Below are positions 1 through 64,000 of a DNA stretch of 64,000 bases, piece after piece. The stretch lies in the NCBI GenBank assembly GCA_024640315.1, contig JAHEFF010000007.1, positions 5,333 to 69,332 on the forward strand, written 5' to 3'. The first letter of the stretch is position 1. Every line of letters begins with the position of its first letter. The notes under the pieces were generated by a model. The model made no database searches. It was not told where the DNA came from and was given only the letters and a program-made list of their open reading frames with translations. Source of the DNA: Woeseiaceae bacterium. Lineage in GTDB: Bacteria > Pseudomonadota > Gammaproteobacteria > Steroidobacterales > Woeseiaceae. A program made the position numbers and the translations under genes.

Positions 1-707
1 TCATCTGATGTGTTGCGGGACAATTTGGTTAGCACCACGTTGAATTCGAACAAAAGTTTTGCCCGCAGCTCTTCTGCTTCCTCAGCCGTTATGTCATCGG
101 CGGCCAGCCGGACGAGCACCAGTTCGAATGCTCTCAATACACGTGCCAGGCTCTCGGATTCATTTTGTTCTGCCGCGCGCTCGAACATCCGGTTCTGCTC
201 GATAATGTTCAGTATCAACAGAGCCCTGTCCGATTCGGTGTTGGCAGGTAACGTCGACAGGCCTTGTTCGCTTTCGCGCAGGTGCACCTGCAATCCCCGG
301 ATGAACGCGGAAGAACCACGCGTGTCGGGGCGGCCGACAATCAGTTCCTCCATCACAGGCGCCACGGTCTGTTCGTTGCCTGAAATGATCACGCCGATTC
401 CGACACCGATGGTGAGCGCTGCAGTCACTGCAACGCCGAGCAGGAATGACCACGAGTGTACGGCCCGCCGCGGCGCCGCCTGTGTCTCGATACCGGCAGC
501 CCTGTCCAGGCCGTCGTGCCAGCGTTGCACCATGTCGGCGGGAGGCGTTTTGATGTCCGCGCCGACCAAACCTTCCAGATCCCGGCACAGGGCCTGATAA
601 CGTTGGGCCACGCGCGCATCGGTTGCCAGCGCGTTCGCGACGCGCTGTCGCTCACGATCGGAAAGACCGTCGTTGTAGTAATAAAGTGTCAGCGTGTCAT
701 CGTTCAT
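1..707 (-). CDS. Membrane anti-sigma-like protein, C-terminus cut by window edge
   Basis: An open frame starts at the ATG at 705-707 and runs without a stop to base 1, giving 235 visible residues. Residues 1-80 are hydrophilic and rich in Asp, Arg and Gln, and begin MNDDTLTLYYYNDGLSDRER. A single hydrophobic helix lies at about residues 86-109 and is followed by a long, charged, helical region that would be periplasmic. The start overlaps the end of the upstream ECF sigma gene by 11 bp, so the two are translationally coupled. A cytoplasmic N-terminal part plus one membrane span next to an ECF sigma gene is the usual anti-sigma layout. I see no zinc-binding HxxxCxxC motif, so it would not be a ZAS-type anti-sigma. 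The role is inferred mainly from position. Confidence 0.7.
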   Translation of the reverse strand, partial: MNDDTLTLYYYNDGLSDRERQRVANALATDARVAQRYQALCRDLEGLVGADIKTPPADMVQRWHDGLDRAAGIETQAAPRRAVHSWSFLLGVAVTAALTIGVGIGVIISGNEQTVAPVMEELIVGRPDTRGSSAFIRGLQVHLRESEQGLSTLPANTESDRALLILNIIEQNRMFERAAEQNESESLARVLRAFELVLVRLAADDITAEEAEELRAKLLFEFNVVLTKLSRNTSD

Positions 708-1239
708 TGTTTTCACCTTGCAGGCCCTGCATTTGTATACGCAGCTTTTTGACTGCGCGGAAAATTGCCTGCTTGACTGTGTCTATCTTGATATCGAGTT
801 CAGCGGAGATTTCTTTCAGGCGCCATTGTTCGAGATGTTTCAGCACGAAACAGACGCGTTCGACCTCGCTCAATACCCTGAATGCGGCGGATAGTTCATT
901 GCTGAGATCATGTTCATGCTGTGCGCGCTCGGGCGTGTCAGTCTCGTCCGGAACATCCGTTTCCAGTGACTCGAAGACGCCCGGCCGGTTCTTTCTGAGC
1001 TGCTGTAATGCAGCATTGACGGCGATCCTGTGTATCCAGGTTTCCAGCCGGGCGGTGTGCTGGAACTGGTGCCGTTTATTCCAGGCCGACAGCAGCGCTT
1101 CCTGGACGGCATCCTCAGCCAGATCCTGGTTTCGGGTGATCTTCAGGCACGCGGCATACCAGCGATCCGAACGGCTCGAAATCGCCTCGTGAAATTCCGC
1201 GCGCGTAGGTGGTTCCGCGCTTTGCATTACTGCAACCAT
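697..1239 (-). CDS. ECF-type RNA polymerase sigma factor
   Basis: 180 residues, the usual size of an ECF sigma factor. Region 2 covers about residues 25-85, with the core-binding and -10 recognition helices around DLAEDAVQEALLSAWNKR and TWIHRIAVNAALQQLRK. An acidic linker follows, then region 4 at about residues 115-170 with the helix-turn-helix LKEISAELDIKIDTVKQAIF for -35 binding. The gene overlaps the following membrane protein gene, its likely anti-sigma. ATG codons at residues 1 and 5 are both possible starts, and neither has a strong Shine-Dalgarno. The target regulon cannot be read from this window. Confidence 0.93.
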   Translation of the reverse strand: MVAVMQSAEPPTRAEFHEAISSRSDRWYAACLKITRNQDLAEDAVQEALLSAWNKRHQFQHTARLETWIHRIAVNAALQQLRKNRPGVFESLETDVPDETDTPERAQHEHDLSNELSAAFRVLSEVERVCFVLKHLEQWRLKEISAELDIKIDTVKQAIFRAVKKLRIQMQGLQGENNER

Positions 1240-1290
1240 AGATCATTGGATGCGCGGGCACCGAAATTGGTTAGCAAATAACGGCAGAAA

Positions 1291-1313
1291 CCAGGGCATT
1301 CCGGCAGCCCTGG
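1291..1313 (-). terminator. Possible weak intrinsic terminator
   Basis: CCAGGGC (1291-1297) and GCCCTGG (1307-1313) form a perfect 7-bp stem with a 9-nt loop. On the minus strand it lies just downstream of the stop of the 102-residue gene and is followed by only TTTC, so termination would be weak. Confidence 0.4.
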
Positions 1314-1329
1314 CGCAGTCCGGGGCGGT

Positions 1330-1638
1330 CTAGCCGGCGACAGCCTTCAGGAGCTTCGAGTCAACCTCATACTTCGAGCCATTGGCAGCCACAAGGTTGA
1401 TCTCCCAGATCTCCTCGTCCGGAATCCGGGTCCTTTCGTGGCCGGGCAATGCTCGCTCGTCGTCGACCTGCAGGCCCCAGACGCGAACATGTCGGACGCC
1501 GGCGACGGGAATGCGGTCTGCGTCAAATTTGCTGCGCAGTGCCGGATCGATGTCATCCCCGGCCCATATGGCGAAACCCGCGCTCACGATTGCCGCAACC
1601 TCTTGCGGCATTGCCGATGGGTCTGTCTTCTTGTCCAT
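1330..1638 (-). CDS. Small hypothetical cytoplasmic protein
   Basis: 102 residues starting MDKKTDPSAMPQEVAAIVSA. There is no signal peptide or membrane segment. An AGGA Shine-Dalgarno nine bases before the ATG supports translation. The sequence is charged and carries an Ala-rich first helix, then a part resembling short beta strands (VRHVRVWGLQVDDERAL, EIWEINLVAANGSKYEV). I do not recognise the family. It lies upstream of the ECF sigma gene on the same strand with a hairpin between, and diverges from the M20 hydrolase. Confidence 0.6.
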   Translation of the reverse strand: MDKKTDPSAMPQEVAAIVSAGFAIWAGDDIDPALRSKFDADRIPVAGVRHVRVWGLQVDDERALPGHERTRIPDEEIWEINLVAANGSKYEVDSKLLKAVAG

Positions 1639-1757
1639 AAAGTCTATTCCTCGATTGACAATTCTAATTGACAGGGCGGTATGCTTGTATCAGTACTTTT
1701 GCCGATAATGTTGTGGTCCGCTCAAGGCGGTGGATAGGTTCAGCGGAGAAGCGACGG

Positions 1758-2918
1758 ATGGTGGACAAAGACAGTATGAACCCTGATTGGGTTAATTGGC
1801 GGCGCGATATTCACCGGCATCCGGAGCTTGGTTTTCAGGAAAGCAGGACAGCCGGGTTGATTGCTGACCTGCTCCGGGGATTCGGCATTGAAACCCACGC
1901 AGGGATCGGTGGGACAGGGGTCGTGGGTGTTTTGAGGAGCGGCAGTGGTGAGCGGGCGATCGGTCTTCGGGCGGACATCGACGCACTACCCATACAGGAG
2001 GCCAACTCCTTCGAGCATCGTTCCGTGCACGACTCCCGGTTTCACGGCTGTGGGCACGACGGCCATACAGCCATGTTGCTCGCTGCTGCGGAAACCCTGG
2101 CAAGTTGCGACTCGATCGACGGCACGGTGAACTTTATTTTTCAGCCGAACGAGGAGAACGGGCTCGGCGCACTGGCGATGATGGAGGATGGCCTGTTTGA
2201 CCGTTTCGCAATGGACGCGGTCTACGGTATGCATAACATGCCTGGGATTCCGGCTGGCACCTTTGCCGTCCGCAAGGGGCCGATGATGACTTTTGAAGAT
2301 AACTTCGTCATTTCGATAAAGGGTCTCGGCGGGCACGCTTCGATGCCTAACCGAACGCGTGACCCGGTTGTGGTTGCCGCGGAGATCATCAATTCGTTGC
2401 AGACGATCGTCGCGCGGTCGCTTAATCCAATGGAAAGTGGCGTGGTGTCCGTTACGGAAATACTCACTGACGGGGCGCGTAACGTCATTCCCAGCAACGT
2501 AACGATCAAGGGCGACACGCGCGGCCTGACCGACGCGACGCAGAAATTGATCGAAGCTCGTATGCGCGACCTGGTCGTCAATATCGGCAGAGCCCATGGT
2601 ATCGAGGTGACACTCGACTACAGTCATGAGTTTATCGTTCTCAATAATACCAGCCATGAAACCGATCGCGCGGTGCAGGCAGCGATCGAAACGGTTGGTA
2701 GCGAAAATGTCATCCCGGATTGTGAACCGGCCGCATGCTCGGAAGACTTTGCTCAAATGCTGAAGGCGAAGCCCGGGTGTTACCTGCTGATTGGCAATGG
2801 CACCGACGGGCACAACGGCAGGCCATTACACAACCCGGGCTACGATTTTAACGATGACGTGCTGGCGACGGGCGCCGCATACTGGGTGCGCCTGGTGCAG
2901 AACCTTCTGGCGAAGTAA
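1758..2918 (+). CDS. M20 family amidohydrolase (hippurate/N-acyl amino acid hydrolase type)
   Basis: 386 residues from the ATG at 1758, chosen because GGAG lies just upstream and the M20 fold begins directly (WRRDIHRHPELGFQE). The metal-binding signature HGCGHDGHTAML sits near residues 96-107, the acidic motif is FQPNEEN, and the His motif of the dimerisation region is YGMHNMPG, followed by GGHASMPN. The late acidic motif AACSEDFAQM is also present. All expected metal ligands are visible, so it should be an active zinc- or manganese-dependent hydrolase that cleaves N-acyl amino acids or similar amides in the cytoplasm. The exact substrate is unknown. The frame extends upstream to 1668, but that part does not look like M20 sequence. 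Confidence 0.92.
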   Translation: MVDKDSMNPDWVNWRRDIHRHPELGFQESRTAGLIADLLRGFGIETHAGIGGTGVVGVLRSGSGERAIGLRADIDALPIQEANSFEHRSVHDSRFHGCGHDGHTAMLLAAAETLASCDSIDGTVNFIFQPNEENGLGALAMMEDGLFDRFAMDAVYGMHNMPGIPAGTFAVRKGPMMTFEDNFVISIKGLGGHASMPNRTRDPVVVAAEIINSLQTIVARSLNPMESGVVSVTEILTDGARNVIPSNVTIKGDTRGLTDATQKLIEARMRDLVVNIGRAHGIEVTLDYSHEFIVLNNTSHETDRAVQAAIETVGSENVIPDCEPAACSEDFAQMLKAKPGCYLLIGNGTDGHNGRPLHNPGYDFNDDVLATGAAYWVRLVQNLLAK

Positions 2919-3035
2919 TGGGGCCCAGCTAAGCAGTAGGTGTATATACGTGCCGGGCTGGCTAGAAAACCGCATTACCAGCCAGGATGCATGGTCCTAA
3001 TATCAGATAGGACGGAATTTTGGAGTCAGTTGGAA

Positions 3036-3578
3036 ATGGCAACAGCAGGGCGGAGAATTAGAATACTCGTAATGCTGATCGCGAACGGCATACTCATGTC
3101 CGCTTGCGGATCTCATCCAACCATCGCCACGGATGTCACTTACTGCTGTGTAGCGGAAACACCGGGCATTCATACGTACCGGATCGAGTTCAGGGATATG
3201 CCGGAATTCCTGAAGCCCATGCTTCGTGATTCGGTCAGCATGGTCCTGGACGGAAAGGGTCTCGAATATACAGAGGGTGACGCGCACGCTGTCCTCGCGA
3301 TGACATATGTTGACCGTACGATGGCGGCAGAAGAGTCCGCCCGCGATGAGGCATGGGAGACCATCGCGCCAGCTGGCGGGGTGCGCTTCATTGCCGAAGT
3401 GCAGATGGAAATGCTTAACAGTGTCACCAGGGAAAGAATATGGGCTGGCGCAATGGGCCGGGTCCATAATGTGTACGAAGGTTCCTATATGCACGACGAG
3501 CCAGCCAAGGCGGCCATGCGCAATGCTTTTCTGGAAATGTTCGCGGACTATCCCGATTCGCGAATGATTACCGAATAG
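3036..3578 (+). CDS. Predicted lipoprotein, DUF4136-like
   Basis: 180 residues from the ATG at 3036, which has GGAG ten bases upstream. The frame also opens at 2940, but the later start gives a clean lipoprotein signal: basic N-terminus, hydrophobic stretch, and lipobox LMSAC with the modified Cys near residue 23. The mature part has alternating strands and helices with a conserved-looking middle (AHAVLAMTYVDRTMAAEES) and the C-terminal EPAKAAMRNAFLEMFADYP. This arrangement resembles DUF4136 lipoproteins, but that assignment is tentative. It should sit in a membrane facing the periplasm. Confidence 0.7.
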   Translation: MATAGRRIRILVMLIANGILMSACGSHPTIATDVTYCCVAETPGIHTYRIEFRDMPEFLKPMLRDSVSMVLDGKGLEYTEGDAHAVLAMTYVDRTMAAEESARDEAWETIAPAGGVRFIAEVQMEMLNSVTRERIWAGAMGRVHNVYEGSYMHDEPAKAAMRNAFLEMFADYPDSRMITE

Positions 3579-3807
3579 GACCCAATGACCGGGCTTGAGT
3601 ACCTCACTCGCGTTATCGACGAGCGCATCGCGCACCCCCGTCGAGGGCCCATACGCTGGGCTTTCGGCTCACAGAGGCTGGAGAAGCCTGGTTGTCATCC
3701 CCGGCGAGACCGACACCGACTGCTGCAATCCCAATGGTTCGATACATGGCTCCTCGTCATCGGTGGCGACCTTGCTTGACTCCTGCATGACGTTCACGGT
3801 TTAAGCG
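3579..3807. other. Intergenic region without a convincing gene
   Basis: 229 bp between the lipoprotein stop and the convergent end of tamB. Two short overlapping plus-strand frames (starts at 3585 and 3595) exist. One has a weak AGGA before it, but the translations are Arg/Pro-rich, lack domain character and look like chance frames. No terminator hairpin with a T-run was found. Confidence 0.5.
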
Positions 3808-6800
3808 CTACTCTTTTTCGACCGAGTAGAGAATGTCGATCGACTGTGTCTCTCCCGCGCCGGCCTCGAGTGACAGGCGTTCTGACAGCCGGTAGCGAAG
3901 CATGATCATTCCGACACGGCTGAATACACCATAGGCGTATCTTGCGTACAAACGCTGGTTGATTTGCTTGCCGGCCACGAGAGCGGTTGCATCGCCACCA
4001 TCGCCGATGACGCTTAGCTGATCCAGCCCGACCGACTGGCCGACCTGTTGCGTAACTCGCGAAGCCTGGCGAAGACCCAGTCCGACTGCTGCCGTGGAAA
4101 GGTCTCCTCCTTCTGTATTGGTTGCTTCGGCGAGCGGCCTTCCGATCAGGAGGTAGGATAGAGCGTCCGCCTCACTCATTTCCGGTTCCGAAAACACCGA
4201 GGAATTGAGATTTTGCGCGCGGCCGTTAAGCTGGATTCCGGCAACAACCGTCTGGTCGAAACCCTCGATCGTTCGCGTAGCCCGAACGTCAACGATTGGA
4301 TCGTCCAGCGGTCCGGTAAACGTCAGGGTGCCTTGCTCGATGGTCAGTCGCTGACCATAGGCTGTGAATTCACCATCGATCAATTCGACCCGGCCTTCAC
4401 CCCTTAGCTCTCTGTCTGGAGATTTGCGCACATTGAGCTCACCGTTGATATGCGTGTTCAGGCCGAACGCCGAAATGTGCACGTCCTCGCCAAAGCGCAA
4501 GCGCGCCTCCCCCGAATATCTCGCGGCTGATTTTGACGTCGATAAATCCGTGTCAGTGGTTCGGATATCTGGCGACATCGCCACCGCATTTTCAGGCAAT
4601 TCGCGAACGACAATTTCAGCCTTCGGAATATCGAGCTCGCCCTGCGCATCCCAACCGCCCTGGGCACCGACAATTCGCATATCCGGCGTTGCCCACAAGT
4701 GATACTCCGGCCAGTTGACAAATTCGGCCGCGTCGCCCGTGAGCGTCAATTCCAGTCGACGTGTGCTCTGCGTCAGGTCTGCAAATCGCCCGTCTATATC
4801 AACAGTGCCGTCACCAAGCATTGCCGATCCGCTGACAGTCGCTGTTCCATCCGCAGCACCCATGATTACGATATCGGCATTGGTCAGCGGCACGTTAAGC
4901 GCGGGTATATCTGCGCTGCCTCCCTGCCATGAGGCCGAGCCGGTCAGTGTTGGCGAAGACAGCGGCCCGTCTGCCGAAATATCTGCAGAGATGTCGCCGC
5001 CGAAATTCTCGAGGTCCGGAACGATCGAGGTGATCCAGTCCCAGGATTCACCGTCGAGGCGAAGACGTGCATCGAGCTGCGGATCATTGAAAATGCTCTC
5101 TATGCTGACCGTGGTGTTGAGTGATATACCCGGATCAATTCTTATTAGGGATTTGAAATGTGCGCTGCCATCCGCGAGCGTCCCATCAACCGTCGCTGTC
5201 GGGATGCGGAGATTATCGATTTCTCCTCCGGGTTGCGAGATACGCAATACTGTATCTGCCTGCTTCCAGTGCACCGAACCAAGCCACTCGCCGGCGCTCC
5301 TGGTTACGTCGATTTCCGCTTCTGCGGACCCGTCCAGCTGGAACCTTGGTGGAAGAAACGAATTGGCGGTCGCCAGTGGCAGGCCGGACAGGCTGGCGAC
5401 GATGGCGATTTGCTCGGGCGACGCGCTGACTCGTGAGACGAGAAGTCTGCCGGAAGGCGGAAGCCAGCGATGCGAATCGATTTCTATGCTTTCAACCCCG
5501 CTACGGAAAACCAGCGGCGTTCCAAGAACCCAGCGACCCGTATGCGGCTCTTCAATCACGGCGCGACTGATGGAACCGGCAAACCCGGTGTCGGTGCGCG
5601 CGACATTGCCTGCAGCGGAGATGGTTCCGAACTCGCCGTACGTCAGCTTGATGTCAGCGTCGAGTTCGGATGATGTGCCATCAAAGCGGCCGCTTGCGAC
5701 CAGGCTGTTGTCAATCTTTGGCCAGAACGTTTCAAGAGACGGTGCGTCGATGTTTACGCTCATAGCAACAAGTTCGGCGCTGTATCTTCCGTCTGCCGAG
5801 ACACGGTTGCTGCCGAGAATTGCGCTGCAGGAACGACACTCGATAAGGTCTGGCGTTAGTATCAGGGTTCCGCCTGCCTGCAGTTCGTCCTCGCCAAGTG
5901 TGCCCGCAACCTCTTTAATCGTCAGGTGCCAGTCGGCGGTGCCGGCCAGTTCGAGCTGAATACTCGCGCTGAGTTTGCCCTCGGGCGCATCAACAAACTT
6001 TGATGGGTCGAATTCCCGGACATTCATCGAGACGCTGGCAGTCGGCTCAGGCAGCCAACCAATGGATCCCGCCACTGCGACCAACCCGTGCTCACTTTGG
6101 ACGTCCAGGTTTGCGTTCTGTAATCCCTCGGTGTTGCCGACTGCATTGCCGGTGATCGACAGGTCGGGAATGCGCGGTTCCGCAATTGACACGCTGAATG
6201 CAGTCTCGTAGTTGCTCGTCGTTCCGGCGATGCTGACATCGCCATTCGTGAGCTCGACGTCGGCAATCTCATATCGCGGCGACGTGAAGCGCAAATCAAA
6301 TTCGGGGTCGATTCGATCGATAAGCCGGATGGCGCCGGCGGTGGTCACCTCATAAGGGCTCGTCAGTAAATGCGATACTTCGAGCTCGGCGAGTGAGCCT
6401 TTGACAGATCCGTCTCCCGACCAGGTACCGTCCATTCTTCGCCAGCCCAATTCGGATGTCACCGGCACGTCGCCGGTCAGGTTGGTTTCCGCGTTGGTGA
6501 GCACGAATTCTGTGTCTGCGTAGACGGCCGCCAGCGAGCCAAATTTCAAGCGGCTTTCATTCGCAGATGCATCTGCGAATTCGATCTGCCCGATTTGCAG
6601 ATTTGACGCACTACCAGACAGAATCAGTGACGAGATACTGGCTTCATCGATACTAAAAACCAAAGGCAGTGGCGCCATTTCGATGTTCAGCGGCGACGGC
6701 GAGTCGACTGCCGGCGCGAGATTTTGGAAATCGATGTCGCCGACGCTCAACGTCCTGATCGCCACGGAGCTCTCATGTGCAGATGCATCGGCAAATTCGA

Positions 6801-7272
6801 TCTGCTCGATTTCAAGATTTATCGTACTGGCGGACACAATCAGTGACGCGATACTGGCTTCGTCGATATTGATATCCAAAGGCAGTGTCACCATCTCGAA
6901 GTCTGCCGGCGACGGCGAGTCGACTGCCGGCGCGGGGATGCGGATAACAATGTCGCCCGCGCCCAGCTTCCTCATTACCAGGGAGCCGGTCAACGCCCTC
7001 GGCCAGTTGAGTGCGAATTGAATTTCAGTCGAACGCAGGTCGATTTGCTCGTTGCGATAGTTAAGGACCCGAAGCCGAAGTGTTGTCCAGAGCGTACCCT
7101 CAACGCCGTCGACATAAAGCGACCCCGGTACGGCGGCAGCGATACGATTAACGACGAATCGACTTCCTGACTCCGTGTTTAACAGCATGGCGACAGTACC
7201 CAGGAGAAGGACAGAGAACAGGAAGGCGAATGCGAGCCATCGTCGCAGCGACTTCAAAACACGACCCCTCAC
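3808..7272 (-). CDS. tamB: Translocation and assembly module inner-membrane component TamB
   Basis: 1154 residues. An N-terminal signal anchor (WLAFAFLFSVLLLGTVAMLL, about residues 12-31) is followed by a very long, beta-rich, repetitive periplasmic region and the C-terminal TamB (DUF490) domain. That domain contains a typical strand pattern (LRGEGRVELIDGEFTAYGQR, FTGPLDDPIVDVRATRTI) and ends in an amphipathic strand region. TamB spans the periplasm and works with TamA in outer-membrane protein assembly and phospholipid transport. The start overlaps the tamA stop by four bases, so they form one operon. Residues around 95-235 contain an internal tandem duplication, listed separately. The length is in the usual range (about 1100-1300). 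Confidence 0.95.
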   Translation of the reverse strand: MRGRVLKSLRRWLAFAFLFSVLLLGTVAMLLNTESGSRFVVNRIAAAVPGSLYVDGVEGTLWTTLRLRVLNYRNEQIDLRSTEIQFALNWPRALTGSLVMRKLGAGDIVIRIPAPAVDSPSPADFEMVTLPLDINIDEASIASLIVSASTINLEIEQIEFADASAHESSVAIRTLSVGDIDFQNLAPAVDSPSPLNIEMAPLPLVFSIDEASISSLILSGSASNLQIGQIEFADASANESRLKFGSLAAVYADTEFVLTNAETNLTGDVPVTSELGWRRMDGTWSGDGSVKGSLAELEVSHLLTSPYEVTTAGAIRLIDRIDPEFDLRFTSPRYEIADVELTNGDVSIAGTTSNYETAFSVSIAEPRIPDLSITGNAVGNTEGLQNANLDVQSEHGLVAVAGSIGWLPEPTASVSMNVREFDPSKFVDAPEGKLSASIQLELAGTADWHLTIKEVAGTLGEDELQAGGTLILTPDLIECRSCSAILGSNRVSADGRYSAELVAMSVNIDAPSLETFWPKIDNSLVASGRFDGTSSELDADIKLTYGEFGTISAAGNVARTDTGFAGSISRAVIEEPHTGRWVLGTPLVFRSGVESIEIDSHRWLPPSGRLLVSRVSASPEQIAIVASLSGLPLATANSFLPPRFQLDGSAEAEIDVTRSAGEWLGSVHWKQADTVLRISQPGGEIDNLRIPTATVDGTLADGSAHFKSLIRIDPGISLNTTVSIESIFNDPQLDARLRLDGESWDWITSIVPDLENFGGDISADISADGPLSSPTLTGSASWQGGSADIPALNVPLTNADIVIMGAADGTATVSGSAMLGDGTVDIDGRFADLTQSTRRLELTLTGDAAEFVNWPEYHLWATPDMRIVGAQGGWDAQGELDIPKAEIVVRELPENAVAMSPDIRTTDTDLSTSKSAARYSGEARLRFGEDVHISAFGLNTHINGELNVRKSPDRELRGEGRVELIDGEFTAYGQRLTIEQGTLTFTGPLDDPIVDVRATRTIEGFDQTVVAGIQLNGRAQNLNSSVFSEPEMSEADALSYLLIGRPLAEATNTEGGDLSTAAVGLGLRQASRVTQQVGQSVGLDQLSVIGDGGDATALVAGKQINQRLYARYAYGVFSRVGMIMLRYRLSERLSLEAGAGETQSIDILYSVEKE
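6563..6994 (-). repeat. 216-bp in-frame tandem duplication inside tamB
   Basis: Two adjacent 216-bp units (6779-6994 encoding the first copy, 6563-6778 the second) are highly similar. For example, the block CGACGGCGAGTCGACTGCCG occurs in both exactly 216 bp apart (6695-6714 and 6911-6930), as does GCAGATGCAT (6563 and 6779). Each unit encodes 72 residues containing APAVDSPSP, IDEASI, then QIEFADASA. The frame is kept, so the protein gains one periodic segment. Confidence 0.85.
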
Positions 7273-9014
7273 AGGTCCGGTCCCAGGGTAATGTGCAGGC
7301 GGAAATCACGATCCGGGTCGTCAAGCGGATGTGCAAAATCGATTCGAACCGGGCCAACCGGCGAGTACCAGCGAATACCGAGGCCGATTCCGCTGCTAAA
7401 ATCGGGCTGTTCGTTATTGAATGCGCTGCCAGTGTCTGCAAATGCGGCGACCGACCAATTCCCGGTGATTACCCGGTCAAATTCGATACTTGCCTCAAGC
7501 AGTTGACTGCCGCCGGTCACGTCGCCATTGCTGTCTACGGGGCCCAGTGACTCGAAGTCGTAGCCCCTGACGCTTCGGTCACCACCCGCGAAGAAGCGGA
7601 CGGAAACCGGCAGCTCGTTCAGCTCATCTTTAATCGTCGTGCCGAAACGGCCGCGAACCATCATGCGGGTTGTATCGTTCAGTGACCAAAGCCATTTCGC
7701 TGTCGCCCTGAATTGCAGAAAACTCGTATCCGATGCCAGGTAGTCGCTGGCGCCTCGAATTGCCAGGTTGATGCGCCGGCCACTGGTTGACCTGCTGATC
7801 TCACGGCCGATTGCTGATTCGAGGCCGACGCCAAAGATGACCAGGTTACTCGACTCATCCTGCTCGCCAATAATGTAGTTTTCGTGCGAGGCTTCTACGG
7901 ATCGCGCCCACAGCCAGTTTTTTGACAGACTCTTGGTGCGCAAGTAACCCAGCTTGAACGTGTCGCTCTCGCTGGTATCGGTGGATCTGTGCTGCGCACC
8001 GCCGACAATGCTTGCCCAGTCAGTTCGAGGATTGAGAATCGGCCAGCGATACACTGTGGTGATCTCGGAGTCTGTTTTGGAAGCAAACAAACGCGCTTCG
8101 AGCTGGTGGCCGCGGTCATTTCGCCGGCGGTTGATATAACCCAGGCGACCCTGTGGGCCGGTGTCTGTCGAGAAGCCCGCGCCAATCGAGTAGTTCCGGC
8201 GTGCGCCCGGTTTCAGCGAGACCATGACCGGTGCCGTCTTCGTGCTCTCGTCCAGTGGATCAGTCCGAATGGATACCGACTTGAAATAGCCGCTGCCATT
8301 CAGCGATTCATACAACTCGCTTATCTGGACCGAATCGTAAGGTTCACCTTGTTCAATGTCTGTATATGCCTGCAGCAATTCACTGCTTAGTATTCCACCT
8401 GTAAAATTGACCTCACCGAAGCGGTATCTTGGTCCGCTTTCCAGGTATAGAAAGAGATCGGCGCTTAGCGTCTCTGGCTCGACGACGACCTCTTTTCTTA
8501 CGAACATTGCCTCGAAATAACCCTGGTTCGACAGGTGTTGCAGAATTGCCGACTTGAAGCGCTCGTAGTCGCCATGGTTCAGTATTGCCCCGGCCACCGG
8601 TTGGTTGCGTTTCACCACCTGCGGCAAATCGGCATCGACCAGCTCAACGCCGCCAATCCGGACGTCGACGATGCGATAGCGGACCGGCTCGCCGGGCGTC
8701 ACCGTGAATTCCGCGAGCCAGCAATCCTCAGTCCAGGTCAGATTTTTCTCAAGTTCGATGCGATAGAAGCCCAGTGCCTGTAAAGCCTCGCGCAGATCGT
8801 CATCGGCGTCCCGAAACAATCGCTCGACCCGCCACTGGTTCGTTTCACAAGTTGCAGACGACAGTGGCAAGAGGATCCTGGCATTGGTTTCCTGCGTCTC
8901 GTCGAGTCCAGTGAATGCGACCTCGGCATAGGACGGCAAACACCAGGCAATGGCCCAGGCAGCATAAAGCGCAATTGCATACCGGTTTCGTGTGAGTTTG
9001 GCTGTCGTGTGCAT
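7269..9014 (-). CDS. tamA: Outer-membrane Omp85-family protein TamA
   Basis: 581 residues from the ATG at 9014, preferred because it gives a signal peptide (RNRYAIALYAAWAIAWCLPS, cleavage after SYA). The frame also opens at 9119. POTRA domains cover roughly residues 30-240 (for example VRYRIVDVRIGGVELVD and PRYRFGEVNFTGGILSSELL). A C-terminal 16-strand barrel follows with the Omp85 motifs VRFFAGGDRSVRGYDFESLG and the final strand SPVGPVRIDFAHPLDDPD, ending FRLHITLGPDL. TamA is the outer-membrane partner of TamB. The next gene starts within its stop codon. Confidence 0.95.
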   Translation of the reverse strand: MHTTAKLTRNRYAIALYAAWAIAWCLPSYAEVAFTGLDETQETNARILLPLSSATCETNQWRVERLFRDADDDLREALQALGFYRIELEKNLTWTEDCWLAEFTVTPGEPVRYRIVDVRIGGVELVDADLPQVVKRNQPVAGAILNHGDYERFKSAILQHLSNQGYFEAMFVRKEVVVEPETLSADLFLYLESGPRYRFGEVNFTGGILSSELLQAYTDIEQGEPYDSVQISELYESLNGSGYFKSVSIRTDPLDESTKTAPVMVSLKPGARRNYSIGAGFSTDTGPQGRLGYINRRRNDRGHQLEARLFASKTDSEITTVYRWPILNPRTDWASIVGGAQHRSTDTSESDTFKLGYLRTKSLSKNWLWARSVEASHENYIIGEQDESSNLVIFGVGLESAIGREISRSTSGRRINLAIRGASDYLASDTSFLQFRATAKWLWSLNDTTRMMVRGRFGTTIKDELNELPVSVRFFAGGDRSVRGYDFESLGPVDSNGDVTGGSQLLEASIEFDRVITGNWSVAAFADTGSAFNNEQPDFSSGIGLGIRWYSPVGPVRIDFAHPLDDPDRDFRLHITLGPDL

Positions 9015-9143
9015 CGATTGTTTTGACAGGCTCCAGCCTGAATGTTTGGCATTGGACCACAAATACCTGACAATAACGGCAATCCCGGTTATTTGCCTTT
9101 CTGGCTGAAATCCGGTCATGTTTCACCGCTGGAGTCGGGAGCC

Positions 9144-10055
9144 GTGTTGGAGAAAATCCGATCTGCCTGGGATTTATCGCTTTTTCGCATTGGCGGTGAA
9201 GAATTTCTTGTCAGTCAACTTGTGCTTGTCATCGCCCTGCTGATCCTGGGCTATTTTGCCAGCAAACAGCTTGAACGCGTCATTGAAAAGCGCCTGACAA
9301 AGACCTCGGTTCGCGCGACCACCGTCCACGCGCTAAAGAGAATTTCGTTCTACACCCTGCTCGTCGTCGTGATTATGACGGCACTGAGTCTCCTGAACGT
9401 CCCGCTTACTGCTTTTGCCTTCGTGTCCGGTGCTGTCGCAATCGGCGTTGGCTTTGGCGCGCAGAATGTCATCAACAATTTTCTGAGCGGCTGGATTCTA
9501 CTGGCAGAAAGGCCGGTGCGCATAGGAGATTTCGTCGAGCTTGATTTACACAAGGGCATAGTCGAATACATCGGTACACGGTCCACCCGGATTCGGCGGG
9601 TTGATGGCGTACACCTGCTTATTCCGAATAGCCAAATGCTGGAGCGCGTGGTCGTGAACTGGACGCTGGTCGATAACCATATTAGGACGACAGTCAGGGT
9701 CGGTGTCGCCTACGGTTCTCCCATAGAGACCACGGCCGAGCTGATCGAGCGCGCGGTAAAGGAACAACCCGAGATCCTGCAGGATCATAAAGTGATCGTT
9801 GTACTCGAGGATTTTGGCGACAATTCTATAGTGTTCGACACTTATTTTTGGTGTGAGGCTGGCGGAGAGCGAGAACTCAGGGCAGTTCGCAGCGCAATCA
9901 GGTTTCGACTAGCTGCCCTGTTCAAAGAAGCCGGCATCACAATCGCTTTCCCGCAGAGAGATGTTCATCTGCACAGTACAGGTCCGGTTCAGGTTGAGTT
10001 ACTCGACGTGCGAAATGAAGAAAATAAGGATCGGAATATCGGAGGTGACCAGTGA
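9144..10055 (+). CDS. MscS-family mechanosensitive ion channel
   Basis: 303 residues from the GTG at 9144, which has GGAG nine bases upstream. An ATG at 9042 is also in frame, but its extra 34 residues lie against the tamA upstream region and look non-coding. Two N-terminal membrane helices (VSQLVLVIALLILGYFA and FYTLLVVVIMTALSLLN) precede the pore helix with the Gly/Ala pattern FVSGAVAIGVGFGAQNVINN. The beta domain starts at FLSGWILLAERPVRIGDFVE, followed by the cytoplasmic alpha/beta domain. It releases solutes on osmotic downshock. The stop overlaps the next gene's GTG start, so it is co-transcribed with the CorA-type gene. Confidence 0.93.
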   Translation: MLEKIRSAWDLSLFRIGGEEFLVSQLVLVIALLILGYFASKQLERVIEKRLTKTSVRATTVHALKRISFYTLLVVVIMTALSLLNVPLTAFAFVSGAVAIGVGFGAQNVINNFLSGWILLAERPVRIGDFVELDLHKGIVEYIGTRSTRIRRVDGVHLLIPNSQMLERVVVNWTLVDNHIRTTVRVGVAYGSPIETTAELIERAVKEQPEILQDHKVIVVLEDFGDNSIVFDTYFWCEAGGERELRAVRSAIRFRLAALFKEAGITIAFPQRDVHLHSTGPVQVELLDVRNEENKDRNIGGDQ

Positions 10056-11026
10056 CGGACATGCGTGTCGTTACGTTCGATCGCAACGCCGGCGTCTGTC
10101 GGATTGGGGTCGACGACGAGGTTAAGTCAGCGACTGTGCCAAAGTCCGGGTGGGTATGGATAGACTTCTCGGGTCCTCTGGATTCGGGTACGCGAACCAT
10201 GATGGAAGAAGACTTGCAGGTTCCGGCGCTGGCGGTACAGGATGCGAGTCGGGAGAGGCACCCGCCGAAGCTCGAAATGCTGGACAATTATTGCTTCCTT
10301 TTGCTACGGGAAATCAGTGTCGACGATGGCAGCGAAGAGCTCAACGTTAGCCAGCTGTCTCTTTTTGTTGGTGAAAATGTTCTGATTACGTACCACGCTT
10401 TGCCATGCGTCGCCGTTGATCAGGCAGTGGACGGGCTGGTTGGCAAAGAAATAACCCATAACTCTCCACAAAGTGTTGCCTACCTTGTATGCAGAAAGCT
10501 GATTGATATATGTACACCCATTGTATTGGGGCACGAAGAAGAGCTTGCAGCGATCGAGGATGCCCTTTTTGACCAGGCTGAGGACGCGACCATTGAGGTG
10601 CTGACGCGCCTGAATCGTCGATTAAGGAGATTGCGCCGGACCCTGGCCTATCAGGCCCGGCTGTTTGACGAGTTGCGCCTGGATAGTAGCGCAAAGGGAC
10701 TCTCGTTCGACAGGTATGAATTGAACGATCTGTTTGAAAATATGGATCGTTTGTCAACCCTCTGTCAGCTCAATCAGGAGCTTGCTGTCGATCTTCTCAA
10801 TACGCATCTTAGTATCGTCTCGCACAAGCTGAACGTCGTGATGCGTATCCTGACGGTTGTGACTATCATTGTCCTGCCGCTGGGTTTGCTTGCGGGCATT
10901 TACGGAATGAACTTTGCGGTAATGCCAGAGCTTTCATGGAAGTATGGCTATTTCGCGGTTCTTGGATCGATGGCAACCGTAGCTACCCTGCTCATTTTCT
11001 TTTTCAGGTTGAAACGTTGGCTCTGA
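10052..11026 (+). CDS. CorA-type divalent metal ion transporter
   Basis: 324 residues. The start is the GTG at 10052, because GGAGGT lies at 10041-10046 with ideal spacing; the ATG nine bases later is too far. A large cytoplasmic N-terminal domain is followed by two C-terminal membrane helices, with the signature YGMN at the end of the first (GLLAGIYGMNFAVMPEL) and the second helix near the C-terminus (FAVLGSMATVATLLIFFF). This is the pentameric CorA/ZntB architecture. Magnesium is the commonest substrate, but zinc or cobalt cannot be excluded. It is translationally coupled to the MscS gene, and the CaCA exchanger follows after 24 bp. Confidence 0.94.
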   Translation: MTDMRVVTFDRNAGVCRIGVDDEVKSATVPKSGWVWIDFSGPLDSGTRTMMEEDLQVPALAVQDASRERHPPKLEMLDNYCFLLLREISVDDGSEELNVSQLSLFVGENVLITYHALPCVAVDQAVDGLVGKEITHNSPQSVAYLVCRKLIDICTPIVLGHEEELAAIEDALFDQAEDATIEVLTRLNRRLRRLRRTLAYQARLFDELRLDSSAKGLSFDRYELNDLFENMDRLSTLCQLNQELAVDLLNTHLSIVSHKLNVVMRILTVVTIIVLPLGLLAGIYGMNFAVMPELSWKYGYFAVLGSMATVATLLIFFFRLKRWL

Positions 11027-11050
11027 TAAGGGAATGACTGCGCCAGGACA

Positions 11051-12022
11051 ATGATCGCATTCGCAGGCATCGTCACAGGAATCTTGCTGCTGATTTTCGG
11101 CGGCACTGCGCTCGTTCATGGCGCGACGAAAATTGCGGCTCGCCTTGGAATCTCTCCGATCGTTGTCGGCCTGACCGTTGTCGCTTTCGGCACGAGCATG
11201 CCGGAGCTTGTCGTCAACGTGGTGGGGGCTCTGCGTGGAGAGACGGGCCTTGCGTTTGGCAACGTGATTGGCTCGAATATCGCCAATCTCGCACTTGTAC
11301 TGGGTGTGGCGGCAATACTGCGACCCCTCTTGTTACATGGTGATCTGGTTCAACGCGAGGTCCCATTGCTGTTGTTTGGCACCACCGTGCTCTCCATCTT
11401 CGCGCTCGACCAGTTTCTCGAAGGCTCGCCAAGTGTAATAACCCGATCAGATGCGCTGGTTCTCCTGCTGATCTTCTCGGTATTCATCTACATCACTGTG
11501 ATGGACGTTTTGCGTTCCAGGCAAACAGACGCTCTGGTAACGGACATGAAAAGCAACCCATTGATAGACATGCAGCCCGAAGTTCGGTTTGCGTGGTTGT
11601 TTGTGGTGCTTGGAGTCCTGTTGCTTTATGGCGGAGGCGAGTTAACTGTTAAAGCCAGTGTTGAATTGGCCCAGCGCCTCAATCTACCGATGGCGCAGGT
11701 TGGACTTTTTATTGTTGCGCTGGGTACCAGCATGCCGGAGCTTGTGACATCGGTTATTGCAGCTATCAGGAAGGAACCGGATCTGGCGGTCGGCAATCTT
11801 ATCGGTTCGAATATCTTTAATGCGCTCCTGGTATTGCCGGTAAGTGCACTGGTTAGCCCCATTGCGATTCCGCCAAAGGGTGCAGTGGACCTTGCATTCT
11901 CCTGGGCGCTGGCCGCGTTGCTGATACCTATTTTTATATTGGGTAAAGCGAAACTCGGTCGTGTACCAGGCATGCTGATGCTGTTGTCCTACATCCTGTG
12001 GGTCGTATTCCGTATTGGTTGA
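11051..12022 (+). CDS. Calcium/sodium antiporter (CaCA family, YrbG-like)
   Basis: 323 residues with about ten membrane helices arranged as two inverted repeats. Each repeat carries the alpha motif: VAFGTSMPELVVNVVGA with GNVIGSNIANL in the first, VALGTSMPELVTSVIAAI with GNLIGSNIFNAL in the second. The GTSMPE and GNxxGSN residues form the ion-binding site of the family, so the protein should be an active cation exchanger of the inner membrane. It follows the CorA-type gene with 24 bp between them, forming an ion-homeostasis group with the MscS channel. Confidence 0.95.
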   Translation: MIAFAGIVTGILLLIFGGTALVHGATKIAARLGISPIVVGLTVVAFGTSMPELVVNVVGALRGETGLAFGNVIGSNIANLALVLGVAAILRPLLLHGDLVQREVPLLLFGTTVLSIFALDQFLEGSPSVITRSDALVLLLIFSVFIYITVMDVLRSRQTDALVTDMKSNPLIDMQPEVRFAWLFVVLGVLLLYGGGELTVKASVELAQRLNLPMAQVGLFIVALGTSMPELVTSVIAAIRKEPDLAVGNLIGSNIFNALLVLPVSALVSPIAIPPKGAVDLAFSWALAALLIPIFILGKAKLGRVPGMLMLLSYILWVVFRIG

Positions 12023-12098
12023 ACCAGGTCCGGTGCCGCAGGGGTCAGACTGGTTTGTTTGGCAATAGGCCGCTGATGCCAGACAATACCGGCATTCA

Positions 12099-12800
12099 GT
12101 GAATTCCGAAATGCCGACTGTGCAAAAGATTTCCAGCCGAATCCAATTACTGGCTGCCCTGCTGGCAGGTGCGTGCTTGTCCCTGGTCATTTGCCGGCTC
12201 GAAGGATTCGGTATCGGTGCGGCACTGTCCAAACTGATCGCCTCGTCAATCTTTATTGCGGTGGCCTGCTTGTCCGGTGCGATGCGAAGCAGCTATGGCC
12301 GAATGATTTTCCTTGGCCTGGTGTGCTCCTGGTTTGGCGACATGTTCCTGCTAGGTGAGTCGAGGCCATTTTTCCTGGCAGGGCTTGTTGGCTTTCTGCT
12401 CGCACACGCCGCCTATATTGCGGCATTTTCGGTGCATGGTATGAGCGATCGATGGACATTGTCCGCGCTCTTGCCGGTTGCGTTGATTTCACTTCTCGTA
12501 ACGGCGTGGTTGGCGCCATTCCTGCCCGCGGACATGGTGATGCCGGTTCGGGCATATACGTTCGTGATCAGCCTGATGGTGATTACCGCATTCGGTGCGA
12601 GAGGCGCCGGCGCGACAGTGTTGATTCCGCTCGGTGCGACGCTCTTCTACTTCTCGGATCTGTCGGTTGCCAGCATGCAATTCACCAGGCCGACATTTCC
12701 AAACTATATATGGGGATTACCTTTCTATTACACTGGTCAGCTGATGCTTGCCATGAGCATCGCATTCGTCATTAAAGAGGAACAAAGAAAGCATGAGTGA
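12099..12800 (+). CDS. YhhN/TMEM86-family integral membrane protein (lysoplasmalogenase-like)
   Basis: 233 residues with about eight hydrophobic helices. The family pattern is visible in LVCSWFGDMFLL (paired acidic residue after an aromatic), HAAYIAAF and the late LGATLFYFSDLSVASMQF. Animal TMEM86B of this family hydrolyses lysoplasmalogens; the substrate of bacterial members is mostly unproven. The start is GTG at 12099 or ATG at 12111. An imperfect hairpin (CTGATGCC at 12072-12079 against GGCATTCAG at 12091-12099) ends at the GTG. The gene overlaps the following decarboxylase by 8 bp. Confidence 0.85.
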   Translation: MNSEMPTVQKISSRIQLLAALLAGACLSLVICRLEGFGIGAALSKLIASSIFIAVACLSGAMRSSYGRMIFLGLVCSWFGDMFLLGESRPFFLAGLVGFLLAHAAYIAAFSVHGMSDRWTLSALLPVALISLLVTAWLAPFLPADMVMPVRAYTFVISLMVITAFGARGAGATVLIPLGATLFYFSDLSVASMQFTRPTFPNYIWGLPFYYTGQLMLAMSIAFVIKEEQRKHE

Positions 12801-14226
12801 TTCGGATCTAGGTCGGGAGTTCAGAGAGGAAATGGACACCCTGATGCAACAGTTGATGGAATCCATTCCGAAAGTCGTAGGAAGTATCGATACGCGAATC
12901 GCATTGCCGCCGGAGGCCGGGAACATTCTTGCCGATTTTCACGAACCTTTGCCCGAGACAGGCACGGGTGCGCAGGCAACGATAGAGCGCCTTATAGAGT
13001 TGAATGATAAGGCCGGAGGCAACGTCGTTGGACCGAAGTCCTACCACTTTGTCATAGGAGGAAGCACTCCTGCGGCGCTGGCAGCAGATCTGCTCGCAAC
13101 GGCGTACGAGGCCATCACTTATACATGGGTATTGTCGCCGACCGGCGTGGAAATGGAAAAACAGGCGCTCGACTGGCTGAAAGAGTTGTTTGGCCTGCCG
13201 CAAGACTGGCCTGGCATCATGGTGACCGGTGCGACGATGGCCAATTTTGTCTGCCTGGCCTCCGGGCGCCAGTGGTGGGGCGAGCAACTTGGTTTCGATG
13301 TTTCTGAAATCGGCATGGCAGGGCTGCCCCAGATGCCTGTGCTGACGTCCGGATTCGTTCATGCTGCGACGCTCAAATGTCTGGCGGTCCAGGGAATCGG
13401 TCGCGGCAATGTACAAAAATTTTGTCGCGATGACTTCGGGCGACTGGATATCGCGGCAATGGAAAAGGCGTTAATTGAACTCGACGGTAAACCGGCCATG
13501 GTTATCGTCAATGCCGGTGAGGTAAACGCAGGCGAGTTTGACCCGGTCAATGAGATGATCGATCTCGCAAGGCGGCACAATTGCTGGGTACATGTTGACG
13601 GCGCGTTTGGGCTTTTTGCGAAGGCATCGCCACGCATCGCGCACCTCGTTGAAGGCGTGGAAAAGGCCGACTCTGTAACGGTTGACGGCCACAAATGGCT
13701 GAACGTCCCTTACGATTCAGGCTACGCCTTTGTTCGCGATCATGGACTGATGGCGAGGGCGTTTCGCTATTCCGCGGACTACTTGCCTGACCAAAACGAT
13801 ACCCGCCCTACGCCCGGGGCGATCGGACCCGAAAGCTCGCGCCGCGCCCGCAGTTTTGCCGTCTGGGCGACTTTGAAAGCTTACGGAAGGGAAGGCCAGC
13901 GACGTATCGTCGAGCACTGCCTGGACATCACTCAGCATTGTGCAAAGCGAGTCAAGGAGGAAGAAAGGCTTGAGCTGATGAATGACCCGCAACTGAACAT
14001 CGTGTCATTCAGGTACAACCCGGGCGGCCTCGACGAGGAAGAAATCGACGATTTCAACGATAAACTTGGCCAGGCAGTGCTGGCCGACGGGCGCTTTCTT
14101 GTTGGCACGTCTAAAATGGGGGCAAGAACAATTTTCAGACCAGCCTTTTCCAACTGGCGTACCCGGAAGGAAGATGTCGACGAATTAATCGAAGTGGTAC
14201 TCGAAATCGCAGCGAGTATGCACTGA
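12793..14226 (+). CDS. PLP-dependent group II decarboxylase
   Basis: 477 residues of the aromatic-L-amino-acid/glutamate decarboxylase fold. Visible elements are YTWVLSPTGVEMEKQALDWL, the phosphate-binding GATMANFVCLASGRQWW, the cofactor Asp in HVDGAFGLFAKAS, and the Schiff-base lysine in TVDGHKWLNVPYDSGYAF. Length and order match the family, so it should be catalytically competent, removing CO2 from an amino acid. Whether that is an aromatic amino acid, glutamate or aspartate cannot be decided from sequence alone. It starts inside the end of the YhhN gene, which implies co-translation. Confidence 0.92.
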   Translation: MSDSDLGREFREEMDTLMQQLMESIPKVVGSIDTRIALPPEAGNILADFHEPLPETGTGAQATIERLIELNDKAGGNVVGPKSYHFVIGGSTPAALAADLLATAYEAITYTWVLSPTGVEMEKQALDWLKELFGLPQDWPGIMVTGATMANFVCLASGRQWWGEQLGFDVSEIGMAGLPQMPVLTSGFVHAATLKCLAVQGIGRGNVQKFCRDDFGRLDIAAMEKALIELDGKPAMVIVNAGEVNAGEFDPVNEMIDLARRHNCWVHVDGAFGLFAKASPRIAHLVEGVEKADSVTVDGHKWLNVPYDSGYAFVRDHGLMARAFRYSADYLPDQNDTRPTPGAIGPESSRRARSFAVWATLKAYGREGQRRIVEHCLDITQHCAKRVKEEERLELMNDPQLNIVSFRYNPGGLDEEEIDDFNDKLGQAVLADGRFLVGTSKMGARTIFRPAFSNWRTRKEDVDELIEVVLEIAASMH

Positions 14227-14265
14227 ATACAGAACGAATAAAGAGAACTTACTAGAGGTGGGACC

Positions 14266-14844
14266 ATGCAGAATATCACTCGTACGTTATTACTCCTGAC
14301 GCTTGCCAGTACGTCAGCCTGGGCTGACTGGGCGCTGGATGGAGAACAGTCTTCACTGAGCTTTGTGTCAACCAAGGCGATGAATGTCGCTGAGGCGCAC
14401 AAGTTTACGAGACTGAGCGGTGGCGTTGATTCAAACGGGCAGGCCAGTATTTCAATCAGTCTTGCAAGCGTTGACACCGGAATCGAACTGCGGGACGAAC
14501 GCATGCGGGAAATGCTGTTCAAAACGGAGCAGTTTGCTTCCGCGGAGGTTACGGCGAAGATTGATGCCGCGATGTTTGCTGACCTGAAAGCCGGCCAATC
14601 TGTCGATACGACTGTCGAGGGTGTTCTGGAGCTGCATGGCGAAATGCGTCCGCTGCTGATGGATGTGGTCATCGCTCGTTCCGGTGCGTCCCGTATGCTC
14701 GTAATGACCAGGAAACCGATCGTCATCAACGCGCCCGAGTTTAACCTGGCTGAGGGTGTCGAAGCGCTTCGTGAGATTGCAGGTCTGCCGAGTATCAGTC
14801 TTGCTGTGCCGGTGAGCTTTGTTCTTGCGTTCGAACAGGAATAA
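14266..14844 (+). CDS. YceI-like periplasmic protein
   Basis: 192 residues with a clear signal peptide (MQNITRTLLLLTLASTSAWA) and a mature part that begins WALDGEQSSLSFVSTKA, as in YceI proteins whose domain opens with a strand followed by S-x-x-x-F. The lipocalin-like strand pattern continues through SISLASVDTGIELRDERMRE, MLFKTEQFASAEV and VEGVLELHGEMRPL. YceI proteins bind isoprenoid-like lipids in the periplasm. A strong GAGGTGGG Shine-Dalgarno precedes the ATG. It is convergent with the extradiol dioxygenase. Confidence 0.88.
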   Translation: MQNITRTLLLLTLASTSAWADWALDGEQSSLSFVSTKAMNVAEAHKFTRLSGGVDSNGQASISISLASVDTGIELRDERMREMLFKTEQFASAEVTAKIDAAMFADLKAGQSVDTTVEGVLELHGEMRPLLMDVVIARSGASRMLVMTRKPIVINAPEFNLAEGVEALREIAGLPSISLAVPVSFVLAFEQE

Positions 14845-14865
14845 TAAAGATGGTGGCTGTCGACG

Positions 14866-15717
14866 TCAGATTACCGGGAAGACTACGTTGCACTGGCCGG
14901 TTCCGGAGCTTGGGAAGTATTCCGTAAGGACTTCTCCCTCACCGCTATAGTCGTTCCAGCCGAGTAGCCCGAACAGCATGGCAGTGTCGTGCATGTTGCC
15001 TTCTCCACTGCAGTCTTTCGCATACTGCGGCAACATTTTCAGGAACTCCTGAATCTCACCCTTCTGCCACATCTCCAGGACCATGTGATCGGTTTTTTCA
15101 TTGAAGGGGCTGGAGTTTTTAAAGAGGTGATCGTCGACCACCTTATTCGGCGCAATTTTGTGTGACAGCGAGCCGCTGGCAAGAAACGCAACCTTCTTGT
15201 CGGAAGCCTCGACTGCCATGCGAATTGCCTCGCCCATGATTTTCGACTCTTCCAGCTCGGCGTCGTAAATCCAGGCCGCAATCGACACGATCTTGATGCT
15301 CTCATTGATACCCATGAAGCGCAGAGGTACGAGCGTTCCGTACTGGAGACCGAGTGACGGTATATCCGTGTGGCAGCGCGTGAATGTGCCCATTTCTGTC
15401 GCCTTGTCGGCTATTGCCTGGCCAAGTTCAGCGTCGCCAACGTAGTTATATTCGAGATTGCGGATGAAGTGAGGGAACTCGGTGCTCGTATAAAGTCCGG
15501 AGCAGTCCTTATTGGCATTGATGTGATAGCCGGCGTTCACCAGCCAGTGCGTGTCGGCAATAATGATTGTGTCGACATCAAGCGAACGTATCCTGTCGCC
15601 GATTTTTCTCAGGCCCTCGATTGCCGCCCTGCGGCAACCCTTATGTGGGCCATCTTCTTCGGAAATAAACATGGACGGCACATGCGTGACCTTGGCCGCC
15701 AGCACGAGTTCTCCCAT
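14866..15717 (-). CDS. Class III (LigB-type) extradiol ring-cleavage dioxygenase, HpaD/HpcB-like
   Basis: 283 residues, the length of bacterial 3,4-dihydroxyphenylacetate 2,3-dioxygenases. Expected metal-site regions are present: THVPSMF near residue 12, IIIADTHWLV with His at about 57, FPHFIRNLEYNY, and the late ASGSLSHKIAP. A GAGGT Shine-Dalgarno lies seven bases before the ATG. Family members use Fe(II) or Mn(II) to open catecholic rings next to the hydroxyl pair, in the cytoplasm. It diverges from the ThDP enzyme operon, and the intergenic region holds a candidate operator. Homoprotocatechuate is the likeliest substrate by similarity, but other catechols are possible. Confidence 0.88.
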   Translation of the reverse strand: MGELVLAAKVTHVPSMFISEEDGPHKGCRRAAIEGLRKIGDRIRSLDVDTIIIADTHWLVNAGYHINANKDCSGLYTSTEFPHFIRNLEYNYVGDAELGQAIADKATEMGTFTRCHTDIPSLGLQYGTLVPLRFMGINESIKIVSIAAWIYDAELEESKIMGEAIRMAVEASDKKVAFLASGSLSHKIAPNKVVDDHLFKNSSPFNEKTDHMVLEMWQKGEIQEFLKMLPQYAKDCSGEGNMHDTAMLFGLLGWNDYSGEGEVLTEYFPSSGTGQCNVVFPVI

Positions 15718-15788
15718 CTGCGTTACCTCTTCGCTTCGTCAATAATCCGGAACCGGAAAGTATTGGAGGGCCGGCGCCGGCTGTCCAT

Positions 15789-15803
15789 TAGTATCTATTA
15801 CTA
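15789..15803. promoter_or_regulatory. Candidate operator: TAGTA-N5-TACTA inverted repeat
   Basis: A perfect 5-bp inverted repeat with a 5-bp spacer lies in the 211-bp divergent region between the dioxygenase and the ThDP enzyme genes. The spacing resembles sites of GntR- or MarR-type repressors. A 12-bp G+C palindrome (GCCGGCGCCGGC, 15770-15781) lies just beside it. No regulator gene is adjacent. Confidence 0.35.
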
Positions 15804-15928
15804 TAGTGAGACATTTCGCTCGCTATGCGATACAACTGCAGCGTACGGCACGGCGTGGTGACCCACGAAGGTCAAAGCTTTGCTATCTTTTCAGTCATAA
15901 AAACCAGACAAACCGAAGAGACCATCTG

Positions 15929-17845
15929 ATGACCAAGAAATCTGATGAAAACAAGCCACGAATAAGTCGCCGAGCGTTCCTGGGAACCGGCGCTGCGGCT
16001 GGCGCCGCCTCCATGCTGCCGGCCGGGCCGGGCGCACAAGCGGCTCCGCAAGCAGCTGGCGAGGCCACGAATGCGAAAGTGAGCCCGCCGTCACCGGAAC
16101 AGATGGCGAGAGAGGTGGGCAGTGCCTTGCCGCCGTCGCTCGTCGAACGGGCAGCACAACGCCCTGGTTCCGACCTGATGGTGCAGGTTCTGCGCGATCT
16201 GGAAATCGAGTACGTGGTGTCGAACCCCGGCTCGAGTTTCGAGGGACTCCAGGAGTCAATTATCAACTACGGTGAAATTCCGAACGTAATGCCGGAATTC
16301 ATTACCGCACTGCATGAGGAATCAGCCGTCGATATGGCACACGGCTATGCCAGGTCAGAAGGAAAACCTATCTGTGCCCTGATCCAGGGGACGATTGGCC
16401 TGCAACACGCGTCGATGGCGATCTACCAGGCATTTCTCGGTCAGGTCCCGATGATCGTGCTGGTTGGTCGTGAAGACAAACATTTCCTGCAGCAACACAC
16501 GGCTGACGACGTCGCAGCACTGGTCCGGCCGTTTACCAAGTGGGATACACATCCACAGAATATCGAAGAGACGCTGGACGCTTTGCAGGAGGCCTATCGC
16601 CAGTCGATCACGCCGCCTTGTGCGCCGGTCGTTGTCATTATGGATGGCCACATCGGCAAGGAAGAGGCCGGTGATCTGCGGGTACCCGCCTACTATCCGC
16701 CGGTCATACCGACGATTACCGAGCGCCAGGCCGACAAAATCGCCGCTGGCCTGGCAAGTGCCAGCAATCCCCGAATCTCCGTCGGCCGATTTCGCACGCC
16801 GGCCGGCATCGATAGCGCTGTTGAACTTGCTGAGCTGGTCGGCGCCTCTACGGATAGCCGGTCAACCAGTGGTCCGATGAGTTTCCCGCAGACCCACCCG
16901 CTCACCGGTCCCGGAGTCAGCACCGAGTACGACTTCGAGCTGGGGCTGGAAGTGCCGGGCGCCCAGGCATCTGTGACGGGGCCTCATCTTCGCACACTCG
17001 ATGATCGTGACCTGGTTGGCATCAACTTTGGCAATATCAGGCCGCCGGTTCGTCCCACTCCGGATACCAGCGGTGACTTCGACCTGACTGCAGATGCTGA
17101 AGCCAGCCTGCCACTTATTATTGAAGCGACGAAAAAGCGACTAAATGGTCAGGCAAAGAACGCGATTGCCGCGCGTACGGTGTCGCACACGAAGGCGAAC
17201 CGTGACAATCGAATTGCCGGGCTGCGCGAGGCGGTTGAATCGAAACGCCCCGGCTGGAACGGAAGCCCGGTCAGCCTGGCGAGGATCTATGCGGAACTGT
17301 GGCCACTGATCAAGGATCTTGACTGGTGCCTTGCGTCGCCGAGTATTTTTTCGGGGCGTCACCACGTCGACCTCTGGGATCACGACAGACCATACAGCTA
17401 CCTGGGTGTTTACCCGGCCGCGGCACTCGGATACGCACTCGGCGCATCCACAGGTGCCGCGCTGGCGGCAAAAGGTCGCGACCGGATCGTTATCAACATC
17501 CAGGGCGACGGCGATTTCAACTACTCTCCCGGTTCTGTGTGGACTGCTGCGCACCACAACCTGCCGATTCTGACCATCATGCACAACAATCGCGCATACC
17601 ACATGGAGCTGATGTACCTGCAGTTCATGGCGGGTGTCAGGGGTCGCGGAACCGACAGGGCGGAAATCGGTACGACGTTCAGAGACCCGTATATCAACTA
17701 CGCGAAGTTGGCCGAGGGTTACGGAGTGAAGAGCGAAGGCCCGATCAGCGATCCGAATGAGCTCTCCGCGGCGCTCGCCCGAGGCGTGGAATCCGTGAGC
17801 AACGGCGAGCCCTACTTGATTGACGTCCTGACACAACCGCGGTGA
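15929..17845 (+). CDS. Tat-exported thiamine-diphosphate enzyme (acetolactate synthase/pyruvate oxidase superfamily)
   Basis: 638 residues from the ATG at 15929. The N-terminus carries a twin-arginine signal (PRISRRAFLGTGAAAGAAS), so the folded holoenzyme is predicted to be exported. The ThDP fold follows: a pyrimidine-binding domain with the catalytic Glu in FITALHEESAVDMAHGYAR, a poorly conserved middle domain, and a pyrophosphate-binding domain with the canonical GDG-X24-NN motif starting QGDGDFNYSPGSV. All ThDP residues I can check are present. The middle domain does not show an obvious FAD-binding pattern. The stop overlaps the start of a c-type cytochrome gene, which suggests a periplasmic oxidative reaction on a 2-oxo acid or acyloin. 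The substrate is unknown. Confidence 0.88.
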   Translation: MTKKSDENKPRISRRAFLGTGAAAGAASMLPAGPGAQAAPQAAGEATNAKVSPPSPEQMAREVGSALPPSLVERAAQRPGSDLMVQVLRDLEIEYVVSNPGSSFEGLQESIINYGEIPNVMPEFITALHEESAVDMAHGYARSEGKPICALIQGTIGLQHASMAIYQAFLGQVPMIVLVGREDKHFLQQHTADDVAALVRPFTKWDTHPQNIEETLDALQEAYRQSITPPCAPVVVIMDGHIGKEEAGDLRVPAYYPPVIPTITERQADKIAAGLASASNPRISVGRFRTPAGIDSAVELAELVGASTDSRSTSGPMSFPQTHPLTGPGVSTEYDFELGLEVPGAQASVTGPHLRTLDDRDLVGINFGNIRPPVRPTPDTSGDFDLTADAEASLPLIIEATKKRLNGQAKNAIAARTVSHTKANRDNRIAGLREAVESKRPGWNGSPVSLARIYAELWPLIKDLDWCLASPSIFSGRHHVDLWDHDRPYSYLGVYPAAALGYALGASTGAALAAKGRDRIVINIQGDGDFNYSPGSVWTAAHHNLPILTIMHNNRAYHMELMYLQFMAGVRGRGTDRAEIGTTFRDPYINYAKLAEGYGVKSEGPISDPNELSAALARGVESVSNGEPYLIDVLTQPR

Positions 17846-18264
17846 ATACGTTTATGAAAAATATCAGAAGTTCTGTTGCGCTCGTTTCGGTCTGCTCTGT
17901 GTTGCTGGTGGCAACTGCAGCTGGTCAGGATTCAGGTGATACGGATAACGGCAAACAGCTTTATTTCGATCACGCGTGTTACAGCTGCCATGGCTATGGT
18001 GGAATCGGTCGACGTAACATTGCGAATAATGCCAGCGGCATCCTTGTCAGCGAGGAAGTATTCATTACCTACCTGCGTGCGAGGGCTGATCAGAATCCGC
18101 AGTTTCCAACTCAGACGATGCCGAATTATGCAGCGTCGAGCCTGTCGGACGATGATGCAAGAGATATTTACGCGTTCATCAGGACGCTCAAGGACGATCC
18201 GCCGGAGGTGGATGACATCCCTGCCCTGAAAGGGATACTGGAAGATGCGGAAACAGGATTGTGA
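17842..18264 (+). CDS. Periplasmic class I c-type cytochrome
   Basis: 140 residues with a signal peptide (SSVALVSVCSVLLVATAAG). A single haem-attachment site CYSCH occurs in LYFDHACYSCHGYGGIG, and the probable axial Met is in QTMPNYAASSLSDDDARDIY, the usual helix order of small cytochromes c. The GTG start at 17842 lies in the stop of the ThDP gene; an ATG at 17854 is an alternative. The tight coupling suggests it accepts electrons from the exported ThDP enzyme and passes them to the respiratory chain. This partnership is inference. Confidence 0.92.
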   Translation: MNTFMKNIRSSVALVSVCSVLLVATAAGQDSGDTDNGKQLYFDHACYSCHGYGGIGRRNIANNASGILVSEEVFITYLRARADQNPQFPTQTMPNYAASSLSDDDARDIYAFIRTLKDDPPEVDDIPALKGILEDAETGL

Positions 18265-18322
18265 TCAGGCATCTCGATACAGGAGCGAATCGCCGAAATC
18301 CGGCTCGATCACGGGCGAAATC

Positions 18323-19576
18323 ATGAACAAACGAGAGTTTCTCAAGCTGTCCGGAGCCGCCGGTGTCGCGGCGGCAGTACCCGGATCGGCTATTGCTGCC
18401 AGCGGGTCGTCGCTGGACGACCTGGCCAGCATCACAGGCGACGCCATGCCGATTGCTGTGGACGAGCGTCTCGCCCGGGTGGACAAGGCGCAACGCCTCA
18501 TGCGGCAGGCAGGTATCGACGCATTGCTGCTCGAGGCGGGTTCTGCATTGATTTACTTCAGCGGCGTGCGCTGGTGGCGGTCCGAGCGATTTACGGGTGC
18601 CGTGATTCCTGCCGAGGGTGATATCGCTTTTGTCACGCCGTATTTCGAAGAGCCTTCGGTGCGTGAGAGCATGGCGTTCGGCGACGACGTCCGAACCTGG
18701 CATGAGCACGAGAATCCGTTCGCAGTGGTGGCGGGAATTCTCGCCGACCGTGGGCTGAAGGGTGGCAAGATCGGCGTTGAAGAAACGGTACGTCATTTCA
18801 TCGTTGATGGCGTGCAAAAAGCAGCGCCCGAATTCCGGGTAATTTCCGGCAAGGAAATTACCCGGGGTTGTCGTATGTACAAATCGCCAGCGGAGATTGC
18901 ATTGATGCAAGCGGCGAACGACGTAACGATGGCAGCGTACCGCCATGTTTACGCGAACATCGACAAGGACATGTTGCCGTCGGATATTTCCTCGTTAATG
19001 ACCCAGGCAACGAGGGTCCTGGGCGGCCAGCCGCAGTTCGCGAGCGTATTACTGAATGAAGCAAGCGCGTATCCGCACGGCACCGGGCAGACACAGCATC
19101 TCAAAGATGGCGGCGTGATTCTGATGGATTGCGGTTGTGCGGTTCACGACTACGAGTCGGATATTTCGCGCACCTGGGTTTTCGGTGAAGCGTCCGGCAA
19201 GCAGAAAGACGTCTGGAACACGGTCAAACGCGGCCAGGAGATGGCCATGGAGGCTGCGACAGTCGGCACGCCTGCCGGCAAAGTGGATGATGTTGTGCGC
19301 GCGTTCTATGCAAGCAAGGGATTCGGGCCCGACTACCAGACCCCTGGTTTGTCGCATCGGCTGGGTCACGGCATCGGCATGGATGGCCATGAACCGGTCA
19401 ATTTTGTTCGAGGTGAAAAGACGCTACTGGCGCCCGGCATGTGCTTCTCCAACGAGCCCGGCATCTATATATTTGGCGAGTTTGGCGTCAGGCTGGAAGA
19501 CTGTCTCTATATAACCGAAGATGGGCCGCGGCTGTTTTCTGAATTGTCACCGTCTCTTGAAATGCCGTTCGGCTGA
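18323..19576 (+). CDS. M24-family peptidase-like protein (Xaa-Pro aminopeptidase/creatinase fold) with Tat-like signal
   Basis: 417 residues from the ATG at 18323. The N-terminus MNKREFLKLSGAAGVAAAVP resembles a Tat signal with Lys-Arg in place of Arg-Arg. A creatinase-type N-terminal domain is followed by the pita-bread domain with all five metal ligands visible: two Asp in VILMDCGCAVHDYESDISRT, His in HRLGHGIGMDGHE, Glu in FSNEPGIYI and Glu in GVRLEDCLYI. It should be a metal-dependent hydrolase cleaving before proline or a related C-N bond. It follows the cytochrome c gene on the same strand, so it probably belongs to the same transcript. The upstream frame extension to 18245 is unlikely to be translated. 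Confidence 0.88.
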   Translation: MNKREFLKLSGAAGVAAAVPGSAIAASGSSLDDLASITGDAMPIAVDERLARVDKAQRLMRQAGIDALLLEAGSALIYFSGVRWWRSERFTGAVIPAEGDIAFVTPYFEEPSVRESMAFGDDVRTWHEHENPFAVVAGILADRGLKGGKIGVEETVRHFIVDGVQKAAPEFRVISGKEITRGCRMYKSPAEIALMQAANDVTMAAYRHVYANIDKDMLPSDISSLMTQATRVLGGQPQFASVLLNEASAYPHGTGQTQHLKDGGVILMDCGCAVHDYESDISRTWVFGEASGKQKDVWNTVKRGQEMAMEAATVGTPAGKVDDVVRAFYASKGFGPDYQTPGLSHRLGHGIGMDGHEPVNFVRGEKTLLAPGMCFSNEPGIYIFGEFGVRLEDCLYITEDGPRLFSELSPSLEMPFG

Positions 19577-19596
19577 CCAGCAAACCGGAGCACCAC

Positions 19597-21675
19597 ATGA
19601 GTCCTGTAAGTACCGCGCAGCATGGCGCCGTATCTGTCATCACTGTCGACAACCCTCCTGTCAACGCATTGTCCCAGGCTGTCCGCGCAGGACTGGTAAG
19701 TGGCATTGAAGCTGCAGAGGCGAACGACGCTTGCGAAGCGGTCATTATCATCTGCGCGGGCCGTACCTTCATTGCTGGCGCTGATATCAAGGAGTTCGGC
19801 AAACCGCCGCTGGAGCCTTTTCTGCCTGACGTCGTTGCGCGCATTGAAGCGTGCGAAAAACCGGTCATTGCTGCTATTCACGGCACCGCACTGGGGGGCG
19901 GATTCGAAGTGGCGCTCGGTTGCCATTACCGAATAGCTCTGGCATCGGCGGCCATTGGCCTGCCGGAAGTCAATCTCGGGCTCCTGCCGGGTGCCTCCGG
20001 GACGCAACGCCTGCCGCGCCTGATTGGTGCTGAAAAAGCACTGGACGTGATGCTGACCGGCAAACCGGTCAAAGCACCCCTCGCAAGGGACTATGGTGCG
20101 ATCGACGAAATCGCTGACGGCGATGATCTCGAGGCCGCCGCAGTATCGTTCGCCACCCAGTGTATCGCCAGGGGTCCTCGCCGGATCCGTGACATGGAGG
20201 TTGCCAGGGTCGACGCTGCCATGTTTGACGCGACAAGGAAGAAGATCGCATCGAGGACTCGCGGACTTATTTCGCCGGAAAAGATCATCGTCGCAGTCGA
20301 GCTCGCGACGAAGACAGATTTTGACGCGGGATGCGCGGCCGAGCGGGAGCTCTTCCTGGAGTGTATGGCGTCGCCGCAGTCGAGCGGCTTGCGACATGCA
20401 TTTTTCGCGGAGCGTGGCGTCGCAAAAGTGCCCGGTGTGAGCAAAGACACGCCGAAACGGGATATCGCGAAGCTTGCTGTCATCGGCGCCGGAACAATGG
20501 GCGCTGGCATTGCATACAGCGGCCTGACCACAGGCCTCGAAGTGACGTTGCTCGATAACAACCAGGATGCGCTGGCCCGCGGCGAAAAAACCATTCGCGA
20601 GCTGTATGCCGGCGGAGTGCAGCGGGGCAAGCTTGCGGAAGCCGACATGCGCGCTGGACTGGGCAGACTGAATACCAGCCAGGACTACGATGACATCGCG
20701 GATGCTGACATGGTGATCGAGGCGGTTATCGAGAACATGGCGGTAAAAAAGGAAGTCTTCGCCGCGCTGGACAAGGTGGTCAGAAAGGGTGCCATTCTCG
20801 CCAGCAACACGTCGACGCTCAGTGTCGACGACATCGCCTCGGCAACCAGCAGGCCGCAAGACGTCATCGGCCTGCACTTCTTCAGTCCGGCCCACATCAT
20901 GCGCCTGCTCGAGATCGTCCGTGGGCAGGAGACTGCTGCAGATGTGATTGCCACATCGATTGGGCTTGCCAAACGGTTGGGCAAAATCGGCGTGGTGGTT
21001 GGCAACTGCTTCGGCTTTGTCGGCAACCGAATGCTGTACAGCTACGGTCGGGAAAATCAGCTTTTGCTGCTTGAGGGGGCAGCGCCCGAGTACATTGACA
21101 AGACATTGTACGACTGGGGCATGGCGATGGGTCCCAATGCGGTTGGCGACCTGGCAGGCCTCGATGTTGGTTACTACACGCGCAAGGAACGTACTGACCG
21201 GCCGGATGATCCGCGCTTCTACCGGGTCGCAGATGTGCTGGTTGAGATGGGTCGATTCGGGCAGAAGACGGGGAAGGGCACGTATCTATATGAGGACGGA
21301 TCAAGAAAGCCCGTACCCGATCCGGAAGTCAACGCCCTGATCAGGGCGGAAGCGGAAAAACTGGGCGTCGAACAACGCGACATTACCGAGCAGGAGATTA
21401 TCGAGCGCTGCATCTATGGCCTCGTCGTGGAAGGCGCACGAATCCTGGAGGAAGGCATTGCCAGCAGGTCCGGTGATATCGACGTGGTCTGGATGAACGG
21501 CTACGGTTTCCCGCGTCATCGTGGCGGGCCGATGCATTACGCCGATTCGGTGGGGCTCGACAAGGTGTACGCAAGAGTCTGTGAGTTCACTGAACGCTTC
21601 GGTTCGATGTATTGGGAGCCGCCGGCATTGCTCAAAGAGCTTGCAGAGTCCAATAGAAAATTTTCGGACCTGTAA
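19597..21675 (+). CDS. Bifunctional enoyl-CoA hydratase/3-hydroxyacyl-CoA dehydrogenase (FadB-like)
   Basis: 692 residues, with the crotonase domain first. The oxyanion and catalytic elements are AGADIKEF, GTALGGGFEVALGC and LPEVNLGLLPGASGTQRLP, with both catalytic Glu residues present. The NAD-binding dehydrogenase follows (VIGAGTMGAGIAYSG), then HFFSPAHIMRLLEIV, GNCFGFVGNRML and a C-terminal helical domain. It carries out the hydration and oxidation steps of beta-oxidation. At about 690 residues it is the shorter version, as in many alpha-proteobacterial and peroxisomal enzymes. GGAG precedes the ATG. It follows the exported enzyme cluster on the same strand and is convergent with the MBL gene. 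Confidence 0.93.
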   Translation: MSPVSTAQHGAVSVITVDNPPVNALSQAVRAGLVSGIEAAEANDACEAVIIICAGRTFIAGADIKEFGKPPLEPFLPDVVARIEACEKPVIAAIHGTALGGGFEVALGCHYRIALASAAIGLPEVNLGLLPGASGTQRLPRLIGAEKALDVMLTGKPVKAPLARDYGAIDEIADGDDLEAAAVSFATQCIARGPRRIRDMEVARVDAAMFDATRKKIASRTRGLISPEKIIVAVELATKTDFDAGCAAERELFLECMASPQSSGLRHAFFAERGVAKVPGVSKDTPKRDIAKLAVIGAGTMGAGIAYSGLTTGLEVTLLDNNQDALARGEKTIRELYAGGVQRGKLAEADMRAGLGRLNTSQDYDDIADADMVIEAVIENMAVKKEVFAALDKVVRKGAILASNTSTLSVDDIASATSRPQDVIGLHFFSPAHIMRLLEIVRGQETAADVIATSIGLAKRLGKIGVVVGNCFGFVGNRMLYSYGRENQLLLLEGAAPEYIDKTLYDWGMAMGPNAVGDLAGLDVGYYTRKERTDRPDDPRFYRVADVLVEMGRFGQKTGKGTYLYEDGSRKPVPDPEVNALIRAEAEKLGVEQRDITEQEIIERCIYGLVVEGARILEEGIASRSGDIDVVWMNGYGFPRHRGGPMHYADSVGLDKVYARVCEFTERFGSMYWEPPALLKELAESNRKFSDL

Positions 21676-21698
21676 TTCCCTGCCTCAAGTCGTGAAAC

Positions 21699-22538
21699 TC
21701 AACGCTTGATCATACGCCAGGCATTGTCGGTATCTTCGGCACGCCCTTCTGCCTTCAATTTGAAAAGATGCGCCAGCAACGAGCGACTTGCCAGACGATG
21801 CAGGCTTGAATCGACGTCGTCATAGACGAATGGTGTTAGCTCATTCAGTTTCAGGCCGGGGTTCTCCTCCAGCGCTGAGACAACCTTTGCCTCACGTTTT
21901 AGCCGATGATTGATCAGCCAGTCCACCACTTCATCCGGGTTGTCGATTAATGGCCCGTGTCCCGGGAGCAACGCTGCGAGATCGAGCATCTTCAGTCGCT
22001 CGAGTGACTCGAGGTAGTGCAGCATGTTTCCATCCGGCGGATCGATGACGACGGTCGATCCACTCATGATGTGATCGCCGGTGAAGAGCCATTTCAATGC
22101 TTCGTGGCGATAACAAAGGTGATTGGACGCGTGGCCGGGCGTACTCACTGCACGAATAACGAACTCGTCAGTTTTCAGCATGTCGCCATCGCCAAGCAGC
22201 CGGTCAGGGACAAAGGTCCGGTCCTGCGCCTTGCCGTCCGGCGCGGGCATACCCAGCAGCTCGGCGCCGGTCTGCTCAGCCAGTTTCACCGCAGCCGGCG
22301 AGTGGTCAGGATGAGTGTGGGTCACCAGGATCCAGCAGATCGGACCAGGTGCGGATTCCCGGATTGCGTTCACATGCACGTCCAGCGGCGGTCCGGGGTC
22401 GATGACGGCGACCTGGTTTTCGCCCACCAGGTACGTATTGGTTCCCGGGCCGGTCATCATGCCGGGGTTAGGCGCTACGAGGCGGTGTACGCCGGGTCCG
22501 AGCTCTACGGCAACGCCGGGTATGAGTTGCTCGCTCAC
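21699..22538 (-). CDS. MBL-fold metallo-hydrolase (LACTB2-like)
   Basis: 279 residues. The metallo-beta-lactamase motif HxHxDH is in ILVTHTHPDHSPAAVKL, with further ligands in STPGHASNHLCY and LFTGDHIMSG, and a C-terminal His in LLPGHGPLIDN. The small helical C-terminal domain (LKLNELTPFVYDDVDSSLHR) is the one found in LACTB2-type hydrolases and in thioesterase or glyoxalase-II relatives. It probably hydrolyses a thioester or phosphodiester in the cytoplasm. It overlaps the Nudix gene by four bases and is the last gene of the dehalogenase-containing group. Confidence 0.9.
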   Translation of the reverse strand: MSEQLIPGVAVELGPGVHRLVAPNPGMMTGPGTNTYLVGENQVAVIDPGPPLDVHVNAIRESAPGPICWILVTHTHPDHSPAAVKLAEQTGAELLGMPAPDGKAQDRTFVPDRLLGDGDMLKTDEFVIRAVSTPGHASNHLCYRHEALKWLFTGDHIMSGSTVVIDPPDGNMLHYLESLERLKMLDLAALLPGHGPLIDNPDEVVDWLINHRLKREAKVVSALEENPGLKLNELTPFVYDDVDSSLHRLASRSLLAHLFKLKAEGRAEDTDNAWRMIKR

Positions 22539-23326
22539 AGCGAATCGACCCCGTCATAACCCTCGTCGCCCGGAATCAGGACATATGCCTTTCCGTCGAT
22601 TCGTTTCTCTACAGGCCTGATCTTCTCAATGCCAAGAGCGGGTCGCGCCTCTGCCCATGCGACCAGCTCGGCCACGCTATTCATGCCCACCATGTCACGG
22701 AGATTCATCGTGGTGGGATAGGGCATCGGTAGCTGTCCCAGATTGCCAAGGGAAAGCGCGTCTGCTGCAGTGAGCCAACGAATGTCGGTGACTTCACTGC
22801 CATCGTGGCTGGCTGTCTGCCCCGGGGGCAGCGCTGCAATAAAAAATCTCGTCTGCCATCTCTTCGGGCGGACGTAAGGCGTTTCCCAATAGGCGAAATA
22901 GTGCAATGCGTCAGCGGCCATACAAAGGTTCTTTTGGCGCAGAAAATCCGCCCAACGGAGTTTGCCCTTGTCGACGTCCTCTCTGAGTTGCCCCATGCCT
23001 GGCTCGTCTGCGGCCCAGTTCCCCGCCAAGTCTCGCGCGAGCAATATGCCGGTCTCTTCGAACAGTTCCCGAATGGCGGCGCTGTAGTAGTCCAACCCGT
23101 CGGCAATATCGAGTATCGCATCTGCCTCTTCTGCAGACCGTCCGGCACAGAAAATATGTGCGCCTGACTCGTCGTGATCGACGACACCGCCGGGAAAGGC
23201 ATAACTGTCGCCAAAGGCGTCGCCAGCTCGTCGTCTTACCAGCAGAATTTCCGCTGCCGATTGGCCTTCGCGGGCGACCACAATCGTTGCGGACGGCCTG
23301 GCGGGAGGGTGTGAAGACTTGTTCAT
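22535..23326 (-). CDS. Nudix hydrolase, NUDT19/CoA-diphosphatase-like
   Basis: 263 residues. The Nudix box is split: SYAFPGGVVDHDE is separated from AAIRELFEETGILLARD by about 35 residues. An insertion inside the box is characteristic of NUDT19-type acyl-CoA/CoA diphosphatases. The REL-x-EE-x-G core is intact, so the enzyme should be active, cleaving CoA derivatives to 4'-phosphopantetheine and adenosine 3',5'-bisphosphate. It overlaps the MBL gene and starts 12 bp after the dehalogenase stop, so it is very likely in the same operon. Confidence 0.88.
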   Translation of the reverse strand: MNKSSHPPARPSATIVVAREGQSAAEILLVRRRAGDAFGDSYAFPGGVVDHDESGAHIFCAGRSAEEADAILDIADGLDYYSAAIRELFEETGILLARDLAGNWAADEPGMGQLREDVDKGKLRWADFLRQKNLCMAADALHYFAYWETPYVRPKRWQTRFFIAALPPGQTASHDGSEVTDIRWLTAADALSLGNLGQLPMPYPTTMNLRDMVGMNSVAELVAWAEARPALGIEKIRPVEKRIDGKAYVLIPGDEGYDGVDSL

Positions 23327-23338
23327 TTAGCGGTCAGG

Positions 23339-25555
23339 TTAATCCTGACTGGAGCTTTTGTATGGGTTGAACTGGTCCGTGTCGCGCGACGATATTTCTG
23401 CATCAGCGAGCGGTGGAGTCGGAATGTAGTGGGCCGGCTTCGGTCCTCCGGCCTGCACACGTGCGAGCGCCTCTGCCGGCGTTTCCAGCAGTGCTGCAGC
23501 GGCAATCGCTTCTTTCCGGTTGGGTATGACCGGGATGCCGTGGCTGTTTGGTGGCGGCATAACGTTAGCATTGTAATAAGCGATCTTCTGAGTTGCCGGA
23601 TCGATATGCCGCTTCAGGTCCAGGTCTCTCTTGTTAACGCCCTTGCGTGGTTCGACGCAGACTCCGTCAACAATTTCGAGATCGAGCCACCACTTTTTGG
23701 CCGGGTTTCTTATCCCATGTCCCAGCAGATCATCGAGACGCACCGCGATGGGAACCAGGAATGGTTTCAGCCAGCGCGCATTAATGCCGAGCCAGCTCGC
23801 GATCTGGGTTGCGATAGGTCCGTCCCATGTGACCACCTTGTTCAGGGGGCAGGTCTTCATACAGCGACCGCAGGCAAGGCCGCGCTGGTTGGTCAGTCGG
23901 TAGCGAGCGCAGCGCTCTGCATCGAGTTTCCAGATCTCGTAGCCGTTAAACATGACCTTGTCGCCCCAGCTGATCGCATCACAGGGACACTCCCGTGCGC
24001 ACTTGTAACAGTTCGAACAGAATTCCTGCAGACCGAAGTCGATCGGTTTATCCGCTACCAGGGGCAGGTCCGTGGTCAGGACGACCGACTTGAATCGCGG
24101 GCCGACGAATGGATTCAGTACGAGCTCTCCGATACGGCTAAGTTCGCCCAGGCCAGCGAGCAGAATGAGCGGCAGCTGCAGGACTTCCGAGTCCGCATTG
24201 GTCTGCGCGCGCGCTGAATATCCGAGCGCGCGCAGGTGCTCCGCCATGACGCCGGCGATCAGTGCGCCGCGCATGTAGGCGCGCATCGACTGGGCCCCGG
24301 AGATAAAGTCATCGCCCGAAGCGCCTTCCATCGTCTCGTACTCCTGGTCGATGAGCATGACGACCGCGTACTGATGGTGGCATTCGACCGGCTTGCCCTT
24401 GTCGACATGCGAGTACCATGCGTATTTCGGAATTTCGCAGACGCCCGTCAACTCTGCACCGAGCAGGTAGGAAAGGGACTTCAGCGCCCGGGTGTTCTCT
24501 TCGGCATCATCGCAGCTTGCGGATTCGGCAGCCGCAACCGGCCCGTCCTGGTGGGGCACCATCGCCATGATTTGCTTCACCATGGCAGCCGCGAGAGGGT
24601 GCTTGAAAGAGAACCGGGTTCGTTCTGTTTGCGTCTTCTTGCCGAGGTCGCCATGAACCGGGCGTTCGAAAAAGGATGCGCGTTTTGGAATCCTGGGCAC
24701 CTCGTCGTCAATGATCAGTGTCGTTGGCCTGTCGACCCGATCGACCGTCTCCATCGCGAATTTGCTCATGTGTGTCGGCCGGTTGTTCTGCCGCCATCGT
24801 TCCAGCCCCGATGTGGCGCCGCCAATTCCCAGTTGCCACGCGATGCCTTTCGCTTTTTTCGCTGCGCGTGGCGCAAGGGGCAGGTCCGTGGCCAGGGCGT
24901 ATTCGGTTGTCACGGCGCACACCGCGTAACGCTTTTCCAGGTAGGGATTCAGAATTCCAGTGCGGGACCTGGTACCCAGGCCTGACATGACGGTGAGGCG
25001 CTCGAGATCGACGTCACCGTGATGTTTATCGTGAGCCACGGCCGAAAAGCCCATATTCTGAATGTGATTGGCAACGCTGATTGCGATTTCATAGGCGCGG
25101 AACTCTGCCGTTTTTGCAATTGAACCGTCCACCCATGACCGGGCCAGCGATCCTTCTTCCGGAATCCGACCAACTTCGACCACGATGACGATTGCATGAC
25201 CGTGATTCAGTGGCGTTGCATCGTCGAACCAGCAGCTTTCCTCCATTTCACAAATGCCAACCTGGCTCGCATTCAGAAAATAGGCGGAGCCTTTGATGTC
25301 CACCATGCGTCGCGACAGGTCGTCCGGTACCGGTGCTTTCGATGCCACCGGGTTGTCATCGCGCAGCGAATGAAAGATCTGCTGATATTTTGTGATCGCA
25401 TCCGGAAAGGTACCCGAGGGACCCGCAATGGTTGGCGGCCGTGTACAACGCGGCAGGGAAATTTCGCTAACCAGTATTCGCGGATCCCTTGCGATGCGCT
25501 CCAGTGGATATGGACCGAGGTGATACGGCCGCGACTTGTTAGAAAAAAAGATCAT
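23339..25555 (-). CDS. Cytoplasmic cobalamin/Fe-S reductive dehalogenase (NpRdhA-like)
   Basis: 738 residues without a Tat signal, unlike respiratory RdhA enzymes. Two tandem copies of the cobalamin-binding module are visible. A degenerate copy lies at about residues 85-230 (MSGLGTRSRTGILNPYLEKR) and the likely functional copy at about 365-505 (LAGLGELSRIGELVLNPF). Two 4Fe-4S motifs follow: C513-x2-C-x2-C-x3-CP and C549-x12-C562-x2-C-x3-CP. Tyr427, Lys489 and Arg553 align, one position offset, with residues I recall as catalytic in Nitratireductor NpRdhA (Tyr426, Lys488, Arg552). That enzyme dehalogenates ortho-halophenols. It starts 22 bp after an aromatic-acid transporter gene. A fused reductase domain, as in BhbA, is absent, so electrons must come from elsewhere. 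Confidence 0.87.
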   Translation of the reverse strand: MIFFSNKSRPYHLGPYPLERIARDPRILVSEISLPRCTRPPTIAGPSGTFPDAITKYQQIFHSLRDDNPVASKAPVPDDLSRRMVDIKGSAYFLNASQVGICEMEESCWFDDATPLNHGHAIVIVVEVGRIPEEGSLARSWVDGSIAKTAEFRAYEIAISVANHIQNMGFSAVAHDKHHGDVDLERLTVMSGLGTRSRTGILNPYLEKRYAVCAVTTEYALATDLPLAPRAAKKAKGIAWQLGIGGATSGLERWRQNNRPTHMSKFAMETVDRVDRPTTLIIDDEVPRIPKRASFFERPVHGDLGKKTQTERTRFSFKHPLAAAMVKQIMAMVPHQDGPVAAAESASCDDAEENTRALKSLSYLLGAELTGVCEIPKYAWYSHVDKGKPVECHHQYAVVMLIDQEYETMEGASGDDFISGAQSMRAYMRGALIAGVMAEHLRALGYSARAQTNADSEVLQLPLILLAGLGELSRIGELVLNPFVGPRFKSVVLTTDLPLVADKPIDFGLQEFCSNCYKCARECPCDAISWGDKVMFNGYEIWKLDAERCARYRLTNQRGLACGRCMKTCPLNKVVTWDGPIATQIASWLGINARWLKPFLVPIAVRLDDLLGHGIRNPAKKWWLDLEIVDGVCVEPRKGVNKRDLDLKRHIDPATQKIAYYNANVMPPPNSHGIPVIPNRKEAIAAAALLETPAEALARVQAGGPKPAHYIPTPPLADAEISSRDTDQFNPYKSSSQD

Positions 25556-25577
25556 GAGTCAATAGCAATTATCGGAG

Positions 25578-26915
25578 CTACCTGACCTTTAACCGGTATG
25601 AAAGCAATCCGCCGATGATCATCGGTATGGCGAAGACATAGTAGTTGCCTGACATACTGAGCCCGGCGGCGATCAGGAAGCCGGCGAGCGCCGGTCCGAC
25701 CACGGCGCCGAAGCGCCCAAGTCCTATAGCAAAGCCGATGCCAGTGGTTCGTATGCTCGTTGGATAGACCTTGGCGGCCACGGCATAAAGCCCGGTGAAG
25801 CCACCCTGCTGCAACAGCCCTACGAGGAACGTCAGCGTCAGCAGAAGCCCCTCCTGATTCGGTGCCGCCGCGAATACCACCATCGAAACTGCCGCCGCAA
25901 CCAGGAAGCCCGACACGATGTGAGTCAGGTGCCAGCGGATAGCGAGTGTTCCGGTGAAATAGATGCCGATTACGCCACCCAGGTTAAACAGAAAGAAGGC
26001 ATAGCGACCCACTTCAGGCGTAAATCCTGCCTGCTCCATCATCCGCGGGATCCAGCTCATCAGGAAGTAGAGTGTGCTGAAGCACATAAAGAACGTAAGC
26101 CAGAGAGTCAGCGTCGTGGTTCGGTGCTCTTTGGTGAGTAAGCCGAGCATATTGTTGATGACACCGGTGGACTTCGGTGCTTCCGCAACCGCCACTTCCG
26201 GGAGACTGGTCAACGTGTCCTTCTTTAGTTTGCGAAGGATCTTGTTAACACGCTCGAGCGCGTTTTCGGGCCTGCGTTCAAAAAGATATTTGAGTGACTC
26301 CGGAATCATGGCCCAGGCGACCAGGCCCATGACCAGTGTCAGCCCACCGCCAAACCAGAACATGCCCCGCCAGCCGTAGTCGGGCAGAATAAATCCGGCC
26401 ACAACAGAGGTCATCATGGCGCCCAGTGGATACCCGGAGGTCACGAGGGCGACCGACAACGCCCGGTATTTGTCCGGGCTGTACTCGGCCGCAAGCGTTG
26501 CCTGGGACGCGAGCATTGCGCCAGCTCCCAGGCCGCTGATAAAGCGCAGGATGACGAACTCCAGCAAAGTCGTTGCGGTGGCTGTGAATATGATGGAAAT
26601 GCTGACAATGAACACGCTCAGGATAATCATCCGGCGGCGCCCAATGACGTCCGATACCGGTGCCAGAATCATGGCACCCGCCATCATGCCCGCCAGCGCA
26701 AAACTGAATATGAGGCCCAGCTTGTCGGCCGTCAGTTCGAGATCATTCGAGACCGAAGTCGCTACAACAGCCATTGCCGTGATGTCGAATCCATCCAGCA
26801 TGTTGAAGAACATGCAAAGCCCGATGACCAGGAGTTGCTGGCCACTGACCTGTCCGTTGTCGATGACATCTGCAACGACATTACTGCTGAGTGCGGGTGC
26901 TGCACTATCAGACAT
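25578..26915 (-). CDS. MFS transporter, aromatic acid:H+ symporter (AAHS) type
   Basis: 445 residues with 12 predicted membrane helices. The AAHS hallmark MLDGFDITAMAVVA in the first helix carries the acidic pair required for transport in PcaK and BenK. The MFS loop motif appears as APVSDVIGRRRMIIL, and the central loop is long and basic. The family imports benzoates and hydroxybenzoates with protons across the inner membrane. It is the first gene of a minus-strand run with the dehalogenase, Nudix and MBL genes, so its substrate is plausibly the haloaromatic acid handled by the dehalogenase. Confidence 0.9.
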   Translation of the reverse strand: MSDSAAPALSSNVVADVIDNGQVSGQQLLVIGLCMFFNMLDGFDITAMAVVATSVSNDLELTADKLGLIFSFALAGMMAGAMILAPVSDVIGRRRMIILSVFIVSISIIFTATATTLLEFVILRFISGLGAGAMLASQATLAAEYSPDKYRALSVALVTSGYPLGAMMTSVVAGFILPDYGWRGMFWFGGGLTLVMGLVAWAMIPESLKYLFERRPENALERVNKILRKLKKDTLTSLPEVAVAEAPKSTGVINNMLGLLTKEHRTTTLTLWLTFFMCFSTLYFLMSWIPRMMEQAGFTPEVGRYAFFLFNLGGVIGIYFTGTLAIRWHLTHIVSGFLVAAAVSMVVFAAAPNQEGLLLTLTFLVGLLQQGGFTGLYAVAAKVYPTSIRTTGIGFAIGLGRFGAVVGPALAGFLIAAGLSMSGNYYVFAIPMIIGGLLSYRLKVR

Positions 26916-27127
26916 AATTCCCCCAGGGTGCCGGTACGAAATTCGCGTCCGGCCAGTTTATCGGTATTGTTCTATCCAGACTGTAACCGTTCTTCCGCGA
27001 GGTGCAAATCACTGAGGCAGCATCGAGCCGGGTTTGGCCACGAATCCGGCCCGTTCGTTTGCCACAGGAAGCATTCGGCCGGTTTCTGCGGGCGTTCCGT
27101 TATCCGAAACAGTGTCGCCGGTGCAGG

Positions 27128-27150
27128 GGAAAAGCCGCAGTATTGCGGCC
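27128..27150 (-). terminator. Intrinsic terminator of the fadN-like operon
   Basis: The stem GCCGCA/TGCGGC (27134-27139 and 27144-27149, 4-nt loop) lies 14 bases beyond the minus-strand stop. On that strand it is followed by TTTTCCCC. The T-run is short, so strength is moderate. The remaining bases up to the MFS start at 26915 hold no gene. Confidence 0.55.
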
Positions 27151-27163
27151 GGGTGACGACCAG

Positions 27164-29482
27164 TCAGTTCCTTAGCGGGCTGCCGTACTCGAGCATGTGT
27201 GTAATGCGCGCGCGGGTCTCGGGCGTCTGCGCCAGCGTCACAAAGGCTTTACGTTCCAGGTCCAGCAGGTCCTGTTCTGCCATTTCCGTCCCGGCGTCGA
27301 TGTCTCCACCCGTGACGATCATGGCAATCTGCGAGCCCGTCGTAACGTCATGCGGTGTCAGTCGACCTTTCGCCCGGGCCTTCTCCAGCCAGGCATCCAT
27401 TTCCTGCCGTGCTTCCCGTCCTGGCATGACCAGGGAACCTCTTGCTGATGGCTTACGGGAAGACGTCATTGAAAGCGCGGCTTTTGTAGCGGTATCGAGC
27501 AACCGGTCGCGATTCATGACGTACTCATCCACACCGCTGCGAAACAAGGCAAGCGGCTCGGCTTCAAGCGGTGAGCGCGCGGTCCTGCCGTAGCCCACAT
27601 TCATGAATGCCTGCCAGGCGCCCTTCGTCACGTCGCCTTCTCGTTCAGACCAGCGATAGACCATCTCCTTCACGCCACCACCACCTGGCACAACACCGAC
27701 CAGCGATTCGACAAGACCCGTCACGGAGTTCGCATGGAAGATGACTTTGCTGCAATGCAGGACAACCTCGAAACCGCCACCGAGAGACAGGCCGGATGGC
27801 GCTGCAACGACGGGAATGGGTGCATCACGAAGAGAAAGAACCGTCTGCTGGAAATGATCGAGAAAGCTGTCGATGCCATCCATGTCATCACGGACGATGA
27901 AATCGAGCACTCTTTCGAGGTTGACGCCGCAGGAAAAATGCTGCGCGTCATTGTGAATGATCAGCGCCTTGCAGTTGTCAGTCGCGTGTTTCACTGCGCC
28001 TGCAATCAATTCCATGGATTCGCCGTCCAGCGTATTCGCCTTGCTGTGGAACTCGACGAGTCCCACCTCACCGGGCAACGTGAAATAGCTCGCTACCTTG
28101 TTTTCCAGAACCGGCGACAAGGTTCTTCGCATTTCGCTGAAGCGGGTGACGCCCGGCACTCGGTCGAGATTCCGGTAACTGCCATCGGCAAGCAGGTATT
28201 GAAGCTTGCCACCGTGCACCCGGTAGAAGGTCTTGCCCGCCGCTGCAGCAAGAAACGCGGGTACCGACCGGCCTTCGTTTTTGAGGCGATCGATGAAAAG
28301 ATCCACGCCAACCGCATCGATCATTTCGAAAGGCCCCTGAATCCAGTTATAGCCGAGCTTCATCGCGTCATCGACTGCAACCAGCGATTCGTTGACATCG
28401 GGTACGAGCTCAGCCGCATAACAAAGGGTGTTCGACAGAATGTCCCAGGCGTACTGACCATAAACGCCGTCATCTTCGAGAAGCAGCGTGAAGTCGCTGG
28501 CGGCTTCCGCATCGAGGGCTACCCGGGGCTTTTCCGGTTCGGCCTCACGGTAACCAAAGGTCTCGAAATCCAGCGCTTCCCTGCTGCCGTCGGCACTCAC
28601 ACGATAGAAACCACCCTGCGTTCCTTTATTGCCTATAAAGCCCTCGTCGATCATGCGCGTCATCAACGGAATCTCCGCCGCCACTTTGTGGAACGCGTCC
28701 TCTGGCGGAAGAATCGAAACGAGGCTTTTGGCGACGTCACTCATGAGGTCGATGCCGATCAGGTCGTACAGGCCGAACACGCCCGTTTTCGGTATACCCA
28801 TCGGCCTGCCAAAAATCGCATCGGCCTCCTCGGGCTTCAGCCCGAGGCGGAAAGCGGTATGGAGTGCGGTCTGGATCGCGAAAACGCCGACCCGATTACC
28901 GAGAAAACCCGGCGTATCGTTACAAACAACGATGCCTTTGCCCATACGCTCGTCGTTGAACTGCTCCAGGCAATCAATGACTTCCTGCTTCGTGCTTTTG
29001 CCACGAACGAGCTCGAGCAGCCGCATGTAACGGACCGGATTGAAAAAATGCGTAATGGCGAATTCGGCACGGAAATCCTGCGGCATGCCATCGACCAGCA
29101 GCGAAATTGGGATCGTGGATGTGTTGGACGAAACGATTGAGCCACGTTTGCGCACGGCATCAATCCTCCGGTACAGATCCTTCTTGATATCCAGGCGCTC
29201 TACGACGGCCTCCGCAATCCAGTCGACAGCGCCGAGTTTTTGCAGGTCGTCCTCGATATTGCCGATCGTGATGCGTTCCAGGTTGTCCTTGTGCAGAAGC
29301 CCCGGCTGGTTTTCGTCGAGCAACCGCTCAATGGCGCGCTCACAAACGGCGTTTCGACGCTCGCCGTCCGCAGGCAAATCCAGCAGGAGAACGTCGACAC
29401 CGGCATTGGCCAGCTGCCCGGCGATACCCAGTCCCATTGTGCCCGCGCCGATCACGGCGGCGCTGTTGATTTGGTAGCTCAT
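27164..29482 (-). CDS. FadN-like 3-hydroxyacyl-CoA dehydrogenase/enoyl-CoA hydratase
   Basis: 772 residues with the domain order opposite to FadB. The NAD-binding dehydrogenase comes first (AAVIGAGTMGLGIAGQLANA, then THFFNPVRYMRLLELVRG and NDTPGFLGNRVGVFA), and the crotonase domain is at the C-terminus (SGLSLGGGFEVVLHC and GLVESLVGVVPGGGGVKEM). Both crotonase Glu residues are present. This layout matches Bacillus FadN and its proteobacterial relatives, which act in beta-oxidation together with a thiolase and an acyl-CoA dehydrogenase. Neither partner is in the window. It starts three bases after the alpha/beta hydrolase stop. Confidence 0.92.
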   Translation of the reverse strand: MSYQINSAAVIGAGTMGLGIAGQLANAGVDVLLLDLPADGERRNAVCERAIERLLDENQPGLLHKDNLERITIGNIEDDLQKLGAVDWIAEAVVERLDIKKDLYRRIDAVRKRGSIVSSNTSTIPISLLVDGMPQDFRAEFAITHFFNPVRYMRLLELVRGKSTKQEVIDCLEQFNDERMGKGIVVCNDTPGFLGNRVGVFAIQTALHTAFRLGLKPEEADAIFGRPMGIPKTGVFGLYDLIGIDLMSDVAKSLVSILPPEDAFHKVAAEIPLMTRMIDEGFIGNKGTQGGFYRVSADGSREALDFETFGYREAEPEKPRVALDAEAASDFTLLLEDDGVYGQYAWDILSNTLCYAAELVPDVNESLVAVDDAMKLGYNWIQGPFEMIDAVGVDLFIDRLKNEGRSVPAFLAAAAGKTFYRVHGGKLQYLLADGSYRNLDRVPGVTRFSEMRRTLSPVLENKVASYFTLPGEVGLVEFHSKANTLDGESMELIAGAVKHATDNCKALIIHNDAQHFSCGVNLERVLDFIVRDDMDGIDSFLDHFQQTVLSLRDAPIPVVAAPSGLSLGGGFEVVLHCSKVIFHANSVTGLVESLVGVVPGGGGVKEMVYRWSEREGDVTKGAWQAFMNVGYGRTARSPLEAEPLALFRSGVDEYVMNRDRLLDTATKAALSMTSSRKPSARGSLVMPGREARQEMDAWLEKARAKGRLTPHDVTTGSQIAMIVTGGDIDAGTEMAEQDLLDLERKAFVTLAQTPETRARITHMLEYGSPLRN

Positions 29483-29485
29483 GCT

Positions 29486-30292
29486 CTACGCCGGGTTATG
29501 GCTGAAAATAAAATCTCTGAGCAGCATTCTGCATTGGTCCGGCGCTTCCTGGGGGACCATGTGACCGCTCTCTTCAATGATATGCAGTTCCGGTTCATTG
29601 AGAAACTTGACGAGTTCCATGCCAGCCTTGCGTGGCGCCATTCGATCCTTGCCTGCGAGAATCACCTGCCTTGGGCAATTGATCGCTGCAGCAGCCTGTT
29701 TCCCGTTCTGATAGGCGTTGCAGGCCTTGAGATCGGTCGCGAGCTCATTGGGCACATTGCCGCGCATTACCTTGCGCCCACCCGCAACCATTGAATTGCC
29801 GGGAATCGGTCCCTGGTGCAGGTGACCTGCGGGGCCGAAGCCCCAGGAAAGCATCATCGCAATCGCGGCTTCCGGATTATTCTCGGCCGCATCGATCAAC
29901 GCATCATTCACCGGTGTCGCAAGGCCGCTGGCTATAAATGAAACGCTCCTGAGCCGGTCTTTGAAACGCGACGCGTATTCCAGGGCTACCAGGCAGCCTT
30001 GCGAATGAGCGACCAAAGAAATGTTCTGTACGTCCAGTGCCTCGACAACATCATGAAGCCAGTCCGCCATGCCCTCTATTGACGCCAGCGGCGGTCCGTC
30101 GGAATTGGTGTGTCCGGGGTAGTCGAGTACGAGGACACTGTATTGGCGAAACGCAAAAAAGCGCGACTGCAGACTCCAGAACGTGTGATCCAGCCCGCTC
30201 CCGTGAAGGAATATAACGGTCGGTAACTGATTGTTGAATGCCTTTCCGCCGGTTGAGGCAAAGGCCTGTTTGCCATTCACCTCGAAATACAT
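29486..30292 (-). CDS. Alpha/beta hydrolase
   Basis: 268 residues of the alpha/beta hydrolase fold. The oxyanion segment is FLHGSGLDHTFWS, the nucleophile elbow is LVAHSQGCLVALE (Ser in AHSQG), and the late catalytic His is in IIEESGHMVPQEAP. The acidic member is probably in ILAGKDRMAP. No signal peptide is seen. The reaction could be hydrolysis of an ester, a thioester or a ring-cleavage product; sequence alone does not say. It is packed between metY and the fadN-like gene with gaps of two to three bases, so it is co-transcribed with both. Confidence 0.88.
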   Translation of the reverse strand: MYFEVNGKQAFASTGGKAFNNQLPTVIFLHGSGLDHTFWSLQSRFFAFRQYSVLVLDYPGHTNSDGPPLASIEGMADWLHDVVEALDVQNISLVAHSQGCLVALEYASRFKDRLRSVSFIASGLATPVNDALIDAAENNPEAAIAMMLSWGFGPAGHLHQGPIPGNSMVAGGRKVMRGNVPNELATDLKACNAYQNGKQAAAAINCPRQVILAGKDRMAPRKAGMELVKFLNEPELHIIEESGHMVPQEAPDQCRMLLRDFIFSHNPA

Positions 30293-30294
30293 AC

Positions 30295-31593
30295 TCAGGC
30301 ACCCGACACTTTTTTGGCGGCGCGGAAACCGGTTTCGAAATCTGCCTGGATGTCCCTGACATCCTCGAGACCAACCGACAGCCGGATCATGTCCTCCGTG
30401 ATACCGGCCGCGACAAGCGCCTCGGCATCGATGCGGGAATGCGTTGTCGTTGCCGGGTGAATGATCAGCGTTTTGGCATCACCGACATTCGCCAGGTGCG
30501 ACGCGAGCTCGACGTTTTCGATGAAGGCCTTACCCGCGTCCCGGCCGCCCTTGACGCCGAAGCTTAAAATCGAGCCGGCGCCCTTAGGCAGATATTTTTT
30601 GGCCAGTTCGTGGCTGGAATGCGTCGGCATGCTCGGATGGCTTACCCACGACACCCGGTCATGGTTCGACAGGTACTCGAGCATCTTTTCCGTATTCGAA
30701 CGATGCTTTTCCATGCGCAGTGACAGGGTCTCGATGCCTTGCAACAAGAGGAATGCATTCATCGGCGCCATCGACGGTCCAATGTCGCGCATCGCTTCGG
30801 CGCGAATCCGGGTTGCGAAGGCGCTTGGGCCAAACTCTTCCCAAAGGTTGATGCCCTGGAATGGTGCGTAGGGTTCCGTGATTGTCGGGTACTTGTCGGT
30901 CGCGCCCCAGTCAAAATTGCCACCGTCGACGACGACGCCACCGATTGCGGTGCCATGGCCGCCCATCCATTTCGTTACCGAATGTATGGTGATATTTGCA
31001 CCATAGTCGAAGCAACGGCAGAGGTAGGGCGTATTGAACGTGGCATCCACCATAAAGGGAACATGGTGCTCGGCGCCGATGGCTGCAATGGCCTCGAGAT
31101 CGAGAATGTCCAATCCGGGATTGCCGATGAGCTCGCCATAGATCAGCCGTGTATTGTCCTGGATCGCGTTCCTGAAACCATCCGTATCGGTTGGATCGAC
31201 AAACGTCGCGGTAATACCGAAGCGCGGCAGCGTATTCTTCATCAGGCTGATATTGCCGCCGTACATTTGCGACGATGCAACGATGTGATCGCCCTGGCTC
31301 AGGATAGCCGTAATCGCGCAGAACGTGGCGGCCATTCCGGACGAGGTGCACACTGCAGCTGAACCGCCCTCAAGCGCGGCGATGCGTTGTTCGAGAACGC
31401 CGACAGTCGGATTCGTGATGCGCGAATAGGCGTGTCCGCCGCGCTCGAGATTGAATATCGAGGAGGCGGTATCAGTATCCGGGAATACGTAGGATGTCGT
31501 CTGGTAGATTGGCGTGGCGCGCGCGCCGAATTCCTTGTCTACTGTCTGGCCTGCGTGCAGGCTCAACGTATCGAAGTTGAAGAAATCTGACAT
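30295..31593 (-). CDS. metY: O-acetylhomoserine sulfhydrylase
   Basis: 432 residues, the length of MetY rather than the shorter MetB/MetC enzymes. Visible elements are LSLHAGQTVDKEFGAR, the PLP phosphate region SRITNPTVGVLEQRIAALEG, and the Schiff-base lysine in HSVTKWMGGHGTAIGGVVVD. The enzyme forms homocysteine from O-acetylhomoserine and sulfide in the cytoplasm. It lies 19 bp downstream of a second PLP enzyme of the same superfamily, and metA lies further upstream on the same strand, so the local cluster covers homoserine activation and sulfur transfer. Confidence 0.93.
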   Translation of the reverse strand: MSDFFNFDTLSLHAGQTVDKEFGARATPIYQTTSYVFPDTDTASSIFNLERGGHAYSRITNPTVGVLEQRIAALEGGSAAVCTSSGMAATFCAITAILSQGDHIVASSQMYGGNISLMKNTLPRFGITATFVDPTDTDGFRNAIQDNTRLIYGELIGNPGLDILDLEAIAAIGAEHHVPFMVDATFNTPYLCRCFDYGANITIHSVTKWMGGHGTAIGGVVVDGGNFDWGATDKYPTITEPYAPFQGINLWEEFGPSAFATRIRAEAMRDIGPSMAPMNAFLLLQGIETLSLRMEKHRSNTEKMLEYLSNHDRVSWVSHPSMPTHSSHELAKKYLPKGAGSILSFGVKGGRDAGKAFIENVELASHLANVGDAKTLIIHPATTTHSRIDAEALVAAGITEDMIRLSVGLEDVRDIQADFETGFRAAKKVSGA

Positions 31594-31612
31594 CGGCTGC
31601 TCCCGGTTGGGT

Positions 31613-32764
31613 TCAGACCTGCTTGAGCGCTTTTTCCAGTGCGCCGATCAGGTCCTCTTCATCTTCCAGGCCGACAGACAGGCGAACGAGGCCGTCAATG
31701 ATGCCCACACGTTTGCGTTCGGCTTCCTCGACATCCGCGTGTGTCATTGTGACCGGGTGGGTAATCAGTGATTCGACCGAGCCCAGGTTCTCCGCCAGCG
31801 TCCAGACATCGATGGTGTCCATCAGTTTCTTGCCGGCAGTAAGGCCGCCTTTGACCTCGAACCAGAGCATTGCGCCGTAGCCACTTGCCTGCCTGCTTGA
31901 GAGTTCATGCTGTGCGAAAGACTTGAGTCCGGGATAGCAAACCTGCTCGACTTTCGGGTGCGCTTCCAGGTACTCGGCGATGGCCATCGCATTCGCCGAC
32001 TGCTGGTCCATACGAACGGACAATGTCTTGCATCCCTGCAGAGTCAGCCAGGCGACCTGCGGCGACATGATGCTGCCGGTGCTGTTCTGGATAAAGCGAA
32101 CTTTTTCGGCCAACTCGGCGGTCTTGCTGATGACCGCTCCGCCAACCGTCGCATTGTGGCCGTCCATGTATTTGGTCGTGCTGTGGATTGACAGGTCTGC
32201 GCCAAGCTCGAATGGCCGCTGGTAATAAGGGGTCAGGAACGTATTGTCCACGGCATGTATTGCGCCGGCTTTTTTCGCCACTTCGGATATTGCCGCAATG
32301 TCGGAGCACTTCATTGTCGGGTTCGCCGGCGTTTCCGTCAGGATCAACGCTGTGTTGTCCCTTACCGACGACGCGACGTCGTCCGTGTTGGAGCCGTCCG
32401 CAAACGTGAAGTCGATACCGAACCTGCTCAGTACCTTCGTGCAGAGGCGATACGTTCCGCCATACGCCACATCCGAAATGATCGCGTGGTCGCCCGCATT
32501 CAGGAATGCGAGCATTGTTCCGGTCACGGCGCTCATGCCTGTGCCGAAGGTTGCACAGTCGGCACCGCCTTCAAGGTCTGCGAGCTTCGCTTCCAGGGCC
32601 CGAACCGTGGGATTGCCTGAGCGTGAGTAGGAGAATCCCTTGCTCAGGTATTCGTCTACCGACGGCTGGACAAAGGTCGTGGACTGGTAAATCGGGGTAA
32701 GAATCGCGCCGGTCGTCGGATCCGGTGTGACGCCTGCATGAATCTGTCTGGTACGGAAACCCAT
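31613..32764 (-). CDS. Cystathionine gamma-synthase/lyase family PLP enzyme
   Basis: 383 residues from the ATG at 32764; an ATG two codons earlier (32770) is also possible, but AAGGA is better spaced for the later one. The family pattern is clear: TRQIHAGVTPDPTTGAILTP, SRSGNPTVRALEAKLADLEG, and the PLP lysine in HSTTKYMDGHNATVGGAV. The C-terminal RLSVGLEDEEDLIGALEKAL is typical. It may make cystathionine from cysteine and activated homoserine, or cleave it; family members are hard to separate by sequence. It sits between metA and metY, which favours a biosynthetic role. Confidence 0.9.
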   Translation of the reverse strand: MGFRTRQIHAGVTPDPTTGAILTPIYQSTTFVQPSVDEYLSKGFSYSRSGNPTVRALEAKLADLEGGADCATFGTGMSAVTGTMLAFLNAGDHAIISDVAYGGTYRLCTKVLSRFGIDFTFADGSNTDDVASSVRDNTALILTETPANPTMKCSDIAAISEVAKKAGAIHAVDNTFLTPYYQRPFELGADLSIHSTTKYMDGHNATVGGAVISKTAELAEKVRFIQNSTGSIMSPQVAWLTLQGCKTLSVRMDQQSANAMAIAEYLEAHPKVEQVCYPGLKSFAQHELSSRQASGYGAMLWFEVKGGLTAGKKLMDTIDVWTLAENLGSVESLITHPVTMTHADVEEAERKRVGIIDGLVRLSVGLEDEEDLIGALEKALKQV

Positions 32765-32873
32765 GTGCATTATTCCTTGGTCTGTTAAGCAGAGTTTTGC
32801 CCCATCCGGGGTCCCAGATCATACACGGAACCCGATATAGGATGGACCTTCGTCCCACAAGCTGAACCCGGTG

Positions 32874-33944
32874 TCAGCCCTTCAGTTGCAAAGGGTCGTC
32901 CGGATCAACGCCGGGCATGAATTGTTCTTTGCGGTCGAGGTTGGTGAGCCTGTAAACGAGCCCCAGCCAGTTGTTCACAATGGCTTTGCCGGTGTCGCCC
33001 CAGGTGTTGTCGACCAGCGCCTCGAGTTCCGCGTCCGGAAACGGGGGCAGATCGGCTCCCCGGGCCGCCGCCTTCTCCGCCCGATGGAAATACTGTTTCG
33101 CGACCTCACCAGCTTGCGGTGAAAAATAATTCTCCGGATAGCGCGGCCCATGCTCCCGCTCGCCTTTGAAAAAGCGAATGACCTCTCGCTTGTACTCTTT
33201 CAATAGACTGATTGCGTCGTACTCCGGGTGTCCCTGGAAGTAAACGATGCGCAGCAGGTCGGGACTGACTGCAAGGTGCACACCCGCGTCGTCGCTCTCC
33301 ACCAGTACGACAAGCCCCGCATCCTCAAGCTGTGCCTTCGTGACTTCGTTATATCGTGAATGCGGCGCATCGAACCTGGTATTGACGTCACGCATGAGCG
33401 GATGGCCTGGCTGGCTGATCTTGTGGCTGAAAACACCCCACTTCTTGGTGGCCATACGGGACCTGCTGATTCCATGATGATGTTTGACCACGGCATGCGT
33501 CGCGAGGCAGGAGCAAAGAACGGACGCGACATTATTCTCCGCCCAGCTAACGACCTCCATCAGTGGGTCCCAGAAGTCCTCTCGTTCCAGATCGGGGTTG
33601 GTGACGTTGGCGCCGGTGATGATCAGGGCGTCCAGGCCCTGACTAGCCAGGTCCTCGAAATTGAAGTAGTGCTCTTTAATATGTGCTTCGGCTTTTTCGC
33701 CGCGATTGAGCTCGGGTAACGAAAACGGATAAACATAGAACTGCGCAATCTGATTGCTGGCGCCGACGAATCGAATGAACTGCTGCTCCGTCGCTGTAAG
33801 GGCCGCGTCGGGCATCATGTTCAGAAATCCGATATGCAGCTCACGGATGTCCTGCCTGGTAGCCCGATCGAGAGACAAAACGAGCTCGCCACCGCTTTGC
33901 AGGAGCTTGAATGTTGGCAAATCATTGTGGGCGACGAGAGGCAT
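32874..33944 (-). CDS. metA: Homoserine O-acyltransferase (MetA family)
   Basis: 356 residues from the ATG at 33944. The longer frame to 34307 runs into the divergent gene and is not MetA-like. Conserved parts are IGFLNMMPDAALTATEQQFI, the active-site Cys (Cys146, SVLCSCLATHAV) and the catalytic His-Glu motif YFQGHPEYDA. The residue matching E. coli Gly111, where Gly correlates with succinyl-CoA and Glu with acetyl-CoA use, is Thr115 (TGANVTNPDLE), so the acyl donor is uncertain. The enzyme activates homoserine for methionine synthesis. A MetY homologue downstream suggests O-acetylhomoserine is made. Confidence 0.9.
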   Translation of the reverse strand: MPLVAHNDLPTFKLLQSGGELVLSLDRATRQDIRELHIGFLNMMPDAALTATEQQFIRFVGASNQIAQFYVYPFSLPELNRGEKAEAHIKEHYFNFEDLASQGLDALIITGANVTNPDLEREDFWDPLMEVVSWAENNVASVLCSCLATHAVVKHHHGISRSRMATKKWGVFSHKISQPGHPLMRDVNTRFDAPHSRYNEVTKAQLEDAGLVVLVESDDAGVHLAVSPDLLRIVYFQGHPEYDAISLLKEYKREVIRFFKGEREHGPRYPENYFSPQAGEVAKQYFHRAEKAAARGADLPPFPDAELEALVDNTWGDTGKAIVNNWLGLVYRLTNLDRKEQFMPGVDPDDPLQLKG

Positions 33945-33951
33945 ATTGGTT

Positions 33952-33980
33952 TTATTGTCCGCAGTCGTTGGGCACAATAA
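33952..33980. promoter_or_regulatory. Candidate operator between metA and the divergent amidohydrolase
   Basis: TTATTGT (33952-33958) and ACAATAA (33974-33980) form a perfect 7-bp inverted repeat with a 15-bp spacer in a 73-bp divergent region. It does not resemble a MetJ box. Which gene it controls is unknown. Confidence 0.3.
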
Positions 33981-34017
33981 TACAACGCAAATAAGAAATC
34001 GGGTGACAGGAATGAAA

Positions 34018-35772
34018 ATGGGTCGGTCAGTTCTTTTGAGATTGCCTTCGCCGCTGTTCATCGCCCTGATTCTGTCCGCATGTGGAAAGCAGGAGCCTGC
34101 TGCGACCGCCCCGGATTTCGTTTTCATCAACGCCCGCGTTGTTACGATGGATGCCGGCGACACCATCGCAGAGGCTGTGGCCATCACCGGCAATGTCATT
34201 ACCTCGGTTGGCACGTCAGCGGAGATCAGCCAGCTGGCAGGGCCGGGGACCGAGACCATCGACCTTGGGGGCAATACGGTTTCCCCCGGCCTGATCGATA
34301 CCCACAATCATTTCGCCTGGGGTGCTCTCGACGGGAGTTCTTCGCTTAACATCGAGTACCCGGCGGTTACCAGCATCGAGGACATTCGTGAGCAGGTCCG
34401 GTTGACTGCCGCCAACCTGGAGCCGGGTGAGTGGATTATCGGCTCAAAGTGGGACGCGGGAAAACTGACGGACGGGCGCGATATGGTCGCGGCCGATCTC
34501 GATGATGTAACGCCGGATAATCCGGTGTGGCTGCTCCACACTTCCGCCCATTACGGGGTTGCCAACTCCGTGGCGCTGGAAATCGCCGGCATCGACACGG
34601 AAACCCCGGATCCGGACGGTGGTGTCATTGTGCGCGACGATGATGGCAAGCCCACCGGAGTACTGACCGACCAGGCTATGGGCCTGATCTCCAGCGTGAC
34701 ACCAGCGGTGACGACGGAAGACTTCGCCAGCGCGATTTCGGCACAGGTCACCCTTCTCAACCAGGAAGGGATTACCACCATCAAGGATCCAGAGATCGAT
34801 CAGCGGCACTGGGACGCCTACGAAGCGGTGCTGGCGGAGGGCTCCCTGAGTGTTCGCGTATTCACGCTCTGGCGTGTGCCGGATACGATGGCTGAAGCGC
34901 GGGAACTGTTACAGCGTATAGCCCCGATTACGGACCCCCGCGGCGACAGTGCCGGCGCAGGGCTTATTTCGGGGGGCGTCAAAATCTACATTGATGGCAG
35001 CGGCACCGCCCGTACGGCCTGGATGTACGAGGACTGGAACGAAAACTTCACAGATATCGATGAGGGTAATACCGGCCTGACCTACCTCGAACCGAACCTG
35101 TTGTTCGACCAGGTCAGGTTGTTTCACGATGCCGGTATCCATATCGGCACGCACGCAATCGGCGATCGTGCCATCGACTTCATTATGGATGCCTACGACC
35201 GGGTACTTGCTGACAATCCGCTGGCAGGGCTCCGGCACAGCATCATTCACTGCAATCTGCCGACCGATCACGCCATGGACCTTATGGTGAAACTTCAGGG
35301 CGAGTACGACGCGGCCTATCCTGAAGTGCAGCCGGCATTCCTCTGGTGGATTGGCGATGCCTATGCCGCCAATTTCGGTCCTGAACGAAGCCTGCGGGTT
35401 TTGCCGCTCAGAACATTCGAAGAACGCGGCATCAAATGGGCCGGAGCTTCTGATTTCGACGTGTCTCCGTACGCACCTCGTTATGCATTGTGGGCGGCAG
35501 CGACGCGAGAGACGATGCTCGGCACTCACGGCAGCAATCCGTGGGGCACCGACGAGTCGGTATCCGTTCATGAAACCCTGCGCGCTTACACAGCGACGGC
35601 CGCGCGGCAGGTTTTTCTGGAGGACAAAGTCGGCTCCATTGAGGCAGGCAAGCTTGCCGACATCGTGGCCTGGGATCGCGACCTCTACGCGATTCCCGCA
35701 GCCGAGCTGAAAGAAGTGAGGCCTGCCATCACGCTGATGAACGGAGAGGTCGTCTATCGTGCAGAAAATTAG
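34018..35772 (+). CDS. Lipoprotein amidohydrolase of the amidohydrolase-3/YtcJ family
   Basis: 584 residues from the ATG at 34018, selected because AGGA lies six bases upstream; an ATG at 34012 is also in frame. A lipoprotein signal ends in the lipobox LILSAC. The amidohydrolase barrel motifs are GLIDTHNHFAWG (HxH), the mid-barrel GGVKIYIDGSGTART, HIGTHAIGDRAIDF, LRHSIIHCN and the late Asp region ASDFDVSPYAPRYAL, all as in YtcJ-type metal-dependent hydrolases. It should act in the periplasm on an amide or ester. It overlaps the following CehA-like gene by 14 bp. Confidence 0.9.
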   Translation: MGRSVLLRLPSPLFIALILSACGKQEPAATAPDFVFINARVVTMDAGDTIAEAVAITGNVITSVGTSAEISQLAGPGTETIDLGGNTVSPGLIDTHNHFAWGALDGSSSLNIEYPAVTSIEDIREQVRLTAANLEPGEWIIGSKWDAGKLTDGRDMVAADLDDVTPDNPVWLLHTSAHYGVANSVALEIAGIDTETPDPDGGVIVRDDDGKPTGVLTDQAMGLISSVTPAVTTEDFASAISAQVTLLNQEGITTIKDPEIDQRHWDAYEAVLAEGSLSVRVFTLWRVPDTMAEARELLQRIAPITDPRGDSAGAGLISGGVKIYIDGSGTARTAWMYEDWNENFTDIDEGNTGLTYLEPNLLFDQVRLFHDAGIHIGTHAIGDRAIDFIMDAYDRVLADNPLAGLRHSIIHCNLPTDHAMDLMVKLQGEYDAAYPEVQPAFLWWIGDAYAANFGPERSLRVLPLRTFEERGIKWAGASDFDVSPYAPRYALWAAATRETMLGTHGSNPWGTDESVSVHETLRAYTATAARQVFLEDKVGSIEAGKLADIVAWDRDLYAIPAAELKEVRPAITLMNGEVVYRAEN

Positions 35773-37849
35773 GAGCCTGGCGATGACCGGCGTGCTGCTG
35801 GCAGGCAGCTCGGCACTCGCGCATGAGTTTTCCGGCGCTCATGGCACGGTCGCCGTCGACTGGACGGCACCGAATATCAGCCGTGTCATTTCCTCCGGTT
35901 ACGGTGATTCTTTCGGCATGGAGGCCTGGGCCCGTATGGGTTTTCCGGAACCGGTTGAAGTTGACGGCCGGCAATGCATCGATGGCAGCTACTTGTTGTT
36001 CGACGTCGACGATGATTTTGCATTCGACATCGATGAGACGGTGACGATCGAGTTCCTGTTCGATCGTACCCGATCGAGCGGCTTCTGGATTTCCTATGAT
36101 CGCAACGTTATCTCGGAACCTCTGCAGGAAGTTGTTTTTGACGATTCTGACGAGCAGTGGCAAATGCAAACAGTAACGCTGGAGCGCGCGCGATTTGCCA
36201 ATCGCGGCGAGTCGGGAAGCGACTTTGGCATCGCGGCGCCGGATGGTCTCTGGTATGGCGATCCCGAAAAAAATCATCGCATAGTGCTCTGTGATCTCGA
36301 GATAAGCCGTGCAAACAGCACTGTGTCACCGGGTGAAACTGGCGAACTGATTTTGACGGTAAACGATGAGAACGGCAAAACAACGCCGGCGCGGGTTGGT
36401 TTGTACGATGAGACGGGACGTATGCCGCTGCCCTCCGATGGCGCACTGACGATTCATAACTACGACGATCGGACAAAGCAGGTTTTTCTTCGTGAGACGC
36501 ACGGCAAGATTGCGCCCTGGCCCCACGACAACAGACATTTTTTTTACACAGACGGTGAGTATTCGGCCAACCTGCCGGCGGGCACGTATACGCTTGTCGT
36601 AAGCAAGGGCCCCGAATACCTTCTGGACGGAACCACTGTTGAAATCAGCGAGGGTGATGCCACGACGGTCGAAGTTTCCCTGAGCCGTTGGTCGAACATG
36701 CCTGCCGCCGGCTGGTACTCGGGCGACGACCATGTGCATATGACCCGAACACCCGCTGACAATGCCTCGATCAACGCCGTCATGCGGGCAGAAGATGTAC
36801 ACGTAACCAATCTTCTGCAGATGGGTAACCCGTACGACACTCACTTCACGCAGTACGCGTTTGGTACGGACGGTCGATACCTGCAGGGAAATCACGCGCT
36901 GGTCCCGGGTGTGGAAGACCCGCGGACGGCAGTGCGCGGGCACACGATCAGCATGAACATTCGCGAGGTTTTCCGGCCCGCTGATCGCTACCTTCGTTAT
37001 GACCAGATTTTCGGCGCCTACAGGGAGCAAGGCGGCATGTCCGGTTACGCGCACGTTGCCGGCCGTTTGTTCAACGTCGAGAGAGGTCTCGCTCTGGATG
37101 TGCCGCTGGGCGCAATTGAATTCGTCGAAGTGTTGCAGGATGGCGTACTCGAAACGGAACTCTGGTACGAGTTTTTAAACCTGGGGTTCAGTTTGATTCC
37201 TACCGCGGGCTCCGATTTTCCCTATCTCAGTGCGCCAGGGGGCGAACGGAACTACGTTTATGTCGGCGACAAATTTTCAGTGGACTCGTGGTATGCGTCC
37301 CTCAGGGATCAACGTACCTTCGTTACGAACGGCCCGTTGCTGGAGTTCACTGTAGATGGTCAGCCGATGGGTTCTCACATCCAGGTAACCGCCGGAGGTG
37401 AAGTCCACGTCAGGGCAACGGCCACACTGAAGCCTGATATAGAGAAACTGGACAGGATCGAACTGGTGGTGCATGGGGACGTTGTAGCCCGTTCAGACAA
37501 GGCTACAGCGGATAATTCACTCACTCTTGACTACACCATTGATGTATCGAGTGGAATCTGGGTCGCGGTGCGCGCGTATGGTGTCGACCAGGCCGTTGCA
37601 CATACCGCGCCCGTCTACATCACCACTGGCGGCGGCTTCGAGAAGAGTGCTGCGATTGCTGCGATCGCATCCCGCATGATCGCACGACTCGGTGAATTCG
37701 ATAGCGTGGAAGCGGACGCAAGACTCGAACTGGAATCCTGGTCCGTGGCTGAGCCGCTCAACAACATGTTGCTGGAGCAAAAGTTGCAGATCCTGGAGCG
37801 CGTCGATGAGGCTCGCGCAGTTTACGTGAGAATGCTGGATCAACCCTGA
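35759..37849 (+). CDS. CehA/McbA-family metallohydrolase (PHP-like), secreted
   Basis: 696 residues from the GTG at 35759, supported by a GGAGAGG Shine-Dalgarno at 35743-35749; an ATG at 35783 is an alternative. The signal peptide is MTGVLLAGSSALA. About 300 residues of beta-rich sequence (EFSGAHGTVAVDWTAPN, then YSANLPAGTYTLVVSKGPEY) precede the PHP-like domain, which opens with GWYSGDDHVHMTRTP (His325, His327) and continues with GYAHVAGRLFNV and LIPTAGSDFPYLS. CehA/McbA relatives include carbaryl hydrolases, but most members have no known substrate. The start lies within the upstream amidohydrolase, so the two are co-translated. Confidence 0.85.
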   Translation: MQKIRSLAMTGVLLAGSSALAHEFSGAHGTVAVDWTAPNISRVISSGYGDSFGMEAWARMGFPEPVEVDGRQCIDGSYLLFDVDDDFAFDIDETVTIEFLFDRTRSSGFWISYDRNVISEPLQEVVFDDSDEQWQMQTVTLERARFANRGESGSDFGIAAPDGLWYGDPEKNHRIVLCDLEISRANSTVSPGETGELILTVNDENGKTTPARVGLYDETGRMPLPSDGALTIHNYDDRTKQVFLRETHGKIAPWPHDNRHFFYTDGEYSANLPAGTYTLVVSKGPEYLLDGTTVEISEGDATTVEVSLSRWSNMPAAGWYSGDDHVHMTRTPADNASINAVMRAEDVHVTNLLQMGNPYDTHFTQYAFGTDGRYLQGNHALVPGVEDPRTAVRGHTISMNIREVFRPADRYLRYDQIFGAYREQGGMSGYAHVAGRLFNVERGLALDVPLGAIEFVEVLQDGVLETELWYEFLNLGFSLIPTAGSDFPYLSAPGGERNYVYVGDKFSVDSWYASLRDQRTFVTNGPLLEFTVDGQPMGSHIQVTAGGEVHVRATATLKPDIEKLDRIELVVHGDVVARSDKATADNSLTLDYTIDVSSGIWVAVRAYGVDQAVAHTAPVYITTGGGFEKSAAIAAIASRMIARLGEFDSVEADARLELESWSVAEPLNNMLLEQKLQILERVDEARAVYVRMLDQP

Positions 37850-39186
37850 TCGGTTGTTGGCAGGCGCGCTACTATCCGTGCACCGTCCGTATAGCGTTCA
37901 TCGACGGTAAGGCTGCCGCCGTGCGCCTCCGCGACCAGCTTGGCCAGGTAGAGTCCAAGTCCGGTACCACCGGTATCGCGAGTACGTGAAGAGTCGCCAC
38001 GATAAAATGGCTCGCCGATATTCAATTTCTGTTCTGACGACAGCCCGGGGCCGTGATCTTCGACCGCCAGCACCAGGTCGTCATCTTCACGTGACGCGGT
38101 GATTCGAACAGGGCCATCCTCGGTATTTGAATAGCGAATTGCGTTGCTCAACAGGTTTTTCAGCAACAAGACGACCCGCACATCGTCGACGTCGGCCTCC
38201 ATAGAGTCATCCTCAATGTCGATGATGATGTGCTTGCTGTCACGCTCAAAGAAGTCGTGAATCAGTTGTTCCACCAGTTCCCTGACCATAACGCTGGTTC
38301 TGTTCAGCGTTCCATGGCGCGTGTTAAGTCGCTCCGCCTCGAGCAAGGTCGAGATGATCTGCTCCATTTCTGAAATCTCAGAGCGAAGGCTTTCCTTTTT
38401 GTCCCCGTCCTCGATGAATTCGAGTGCCAGCCTCAATCGGGATAATGGTGAACGCAACTCGTGACTGATGCCAAGCAGTAATTGTCTCTTCGCGTCCAGC
38501 ATGCCACGAACGTCGTTGGCGAGCTTGTTAACATCGTTCGCCAGATCACCAAGTTGATCCTGGCGATAATCCGTAATTCTGTGTTCAAGATCTCCCCGGC
38601 CAATTTTTGCAGCGCCTTCCCTGATCGAGCGAATTGGAAGAAACAGCCAGCGGACGGACAGGTAGGCTACGAATAGCCAAACCAGTCCTATCGCAAGAAT
38701 GGTTGGTAGCAGATCAGGGCCGGTGGATACATCGGCTATTCGAGGTGACGAAACCACGATATCAAACTCGTCCTGGTTGATCTTCAGAAAGCGGTGGCGG
38801 TCTGCTACTGCAAACTCAACATCATTAAGTTCACCCAGCAGAGCGCCAGGATCTTCGCTGAATATGTCGCTTGCGCCAAACGTCAGCTCCTCCATTTCAG
38901 GAAAATCGGGATCGGATGCCCAGTTAAAACCGGCGCCCGAAATCCTGATGTCGACCGGAACCTTTTCGGTTATTGCTATGGCCCGATCTATGCTCGGCGG
39001 ACTGCCAATGTCCCGGCGAACATAGTCGACATGTAGCGAGAGGTGTCCGCTGATGAGTTCACGCAGATCATCCTCGCTATAGACCCAACGTATACCGATT
39101 GTTGCAAAATAGACAAACGCCGCGGCCAGTGCAGCGAAAATCGCCAGTAGCCGAAAGGAAAGTGATCGTCGTAGCTGTCTAATCAT
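37840..39186 (-). CDS. Sensor histidine kinase
   Basis: 448 residues from the ATG at 39186, which overlaps the response-regulator stop by 8 bp. The first membrane helix is LLAIFAALAAAFVYFATI. A periplasmic sensor domain of about 130 residues follows, then a second helix (LLPTILAIGLVWLFVAYL) and a HAMP region (RWLFLPIRSIREGAAKIGRG). The H-box is LLGISHELRSPLSRLRLALE with phospho-accepting His242. The ATP-binding domain shows LLKNLLSNAIRYS, VEDHGPGLSSEQK and GGTGLGLYLAKL. All catalytic boxes are intact. The layout resembles CpxA/RstB envelope-stress sensors. The gene is convergent with the CehA-like gene (10-bp overlap). Confidence 0.94.
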   Translation of the reverse strand: MIRQLRRSLSFRLLAIFAALAAAFVYFATIGIRWVYSEDDLRELISGHLSLHVDYVRRDIGSPPSIDRAIAITEKVPVDIRISGAGFNWASDPDFPEMEELTFGASDIFSEDPGALLGELNDVEFAVADRHRFLKINQDEFDIVVSSPRIADVSTGPDLLPTILAIGLVWLFVAYLSVRWLFLPIRSIREGAAKIGRGDLEHRITDYRQDQLGDLANDVNKLANDVRGMLDAKRQLLLGISHELRSPLSRLRLALEFIEDGDKKESLRSEISEMEQIISTLLEAERLNTRHGTLNRTSVMVRELVEQLIHDFFERDSKHIIIDIEDDSMEADVDDVRVVLLLKNLLSNAIRYSNTEDGPVRITASREDDDLVLAVEDHGPGLSSEQKLNIGEPFYRGDSSRTRDTGGTGLGLYLAKLVAEAHGGSLTVDERYTDGARIVARLPTTDQG

Positions 39187-39874
39187 CCGCCAGCCGCCGG
39201 GCGACAAAAGCGTATCCAGTGCCCCAGACGGTTTGAATAAATCTCGGCGGCTTAACGGAGTCACCGATTTTCTGGCGAAGACGGCTGACCATGATATCGA
39301 CAGCGCGCGTCAGGATCGCAGCATCGATACCCCGGAGTTGATTGAGAATTTCGTCGCGCGAAACTTTCTTGCCGGCGCGACTCGCGAGCACAAGCAGCAG
39401 CTCGAATTCCATTGACGTTAACTCGACTCTGTTGCCGTCAACATGGACGACTTTGGCATCCCGGTCGATCTCTATACCTTCAAACCTGAGCATCGGGTCC
39501 CGGGAATCGGTTGCCGTCGTCCTGCGTAATAAAGATTGGATGCGCGCAACCAGTTCGCGCGGTTCAAACGGTTTTCCGATATAGTCGTCGGCGCCGATTT
39601 CCAGGCCTGAAACTCTATCCACCACGTCACCGCGCGCTGTCAGCATGATGATCGGGATCTGGCTTTTCTTTCGGACTTCCCTGCAAATATCGAATCCGTC
39701 CCTGCCCGGGAGCATGACATCGAGGAGCAATAGATCGGGGTCAATGCGAGACAGCTTCCGCAATCCTTCCTCGGAATCGCCGGCACATTCAAGCGAAATC
39801 CCGAATTGCTTCAAATAGTTCTTCAGCAATTCGGAATGTTTCCGGTCGTCATCTATAAGTAGTACCTTTGCCAT
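39179..39874 (-). CDS. OmpR/PhoB-family response regulator
   Basis: 231 residues. The receiver domain shows the acidic pair in VLLIDDDRKH, the phosphorylated Asp52 in LLLLDVMLPGRDGFD, Thr in IIMLTARGD and Lys in DDYIGKPFEPREL. The winged-helix effector follows with VELTSMEFELLLVLASRAG and AVDIMVSRLRQKIGD, ending in TVWGTGYAF. It is the cognate partner of the overlapping histidine kinase gene. A tandem 10-bp repeat typical of OmpR-family sites lies 51 bases upstream of its start and again upstream of the lipid operon, so it is the likely regulator of both targets. Confidence 0.95.
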   Translation of the reverse strand: MAKVLLIDDDRKHSELLKNYLKQFGISLECAGDSEEGLRKLSRIDPDLLLLDVMLPGRDGFDICREVRKKSQIPIIMLTARGDVVDRVSGLEIGADDYIGKPFEPRELVARIQSLLRRTTATDSRDPMLRFEGIEIDRDAKVVHVDGNRVELTSMEFELLLVLASRAGKKVSRDEILNQLRGIDAAILTRAVDIMVSRLRQKIGDSVKPPRFIQTVWGTGYAFVARRLADD

Positions 39875-39924
39875 GCGAGTAATGATAACTCCAAAACGCC
39901 AGATAAAACCGGTTGAAATGGCAG

Positions 39925-39960
39925 GGTTACAAACAGAAACAAACTGAGACGGTTTTGAAA
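39925..39960 (+). promoter_or_regulatory. Candidate OmpR-family binding site and TTGAAA element, copy 1
   Basis: The block starts GGTTACAAACAGA and contains ACAAAC twice, exactly 10 bp apart (39929-39934 and 39939-39944), the phasing used by OmpR-family dimers. TTGAAA begins 30 bases after the motif start. It lies in the 142-bp region between the response regulator and the DUF4397 gene. A closely matching block is at 41498-41533. No convincing -10 box was found. Confidence 0.55.
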
Positions 39961-40016
39961 CCTTTTTGCGGTCGTTGTGCTGCAGGATGGCCCCTCACAT
40001 TTTTGAGGGCAAACCG

Positions 40017-41384
40017 ATGCACAGATTTTTCAAGCTTTCTCTTCTCGCTGCGATACTCGGGCTGTCAGCCTGCTCCAGCAGTGATGACCCATTGCCAGGG
40101 AATCCAATCGAACCCGCGGCGGACTTTTTCAGGGTCCAGGTATTGCATGCTTCACCTGACGCACCCGCGGTCGACGTGCTGGTCAATGGCGCGACAGCGC
40201 TTCCTGGTATCGACTACAAGCAAGCTTCTGCCGCGACTGCGCTGGAAGTTGGCAGCTACGACATCCAGGTCGATGGAATTACTCCGGGCGGGCCGGCTAC
40301 CGTCATTGGGCCAGCCAATCTGACGTTCGCCGCAAATACGCTGTATAGCGTTGTCGCCGTTGGTGGCGTTGTCGATATCGAGCCGATTATTCTTGAGCAG
40401 CCGGACTTCGATGTCGCAGCCGGAAACGCTCGGCTGCGGATCCTTCACGCTGCGCCGATGGCGCCGCAGGTAGACGTCTACGCAACAGCACCCGGGGCAG
40501 ATCTTGCTGCCAGCGCTCCCGTTGGCACTTTCTCGTTCAAGGAAGACCTGGGCCCTGTGCAGGTTCCCGCCGCTGACTACCAGATCAGGGTTACCCTGCC
40601 TAACGACCCGGCTACCGTGGTTTTTGACTCCGGAACGATTACGCTTCAGAACGGTAACGACCTCCTGATTGCCGCCGTTGAGAACACGGCGACCGGTCTT
40701 GCGCCGATCAGTCTTGCCGTGGCGGATACCACCGGCTCGTTCGAGATTTTCGACATCCAGACCCCGGCGGACTTGCGATTTGTGCACGCTGCACCGGACG
40801 TCCCCGCCGTTAACGTCGTCGCCAATGACAATTTTGGCGCACCGCTGGTGGCTGGGCTGACGTTCCCGAATGTAGAGGGTTACATCTCGGCGGAGCCTGG
40901 CGACTACAATGTCAAGGTTGTAGAGCCAAATTCCGGACTGACGCCGATCAATGCCGACCTGACGTTTGATGCTGGCGTAAGTTACTCAGCCATCGTGACC
41001 GGCACACTGGCAGCGGACAATATCTTCGCGATTATTGCTGATGATGACCCCCGGGCCGTAGTCACAGAGGCGAAAGTGCGCTTGATTCACGCTTCGCCGA
41101 CAGCGGGTGACGTCGACATCTGGGTCACAGCACCTGGCGCCGATATCACCGTGGAGCCACCCACACTGACGTCTGTGCCCCTTGGCGCAAACACGGGATT
41201 CCTGTCCCTGGTGCCCGGCACCTACGACGTGAACGTTGCGCAGGCCGGTACGACGGATGCAGCCATCTCGGCCACGATTACGGTTGACGCCGGCGGCGTC
41301 TACACCGCGATCGCACGCGATGCTGAAGGCGGCGCAGGTGGGTTGCCCCTGGGTCTCATCCTGCTCGACGACTTCACCCTGTAA
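40017..41384 (+). CDS. Lipoprotein with four DUF4397-like repeats
   Basis: 455 residues from the ATG at 40017. A lipoprotein signal with lipobox LSAC (Cys19) is followed by four repeats of about 100-113 residues. Each opens with a strand plus HA(S/A)P motif: VQVLHASPDAPAVDV (His44), LRILHAAPMAPQVDV (144), LRFVHAAPDVPAVNV (257) and VRLIHASPTAGDVDI (358). The protein is acidic, Ala/Val/Thr-rich and poor in Cys, like other surface-exposed beta-sandwich proteins. DUF4397 has no established function. It diverges from the two-component system and has a shared promoter motif upstream, so it is a probable target of that system. Confidence 0.88.
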   Translation: MHRFFKLSLLAAILGLSACSSSDDPLPGNPIEPAADFFRVQVLHASPDAPAVDVLVNGATALPGIDYKQASAATALEVGSYDIQVDGITPGGPATVIGPANLTFAANTLYSVVAVGGVVDIEPIILEQPDFDVAAGNARLRILHAAPMAPQVDVYATAPGADLAASAPVGTFSFKEDLGPVQVPAADYQIRVTLPNDPATVVFDSGTITLQNGNDLLIAAVENTATGLAPISLAVADTTGSFEIFDIQTPADLRFVHAAPDVPAVNVVANDNFGAPLVAGLTFPNVEGYISAEPGDYNVKVVEPNSGLTPINADLTFDAGVSYSAIVTGTLAADNIFAIIADDDPRAVVTEAKVRLIHASPTAGDVDIWVTAPGADITVEPPTLTSVPLGANTGFLSLVPGTYDVNVAQAGTTDAAISATITVDAGGVYTAIARDAEGGAGGLPLGLILLDDFTL

Positions 41385-41386
41385 AC

Positions 41387-41437
41387 CTTATCCCCCGCAA
41401 GAAGGCGCCTATAAAGCTTACCCCCGCAAGAAGGCGC
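41387..41437. repeat. Tandem 3'-UTR repeat, 17-nt perfect core
   Basis: CCCCCGCAAGAAGGCGC occurs at 41392-41408 and again at 41421-41437, both preceded by CTTA (41387 and 41417), a period of about 29-30 bp. The pair lies between the DUF4397 stop codon and the terminator, so it would be in the mRNA 3' end. Confidence 0.75.
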
Positions 41438-41443
41438 AACCCT

Positions 41444-41479
41444 CGCCGGGCCCGAGAAATCGGGTCCGGCGTTTTTTTT
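41444..41479 (+). terminator. Strong intrinsic terminator of the DUF4397 gene
   Basis: GCCGGGCCCGA and TCGGGTCCGGC form an 11-bp stem (one G-T pair) around a GAAA-type loop, directly followed by a run of eight T (41472-41479). Confidence 0.9.
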
Positions 41480-41497
41480 GAAATCAACAGGTTATAT

Positions 41498-41533
41498 GGT
41501 TACAAACAGATACAATATGGAACACCTTTGACA
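41498..41533 (+). promoter_or_regulatory. Candidate OmpR-family binding site and TTGACA element, copy 2
   Basis: The block again starts GGTTACAAACAGA and matches copy 1 at 21 of the first 26 positions. TTGACA (41528-41533) begins 30 bases after the motif start, the same spacing as TTGAAA in copy 1. It lies 126 bp upstream of the eight-gene lipid operon. A good -10 box at normal spacing is not visible, which fits an activator-dependent promoter. Confidence 0.55.
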
Positions 41534-41658
41534 CCACTGGGCAACGCAAACCAGCCACAATACAGTCATTGAGGCGATGCCTTAGCAGTCACACAGACCG
41601 GCTGCCGCCACCGTCAGTAGGTCTCACAGCGTCTGGAATTTGAACAGGTGATTCAAAG

Positions 41659-42720
41659 ATGACTTTCATTGCACAAACTGCCAACGGGCTTGCAGAATCG
41701 GGAATTGTGCCGGACGCGCTGATTCGTACTGGAATCCGGCACCTCGTAGGCCAGCGTCAATTTCAGATTCGTAATCAAACCTATACCGACCTCGAGAAAT
41801 TCGTCGGAATGATGAATGAATCGCCGGTAGCGCTGGTTCCGGATCTGGCCAATGAGCAGCACTATGAAGTGCCTGCGGCGTTTTTTAAGGAGTCGCTGGG
41901 CACGCATCGTAAGTACAGCTGTTGCTACTGGGGCGGTAGCGTCAGCAATCTGGATGAAGCCGAGGAGCGTGCACTTGAAATCAGTTGTGAGCGCGCCAGG
42001 ATCGAGGATGGCATGCGCGTGCTCGATCTCGGCTGCGGATGGGGATCGTTGTCATTGTGGATTGCGGCACATTACCCGAATTGCTCCGTAACGTCCGTTT
42101 CCAATTCCGCGTCTCAGCGTCAGTTTATTGAAGAAGAGGCAGCTTCGCTTGGGCTGCAGAATATCCAGGTCATAACGGCCGATATGAACGACTTCTCTAT
42201 CGATCAGCAATTCGATCGGGTTTTGTCTATAGAGATGTTTGAACACATGCGTAACTACGGCAAATTGTTTGAACGCATCGCCGGTTGGTTGCATGAAGAC
42301 GGTTATTTCTTCATGCATATTTTCTGTCACAAGAATGCCGCCTACGAATACGTTGATAACGGACCGTCTGACTGGATGAGTCGGCACTTCTTCTCCGGCG
42401 GAATCATGCCAAGCGGAGACCTGCCTTCCCGGTTTCAGCAGCACCTGGCAATTGCCGACCAGTGGCGCTGGAGTGGCACGCATTACCAGAAGACTGCTGA
42501 AGCCTGGTTACAGAATATGGACTCGAAGCGGGCGGTGATTATGCCGATATTCGAAGCGACCTACGGCCGGGAGAACGCAAAACGCTGGTGGATGCGGTGG
42601 CGCATATTCTTTCTCGCCGTCAGCGAGATGTTTGGTGCTGAAGCCGGCCGCGAATGGGGCGTCGGACACTACCTGTTCAAGCCAAAGAATTTCGTCGAAA
42701 TCTCAAGGAACGACCAATGA
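41659..42720 (+). CDS. SAM-dependent methyltransferase, CFA-synthase-like
   Basis: 353 residues of the class I methyltransferase fold. The SAM motif is VLDLGCGWGSLSLWIAAHYP, preceded by YSCCYWGGSVSNLDEAEERA and followed by FDRVLSIEMFEHMRNYGKLF. It resembles the cyclopropane-fatty-acid synthase superfamily but differs strongly from the other such gene in this operon (47283-48566). It lacks a signal peptide and is the first gene of the operon. Members of this branch methylate small amines or unsaturated lipids; given the neighbours, a lipid substrate is likely but not shown. Confidence 0.88.
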   Translation: MTFIAQTANGLAESGIVPDALIRTGIRHLVGQRQFQIRNQTYTDLEKFVGMMNESPVALVPDLANEQHYEVPAAFFKESLGTHRKYSCCYWGGSVSNLDEAEERALEISCERARIEDGMRVLDLGCGWGSLSLWIAAHYPNCSVTSVSNSASQRQFIEEEAASLGLQNIQVITADMNDFSIDQQFDRVLSIEMFEHMRNYGKLFERIAGWLHEDGYFFMHIFCHKNAAYEYVDNGPSDWMSRHFFSGGIMPSGDLPSRFQQHLAIADQWRWSGTHYQKTAEAWLQNMDSKRAVIMPIFEATYGRENAKRWWMRWRIFFLAVSEMFGAEAGREWGVGHYLFKPKNFVEISRNDQ

Positions 42721-43253
42721 ATGTCCTGATAAATGCGCTGGTTTTCAAAGTCGCGTGGGTGTCGACCGTATTCGGTGGCGCCAATGATCTTCCCATGATT
42801 GGACCGGTTGCAGTTTTTGTAGCCGTATTGATCCATCTTTGGCTGTCAGCTGAACCAAAACGGGAATTGACGTTGGTACTGTTGACCGGTGTTATCGGGC
42901 TGGCATGGGACAGTGTTATGGTTGCGGCTGGCTGGCTCGCTTACCCGAGCGGTACATTCGCCGCCGGGCTTGCCCCATACTGGATCTTCGCAATGTGGAT
43001 ATTGTTTGCCACGACATTGAACGTCACTTTTCGCTGGCTGCACTCAAGGCTCACCCTTGCTGCGATTCTTGGAGCCGTCTTCGGTCCTGTTGCTTATTTG
43101 GGAGGATCCGCCGTTGGCGCCGTAAATCTGCTGAATCCTGTGATGGCGTTGGTCGCGTTGTCCGTCGCCTGGGCACTATTGTTGCCGGGACTGTTGTTGC
43201 TCGCGCAGCAACTTGACGGGACCCGCGCACCGATTATCAAAAGTCGAATCTGA
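42717..43253 (+). CDS. DUF2878 integral membrane protein
   Basis: 178 residues from the ATG at 42717, which overlaps the methyltransferase stop. About five membrane helices are seen, with the family-like segments LTGVIGLAWDSVMVAAGWLAY and FAAGLAPYWIFAMWILFATT (trimmed here to their cores) and a polar C-terminus (LDGTRAPIIKSRI). DUF2878 genes commonly accompany CFA-synthase, DUF1365 and DUF1295 genes in proteobacterial lipid clusters. Its biochemical role is unknown. Confidence 0.82.
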   Translation: MNVLINALVFKVAWVSTVFGGANDLPMIGPVAVFVAVLIHLWLSAEPKRELTLVLLTGVIGLAWDSVMVAAGWLAYPSGTFAAGLAPYWIFAMWILFATTLNVTFRWLHSRLTLAAILGAVFGPVAYLGGSAVGAVNLLNPVMALVALSVAWALLLPGLLLLAQQLDGTRAPIIKSRI

Positions 43254-43265
43254 CGGTGAGGGCGC

Positions 43266-44048
43266 ATGTTTAATCCGGGTTCGTGGTTTTTGGCGCTGGA
43301 GGCAGTGCTGATATTCGGCCTTGCCGGGTGGGCGTACAGCCTCGTAAAAAGAGATGTGAGTATCGTCGACAGCATGTGGTCGATCATGTTTCTTATTGCT
43401 GCGGTGACATACCTCATTACAAACGATGCCGGACCTCGTGCAAACCTGGTGATGTTGCTTGTCACCCTTTGGTCATTGCGACTTGCTGTGCATATCACCT
43501 GGCGTAACTGGGGAGAGGCTGAAGACTATCGGTATCAACAGATTCGTCGGAACAACAGCCCGAATTTCGCACTCAAGAGTATTTACATCGTTTTCGGCCT
43601 GCAGGCGGTACTGGCCTGGGTGATTTCCATGCCGCTGTTGGCCGCCATTTCCGGACAACATCCCGTTGGCCTGCTTGATCTGGCTGGCGTCATTTTATGG
43701 TCCGTCGGATTCGTCTTTGAGTCCCTGGGAGATCTTCAGCTTGTCCGCTTCCGGGGAGATCCCGATAACCGCGGCAAGGTGCTGCAAAGTGGCCTGTGGG
43801 GCCTGACCCGGCATCCCAACTACTTCGGTGATTTCTGTGTCTGGTGGGGTTTCTTCCTGTTGGCACTGTCGGCAGGAGGATGGTGGTCGTTCGTTTCGCC
43901 GCTCCTGATGAGTTTCCTCCTGCTCAAGGTGTCTGGTGTGGCAATGCTGGAAAAAGATATTGGCAAGCGGCGGCCGGAATATGCTGAATATGTTTCGAGG
44001 ACCAACGCGTTTTTCCCGGGACCGCAGAAAAAGGCTAGTAACCCATGA
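43266..44048 (+). CDS. DUF1295 membrane protein (steroid 5-alpha-reductase/ICMT-like)
   Basis: 260 residues with about seven membrane helices. The C-terminal part contains the family motif: QSGLWGLTRHPNYFGDFCVW, then EKDIGKRRPEYAEYVSRTNA. This is the NAD(P)H- or SAM-binding region of the 5-alpha-reductase/isoprenylcysteine methyltransferase superfamily. In this operon it may reduce or modify a fatty acyl double bond. It starts 12 bases after the DUF2878 stop and overlaps the next gene by four bases. Confidence 0.88.
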   Translation: MFNPGSWFLALEAVLIFGLAGWAYSLVKRDVSIVDSMWSIMFLIAAVTYLITNDAGPRANLVMLLVTLWSLRLAVHITWRNWGEAEDYRYQQIRRNNSPNFALKSIYIVFGLQAVLAWVISMPLLAAISGQHPVGLLDLAGVILWSVGFVFESLGDLQLVRFRGDPDNRGKVLQSGLWGLTRHPNYFGDFCVWWGFFLLALSAGGWWSFVSPLLMSFLLLKVSGVAMLEKDIGKRRPEYAEYVSRTNAFFPGPQKKASNP

Positions 44049-44707
44049 ACAGAAAAATTCTTGTGTTCCTGATTGTGCTCAGCGGCGCATCGGTGCCGAT
44101 CATCGCTCCGGCTGCCTTCAACGCTGAAGCTAGCGAACACACATCGGCATGGAACTTCACCGTTTACCTTGACGACGCAGAGATCGGATATCACAATTTT
44201 CTGCTGACCGACGAAGGTGGCAGGCAGCGGTTGACCACCGAGGCTGATTTCAAGGTCAAGTTTCTGTTCATTACGGCTTATCGGTATGAGCACGTAAACC
44301 AGGAAACCTGGCATAACGATTGCCTCGAAGAAATCGACTCGACGACCGATGCCAACGGGAAGAAGTTCAGCGTGCACGGCTATCAGGCCGATCGGACCTT
44401 CGCGGTTGAGGCCACATCCGGGCGAAGCGAGTTGGCTGGTTGTGTGAAGACATTCGCGTACTGGAATCCGGATATTCTCGACGAGCCGGCACTATTAAAT
44501 TCCCAAACGGGAGAAATTTTGCCGATAACAGTCGAGGAACTTGCTGATGAGGTTCTGTTAATTCGTGGTGAAGCGACCCCGGCCAGGCGGTATCGGCTAC
44601 TTGCCAAGAACATGGAGCTGGACATCTGGTATTCAAACGACAACCGATGGCTTGCACTGCAATCAACGGTCAAGGGTGGCCGCAAGCTCCGTTATGAACT
44701 GACTTGA
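44045..44707 (+). CDS. Secreted DUF6134-like protein
   Basis: 220 residues with a signal peptide (KILVFLIVLSGASVPIIAPA) and a mature beta-rich domain beginning WNFTVYLDDAEIGYHNFLL. The pattern LTTEADFKVKFLFITAYRYE and the late LLAKNMELDIWYSNDNRWLA resemble DUF6134/DUF3108-type periplasmic proteins, which bind or sense lipids in some proposals. Two Cys (CLEEID and GCVKTF) could form a disulfide. It overlaps DUF1295 by four bases and ends three bases before the lipocalin gene. Confidence 0.75.
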   Translation: MNRKILVFLIVLSGASVPIIAPAAFNAEASEHTSAWNFTVYLDDAEIGYHNFLLTDEGGRQRLTTEADFKVKFLFITAYRYEHVNQETWHNDCLEEIDSTTDANGKKFSVHGYQADRTFAVEATSGRSELAGCVKTFAYWNPDILDEPALLNSQTGEILPITVEELADEVLLIRGEATPARRYRLLAKNMELDIWYSNDNRWLALQSTVKGGRKLRYELT

Positions 44708-44710
44708 GGA

Positions 44711-45256
44711 ATGGACTTGAGTAAACCCCACCTTTTAAACAAGACAATCGCACCGCTATTCGTTGCTTTCCTCGCTGCGGGCTGCGCGGGCGGGAAAGAG
44801 CCACTGGCGACAGTCGACTACGTCGATCTTGATCGATTTATGGGTGATTGGTACGTCATTGCCGACATCCCGACGTTCGTCGAAAAAGGCGCGCACAACT
44901 CCGTTGAGACCTATGAGTTGAATGACGACGGCAGTATTGCGACCACATTCGTGTTCCGTAAGGACGGCTTTGATGGCAAGCGCAAGGAGTATAACCCCAG
45001 GGGGTTTGTCACCAACACGGAGACGAACGCGGTCTGGGGAATGCAGTTTATCTGGCCGATCAAGGCCGATTACCGAATTGTCTATCTCGCTGACGACTAT
45101 TCACAAACAGTTATTGCGCGCAACAAGCGCGACTACGTGTGGGTCATGGCTCGCACACCGACGATTCCCGAAGCGGACTACCAAATGCTGGTTAAAATGA
45201 TCGGTGATATGGGGTACGACCTCGACAAGTTGCGCAAAGTGCCGCAGCAGTGGTGA
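44711..45256 (+). CDS. Bacterial lipocalin (Blc-like lipoprotein)
   Basis: 181 residues with lipobox AAGC and a mature lipocalin domain. The signature GDWYVIADIP holds the conserved G-x-W, followed by the strand-rich core and late helix EADYQMLVKMIGDMGYDLD. Bacterial lipocalins bind fatty acids or lysophospholipids at the outer membrane. The gene is fifth in the lipid-modification operon, which suggests it carries the modified lipid or a precursor. Confidence 0.9.
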   Translation: MDLSKPHLLNKTIAPLFVAFLAAGCAGGKEPLATVDYVDLDRFMGDWYVIADIPTFVEKGAHNSVETYELNDDGSIATTFVFRKDGFDGKRKEYNPRGFVTNTETNAVWGMQFIWPIKADYRIVYLADDYSQTVIARNKRDYVWVMARTPTIPEADYQMLVKMIGDMGYDLDKLRKVPQQW

Positions 45257-45266
45257 GGGTGGATCA

Positions 45267-46544
45267 GTGAAAGTAGCAATCATCGGTACTGGTATTGCCG
45301 GCAATGTGGCGGCCTATCACCTGCGCAAGCGGCATGAAATCACCGTCTACGAGGCGAATTCCTACGTTGGCGGCCACACGAATACGATTGACGTGCAGAC
45401 TGAACGCGGTTCATTGCCAGTCGATACCGGGTTTATCGTATTCAACGACAGAACCTATCCTAATTTCGTCCGCCTGTTGAGCGAAATTGGCGCAGAGTCG
45501 CTGCAAAGCGAAATGAGTTTCAGTGTTCGGGCGGACACATCCGGTCTCGAATACAACGGCTCGAACCTGAACGGGCTGTTCGCACAACGTCGCAACCTGC
45601 TTCGCCCGGCCTTCATACGCATGATCAGGGACATACTGAAGTTTAATCGTGAGGCACCGGCATTTCTGGAAACCGGCGATCATCAGTTGTCGCTGAATGA
45701 GTATCTTCGCTTAGGCCAATATGGTGCTGAGTTTGTTCGTGAATACCTGGTACCAATGGGTGCTGCGATATGGTCGGCCGAGCCGGAAACGATGCAGAGG
45801 ATGCCTGCGAATTTCTTTATCCGCTTTTTTCAAAACCACGGACTGTTAGGCCTTAATGACCGACCGACGTGGCGAGTGATACAGGGTGGGTCGCGGGAGT
45901 ATGTAACAAGACTGATTGGCGGGCACGAGGACAAGATACGGCTGAATTGTGCAGTTGAATCCATAAGTCGCCTCACCAAAGGTGTACGAATTCACACCCG
46001 GGGCTCAGAGCCCGAGTTCTTTGATGCGGTTTTTCTTGCTTGCCACAGTGACCAGGCGCTTCGCCTGCTGACCGATGCAACGCAGGCCGAGCGGGAGATT
46101 TTGGGCGCGATAGGGTATCAGCCTAACGAAGCGATTTTGCACACCGACAAGTCTTTGATGCCAGGCAGAAGGCATGCCTGGGCTTCCTGGAATTATCACC
46201 TGCCCGATACGCAAAACGAGCGCGCAACACTGACCTATCACATGAACCGGCTACAAGGCCTCGCGGATAAGACCCAGTATTTCGTCACGCTGAATAGCAG
46301 CGAGCTGATAAGGCCCGAAACCGTGATCAGGAAGATCAGCTACGACCACCCCGTTTTCACCGCGAAGGCCGTTCAGGCGCAACAACGCAAGGCCGAGATC
46401 GACGGTGTGAACAGAACTTATTTTTGCGGCGCTTATTGGCGCTATGGCTTCCATGAAGATGGCGTGGTCAGTGCGTTGTCGGCGCTGGAGAGCTTTCAAA
46501 TGAGACAGGACGATGCACAGCAGTATCTTCAGCGGGCAAGTTAG
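45267..46544 (+). CDS. FAD-dependent oxidoreductase (amine-oxidase/desaturase-like)
   Basis: 425 residues from the GTG at 45267, with GAGG upstream. The dinucleotide fold VKVAIIGTGIAGNVAAYHLR starts at the first residue, so the extra frame upstream is not needed. Other elements are YVGGHTNTIDVQ, LPVDTGFIVFNDRTYPNFV and the C-terminal TYFCGAYWRYGFHEDGVVSA (FAD-binding). It belongs to the NAD(P)-binding amine-oxidase-like family found next to DUF1365 and CFA-synthase genes. It may oxidise or desaturate the modified acyl chain. It overlaps DUF1365 by 32 bp. Confidence 0.9.
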   Translation: MKVAIIGTGIAGNVAAYHLRKRHEITVYEANSYVGGHTNTIDVQTERGSLPVDTGFIVFNDRTYPNFVRLLSEIGAESLQSEMSFSVRADTSGLEYNGSNLNGLFAQRRNLLRPAFIRMIRDILKFNREAPAFLETGDHQLSLNEYLRLGQYGAEFVREYLVPMGAAIWSAEPETMQRMPANFFIRFFQNHGLLGLNDRPTWRVIQGGSREYVTRLIGGHEDKIRLNCAVESISRLTKGVRIHTRGSEPEFFDAVFLACHSDQALRLLTDATQAEREILGAIGYQPNEAILHTDKSLMPGRRHAWASWNYHLPDTQNERATLTYHMNRLQGLADKTQYFVTLNSSELIRPETVIRKISYDHPVFTAKAVQAQQRKAEIDGVNRTYFCGAYWRYGFHEDGVVSALSALESFQMRQDDAQQYLQRAS

Positions 46545-47286
46545 CCATACCCGGAAAACGCCCGTCGGACACTCGTTTCGCTACGGTGTCTATATGATGT
46601 ACCTCGATCTCGACGAGCTTGACCAGGTATTCAGGGGTCGCTGGTTCTGGTCGACCAAACGTTGGGCCCTTGCGCGGTTCCGGCGGGAACATCACATGGG
46701 CGATTCCAACGAGCCGTTGGAGCAGTCTGTTCGCAACCTTGTCGAAGAGCGGACGGGGAAGCGGCCCGATGGCCCTGTCAGGTTGCTCACCAATCTCGCC
46801 TGGTTCGGTTACTGCATCAACCCGATCAGTATTTATTACTGCTTTGACAAGAATGACCAGCGGCTGGAGACCGTCGTTGCGGAAGTAAGCAACACTCCGT
46901 GGGGCGACAGTTGCTGTTATGTGATGTCAGACAATATGAATATCGGCGACGAGGTCGCCCACCGATACTCGACCGGCAAAGAAATGCACGTCTCGCCTTT
47001 CATGGGAATGGACGTTAAATACGACTGGTTGCTGACAGCGCCCGGAGACGATCTTGTTGTGCGAATCAATAACCAGATCGATAGCAGAAAGTTTTTCAAT
47101 GCAACGCTCGTGCTCAAGCGAGAAGAGATCACAGGCGCCAATCTCGCTCTCGTATTGTGCCGATATCCACTGATGACCGTAAGGGTTGTCGTCGGTATCT
47201 ACTGGCAGGCTTTTCGTCTTTGGCTTAAAGGCTGTCCTTTGTATGTTCATCCTGACAAAAACAAATCTATTCGAGTGAACTCATGA
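46513..47286 (+). CDS. DUF1365 protein
   Basis: 257 residues. The family pattern is clear: IFSGQVSHTRKTPVGHSFRY at the N-terminus, RVLTNLAWFGYCINPISIYYC (here RLLTNLAWF then GYCINPISIYYC), and AEVSNTPWGDSCCYVM. DUF1365 proteins are almost always coupled to an FAD oxidoreductase and a CFA synthase; the reaction is unknown. It overlaps both neighbours, so production of the three proteins is coordinated. Confidence 0.9.
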   Translation: MHSSIFSGQVSHTRKTPVGHSFRYGVYMMYLDLDELDQVFRGRWFWSTKRWALARFRREHHMGDSNEPLEQSVRNLVEERTGKRPDGPVRLLTNLAWFGYCINPISIYYCFDKNDQRLETVVAEVSNTPWGDSCCYVMSDNMNIGDEVAHRYSTGKEMHVSPFMGMDVKYDWLLTAPGDDLVVRINNQIDSRKFFNATLVLKREEITGANLALVLCRYPLMTVRVVVGIYWQAFRLWLKGCPLYVHPDKNKSIRVNS

Positions 47287-48566
47287 ATGAAGAAACAACA
47301 CTTTCCGGGGTGACCGCAGTCGGCAGCGCCCGTCACCACAGGTTTCTTGATCGACTGGGCCGTCGGCTCCTACTGTCGCAACTGTCGCGACTGAAGAAAG
47401 GCCGACTCGTACTGATTGATGAGTCCGGACGACACATGTTCGGGAAGCCGGATGATGAACTGCAGGTTTCGATCAATGTTTCAGATTTTCGTTTCTACAG
47501 TGCAGTCGCTTTCGGGGGCGCTCTCGGTGCGGCGGAAGCCTACATCCAGGGATACTGGTCGTCCGAGAACCTTACCGGAACCGTCCGTGTCCTCCTGCAG
47601 AATCGGGACGTACTGGACAATATGGGCAGCGGCGTCGCAAGACTAACGACGCCGGTGCGCAAATTCCTGCATTGGATCAACCGAAACACCAAGGCCGGTA
47701 GCCGGCGCAACATCGCAGCACATTACGACCTGGGTAATGAATTCTTCGGTCTCTGGCTGGATGAGACCATGATGTATTCATCTGCGGTCTTTGAGCGGGC
47801 AGATATGACGCTGGAGGAAGCGTCTGTGGCCAAGCTGGACAGAATTTGCCAAAAGCTGGAGCTGTCACCCGACGATCACGTCCTGGAAATTGGCACCGGC
47901 TGGGGCGGCTTTGCCGTGCATGCTGCGGCTCACTATGGTTGCAGGGTGACGACGACCACAATTTCTCGGGAGCAATATGAATTCGCCAGGGATCGCGTCG
48001 AAAAAGCCGGGCTGAGTGGGCGGGTCGAGCTTCTTTTAAAAGACTACCGGGATCTTGACGGTCAGTTCGACAAGCTGGTTTCTATCGAGATGATTGAAGC
48101 AGTCGGTCATGAGTATATGGACACCTATTTCGATCAGTGCGCGAGGCTTCTGAAGAAAGACGGGATGATGTTGTTGCAGGCGATCACAATCGCGGACCAG
48201 CGGTATCAATCCGCGCTCAAGTCGGTCGATTTCATTCAGCGCTATATCTTCCCCGGTGGATTTCTGCCTTCAGTCACTGCGATCCTGGAATCCGCAACAA
48301 AATCATCCGATATGCGGATCTACCACCTCGAAGATATTGGCCCGCACTACGCCGAGACCTTGCGCCTGTGGCGGGAAGCGTTTGCGAAGAAGATGAGTCA
48401 AATCTGGTCGCTGGGATACGGCGAGCGCTTCCTGCGGATGTGGCATTATTATTACTGTTACTGCGAAGGCGCATTTGTCGAGCGGGCAATTGGCGACGTG
48501 CAGATCCTGTTTGTTAAACCGGACGCCAGAAGAACGCCCCTGGTTCCGTCACTTCGGACCAGCTGA
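47283..48566 (+). CDS. cfa: Cyclopropane-fatty-acyl-phospholipid synthase family protein
   Basis: 427 residues, close to typical CFA synthase (about 380-420). The N-terminal lipid-binding region (FYSAVAFGGALGAAEAYIQG) is followed by AHYDLGNEFFGLWLDETMMY, the SAM motif VLEIGTGWGGFAVHAAAHYG, then VSIEMIEAVGHEYMDTYFDQ and the C-terminal YYYCYCEGAFVERAIGDVQI, which holds the bicarbonate-site residues. It transfers a methylene or methyl group from SAM to unsaturated acyl chains in membrane phospholipids. It is the last gene of the operon and converges on the next gene with an 18-bp overlap. Confidence 0.93.
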   Translation: MNEETTLSGVTAVGSARHHRFLDRLGRRLLLSQLSRLKKGRLVLIDESGRHMFGKPDDELQVSINVSDFRFYSAVAFGGALGAAEAYIQGYWSSENLTGTVRVLLQNRDVLDNMGSGVARLTTPVRKFLHWINRNTKAGSRRNIAAHYDLGNEFFGLWLDETMMYSSAVFERADMTLEEASVAKLDRICQKLELSPDDHVLEIGTGWGGFAVHAAAHYGCRVTTTTISREQYEFARDRVEKAGLSGRVELLLKDYRDLDGQFDKLVSIEMIEAVGHEYMDTYFDQCARLLKKDGMMLLQAITIADQRYQSALKSVDFIQRYIFPGGFLPSVTAILESATKSSDMRIYHLEDIGPHYAETLRLWREAFAKKMSQIWSLGYGERFLRMWHYYYCYCEGAFVERAIGDVQILFVKPDARRTPLVPSLRTS

Positions 48567-49226
48567 TATCGGTTTCATTTCCGACGCGCCACGATAGAGA
48601 AGAAAAAGCCCAACGATTTGCACGACGTGAAAGAGGTCGTTGTTGTTGAAGTGTTCATGCAGTGTGAAGCCGCTTTGCTGGATGATTGCGCCGAGTAACG
48701 TCACAAGAACGCCGGCGATAATCCAGGGGGCTGTTATGGCGCGGTGACGTAACCAGGCCCACGCCTGCATTAACGCGATGCCGAACATGGCTGAAACATA
48801 GTGGTAGATCACGTAGATGAAGCTGCTGTGATCGATCATCCACACGGCATAGACCGCGAAGCCTGTAACGTTGACTGAATGGAGCACCCGGCGCACGACG
48901 GTCCCAAACGAGGAGCCTTCGACAGTTCCCGCAACAGCGAACAGCATCGATAGCCCAACTGCGTACACCGTCCCTTTCCAGATATACCGCAGCCCGGCCT
49001 CGCCAAGGTATGTGACAAAACCATGACTGGTTCCGCCGAGCAACGCGCCAAGGCCGACGAAAAAAAAGCCGATGGCCCACAAGCGCATTGCCCGATTGCG
49101 CTGACCGGTGGCCGTTAGTGAAAGCCTGGCACCGAGCCACCAGGCGACAACGGTGATCAGGTAGTCGGTGGCCGTCGTTGTCGACTCACTGATAGTGATG
49201 CCGAAGATGTCGATTGAAGGAGGCAT
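48549..49226 (-). CDS. Seven-helix integral membrane protein of unknown function
   Basis: 225 residues with about seven hydrophobic helices, including AMRLWAIGFFFVGLGALLGG, VIYHYVSAMFGIALMQAWAW and IIAGVLVTLLGAIIQQSGF. His residues lie at helix edges (GTSHGFVTY, LHEHFNNNDLFHVVQ), and the terminal helix is followed by LLYRGASEMKP. The pattern is reminiscent of alkaline-ceramidase- or PAQR-like membrane hydrolases, but I cannot assign it. It lies on the opposite strand to the lipid operon and overlaps the end of cfa. Confidence 0.7.
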   Translation of the reverse strand: MPPSIDIFGITISESTTTATDYLITVVAWWLGARLSLTATGQRNRAMRLWAIGFFFVGLGALLGGTSHGFVTYLGEAGLRYIWKGTVYAVGLSMLFAVAGTVEGSSFGTVVRRVLHSVNVTGFAVYAVWMIDHSSFIYVIYHYVSAMFGIALMQAWAWLRHRAITAPWIIAGVLVTLLGAIIQQSGFTLHEHFNNNDLFHVVQIVGLFLLYRGASEMKPISAGPK

Positions 49227-49271
49227 GTCGCCTCATTCTACAAAAGCTGCGGTTTGCTGGATAATGTATTA

Positions 49272-50261
49272 ATGACTAATAACGAAAATCAGGATTCGAA
49301 ACCCCTGGAAGTTGCGCTGGCTTGCGACGACATAGGCGCCGCCATCGACTACTACACCGGCGGCCCTGGGCTTCGCGTTGACTCGATTTTCCCGGCTGAC
49401 TCACCCCGGGTCGCTGTCTTGTCGGGAGGCGGTCTGGTTGTAAGACTTGAGTCCGCGGCAGCGGAGGCCAGCGTCGCAATGCCCGCCCAGGATACTGAAC
49501 CGTCTCTGGTCGTGACAAAGCTGGACCAGGGAGATTTCGGCTCCGGCAGGGCGGGCATGCAATATCGCGATCTGATCCCGAATCGCTACGGAGGCCGCTT
49601 TATCGCCTCACATATACGCATTCCTGAGGGTGGCCCGGTAGCGGACTACGTGCACCATCACGATATCTTCTTCCAGATGATCTTCTGCGTTAGCGGCTGG
49701 GTCCGCGTCGTCTACGAAGACCAGGGTGAACCCAGGTTGCTGGAGCCGGGTGACTGTTTCCTGCAACCGCCGCACATCCGGCATCGCGTGCTGGAGTGCT
49801 CCGACGCAATGGAAGTGGTCGAGATCGCCTGTCCCGCCGAGCACGAGACTTCAGTCGACCACGACATGGTGCTGCCGACTGCCAGGGTTAGACCCCAACG
49901 TGACTTCGGCGGTCAGCGTTTCGTTTTCGACAAGGCATCGGGTGCGAGCTGGCTGCCGCACGACGTCGATGGTTTTGAGTACCGTGATACCGGCATTGCT
50001 GCCGCCACGGACGACTTGGCATCCGCCATTGTCATGCGAGCCACCAAATCTCTTGACGTCGCCGGACTTCGGCACAATGCTGAATTGCGTTTTCTTTTTG
50101 TTCTGGATGGACAGGCGAGGCTGGAAGGCGATGGGCAGTGGAGTCTGGGCGCCGGTGACTCCTGCGCAATACCGCCGCGGCAGGAAGTTTTTCTCCGGGA
50201 TATTTCCGGCGACTTCGAATGTCTCGAGGTGATGCTCCCTAGCCGGTCAACAGATCGATGA
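49272..50261 (+). CDS. Bicupin protein with an N-terminal glyoxalase-like segment
   Basis: 329 residues from the ATG at 49272. The first 80 residues (VALACDDIGAAIDYYTGG then GGLVVRLESA) look like one VOC (glyoxalase/bleomycin-type) half. Cupin 1 has HHHDIFFQMIFCVSGWVRVV and EPGDCFLQPPHIRHRVLEC, which supplies a His-rich metal site. Cupin 2 (LRFLFVLDGQARLEGDGQWS, GAGDSCAIPPRQEVFL) lacks most His ligands. The protein may be a metal-dependent dioxygenase or an isomerase; the substrate is unknown. It is convergent with the SNF symporter (23-bp overlap). Confidence 0.8.
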   Translation: MTNNENQDSKPLEVALACDDIGAAIDYYTGGPGLRVDSIFPADSPRVAVLSGGGLVVRLESAAAEASVAMPAQDTEPSLVVTKLDQGDFGSGRAGMQYRDLIPNRYGGRFIASHIRIPEGGPVADYVHHHDIFFQMIFCVSGWVRVVYEDQGEPRLLEPGDCFLQPPHIRHRVLECSDAMEVVEIACPAEHETSVDHDMVLPTARVRPQRDFGGQRFVFDKASGASWLPHDVDGFEYRDTGIAAATDDLASAIVMRATKSLDVAGLRHNAELRFLFVLDGQARLEGDGQWSLGAGDSCAIPPRQEVFLRDISGDFECLEVMLPSRSTDR

Positions 50262-51612
50262 AGACGATAATAAGGGCGGCGGGCGCGAGAAACCGGTTGG
50301 CAATGCGCCAGTAAGTTTTCCAGCTGCCGCTGTCATCTTGAAACTCTTCATCGACAACTTTGCTGCGTAACACCCAGCCTGCGAACAATGCGATCAGGAA
50401 TGCATTGATGGGTGCCAGCACGTTGGCGACCGTGAAGTCGGCAATGCCGAAAAAATTCCTTTCCACTCCCAAAAAGCCAAGTGGCTGAAAGTCCGCCATG
50501 AAACTGAAGGAGAAGACGGAGCCGAGTCCCAGCACCCAGACAGCAAGACCGGCAATCATCGCCATCTGCTTGCGTCGCCCTGGCCTCCTTTCTTCCAGCC
50601 AGGCAACCACGGGTTCGAGCATGCCGATAGCCGAGGTATAGGCGGCGAAGAGCAGCAGGACGAAAAACATAGTGCCGATGACGTGTCCACCGGCCATGTT
50701 GCCGAAGGCGACCGGCAGCGTGACGAAAATCAAACCGGGGCCTTCTGCGGGATCGAGACCGCTGGCGAATACAATCGGGAAGATCGCAAATCCGGCCAGC
50801 AACGCAGCAACGGTGTCGCCCACGCATATCACCGTGGCCGACGTGCGTAGCGAATAGTCGCGTGGCATATATGCGCTGTAGGTGATCATAAGGCCGACGC
50901 CGATACCCAGCGAGAAAAGTGCCTGACCCAGCGCAACCAGGAAGGACTCACCGGTCATCGAGCTGAAGTCCGGGTTGAAGAGGAAACTCGCCGCTGCGGC
51001 GAAGTCGCCTTCGACCATGCCGTAGATGACGAGCAGGAGGATCACGGCAAAGAGCGCGGGCATGAGCACCCGGGTTGCTCGCTCAATACCCTTGTTGACG
51101 CCGTTCGCGACGACCCACACCGTCAGCGCCACAAAAAATGCATGCAGTGACGCCTGGTAAACAGGCGCGTCAATGCGCAGGTCGAAAGTGTTTCCCGAGG
51201 TCGCCCCATCAAAACCCGAGAAACCATTGACGCTCGCAAGCATCAGGTAGTCGATGGCCCACGCGGCAACTACCGCGTAGTAGCTGAGGCCGACAAAAGG
51301 CACCAGAATGCTGATCCAGCCGATCGCGCGCCAAAACGGTTTCGCATTCTCATCGCGCACAAGCGCCGCAATGGAGTTGACCGGGCTACGGTGACCGCGA
51401 CGCCCAAGGAGTAATTCTCCCGCCATCAGCGGCACACCGAGGAAAAAGACGAAGCCGAGGTAGATGATGACGAAGCCGCCGCCGCCATACTCGCCGGCGA
51501 TGTAGGGAAAGCGCCAGAGATTTCCGAGACCCACCGCACCGCCGATCGCGGCCAGCAGGAATGCGGGCCTGCTTGACCAGGAGCTGGTCGTCTTCTCCGC
51601 TATCGCCATCAA
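50239..51612 (-). CDS. Sodium:neurotransmitter symporter (SNF family) transporter
   Basis: 457 residues with about 11-12 membrane helices. The SNF N-terminal signature is visible in SSRPAFLLAAIGGAVGLGNL followed by WRFPYIAGEYGGGGFVIIY, the Na+ and substrate-binding unwound helix of LeuT-type transporters. Later elements include LFSLGIGVGLMITYSAYMP and VVAWLEERRPGRRKQMAMIA. Bacterial members import amino acids with sodium across the inner membrane. It begins 18 bp after a D-aminoacylase-family gene on the same strand, which suggests it imports the released amino acid. Confidence 0.93.
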   Translation of the reverse strand: MMAIAEKTTSSWSSRPAFLLAAIGGAVGLGNLWRFPYIAGEYGGGGFVIIYLGFVFFLGVPLMAGELLLGRRGHRSPVNSIAALVRDENAKPFWRAIGWISILVPFVGLSYYAVVAAWAIDYLMLASVNGFSGFDGATSGNTFDLRIDAPVYQASLHAFFVALTVWVVANGVNKGIERATRVLMPALFAVILLLVIYGMVEGDFAAAASFLFNPDFSSMTGESFLVALGQALFSLGIGVGLMITYSAYMPRDYSLRTSATVICVGDTVAALLAGFAIFPIVFASGLDPAEGPGLIFVTLPVAFGNMAGGHVIGTMFFVLLLFAAYTSAIGMLEPVVAWLEERRPGRRKQMAMIAGLAVWVLGLGSVFSFSFMADFQPLGFLGVERNFFGIADFTVANVLAPINAFLIALFAGWVLRSKVVDEEFQDDSGSWKTYWRIANRFLAPAALIIVFIDLLTG

Positions 51613-51630
51613 CTGCTCCCGGGTGTGCGA

Positions 51631-53253
51631 CTAAAGACGTTGGCTGACACCGTGTTTCACGAACTGCCCGCCGCGCTCGTTCGATATTTCGCCATCGGCT
51701 ACAGCGACTACACCGTTGACGACGACGTAGTCGAATCCCTCGCTATATTGATGCGGATCTTCGAATGTCGCTTTGTCCGTTACCCGGTCCGGATCGAACA
51801 GTACCAGGTCGGCGACGAAGCCCGGGCGAATGATGCCGCGGTCGTGAAACGAAAAAGTCCTCGCGGGCAAAGACGTCATTCGCCGCACGGCGTCCTCCAG
51901 CGTGAGCACATTGCGTTCGCGCACGTAATTGGACAGTACGCGGGCATTGGTGCCGTAGGAGCGCGGGTGGGGCGAGCCGCTGCCGAACGTGAATATCGAT
52001 CCGTCGCTGGCAACCGCGGCATTGGGGTAGCGGAGAATTGTGTCGACATCGTCTTCGCTCATGTAGTGGTAGACCATCGATGCACCCTGCGTGACGCCGG
52101 CGGCACCGCCTTCAACCATCATATCGAGGATGGTCTGGATCTCGTTGTCCGTACCTTCGGAGCGTTCGACCAGGCGGTTGATCTCGCTGATCGTTCGGCC
52201 GTTGTAAGACGGGTTGGGCCTGTAGCGTGCAACGGTGGCGTAGGAATAGTCCGGATAGCCGCCATCCACGAGCATCTCCTTCATGCCAGCGACGATTTGC
52301 TCGTGTGTTTCTTCGTCTTCGATGCGGTCGGCGATGTCCTGTGCAGTGCCTGCCACCGCCCAGCGCGGCAGATTGACGCCGAGATTGGTGCTGGCGCGTT
52401 CGTACGGATAGGCGTCAACGACCACGTCGATTCCTTCCCGCCGATAAGACTCGATCAGCTCGATGGCGGATCCGATCGTGCCCCAGCGTGTCCGTCCTTT
52501 CACTTTGAGGTGAGAAATCTGCACGGGCATTTTTGCTTCACGTCCGATCGTGACCGCCTCGGAAATTGATTCATGCAGTTTTGCACCCTGTTCGCGAATA
52601 TGGCTCGCGTACACACCGCCGTAACCGGAGGCGACTTTTGCCAGGGCAACCACTTCTTCGGTCGTTGCATAAGTTCCGGGAACATACAGAAGGCCGGTTG
52701 AAAAGCCGACCGCACCATCCCGCATGCCCTTGTCGACCAGCGCCAGCATTTGCTGCATCTCCTCAGCGGTCGGCGTGCGATCATCGAGTCCGACGACCGC
52801 ATGGCGAACAGAGTTGTGACCGATCAGCGTTGCGACATTGATACCAAGGTTCTGCAGGCTTTGATTCCATGCGGCGATGTCGAGCTCGGATCCGCCGCAG
52901 TTGCCGGTGACAATCGTTGTGACGCCATCAAGAAGGTAATTGTCAGCACGAGGCAGGTTTAGCAGGCCGTCCCGGCTTTCGGACGATTCGACATGCGTGT
53001 GCACGTCGATAAATCCCGGTGCGAGGACGCGCTGGCCGGCATCAATGACTGTTTCAGCATCAACATCAAGGTTGGTGCCCATCTCGACAATGCGGCCGTC
53101 ACGAATGACCACATCACTGACGAACCAAGGGCTGCCGGTGCCATCAACGACACGGGCATTGGTGATCAGCAGGTCTGCCTCGGTTGCGTGACTGGTGACG
53201 GTCATCAGGAGCGCCAGGCAAACGGGAACCATCGATCGATAATATTCCTGCAT
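51631..53253 (-). CDS. D-aminoacylase-family amidohydrolase, secreted
   Basis: 540 residues with a signal peptide (SMVPVCLALLMTVTSHA). Metal-site motifs match N-acyl-D-amino-acid deacylases: FIDVHTHVES (HxH), IVTGNCGGSELD with the ligand Cys, GFSTGLLYVPGTYATTEEVV, QISHLKVKGR, DAYPYERAS and the late Asp of AAVASDGSIFTFG. All ligands, including the Cys, are present, so it should be active. It releases the free D-amino acid or a related product from an N-acyl compound in the periplasm. It is upstream of the SNF symporter gene. Paralogues are at 53357-54976 and 59977-61545. Confidence 0.9.
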   Translation of the reverse strand: MQEYYRSMVPVCLALLMTVTSHATEADLLITNARVVDGTGSPWFVSDVVIRDGRIVEMGTNLDVDAETVIDAGQRVLAPGFIDVHTHVESSESRDGLLNLPRADNYLLDGVTTIVTGNCGGSELDIAAWNQSLQNLGINVATLIGHNSVRHAVVGLDDRTPTAEEMQQMLALVDKGMRDGAVGFSTGLLYVPGTYATTEEVVALAKVASGYGGVYASHIREQGAKLHESISEAVTIGREAKMPVQISHLKVKGRTRWGTIGSAIELIESYRREGIDVVVDAYPYERASTNLGVNLPRWAVAGTAQDIADRIEDEETHEQIVAGMKEMLVDGGYPDYSYATVARYRPNPSYNGRTISEINRLVERSEGTDNEIQTILDMMVEGGAAGVTQGASMVYHYMSEDDVDTILRYPNAAVASDGSIFTFGSGSPHPRSYGTNARVLSNYVRERNVLTLEDAVRRMTSLPARTFSFHDRGIIRPGFVADLVLFDPDRVTDKATFEDPHQYSEGFDYVVVNGVVAVADGEISNERGGQFVKHGVSQRL

Positions 53254-53356
53254 GGTATTGACCTCTGGGTGAGATAGGGGAAGTATGATTCTATTGGTCC
53301 CCGGTCAAGTTTAGCCCTGAGTGCCGGAGTAAGTCATCTCAACAACGAGAATTGTA

Positions 53357-54976
53357 ATGCATACCAGATTCCTGCTGCCGTTCGCCGCGTTTTCGATCTG
53401 CTTGCTGGGCGGTTGCAGCCCTGATTCAGGCGACCAGGACAACAAGCCGACTATGGTCGGGCAGTTGATTTCCGGTGGCCAGGTTTTCGATGGGTCGGGC
53501 GAGGCGCCTTTCGTCGCTGATGTAGGTGTCACCGATGGCAGAATCGTATTCATCGGCGATGCCGACAGTGCCAATGTGGCATCGGACGACGTCATTGATG
53601 CGCAGGGCCTCTGGGTGGCGCCTGGATTCATCGATGCGCACAGTCATGCTGTGCTGGATGAGGATTATGGTCGCGATGCCATTCCCTATTTGCGCCAGGG
53701 AATCACGACAGTCGTGCTTGGCCTCGATGGCGACGGAACCAGCGATACAGCGGTTCGGCTCGGATCCTGGCAGGAAAAGGGCATTGGCGTGAATGGCATC
53801 CATTTCGTCGGCCACGGCTACATTCGGGAAGCTGTTATGGGCCGTGAAAACCGGGAACCGACAGACGTGGAGCTGGCAGACATGCGCGCGCATGTGCGCA
53901 AGGCGATGGACGAGGGCGCCTTCGGTCTGTCAACCGGGCTTTTCTATGTACCGGGAACTTACGCATCCACCGAGGAGGTTATAGCCCTTGCCAAAGCGGC
54001 CGCGGAGTACGAGGGCGCAATTTACGATACGCATGATCGTGACCTGGGCGCCGTCTACCAGGGCATTGGTTATGAAGCTTCCGTTGAAGAAGGTATCCGG
54101 ATCACCGAAGAGTCCGGTCTGCGTGGAATTTTCAGTCACTACAACTTGCAGGGTGCGCACAATTATGGGCGTGCTGATGTGGGTGCCGCGCTGATCAACG
54201 ATGCCCGCGAACGCGGCGTCGACATTTGGGCGGCACATCATCCTTATACGGCAACTCAAAGCAATCTGCGTTCATACACAATTCCGGATTGGGCTTCTGC
54301 CGGCGGCGACGAGGAAATGGTCGCGCGATTCGATGATCCTGAAATGTCCGATGAGATTACCGATGCGACGAATGCCATGCTTGAGATTCGTGGCGGCGCT
54401 GACAAGATCATGCTCGTCGATCCAAGGCCGGACCTGAATGGCAAGACGCTCGCCGATGTTGCCGGAGAGCGCGAACTGAGTCCTGCCGAAACCGTCAGGT
54501 GGATACTCCGCGACGGCAACGCTGTGGTCATGAATCTGGAACTCTACGATCACAACAACACGCGCAGGCTGGCTCAGGAGCCCTGGATGATGACCTGTAC
54601 GGACGGGCGGACGCCGCGCCCCGACCAGCCGATCACGCATCCGCGCACTTTCGGGGCGTTTCCGAAGAAGATGCGACACTTCGTTTTTGAGGAAGAGCTT
54701 CTCGCGCCGGAGTTCATGATCAGGAGCTTCTCCGGACTGGCTGCCGATTTCTACCGCCTGCCTGACCGGGGTTACCTGCGTGACGGTTATGTTGCAGACA
54801 TTGTGGTTATCGACCCCGATCGATACCGTGACAAGGCGACGTTCGAGAACCCAAGGCAACTATCGGAGGGTGTGGTTCACGCGCTGGTCAATGGCCGGTT
54901 TGCGATCAGGAATGGAGAGACCACCGGCACGCTCGCCGGCGTTCCGCTCAGGCGACCGCAAGCAGAATCGTATTGA
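53357..54976 (+). CDS. D-aminoacylase-family amidohydrolase lipoprotein, Cys ligand replaced
   Basis: 539 residues. A lipoprotein signal ends in LLGGC. Barrel motifs: GFIDAHSHAVLDEDYG (HxH), then VVLGLDGDGTS, where the family Cys is Asp, FGLSTGLFYVPGTYASTEEV, IFSHYNLQGAHNYG, AAHHPYTATQ and the late Asp of MTCTDGRTPRP. It is homologous to the neighbouring gene at 51631-53253, and the two are divergent. The changed ligand could alter metal occupancy or substrate. It ends one base before the opposite-strand M16 gene. Confidence 0.88.
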   Translation: MHTRFLLPFAAFSICLLGGCSPDSGDQDNKPTMVGQLISGGQVFDGSGEAPFVADVGVTDGRIVFIGDADSANVASDDVIDAQGLWVAPGFIDAHSHAVLDEDYGRDAIPYLRQGITTVVLGLDGDGTSDTAVRLGSWQEKGIGVNGIHFVGHGYIREAVMGRENREPTDVELADMRAHVRKAMDEGAFGLSTGLFYVPGTYASTEEVIALAKAAAEYEGAIYDTHDRDLGAVYQGIGYEASVEEGIRITEESGLRGIFSHYNLQGAHNYGRADVGAALINDARERGVDIWAAHHPYTATQSNLRSYTIPDWASAGGDEEMVARFDDPEMSDEITDATNAMLEIRGGADKIMLVDPRPDLNGKTLADVAGERELSPAETVRWILRDGNAVVMNLELYDHNNTRRLAQEPWMMTCTDGRTPRPDQPITHPRTFGAFPKKMRHFVFEEELLAPEFMIRSFSGLAADFYRLPDRGYLRDGYVADIVVIDPDRYRDKATFENPRQLSEGVVHALVNGRFAIRNGETTGTLAGVPLRRPQAESY

Positions 54977-54977
54977 T

Positions 54978-56360
54978 CTAGTCGAGGAGATCCGTTGGCT
55001 TGCCGACCAATATGATCTGCATTCGCTCCGGTTGAATGAATTTTGTAGCAGCCTCGATTACGTCTTCCTTACTGACAGCCTGAATGCGATCGATGTAACT
55101 GGCGGATCGTGAATGATCGCCGTAACGAAGTCGCTCGATGGCGAAATTCCGCGTGATAGCGTAACCGTCCAGGTAGCGAATCTGAAAAGACCCGTCGGCC
55201 AGGGCGCCTTTGGCGATGAACAACTCCTCGTCCGTCACTTCCTCTTCCTGGATCCGCTCGATCTCCGTCATCATATTCTGAAAAATCGGCTTGATGACAT
55301 CGTGGCGACTGTATGAACGAAACGTGTAACTGCCCGGCCCGAACCAGCGGGGTTCCAGGAAGCCGCTAGCGTCGTTCGTATAGCCATAGCGATAGCGCGT
55401 TTCAATTGTCATGCGCGTATACAGGTGACCGCCTGCGAGGATGTAGTTCATCACTTCGAGCGCCGCCTGGTCCGCCAGGGAAACCTCCGGCAATTCGTGT
55501 CCGAATACCAGCCAGCTCTGCAGCTTGTCAGCCGGGAACGTGTGTTGGCGAAGCTTGAGACCGGCGATAACCGGCGCCCGCCGTATTGACGGAGGCTCGG
55601 TGAATGGCTGAGCTCCAAACAACTTCTCGATACGAGTCTGCATGACATCAGGATCGATATCACCGGCAATGGCAAGTGTCATGTTGGCTGGAACGAATTG
55701 TTCTGCATGAAAGTCCGCGATGTCACTCGCCTCCAGTTCAGCAATATCGGCAGCTGTCGGCCGGTTGCCATACGGGTGATCCCGATAAAGCACTTCATAG
55801 AATCGATCCACTGCGGCGGACAGGGAGCCTTCGTAAAGCGCGGGACCCGATTCGCCACCAAGGTCCACTTCGCCGGGATCCGCTTTGGTGCGCGCGCGGG
55901 CCAGGGCCTCGCTACCGATGGACGGCTTGAGAATGGTACCGGCGAAAAGTTTCAGCGCAGCGTCGAGGTCCTCGGTCGGCACGTTAAGCGTGACCTCGGT
56001 CCATTCATCGTGCATATCGACCGAGAATTCTGCGGTCATGTACTTTAGCGCCGAACGAAAGTCGACCGCATCGGCTGGCCCCAGCAGCAGGGCCTCCGCC
56101 AGGACCTCAGCGGTACCGGTCTTGTCATCGCTTGTCTTGCCGGTCCTGATAAAAGCACTCATTGTTACAAGTGGCACCTGATCCGCCCTGGCGACATAGG
56201 CGACCAGGCCATTACCGAGCGACAACTGGAAGTCTGTCGGATCGGGGCGGGTAAAATCGCTGTCCGGTAGCTTCATTTGTGTCGGGTGTTCAAACTCCTG
56301 AGCCCCGGCAGGTGCAGAGAGGACGATCGCAACCAGGAAGAAAGTCATTATCCGCTTCAT
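54978..56360 (-). CDS. M16-family protease subunit, non-catalytic partner
   Basis: 460 residues with a signal peptide (MTFFLVAIVLSAPAGA). The fold matches M16 peptidases (LSLGNGLVAYVARADQVPLV, FVPANMTLAIAGDID), but the place of the HxxEH motif reads VLAEALLLGPAD, so zinc binding is lost. Such proteins pair with an active M16 subunit and shape the substrate chamber. Its start overlaps the stop of the catalytic subunit gene by four bases, which supports a complex of the two in the periplasm. Confidence 0.9.
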   Translation of the reverse strand: MKRIMTFFLVAIVLSAPAGAQEFEHPTQMKLPDSDFTRPDPTDFQLSLGNGLVAYVARADQVPLVTMSAFIRTGKTSDDKTGTAEVLAEALLLGPADAVDFRSALKYMTAEFSVDMHDEWTEVTLNVPTEDLDAALKLFAGTILKPSIGSEALARARTKADPGEVDLGGESGPALYEGSLSAAVDRFYEVLYRDHPYGNRPTAADIAELEASDIADFHAEQFVPANMTLAIAGDIDPDVMQTRIEKLFGAQPFTEPPSIRRAPVIAGLKLRQHTFPADKLQSWLVFGHELPEVSLADQAALEVMNYILAGGHLYTRMTIETRYRYGYTNDASGFLEPRWFGPGSYTFRSYSRHDVIKPIFQNMMTEIERIQEEEVTDEELFIAKGALADGSFQIRYLDGYAITRNFAIERLRYGDHSRSASYIDRIQAVSKEDVIEAATKFIQPERMQIILVGKPTDLLD

Positions 56361-57883
56361 TCCTCTGCTCCTTCGGGCGTAACAATACCGACAGACCGGT
56401 TCCTGGCCACAAAGTAGGTGTCAATGAGCCGTGCGATATCGTCAGCCGTCGTCTGGTCCCGTGCCTCCAGGTAGGGCGCGAGTGATTGCCAGCTGTCCAT
56501 AACCTGGAAATGGCCGATCTGAAAAGCGAGCGCATTGGGATCGGCTGCAGTTCGATACCACTCGGTTCTAAGCCTCTTTTTCGCCAGTGCCACATCTGCG
56601 TCGGCAAGCGGTTCTTCGGCAAGTCGCCTGAGCTCGGCCAGCAGAATTTTCTCTATGTCGGCAATCTCATCAGGATCACTGATCAGCACCTCAATATTGA
56701 TCGAAGCGGGCACACCAAATCGCTCTGTATGCACGACGCGGGTATTGATATTGACCTTTTCGCCAGCTGCCCTGGCATTCAGTAGCGACTGCAGTTGCGG
56801 CTGCAATGCCTCGGCAAGCACATCGAAAGCCGGTCGATCCGGGTGACCGACACCGGGTACCTGGTAACGGAACTCTATTCTCGGCGCAAGCTTGTTGCTT
56901 CTCCACACCAGGCGTTTTTCAGCCGACGGCAGTGGTTCCCGCCCCTGGTACCGCGGCGGCTCAGGTCGACGTTCCATGTGCCCGAAGTATTTTTCAACCT
57001 TCGGTACCATGTCCTCGAGCGTGACACCGCCAATAAAGATCAGCGTGGTGTTGTTCGGCACGAAATAGTCTTCGTACAGTTCGCGCTGGTAGCGTCGCGT
57101 GTATTGATTGAAATCGTTCGCATAACCTTCGGGTACGTAGACCATTGAAGCGCGCCCGACGAGTGAATTCATCGCTTCCCGATATTCCGTGTCGGGACGA
57201 TTGAGATCGCCCAGGCGTTGTTCGACCAGAATCATCCGTTCGGCGTCAAAATTCCTGAACACGGAATTCTGCATTCGGTCGGCTTCGACCCGGAGAAAAA
57301 GTTCGACGCGGTTTGCAGGGAGGTCCAGGTCAAATTTCATGTACTCCTGCTCGGTGGTGGCCGTTAGGCGAGAACCACCGTAGGCCTGGTACCACTTTTT
57401 CATCGGTCCCTCGTCATTCAGTTCGAGCACCTGCTGATTGAGCGAGTCAATCAGGCCCTGCAATTCTTCGATTCGCGGCGTTGTTGCCTGGTGTTGGTAG
57501 TCATGGAATACACCGCGCTCGCGAAGATCGTTCCTGGCGCGATTGCGTTCTTCTTCGAGTTCGTCCTCAGCCAGTTGAATCTGCTTGTGAAGTTCCTGTT
57601 CTCGTTTCCAGTCACGGGAGCCAAGCGATGGCGTTCCCTTGAACATCAGGTGTTCGAGAAAATGCGCCGAGCCAAACTGACCAGGCGTTTCATTGAGCGC
57701 GCCCATATCGGTAAAGATCTTGCTGACAACCCTCGACTCATCTGGACGTTCGATGACGAGCAACCTCAGGCCGTTTTCAAAAACGTGCTCCCGAATGGGA
57801 AGTTGGTTTTCGTAGTCGGCAGCGTAAGCTGAATTCACGCCAAGCAGAAAAGTGCCGAGCAAGGCTAACCGGATTAGTCGCAT
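56357..57883 (-). CDS. M16-family zinc protease, catalytic subunit, secreted
   Basis: 508 residues with a signal peptide (RLALLGTFLLGVNSAYA). The inverted zinc motif HxxEH is in FGSAHFLEHLMFKGTPS, and the downstream Glu ligand is expected in the helix FDAERMILVEQRLGDLN. Between them lies an insertion of roughly 100 residues, partly a predicted coiled coil (REQELHKQIQLAEDELEEE), longer than in typical M16B enzymes. It should degrade peptides in the periplasm together with the overlapping partner gene at 54978-56360. Confidence 0.92.
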   Translation of the reverse strand: MRLIRLALLGTFLLGVNSAYAADYENQLPIREHVFENGLRLLVIERPDESRVVSKIFTDMGALNETPGQFGSAHFLEHLMFKGTPSLGSRDWKREQELHKQIQLAEDELEEERNRARNDLRERGVFHDYQHQATTPRIEELQGLIDSLNQQVLELNDEGPMKKWYQAYGGSRLTATTEQEYMKFDLDLPANRVELFLRVEADRMQNSVFRNFDAERMILVEQRLGDLNRPDTEYREAMNSLVGRASMVYVPEGYANDFNQYTRRYQRELYEDYFVPNNTTLIFIGGVTLEDMVPKVEKYFGHMERRPEPPRYQGREPLPSAEKRLVWRSNKLAPRIEFRYQVPGVGHPDRPAFDVLAEALQPQLQSLLNARAAGEKVNINTRVVHTERFGVPASINIEVLISDPDEIADIEKILLAELRRLAEEPLADADVALAKKRLRTEWYRTAADPNALAFQIGHFQVMDSWQSLAPYLEARDQTTADDIARLIDTYFVARNRSVGIVTPEGAEE

Positions 57884-57914
57884 GGGTCTTCCTGTATTGT
57901 TGTCCGCTTGTTTT

Positions 57915-58976
57915 CTATTGATGGCTCAGGGACGTCGCCTGCCCTGTGCCGCGTGCTGCGGGTTCGACGATCTTGAATTCGAGAAGATTATACAGGTCTC
58001 TGATGTGGCGACGACGAGTGTCTCCAGGCAGGCTGCTGGAGGTTGTGACTACGACCAGGTCCAGGTCTTTGACGAGCAGGATGAACTGGCCACCGTAGCC
58101 CCAGGCATAGGCGGTGGGAATGCCGGCCATATCCCGCAGCCACCACCCGTATCCATAGCGTCTTTCCTCGTTACGTGGCGATTGTACGCGCGGCGTCAGC
58201 GACTGCTCGACCCACGATGGAGAAATGACCTGGCGTCCATTGGCCTGGCCGTTGTTGATGTAAAGCTCGCCGAAAGCCAGCATTTGCCTTGGCGTGAACT
58301 CCATGTTGTTACCACCGAAGTAGATACCTTGGGGGTCCTGCGGCCACGCGGCGATCTCTATTTCCAGCGGAGCGCCGAGATATTGGCGTGCAAATTCCAG
58401 CGTCGACCGACCGGTGGCCCGTGTCAGTATGGCGGACAACAAATGCGTATTGCCGGTGCTGTAATGCATTTGGGTGCCAGGTGTCGAAAGCACGGGCTGC
58501 TCAAGCGCAAATCCGACCCAGTCGTTGCTCAAGACCCATGCGCCGTAGTTGTAGAAGCTGGTGGTCTCCAGACCCGCCTGCATCGACAGAAGATTGCCAA
58601 TGGTTATAGCGCGCTTTGCGGCAGCAGCCTCGCCCTCTAGTCGGTCTCCGTAATAATCGGATATCGGCTGGTCAAGTCCGGGGACGTGACCGCGCTCGAT
58701 CGCAATCCCTATCAACGCCGACATTACAGATTTTGAAACTGACTTGACGTTGGCGGCGCGCCGTGGCGACTGCCCGTTGAAATATTCTTCAAGAATCAGA
58801 TTCCCGTCGTGGCTTATCAGGAGGCTGTGCAGGCGTGGCATCTGGTTGGCGGCTTGCAGCGCTTCACCGAACAACGAATCGTCGATTGCCAATGGTTCAG
58901 CGGCGGGCGATGGCGTGATCCAAAGCAGCAAACTTGCGAGCAGGGCGGTAGTAACAGGCGCGATTCGATCTTTCAT
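57915..58976 (-). CDS. Serine hydrolase, beta-lactamase/esterase (class C-like) fold, secreted
   Basis: 353 residues from the ATG at 58976, which gives a clean signal peptide (TTALLASLLLWITPSPAA); the frame also opens at 59009. The active-site motif SVSKSVMSALIG carries S-x-x-K. A Tyr motif occurs as MHYSTGNTHLL (YxT rather than YxN), and a late WGYGGQFILL replaces the KTG/HxG element. These features match penicillin-binding-protein-like esterases or D-aminopeptidases rather than true beta-lactamases. It lies downstream of a small lipoprotein gene on the same strand. Confidence 0.88.
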   Translation of the reverse strand: MKDRIAPVTTALLASLLLWITPSPAAEPLAIDDSLFGEALQAANQMPRLHSLLISHDGNLILEEYFNGQSPRRAANVKSVSKSVMSALIGIAIERGHVPGLDQPISDYYGDRLEGEAAAAKRAITIGNLLSMQAGLETTSFYNYGAWVLSNDWVGFALEQPVLSTPGTQMHYSTGNTHLLSAILTRATGRSTLEFARQYLGAPLEIEIAAWPQDPQGIYFGGNNMEFTPRQMLAFGELYINNGQANGRQVISPSWVEQSLTPRVQSPRNEERRYGYGWWLRDMAGIPTAYAWGYGGQFILLVKDLDLVVVTTSSSLPGDTRRRHIRDLYNLLEFKIVEPAARGTGQATSLSHQ

Positions 58977-58998
58977 TCTTAAGCGTGACGAACCAGGA

Positions 58999-59235
58999 TC
59001 AGTAATCATTGACAGGATTCAGGATCTGGCGGAGTTCTTCCCGTTCGGCACAGATGCATTTCTGGGTCTTACCGCCATAGACGGTGCAGGAATACGTGGT
59101 GCCTTTTGGACAAACGGATTTCGCCCTGACGTTAACTTGCATCGGTTCTTCACTCGTCGCGCAGCCGCTGAGGAGCAAGGAGGCCGAGAGAATAGTTGCA
59201 GGGCGAATGTTTAAGCGCATGTCCATATAGAACAA
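58999..59235 (-). CDS. Small Cys-containing lipoprotein
   Basis: 78 residues, with lipobox LLSGC (ATILSASLLLSGCATSEEP). The short mature part carries four further Cys in VCPKGTTYSCTVYGGKTQKC and CICAERE, suggesting disulfides. ATG codons at residues 1, 4 and 6 are possible starts. I do not recognise the family. It lies 22 bases upstream of the serine hydrolase gene on the same strand and could share its transcript. Confidence 0.75.
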   Translation of the reverse strand: MFYMDMRLNIRPATILSASLLLSGCATSEEPMQVNVRAKSVCPKGTTYSCTVYGGKTQKCICAEREELRQILNPVNDY

Positions 59236-59256
59236 AGTGTAGGAGAAAAATTCAAC

Positions 59257-59290
59257 AAAAAAAGCCCCTTACTCCGTAAGGGGCTTTTCT
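59257..59290 (-). terminator. Strong intrinsic terminator between two small secreted-protein genes
   Basis: A perfect stem AAGCCCCTTAC/GTAAGGGGCTT surrounds a 3-nt loop (TCC). On the minus strand it is followed by a run of seven T. It ends the gene at 59311-59898. The flanking A-run and T-run make it potentially bidirectional. Confidence 0.88.
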
Positions 59291-59310
59291 TTGCTGAAAG
59301 GTCAGGATTG

Positions 59311-59898
59311 CTACTGAATTTCAATGTGCTTTTTGATTACATGGACCTGCTTGCCATCGCCGCTGCCGTCGATGAAGGTGACTTCTTCGTTATTTCCGGC
59401 AGAGATCAACACTGACCGAATGCTCTCTTTGACTGAGTCGTCGAGAGGCGTAGCGGAGATGATTGTGACGCCGTCGGGATGGTGAGCCTGCATCATATGG
59501 GCGCCATCGCCCATCACTTCGATGTCGATATTTTCATGGACACCGTCCATTTTCATTACCCTGACATCGATGTCACCGGGATGGCCGTCCGCTTTGACAA
59601 AGCCATGCGCGCCCATGTCGGGAACCACGATCGTTTCGCCTTCGATATCGAACTGCATGCCATCGTTGGTACGCGTGACCGTGACTTCACGGCCGGACTC
59701 GCCGCTAATGGTCTTCGATTCGCCGACTGCGAGGTCGTCCAGATCGAGGTCATTGCTGACCCAGTGGACCTCCCTGTCATCGCCTGAACCATCATCTGAA
59801 ACCATGACTTTGAGTTCTATTTTCTTCTCGACTTCCTGTGCCGAAACGACACCAAAAGCGAGCAACACCGCGATTGCGGTGAGTTTCATCAGTTTCAT
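59311..59898 (-). CDS. Small secreted acidic protein of unknown function
   Basis: 195 residues with a signal peptide (KLTAIAVLLAFGVVSAQ). The mature part is rich in Asp, Glu, Gly and His. It contains the acidic stretch VSDDGSGDDREVHWVSNDLD and a Met/His segment (VMGDGAHMMQAHHPDG) that could bind metal. Beta strands dominate (EVTVTRTNDGMQFDIEGETI), and the C-terminus returns to KQVHVIKKHIEIQ. I do not recognise a family. It has its own strong terminator and so is probably transcribed alone. Confidence 0.8.
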   Translation of the reverse strand: MKLMKLTAIAVLLAFGVVSAQEVEKKIELKVMVSDDGSGDDREVHWVSNDLDLDDLAVGESKTISGESGREVTVTRTNDGMQFDIEGETIVVPDMGAHGFVKADGHPGDIDVRVMKMDGVHENIDIEVMGDGAHMMQAHHPDGVTIISATPLDDSVKESIRSVLISAGNNEEVTFIDGSGDGKQVHVIKKHIEIQ

Positions 59899-59976
59899 TG
59901 CGTGCTACCCCGTTATTTTATGTTGCAGTCTAGCATTGATGCGGTGTCAGCTGATTTGGTCGCAGCGATACATATC

Positions 59977-61545
59977 TTATTGATTACATTGAAGTCTTTG
60001 AAGGTTAACAACTTCCCCGGGCAATCCGGGTACGCGCTCACCGTCGGCGATAGCCGGAGTGCCGTTGACTAAAAGGTGGATAACGCCTGTCGACAGCAAT
60101 GTCGGATTCTGGAAATCAGCAACCGGTGTGAAGTTTTCCAGGTCGAGGATGGCGATGTCCGCCTTGCGTCCCTCGGCGAGGTAGCCGCGGTCACACAACG
60201 AGAAGAAATCTGCGACGAGCCCGGAGCTGCGGTGCACGAATTGCTCCATCGGCATCAACTCGCCTTCAACGACCAGGTCGCGGTATGCCTTGGGATAGGA
60301 GGCGTACTTTCTAGGGTGACCATTCGAGCCGTCTGAACCTGTCATCACCCATGGTTGGATTGCGATGGCAGCCATGTCGTCGGGATTCATGTTGAATGAG
60401 GCAATTGACGGGTTCCCGCTGCGCACCACTTCAACCGCTGCATCGACGGGTTCCGAGCCCATCTGTTCTGCAATCTCGCCCAGGGTCATGCCACGCCATT
60501 CACTCTCGCCCGTGACCAGCAGAGAATCCTTGCCTCCACGGCGCCAAAGGTTTGCCTCCATCTCTTCACGAATACGATCCTGAAGATCCGGATTATCCAA
60601 CCTGCCGAACATGGCCTCAGTGGAGTCCGCCCGTACCCAGTCCGGGATCAGTGCGCTCGCGAATCGTGTACCCGACGCTCGCCAGGGATACTGATCGGCA
60701 GTGACGTCGACGCCTCTTTCCCTTGCCGCCGCGACCAGCGCAATAATGTCGCCGCTTTGTCCCCATACATCCCGGCCCAGTGCTTTGAGGTGAGCTGCGT
60801 GTACGGGAATATTCGCCTCTTCGCCGATCTGAATCAGTTCCCTGATTGAGCCGAGAACACCGATGTTGTAAGAACTTTCGTCCCGCATATGCGAGTCGTA
60901 GACGCCGCCGTACTCCGCGGCGACTTTCGCCAGCTCGATGACTTCTTCGGTCTCGGCAAAATTGCCGGGCGTGTAAAACAGGCCGCTGGACAGCCCGAGG
61001 GCACCCGCCCGCATGTCTTCTGCGACGAGTTCGCGCATTTGCTCGAGTTCTTGATCTGTTGGTGCGCGGTTCTCAAGCCCCATGGCTTTTTCCCGTACGG
61101 TGCCGTGACCAACGAAGAAAGCGACGTTCGTGCCGATGCCCTGGGACTGCATTTTCGATACACCTTCGGCCCGCTCGGGAATGCCCCTGCCGTCGTTGCC
61201 GATAAATACCGTGGTTACGCCCTGCGTCAGGTAGTTGATGTTGGCGCTTGTCTCAACGTCGAAAACCTCGTCTTCGGCATGCGTGTGTGGATCGATGAAT
61301 CCGGGCACAACAGCCAGTCCGCCGGCATCGATGATCTGCCCGGCATCCGCGTCAGCGGCAGCATCCATAGACACGATTCGGTCTCCGCTAATGCCGATGT
61401 TCGCGGTTCCCGGTGTTGCGAGGGAACCGTCGTAGACGGTGCCGTTGACAATCAGGATATCGTAGCGGGCAGCCTCTTCACCGGGGCCGCAAGCGGCGAC
61501 CAGCAGCAGCGCGGATAAACAAAGCAGTTGTGCAACGTGTTTCAT
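59977..61545 (-). CDS. D-aminoacylase-family amidohydrolase lipoprotein, Cys ligand replaced
   Basis: 522 residues, with lipobox LLLVAAC. Motifs are GFIDPHTHAEDEVFD (HxH), VFIGNDGRGIPE (Asp where classical enzymes have Cys), LGLSSGLFYTPGNFAETEEV, HAAHLKALGRD, ADQYPWRASGTR and the late Asp in VMTGSDGSNGHPR. It is the third family member in the window and shares the Cys-to-Asp change with 53357-54976. The start lies 10 bases after the MATE transporter stop, so it is probably in one operon with it. Confidence 0.9.
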   Translation of the reverse strand: MKHVAQLLCLSALLLVAACGPGEEAARYDILIVNGTVYDGSLATPGTANIGISGDRIVSMDAAADADAGQIIDAGGLAVVPGFIDPHTHAEDEVFDVETSANINYLTQGVTTVFIGNDGRGIPERAEGVSKMQSQGIGTNVAFFVGHGTVREKAMGLENRAPTDQELEQMRELVAEDMRAGALGLSSGLFYTPGNFAETEEVIELAKVAAEYGGVYDSHMRDESSYNIGVLGSIRELIQIGEEANIPVHAAHLKALGRDVWGQSGDIIALVAAARERGVDVTADQYPWRASGTRFASALIPDWVRADSTEAMFGRLDNPDLQDRIREEMEANLWRRGGKDSLLVTGESEWRGMTLGEIAEQMGSEPVDAAVEVVRSGNPSIASFNMNPDDMAAIAIQPWVMTGSDGSNGHPRKYASYPKAYRDLVVEGELMPMEQFVHRSSGLVADFFSLCDRGYLAEGRKADIAILDLENFTPVADFQNPTLLSTGVIHLLVNGTPAIADGERVPGLPGEVVNLQRLQCNQ

Positions 61546-61555
61546 GGTTCTGTCC

Positions 61556-62992
61556 TCAGATTATCTGCAGCGATTGTTCCGCAGATCGCAGTCGATGGGC
61601 AAATCGCCAGTACATCAGGATATTGGAAAAAAAGACGCCTGCCACCAGGCCCCACCAAAGACCGGCGGCGCCATAGCCCAACGGGAAACAAAGCCAGATG
61701 CCGGAACCGAGGCCCACCGCCCAGTAGCCAGCCATTGAAATCCATAGTGGCGACTTCGTGTCGCGCAGGCCTCGAATGGCATTCGCGACGACTATAAGCA
61801 CTCCGTCAAGCAGCAAAAACATGCCGGCAGAAACGGAAAAGCTAACCGACAAGCGCAGCACGGCTTCATTTTCGGGATCGCTGACGTCCAGAAAGATCCC
61901 GACAAGCGCCTCGGGAAATATCCACAACACCAGGGCGGCAGCAAAGGTGGTCAGTGCTGCGAGAACGAAAGAAATATTGGCAGATTGCCGGGAGGCGCCG
62001 GCCGAACGAAGTCCAATGCCATATGCCACACGCACCCTGACTGCCTCTCCAAGCGCTGCGGACGCACTAAGGGCCAGGTAGATCACGCTATAGACAATCT
62101 GTTGTGCGGCCAGCGTCGCCGCACCGATGATACCGACAACGACAGCAGCGACGGTAAACATGGCGCCATTAAGAAATTGCGTAGCCGAAATCGGAATGCC
62201 GAGCGCGAACATTTCCCGCAGCAAACTGCGATTAATGTGTCGCGGCACAATCAATGGACGGTGTTGACTGAGGTGCTTTGACTTCAGTACATGAACAACC
62301 AATGCGCCGAACATGATCCAGTTCACGATGGTCGTGCCGATGCCTGCCCCAACAACACCCATGGCCGGGAAACCGAACTTGCCGAAAACCAGCGTGTAGT
62401 TCAACGCAACATTCAACCCGAGTGCCGCGACCGTAATCCAGCCGACTGCCGCGGACCTGGAAAGCGCCGTAATGTAGTTGCGCAGAACAACAAACCACAA
62501 CGCCGGAAACACCGACCAGGCAATTACCCTGGAGTAATCCGTAATCAGCTGAACGATTTCCGGATCCTGGTTGGCCCAGCCGAGTACCGGCCCGAGATAC
62601 CATACGCAGAGCACGACCGGGATGCTGGTGATTGTCGCCGCGATCATGCCCTGTTCACTGGCCTCGACCACGCCCTTGTCGTCGCCAGCACCGAGGTTTT
62701 GAGCTGCAATGACGCCGACAATCGAGATGACGCCCATGCCGATCAGCAGCAGCACCCAGAACCAGTCGCCGGCGAGCCCGACAGCAGCCAGTTCATTGCT
62801 GCCCAGGCGGCCGACAATGATCATGTCGGTGATGACCATGCCCATCTCTGCGACAAATGCCGCAGTCAGCGGAAGACTGATGCCGAGGATGGTACGGGTC
62901 TCATCCTGCCAGCCCGGTTTTTCGGCTTGCCTTTGCAATGAAGCTGCTTCCTTTACCGTGATCGCTTTGCTGTTTTGATAGCCAGCAGGCAA
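61556..62992 (-). CDS. MATE-family efflux transporter
   Basis: 478 residues with about 12 membrane helices in two bundles. Family elements include LPLTAAFVAEMGMVITDMII at the start, the LGSNELAAVGL segment and the second-half counterpart FALGIPISATQFLNGAMFTV (residues in the ALGIPISATQ region). MATE proteins export cationic or organic compounds using Na+ or H+ gradients. The gene precedes a D-aminoacylase-family gene with a 10-base gap, an unusual pairing that may mean the transporter handles N-acyl compounds. Confidence 0.93.
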   Translation of the reverse strand: MPAGYQNSKAITVKEAASLQRQAEKPGWQDETRTILGISLPLTAAFVAEMGMVITDMIIVGRLGSNELAAVGLAGDWFWVLLLIGMGVISIVGVIAAQNLGAGDDKGVVEASEQGMIAATITSIPVVLCVWYLGPVLGWANQDPEIVQLITDYSRVIAWSVFPALWFVVLRNYITALSRSAAVGWITVAALGLNVALNYTLVFGKFGFPAMGVVGAGIGTTIVNWIMFGALVVHVLKSKHLSQHRPLIVPRHINRSLLREMFALGIPISATQFLNGAMFTVAAVVVGIIGAATLAAQQIVYSVIYLALSASAALGEAVRVRVAYGIGLRSAGASRQSANISFVLAALTTFAAALVLWIFPEALVGIFLDVSDPENEAVLRLSVSFSVSAGMFLLLDGVLIVVANAIRGLRDTKSPLWISMAGYWAVGLGSGIWLCFPLGYGAAGLWWGLVAGVFFSNILMYWRFAHRLRSAEQSLQII

Positions 62993-63034
62993 CTATCAAC
63001 AAATACAAGCCTTGCGGCAAGCGATGGAGGTCAT

Positions 63035-63130
63035 ATGCCTCACCATGTAAAACGCCCCAATGCAGGAAGCTGGATCAACGATATCGAGGAGTCACGTCTG
63101 AATCGGGACGTTCTGTCTGCGGCTCAATAG
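63035..63130 (+). CDS. Possible 31-residue small protein
   Basis: An ATG at 63035 is preceded by GGAGG at 63026-63030 (spacing four, short but workable) and opens a 31-codon frame ending TAG. The product begins MPHHVKRPNAGSWIND and ends VLSAAQ. It is the only frame in the 143-bp gap between two minus-strand genes. No family is recognised, and it may be a chance frame. Confidence 0.3.
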   Translation: MPHHVKRPNAGSWINDIEESRLNRDVLSAAQ

Positions 63131-63135
63131 ATGGA

Positions 63136-64000
63136 TCAATGTGATGATTTTCGATCGCGAAGAATCTGTCTCGCGGCATTATAGCCGGGCGCACCAGTGA
63201 CACCACCACCAGGATGCGTTCCTGAGCCACACAGGTAGAGACCACCAATCGGCGTACGGTACTGCGACCAGCCGGGCAGGGGACGCATGAAGAAGAGCTG
63301 CCCCATATTGATGTCACCGTGGAAGATATTGCCTTCCGTGATGCCAAACGTCTGTTCCAGGTCGTAGGGTGTGTAGACTTTTCGCGCCACAATCGACGCC
63401 GGAACATTCGGCGCATAGCGGCCGATCGTCTCGACTACCTTGTCGCCGACGTTTTCCCGCTCGTCATCCCAGCTCGCATTCCCCGGTGAGTAGGGCAGGT
63501 ATTGCACGAAGCAGGTCAATACATGCCGGCCCTCGGTTACCAGGCCCGGATCGACATTGGATGCCAGGACGCAGTCCACCCAGAGTTCATCCGGTATGTC
63601 GCCGCGGGCCGCCTGGTTGTAGATGTCTTCCGCTTCCTGCAGTGACGGGGCCAGTGTGAACAGGCTGCGTTCCGGCTTCGAGAACGACGCCGGCATGCCG
63701 GTGACCTGCGGTTCCTCGCTCAGGACAAGATTCACCTTTCCGCAGGGCCCGTCCATCTTGATGCCGGCAACCTCGCGACGAAAATCCGCGTCGAGATCGG
63801 ACTCGCCCAGCAAACCGAGATAGGTGCGTTTGGGATCGGCATTTGAAACAACCAGCTTCGCGTCAATGACGGCTCCATCGGCCAGGGTAACGCCGCTCAC
63901 CGATCCGCCATTCTGATTGATGGAAGAAACCTCACAGCCGGTGCGGATATCGACGCCCGAGTCCGCGCACGATGCCGCCATGGCCCCGGTTATCGCTCCC
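63136..64000 (-). CDS. Partial CrtI/PYROXD2-type FAD oxidoreductase
   Basis: 288 visible residues; the N-terminus is outside the window. The open frame continues upstream of the internal ATG at 63981 to base 64000 (GAITGAMAAS), as in phytoene-dehydrogenase-like proteins. Visible elements are DIRTGCEVSSINQNGGSVSG, VVSNADPKRTYLGLLGE, and the C-terminal FAD-binding segment GGLYLCGSGTHPGGGVTGAP. The family includes carotenoid desaturases/isomerases and PYROXD2 relatives. No carotenoid genes are nearby, so the PYROXD2-type function is more likely. Confidence 0.9.
   Translation of the reverse strand, partial: GAITGAMAASCADSGVDIRTGCEVSSINQNGGSVSGVTLADGAVIDAKLVVSNADPKRTYLGLLGESDLDADFRREVAGIKMDGPCGKVNLVLSEEPQVTGMPASFSKPERSLFTLAPSLQEAEDIYNQAARGDIPDELWVDCVLASNVDPGLVTEGRHVLTCFVQYLPYSPGNASWDDERENVGDKVVETIGRYAPNVPASIVARKVYTPYDLEQTFGITEGNIFHGDINMGQLFFMRPLPGWSQYRTPIGGLYLCGSGTHPGGGVTGAPGYNAARQILRDRKSSH

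Follow-up and report, generated by a model that had tools for sequence, protein, structure and literature searches.

The window analysed here, a stretch of 64,000 nucleotides from contig JAHEFF010000007.1 of a Woeseiaceae bacterium, carries on its reverse strand a gene for a 738-residue reductive dehalogenase. This gene, rdhA, occupies positions 23339..25555 and starts with an ATG codon. According to the coordinates of the open reading frames, it begins 22 bp past the end of a gene for an AAHS-like transporter of the MFS type, a probable aromatic-acid importer (25578..26915), and is followed after 12 bp by a gene for a Nudix hydrolase (22535..23326). The latter overlaps by 4 bp the gene for an MBL-fold hydrolase with a winged helix (21699..22538). 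Beyond the transporter lies a gene for a FadB-like 3-hydroxyacyl-CoA dehydrogenase/crotonase (27164..29482). All five genes are on the same strand; the Nudix and MBL products were recognised by domain searches and the FadB-like product by domain and NCBIfam searches. The order of the Nudix and MBL genes downstream from rdhA is that given in the initial annotation. A scan for promoters and terminators returned one promoter-like site, on the opposite strand (1.9 in shuffled sequences), and seven terminator-like sites (4.8 in shuffled sequences).

The rdhA product and its active site

The protein scored 195.4 bits on TIGR02486, the reductive dehalogenase profile (cut-off 160.35); NpRdhA of Nitratireductor pacificus pht-3B (PDB 4RAS, 6ZXU, 6ZXX, 6ZY0, 6ZY1) scores 171.8 bits on the same model. 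NpRdhA is also its best relative in the PDB (4ras, E 4.6e-196, residues 3-705 against 3-698 of the chain). The two proteins are colinear along their full length, with about 46% identity in the structural alignment, and both carry two 4Fe-4S motifs and lack a Tat signal and a fused reductase. The PF13486 model found nothing at E <= 0.001 in the own genome, nor in any of 14 control genomes, which is uninformative here because the model misses NpRdhA and BhbA as well.

The pair of 4Fe-4S motifs spans Cys 513-569 (23849..24019, reverse strand), with C513, C516, C519 and C523 as ligands in one motif and C549, C562, C565 and C569 in the other; Fer4_7 was over its cut-off. Each of the eight cysteines is kept in 95 of the 97 rows of a residue alignment that takes in the query and NpRdhA, the other two rows having gaps. 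No twin-arginine motif was seen on reading the N-terminus, MIFFSNKSRPYHLGPYPLERI, and the domain search gave no TAT_signal match at E <= 0.01. These findings bear out the initial description of a cytoplasmic dehalogenase with two 4Fe-4S motifs. The gene is under purifying selection: dN/dS was 0.071 and 0.070 against two orthologues, while synonymous changes were saturated against a third, hence no ratio was obtained for it.

Sequence alignment placed Tyr427 (codon 24275..24277), Lys489 (24089..24091) and Arg553 (23897..23899, all reverse strand) opposite Y426, K488 and R552 of NpRdhA, each being present in 95 of 97 rows with two gaps. The three residues had been said to match "one position off"; the offset is one of numbering only, and all three line up with active-site residues. 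Ser423 likewise corresponds to S422, so that the entire S422/M423/Y426/K488/R552 set of NpRdhA is identical in the query. S423, M424, Y427, K489 and R553, together with the eight cysteines, recur in 95-96 of 97 rows, the remainder being gaps. In NpRdhA, Y426 is the proposed proton donor, the K488Q variant is reported to be inactive, and the phenol OH is touched by K488, R552 and S422 (PMC7565698). Such contacts argue for an ortho-halophenol and are silent on a carboxylate. Other positions differ: A419, P311 and K307 of NpRdhA are Gly420, Ser316 and Arg312 in the query. Since 92 of 97 rows have glycine where NpRdhA has A419, the second-halogen pocket of NpRdhA may be unusually tight, and most of the sampled family may take bulkier di-ortho substrates.

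The structure model (pLDDT 85.9, pTM 0.90) aligned with 4ras over 678 residues (Z 45.7, rmsd 2.2), compared with Z about 24 for respiratory RdhA; the residue match combines sequence alignment with alignment of the whole model. The NpRdhA-type fold, with its duplicated cobalamin-binding domain, was recognised from this 678-residue alignment as a whole. The respiratory PceA of Sulfurospirillum multivorans shares with the query the cobalamin/4Fe-4S half (Z about 23, some 300-320 residues), whereas the N-terminal half of the query is extra and falls outside the match. A respiratory RdhA was ruled out, as the initial annotation had proposed: there is no Tat motif, and with 12 and 22 bp between rdhA and its two neighbours, the membrane-anchor gene rdhB has no space beside it. 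BhbA of Comamonas sp. 7D-2 (plasmid pBHB), about 38% identical to the query across the matched part, and JtRdhA of Jhaorihella thermophila share with it an RdhA module bearing two 4Fe-4S motifs. Both have a fused C-terminal reductase module (BhbA has 1013 residues, with Fer2 at 932-1002), unlike the query, which ends at residue 738 and has no Fer2 or NAD-binding domain; a self-sufficient enzyme was excluded on these grounds. According to PMC10463259, JtRdhA keeps the equivalents of Y426, K488 and R552 and debrominates hydroxybenzoates and 3-bromo-4-hydroxyphenylacetate. In a quick tree made without bootstrap, after removal of six rows that were incomplete or gapped (L028, L029, L056, L060, L084, L101), the query fell in a different well-supported clade from NpRdhA.

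The Woeseiaceae protein is a further member of a known enzyme group and not a new kind of enzyme. By homology to NpRdhA, it is predicted to depend on cobalamin and two 4Fe-4S clusters. Its residues make dehalogenation of an ortho-halophenol very likely, and we are fairly confident that the gene encodes a cytoplasmic, catabolic enzyme of the NpRdhA type, with ortho-halophenols as the substrate class used catabolically.

Neighbouring genes and the transporter

The gene run around rdhA contains no redox-partner genes, whereas genes for a FAD reductase and a 2Fe-2S ferredoxin adjoin rdhA at the NpRdhA locus (L118). The closest ferredoxin of the own genome is encoded on a different contig. According to PMC10463259, adjacent ferredoxin/reductase genes are a feature of some NpRdhA-type members and not all.

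One congener without rdhA at this site, G031, on which the empty-site argument rests, has the FadB-like, Nudix and MBL genes contiguous, with both rdhA and the transporter gene absent. The trio was therefore dismissed as partners in dehalogenation, and the reading of the CoA-acting, Nudix and MBL genes as partners of the enzyme found no support. We take rdhA, with or without the transporter gene, to be a variable insertion flanked by chromosomal genes that are older. The Nudix gene, for which no match at 1e-30 was found in 5 of 12 genomes of the genus, is probably an ancestral chromosomal neighbour outside the dehalogenation function, and the MBL and FadB-like genes are probably ancestral too. 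Among the papers listed by literature searches, none was seen to report this rdhA gene arrangement, which does not prove it unpublished.

The transporter lies where it had been annotated, but its sequence does not establish the label "hydroxybenzoate type". TIGR00895 (AAHS) is its best-scoring NCBIfam model, yet the score of 355.6 bits is below the curated cut-off of 418.55; PcaK gave 224 bits against a cut-off of 770. The solved structures among its relatives are all distant. Related transporters are encoded in ring-cleavage clusters, and those in congeners adjoin genes for HpaE, HpaF-like and LigB-like proteins. At E <= 1e-90, the transporter was found in 44 of 107 genomes of the family, in six of them within 20 kb of rdhA and in the other 38 not, so an obligate pair was ruled out. 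The two genes are adjacent in three genomes (G000, G030 and G056), about 3 kb apart in G004, and about 12 and 17 kb apart in G048 and G049. Conversely, rdhA stands at the same site without the transporter in G024, G027, G028 and G029, and in G044 a Nudix gene directly follows the transporter with no rdhA between them. The rdhA-associated transporters of G000, G030, G004 and G056, drawn from three genera, group together with a single rdhA-less row (94/97). A transporter of this cluster also adjoins rdhA, on the opposite strand, in an order-level relative from another family (L038). Import of the RdhA substrate by this protein is possible.

Substrate and physiological role

The reaction that we propose would start with import of the anion by the AAHS-like permease encoded immediately upstream. 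A ferredoxin or reductase encoded elsewhere would supply electrons, which would reach cobalamin by way of the two 4Fe-4S clusters. The halogen would then be bound at cobalt, with Ser423, Lys489 and Arg553 holding the phenol OH and Tyr427 donating the proton; here the residues are those found in the query, and the mechanism is taken from NpRdhA by homology. Most likely, the enzyme would take off a halogen in the ortho position, with bromine as the first candidate; the phenol attacked probably bears an acid group, and the dehalogenated phenol would enter an oxygen-dependent ring-cleavage pathway encoded elsewhere. No CobS was found in the own genome, which is 85% complete, so the cell would depend on salvaged cobalamin; among BtuB-like receptors, even the top score fell below the cut-off (346.7 against 599.7).

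The initial reading as an ortho-halophenol dehalogenase thus stands as very likely. Its further claim, import and use of a halogenated hydroxybenzoate, is reduced to a plausible one, the transporter and rdhA occurring independently across relatives. We nevertheless favour, tentatively and with nearly balanced judgement, 3-bromo- or 3,5-dibromo-4-hydroxybenzoate as the substrate. In the congener G028 (L022), ligK, ligB, a gene for a LigC-like Gfo/Idh protein and rdhA lie in line on one strand, with LigK at 343 bits (cut-off 304.5) and LigB at 514 bits (cut-off 317). In G048 and G049, PobA-type and LigB-type genes occur on the contig that carries rdhA; the distance from rdhA to the transporter, PobA (642 bits, cut-off 538.7) and LigB genes of G048 is about 12-17 kb. 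In these relatives the evidence favours hydroxybenzoate and protocatechuate. Against this substrate speak the own genome, where no PobA and no close LigB turned up, and the rarity of the transporter near rdhA, with 6 of the 44 family genomes that have it placing it within 20 kb and 2 of the best 80 of 589 wider homologues having it nearby.

The same chemistry could act instead on a neutral bromophenol, or on 3-halo-4-hydroxyphenylacetate (for example from halotyrosine) bound for a homoprotocatechuate-type pathway, a nested reading that we hold possible but somewhat doubtful. The active-site contacts go to the phenol OH, and JtRdhA accepts 3-bromo-4-hydroxyphenylacetate. In the own genome, at 85% completeness, neither PobA (best 19.7 bits) nor a close PCA-type LigB dioxygenase (best 30% identity) was found; one of its contigs carries LigA-like and LigB-like genes as well as a truncated HpaE-like one (312.8 bits over 191 positions), and HpaE/HpaF-like and LigB-like genes are also the neighbours of the congener transporters. 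An HpaD gene above cut-off lies in the window at 14866-15717 and is also found at the rdhA locus of both G027 and G028. However, it is 7.6 kb from the locus, past opposite-strand genes, and HpaD is beside none of the best 80 of 589 genome_contigs homologues. The lig and pobA arrangements above also speak for hydroxybenzoate in the relatives that carry them.

It is unlikely that the enzyme serves only to detoxify toxic bromophenols, the product not supporting growth and the transporter being a bystander. Such a role would fit the four genomes with rdhA but no transporter at the site. It would also fit the scarcity of catabolic markers near most of the best 80 of 589 homologues, where the transporter was near 2, a LigB-type dioxygenase near 3 and a PobA-like protein near 1 within the available stretch; these counts, from 17 query proteins without a background control and with 41 of 80 loci of at least 18 kb, are biased toward close relatives. 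Against it are the ligK-ligB-rdhA order of G028 and the grouping of rdhA-associated transporters from three genera. That the protein is no dehalogenase at all but another class III B12 enzyme, such as the epoxyqueuosine reductase QueG, is highly improbable and was ruled out for QueG itself: a common fold (Z about 14) and a weak TIGR00276 match (22.2 bits, cut-off 200) stand against Z 45.7 with NpRdhA and an intact catalytic set.

The informative neighbours of rdhA are LigK/LigB, PobA and the transporter, whereas the FadB-like, Nudix and MBL genes look like bystanders. It is conceivable, though we would not press it, that rdhA in Woeseiaceae serves as a portable adaptor linking halogenated natural phenols to hydroxybenzoate or homoprotocatechuate ring cleavage, with partners at the same site that vary (the transporter, lig genes or none). 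If so, aerobic reductive dehalogenation would be a routine carbon-acquisition trait in the family. The facultative marine host initially suggested agrees with PMC8443593, where Woeseiaceae are described as facultative and as an abundant group of permeable marine sediments. The NpRdhA-type dehalogenase placed in this group is intact and comes with a testable substrate prediction.

Family position and active site of the dehalogenase

The gene rdhA (23339-25555, minus strand) encodes a 738-residue, predicted cytoplasmic protein that the initial annotation identified, rightly, as a reductive dehalogenase. It scored 195.4 bits in a profile search with TIGR02486 (cut-off 160.35), and its only full-length relatives in the PDB were entries of NpRdhA, the Nitratireductor pacificus enzyme (E ~1e-195); PceA and another RdhA matched at E ~1e-26. 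Pfam PF13486 left the protein unmatched, and equally missed NpRdhA and BhbA, the fused Comamonas enzyme. An AlphaFold2 model from an input alignment of 30 sequences (pLDDT 85.9, pTM 0.90) aligned with NpRdhA (4ras) at Z 45.7 and rmsd 2.2 over 678 residues; Z was ~24 against respiratory enzymes and ~14 against QueG. Near-full-length orthologues (at least 68% identity) were found in 12 of 107 Woeseiaceae genomes, the source genome counted. A further genome has a fragment of 202 residues (67%) located at the end of a contig; two others (G011, G026) carry more distant relatives. The dN/dS ratio of ~0.07, from the two pairs yielding one, indicates purifying selection. In a quick tree of 93 rows, the protein and other Woeseiaceae proteins fell within a 70-row clade (support 100), distinct from a 17-row NpRdhA/Hydrogenophaga-type clade (100); a group of BhbA, Ruegeria and locus L027 likewise stood apart. 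The protein belongs to a known enzyme group, as a sound and well conserved member. The limited literature consulted on the host group held no specific report for it.

Residues were compared in a 97-row alignment comprising the window, six family loci, ten order-search loci and the best 80 of 589 genome-contig loci. As initially proposed, Tyr427, Lys489 and Arg553 align with NpRdhA Y426, K488 and R552; each is present in 95 of the 97 rows, the other two having gaps. The eight cysteines of the two predicted 4Fe-4S motifs are each conserved in 95 rows, and the positions of NpRdhA S422 and M423 in 96 (one gap). According to a report on NpRdhA complexes (PMC7565698), Y426 is the proton donor, S422, K488 and R552 contact the phenol hydroxyl, and A419 lines the second-bromine pocket; K307 is reported to bridge the carboxylate in a cavity-entrance pose. 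The A419 position is Gly in 92/97 rows, including our protein, and Ala in three (two Nitratireductor loci and L119); the K307 position is Arg in 72/97, again including our protein, which has Ser in place of P311. The sequence thus supports an ortho-halophenol enzyme; a carboxylated substrate would be compatible with it, without being proved.

The source genome also encodes two compact RDH-like paralogues of 327 and 335 residues (L030:4546-5529 on contig C7 and L031:2023-3030 on C72), which scored ~100 bits with TIGR02486, under the 160 cut-off, and have no visible Tat motif. By eye, they carry Arg at the Lys489 position and do not keep Arg553. Short RDH-like forms recur across the family.

The rdhA site and the transporter

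All genes of the run lie on the minus strand. A FadB-like gene (27164-29482) comes first, followed after a 248-bp gap by an MFS transporter gene (25578-26915) which, as initially described, lies 22 bp upstream of rdhA. On the other side, 12 bp separate rdhA from a Nudix gene (22535-23326), which overlaps by 4 bp the MBL gene (21699-22538), the last of the run described. RDH-like matches in the congener G031 are all distant ones (best E 3.8e-27). In this genome the Nudix gene lies within ~100 bp after the FadB-like gene, and the MBL gene comes next; the flanks on both sides are largely the window's genes, with M24 and HpaD genes not detected there. Other congeners differ in what the site holds: transporter plus rdhA in G030 as in the source genome, rdhA alone in G024 and G029, and a polysaccharide deacetylase near rdhA in G027. 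In G028, a gene of the same deacetylase cluster, LigK, LigB, Gfo/Idh (LigC-like) and rdhA stand in line. Given the G031 arrangement and these differing contents, rdhA is probably a variable insert at a site where the CoA, Nudix and MBL genes are of older standing. The partner claims initially made were partly mistaken.

The best NCBIfam model for the transporter is TIGR00895 (aromatic acid/H+ symport), but at 355.6 bits it falls under the curated 418.55, and PcaK reached 224 against 770, so that sequence does not establish the hydroxybenzoate type. The transporter was matched in 44/107 family genomes (E <= 1e-90), in six of them within 20 kb of rdhA. Nine of 16 transporter stretches inspected (L152, L155, L157-L161, L164, L165) have lig- or hpa-type cluster neighbours. 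Profile models, run on L152, L155 and L164 only, placed HpaE, LigB and PobA over cut-offs in one or other of these; L152 also has an HpaF-like and two LigB-like genes under cut-offs. Copies beside or near rdhA (in the source genome G000 and in G030, G004 and G056) group with one G044 copy (94/97), and directly after that copy comes a Nudix gene. In an order-level relative (L038), a transporter of the same cluster adjoins rdhA on the opposite strand. From these neighbours, the six of 44 near rdhA and the grouping, the transporter probably imports an aromatic acid and is only loosely tied to rdhA.

Electron supply and cobalamin

NpRdhA's locus has FAD reductase and 2Fe-2S ferredoxin genes downstream, whereas the run around rdhA contains neither. 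The source genome encodes a 2Fe-2S ferredoxin on a different contig; among the best 80 of 589 wider homologues, three have one nearby (raw count, without background control). For NpRdhA, one report (PMC10463259) mentions an oxidoreductase and two ferredoxins, a system that failed in vitro. CobS was not found in the source genome by a search positive in 10 of 14 control genomes, and a BtuB-like receptor is present, scoring under cut-off; cobalamin is therefore probably obtained by salvage.

Candidate substrates

The halogenated hydroxybenzoate initially proposed as substrate is a reasonable guess, yet unproven. In G048, the transporter, PobA (641.7 bits, cut-off 538.7) and LigB lie ~12-17 kb from rdhA, and G049 carries, near its rdhA, both a LigB-type gene and a PobA-like one (54% to the G048 PobA). 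Counting against hydroxybenzoate, the source genome (85% complete) yielded neither PobA (best 19.7 bits) nor a close PCA dioxygenase (best 30%). A small contig of this genome bears a truncated HpaE-like gene, LigA-like and LigB-like genes and a BASS-like transporter (LigA-like and BASS-like by eye). Relevant neighbours are few among the best 80 of 589 homologues (transporter 2, LigB types 3, PobA-like 1; raw, without background control). The substrate may instead be a hydroxyphenylacetate or a bromophenol.

An HpaD (3,4-dihydroxyphenylacetate 2,3-dioxygenase) gene lies at 14866-15717 on the minus strand, 7.6 kb from rdhA (TIGR02298 419.8 bits, cut-off 315.95). It is kept in G027 and G028; at the corresponding position of G031 no HpaD gene was detected. 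Divergent from it is a TPP-dependent enzyme gene (15806-18261, plus strand), also seen in relatives (L021, L022, L045, L134); several congeners retain it in the same position. Its product has a Tat-like signal, for which the match to Pfam TAT_signal is weak and does not reach the cut-off, and the gene adjoins a small c-type cytochrome-like gene (by eye) and one for a Tat-like M24 peptidase-family protein; the enzyme looks like an exported one with a haem partner.

Near rdhA in G004 (L085) is a gene for a 3,4-dehydroadipyl-CoA semialdehyde dehydrogenase of BoxD type (688 bits against a cut-off of 444), and G091 (L017) has one 86% identical to it, likewise near rdhA. This hints that some Woeseiaceae have a box (benzoyl-CoA) route. 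One group of gammaproteobacterial rdhA homologues (L047, L048, L051, L056, L060) has, near rdhA, a VanA-like Rieske oxygenase gene with 68-100% identity to the L048 copy, which suggests that substrates in that group are methoxylated or haloaromatic.
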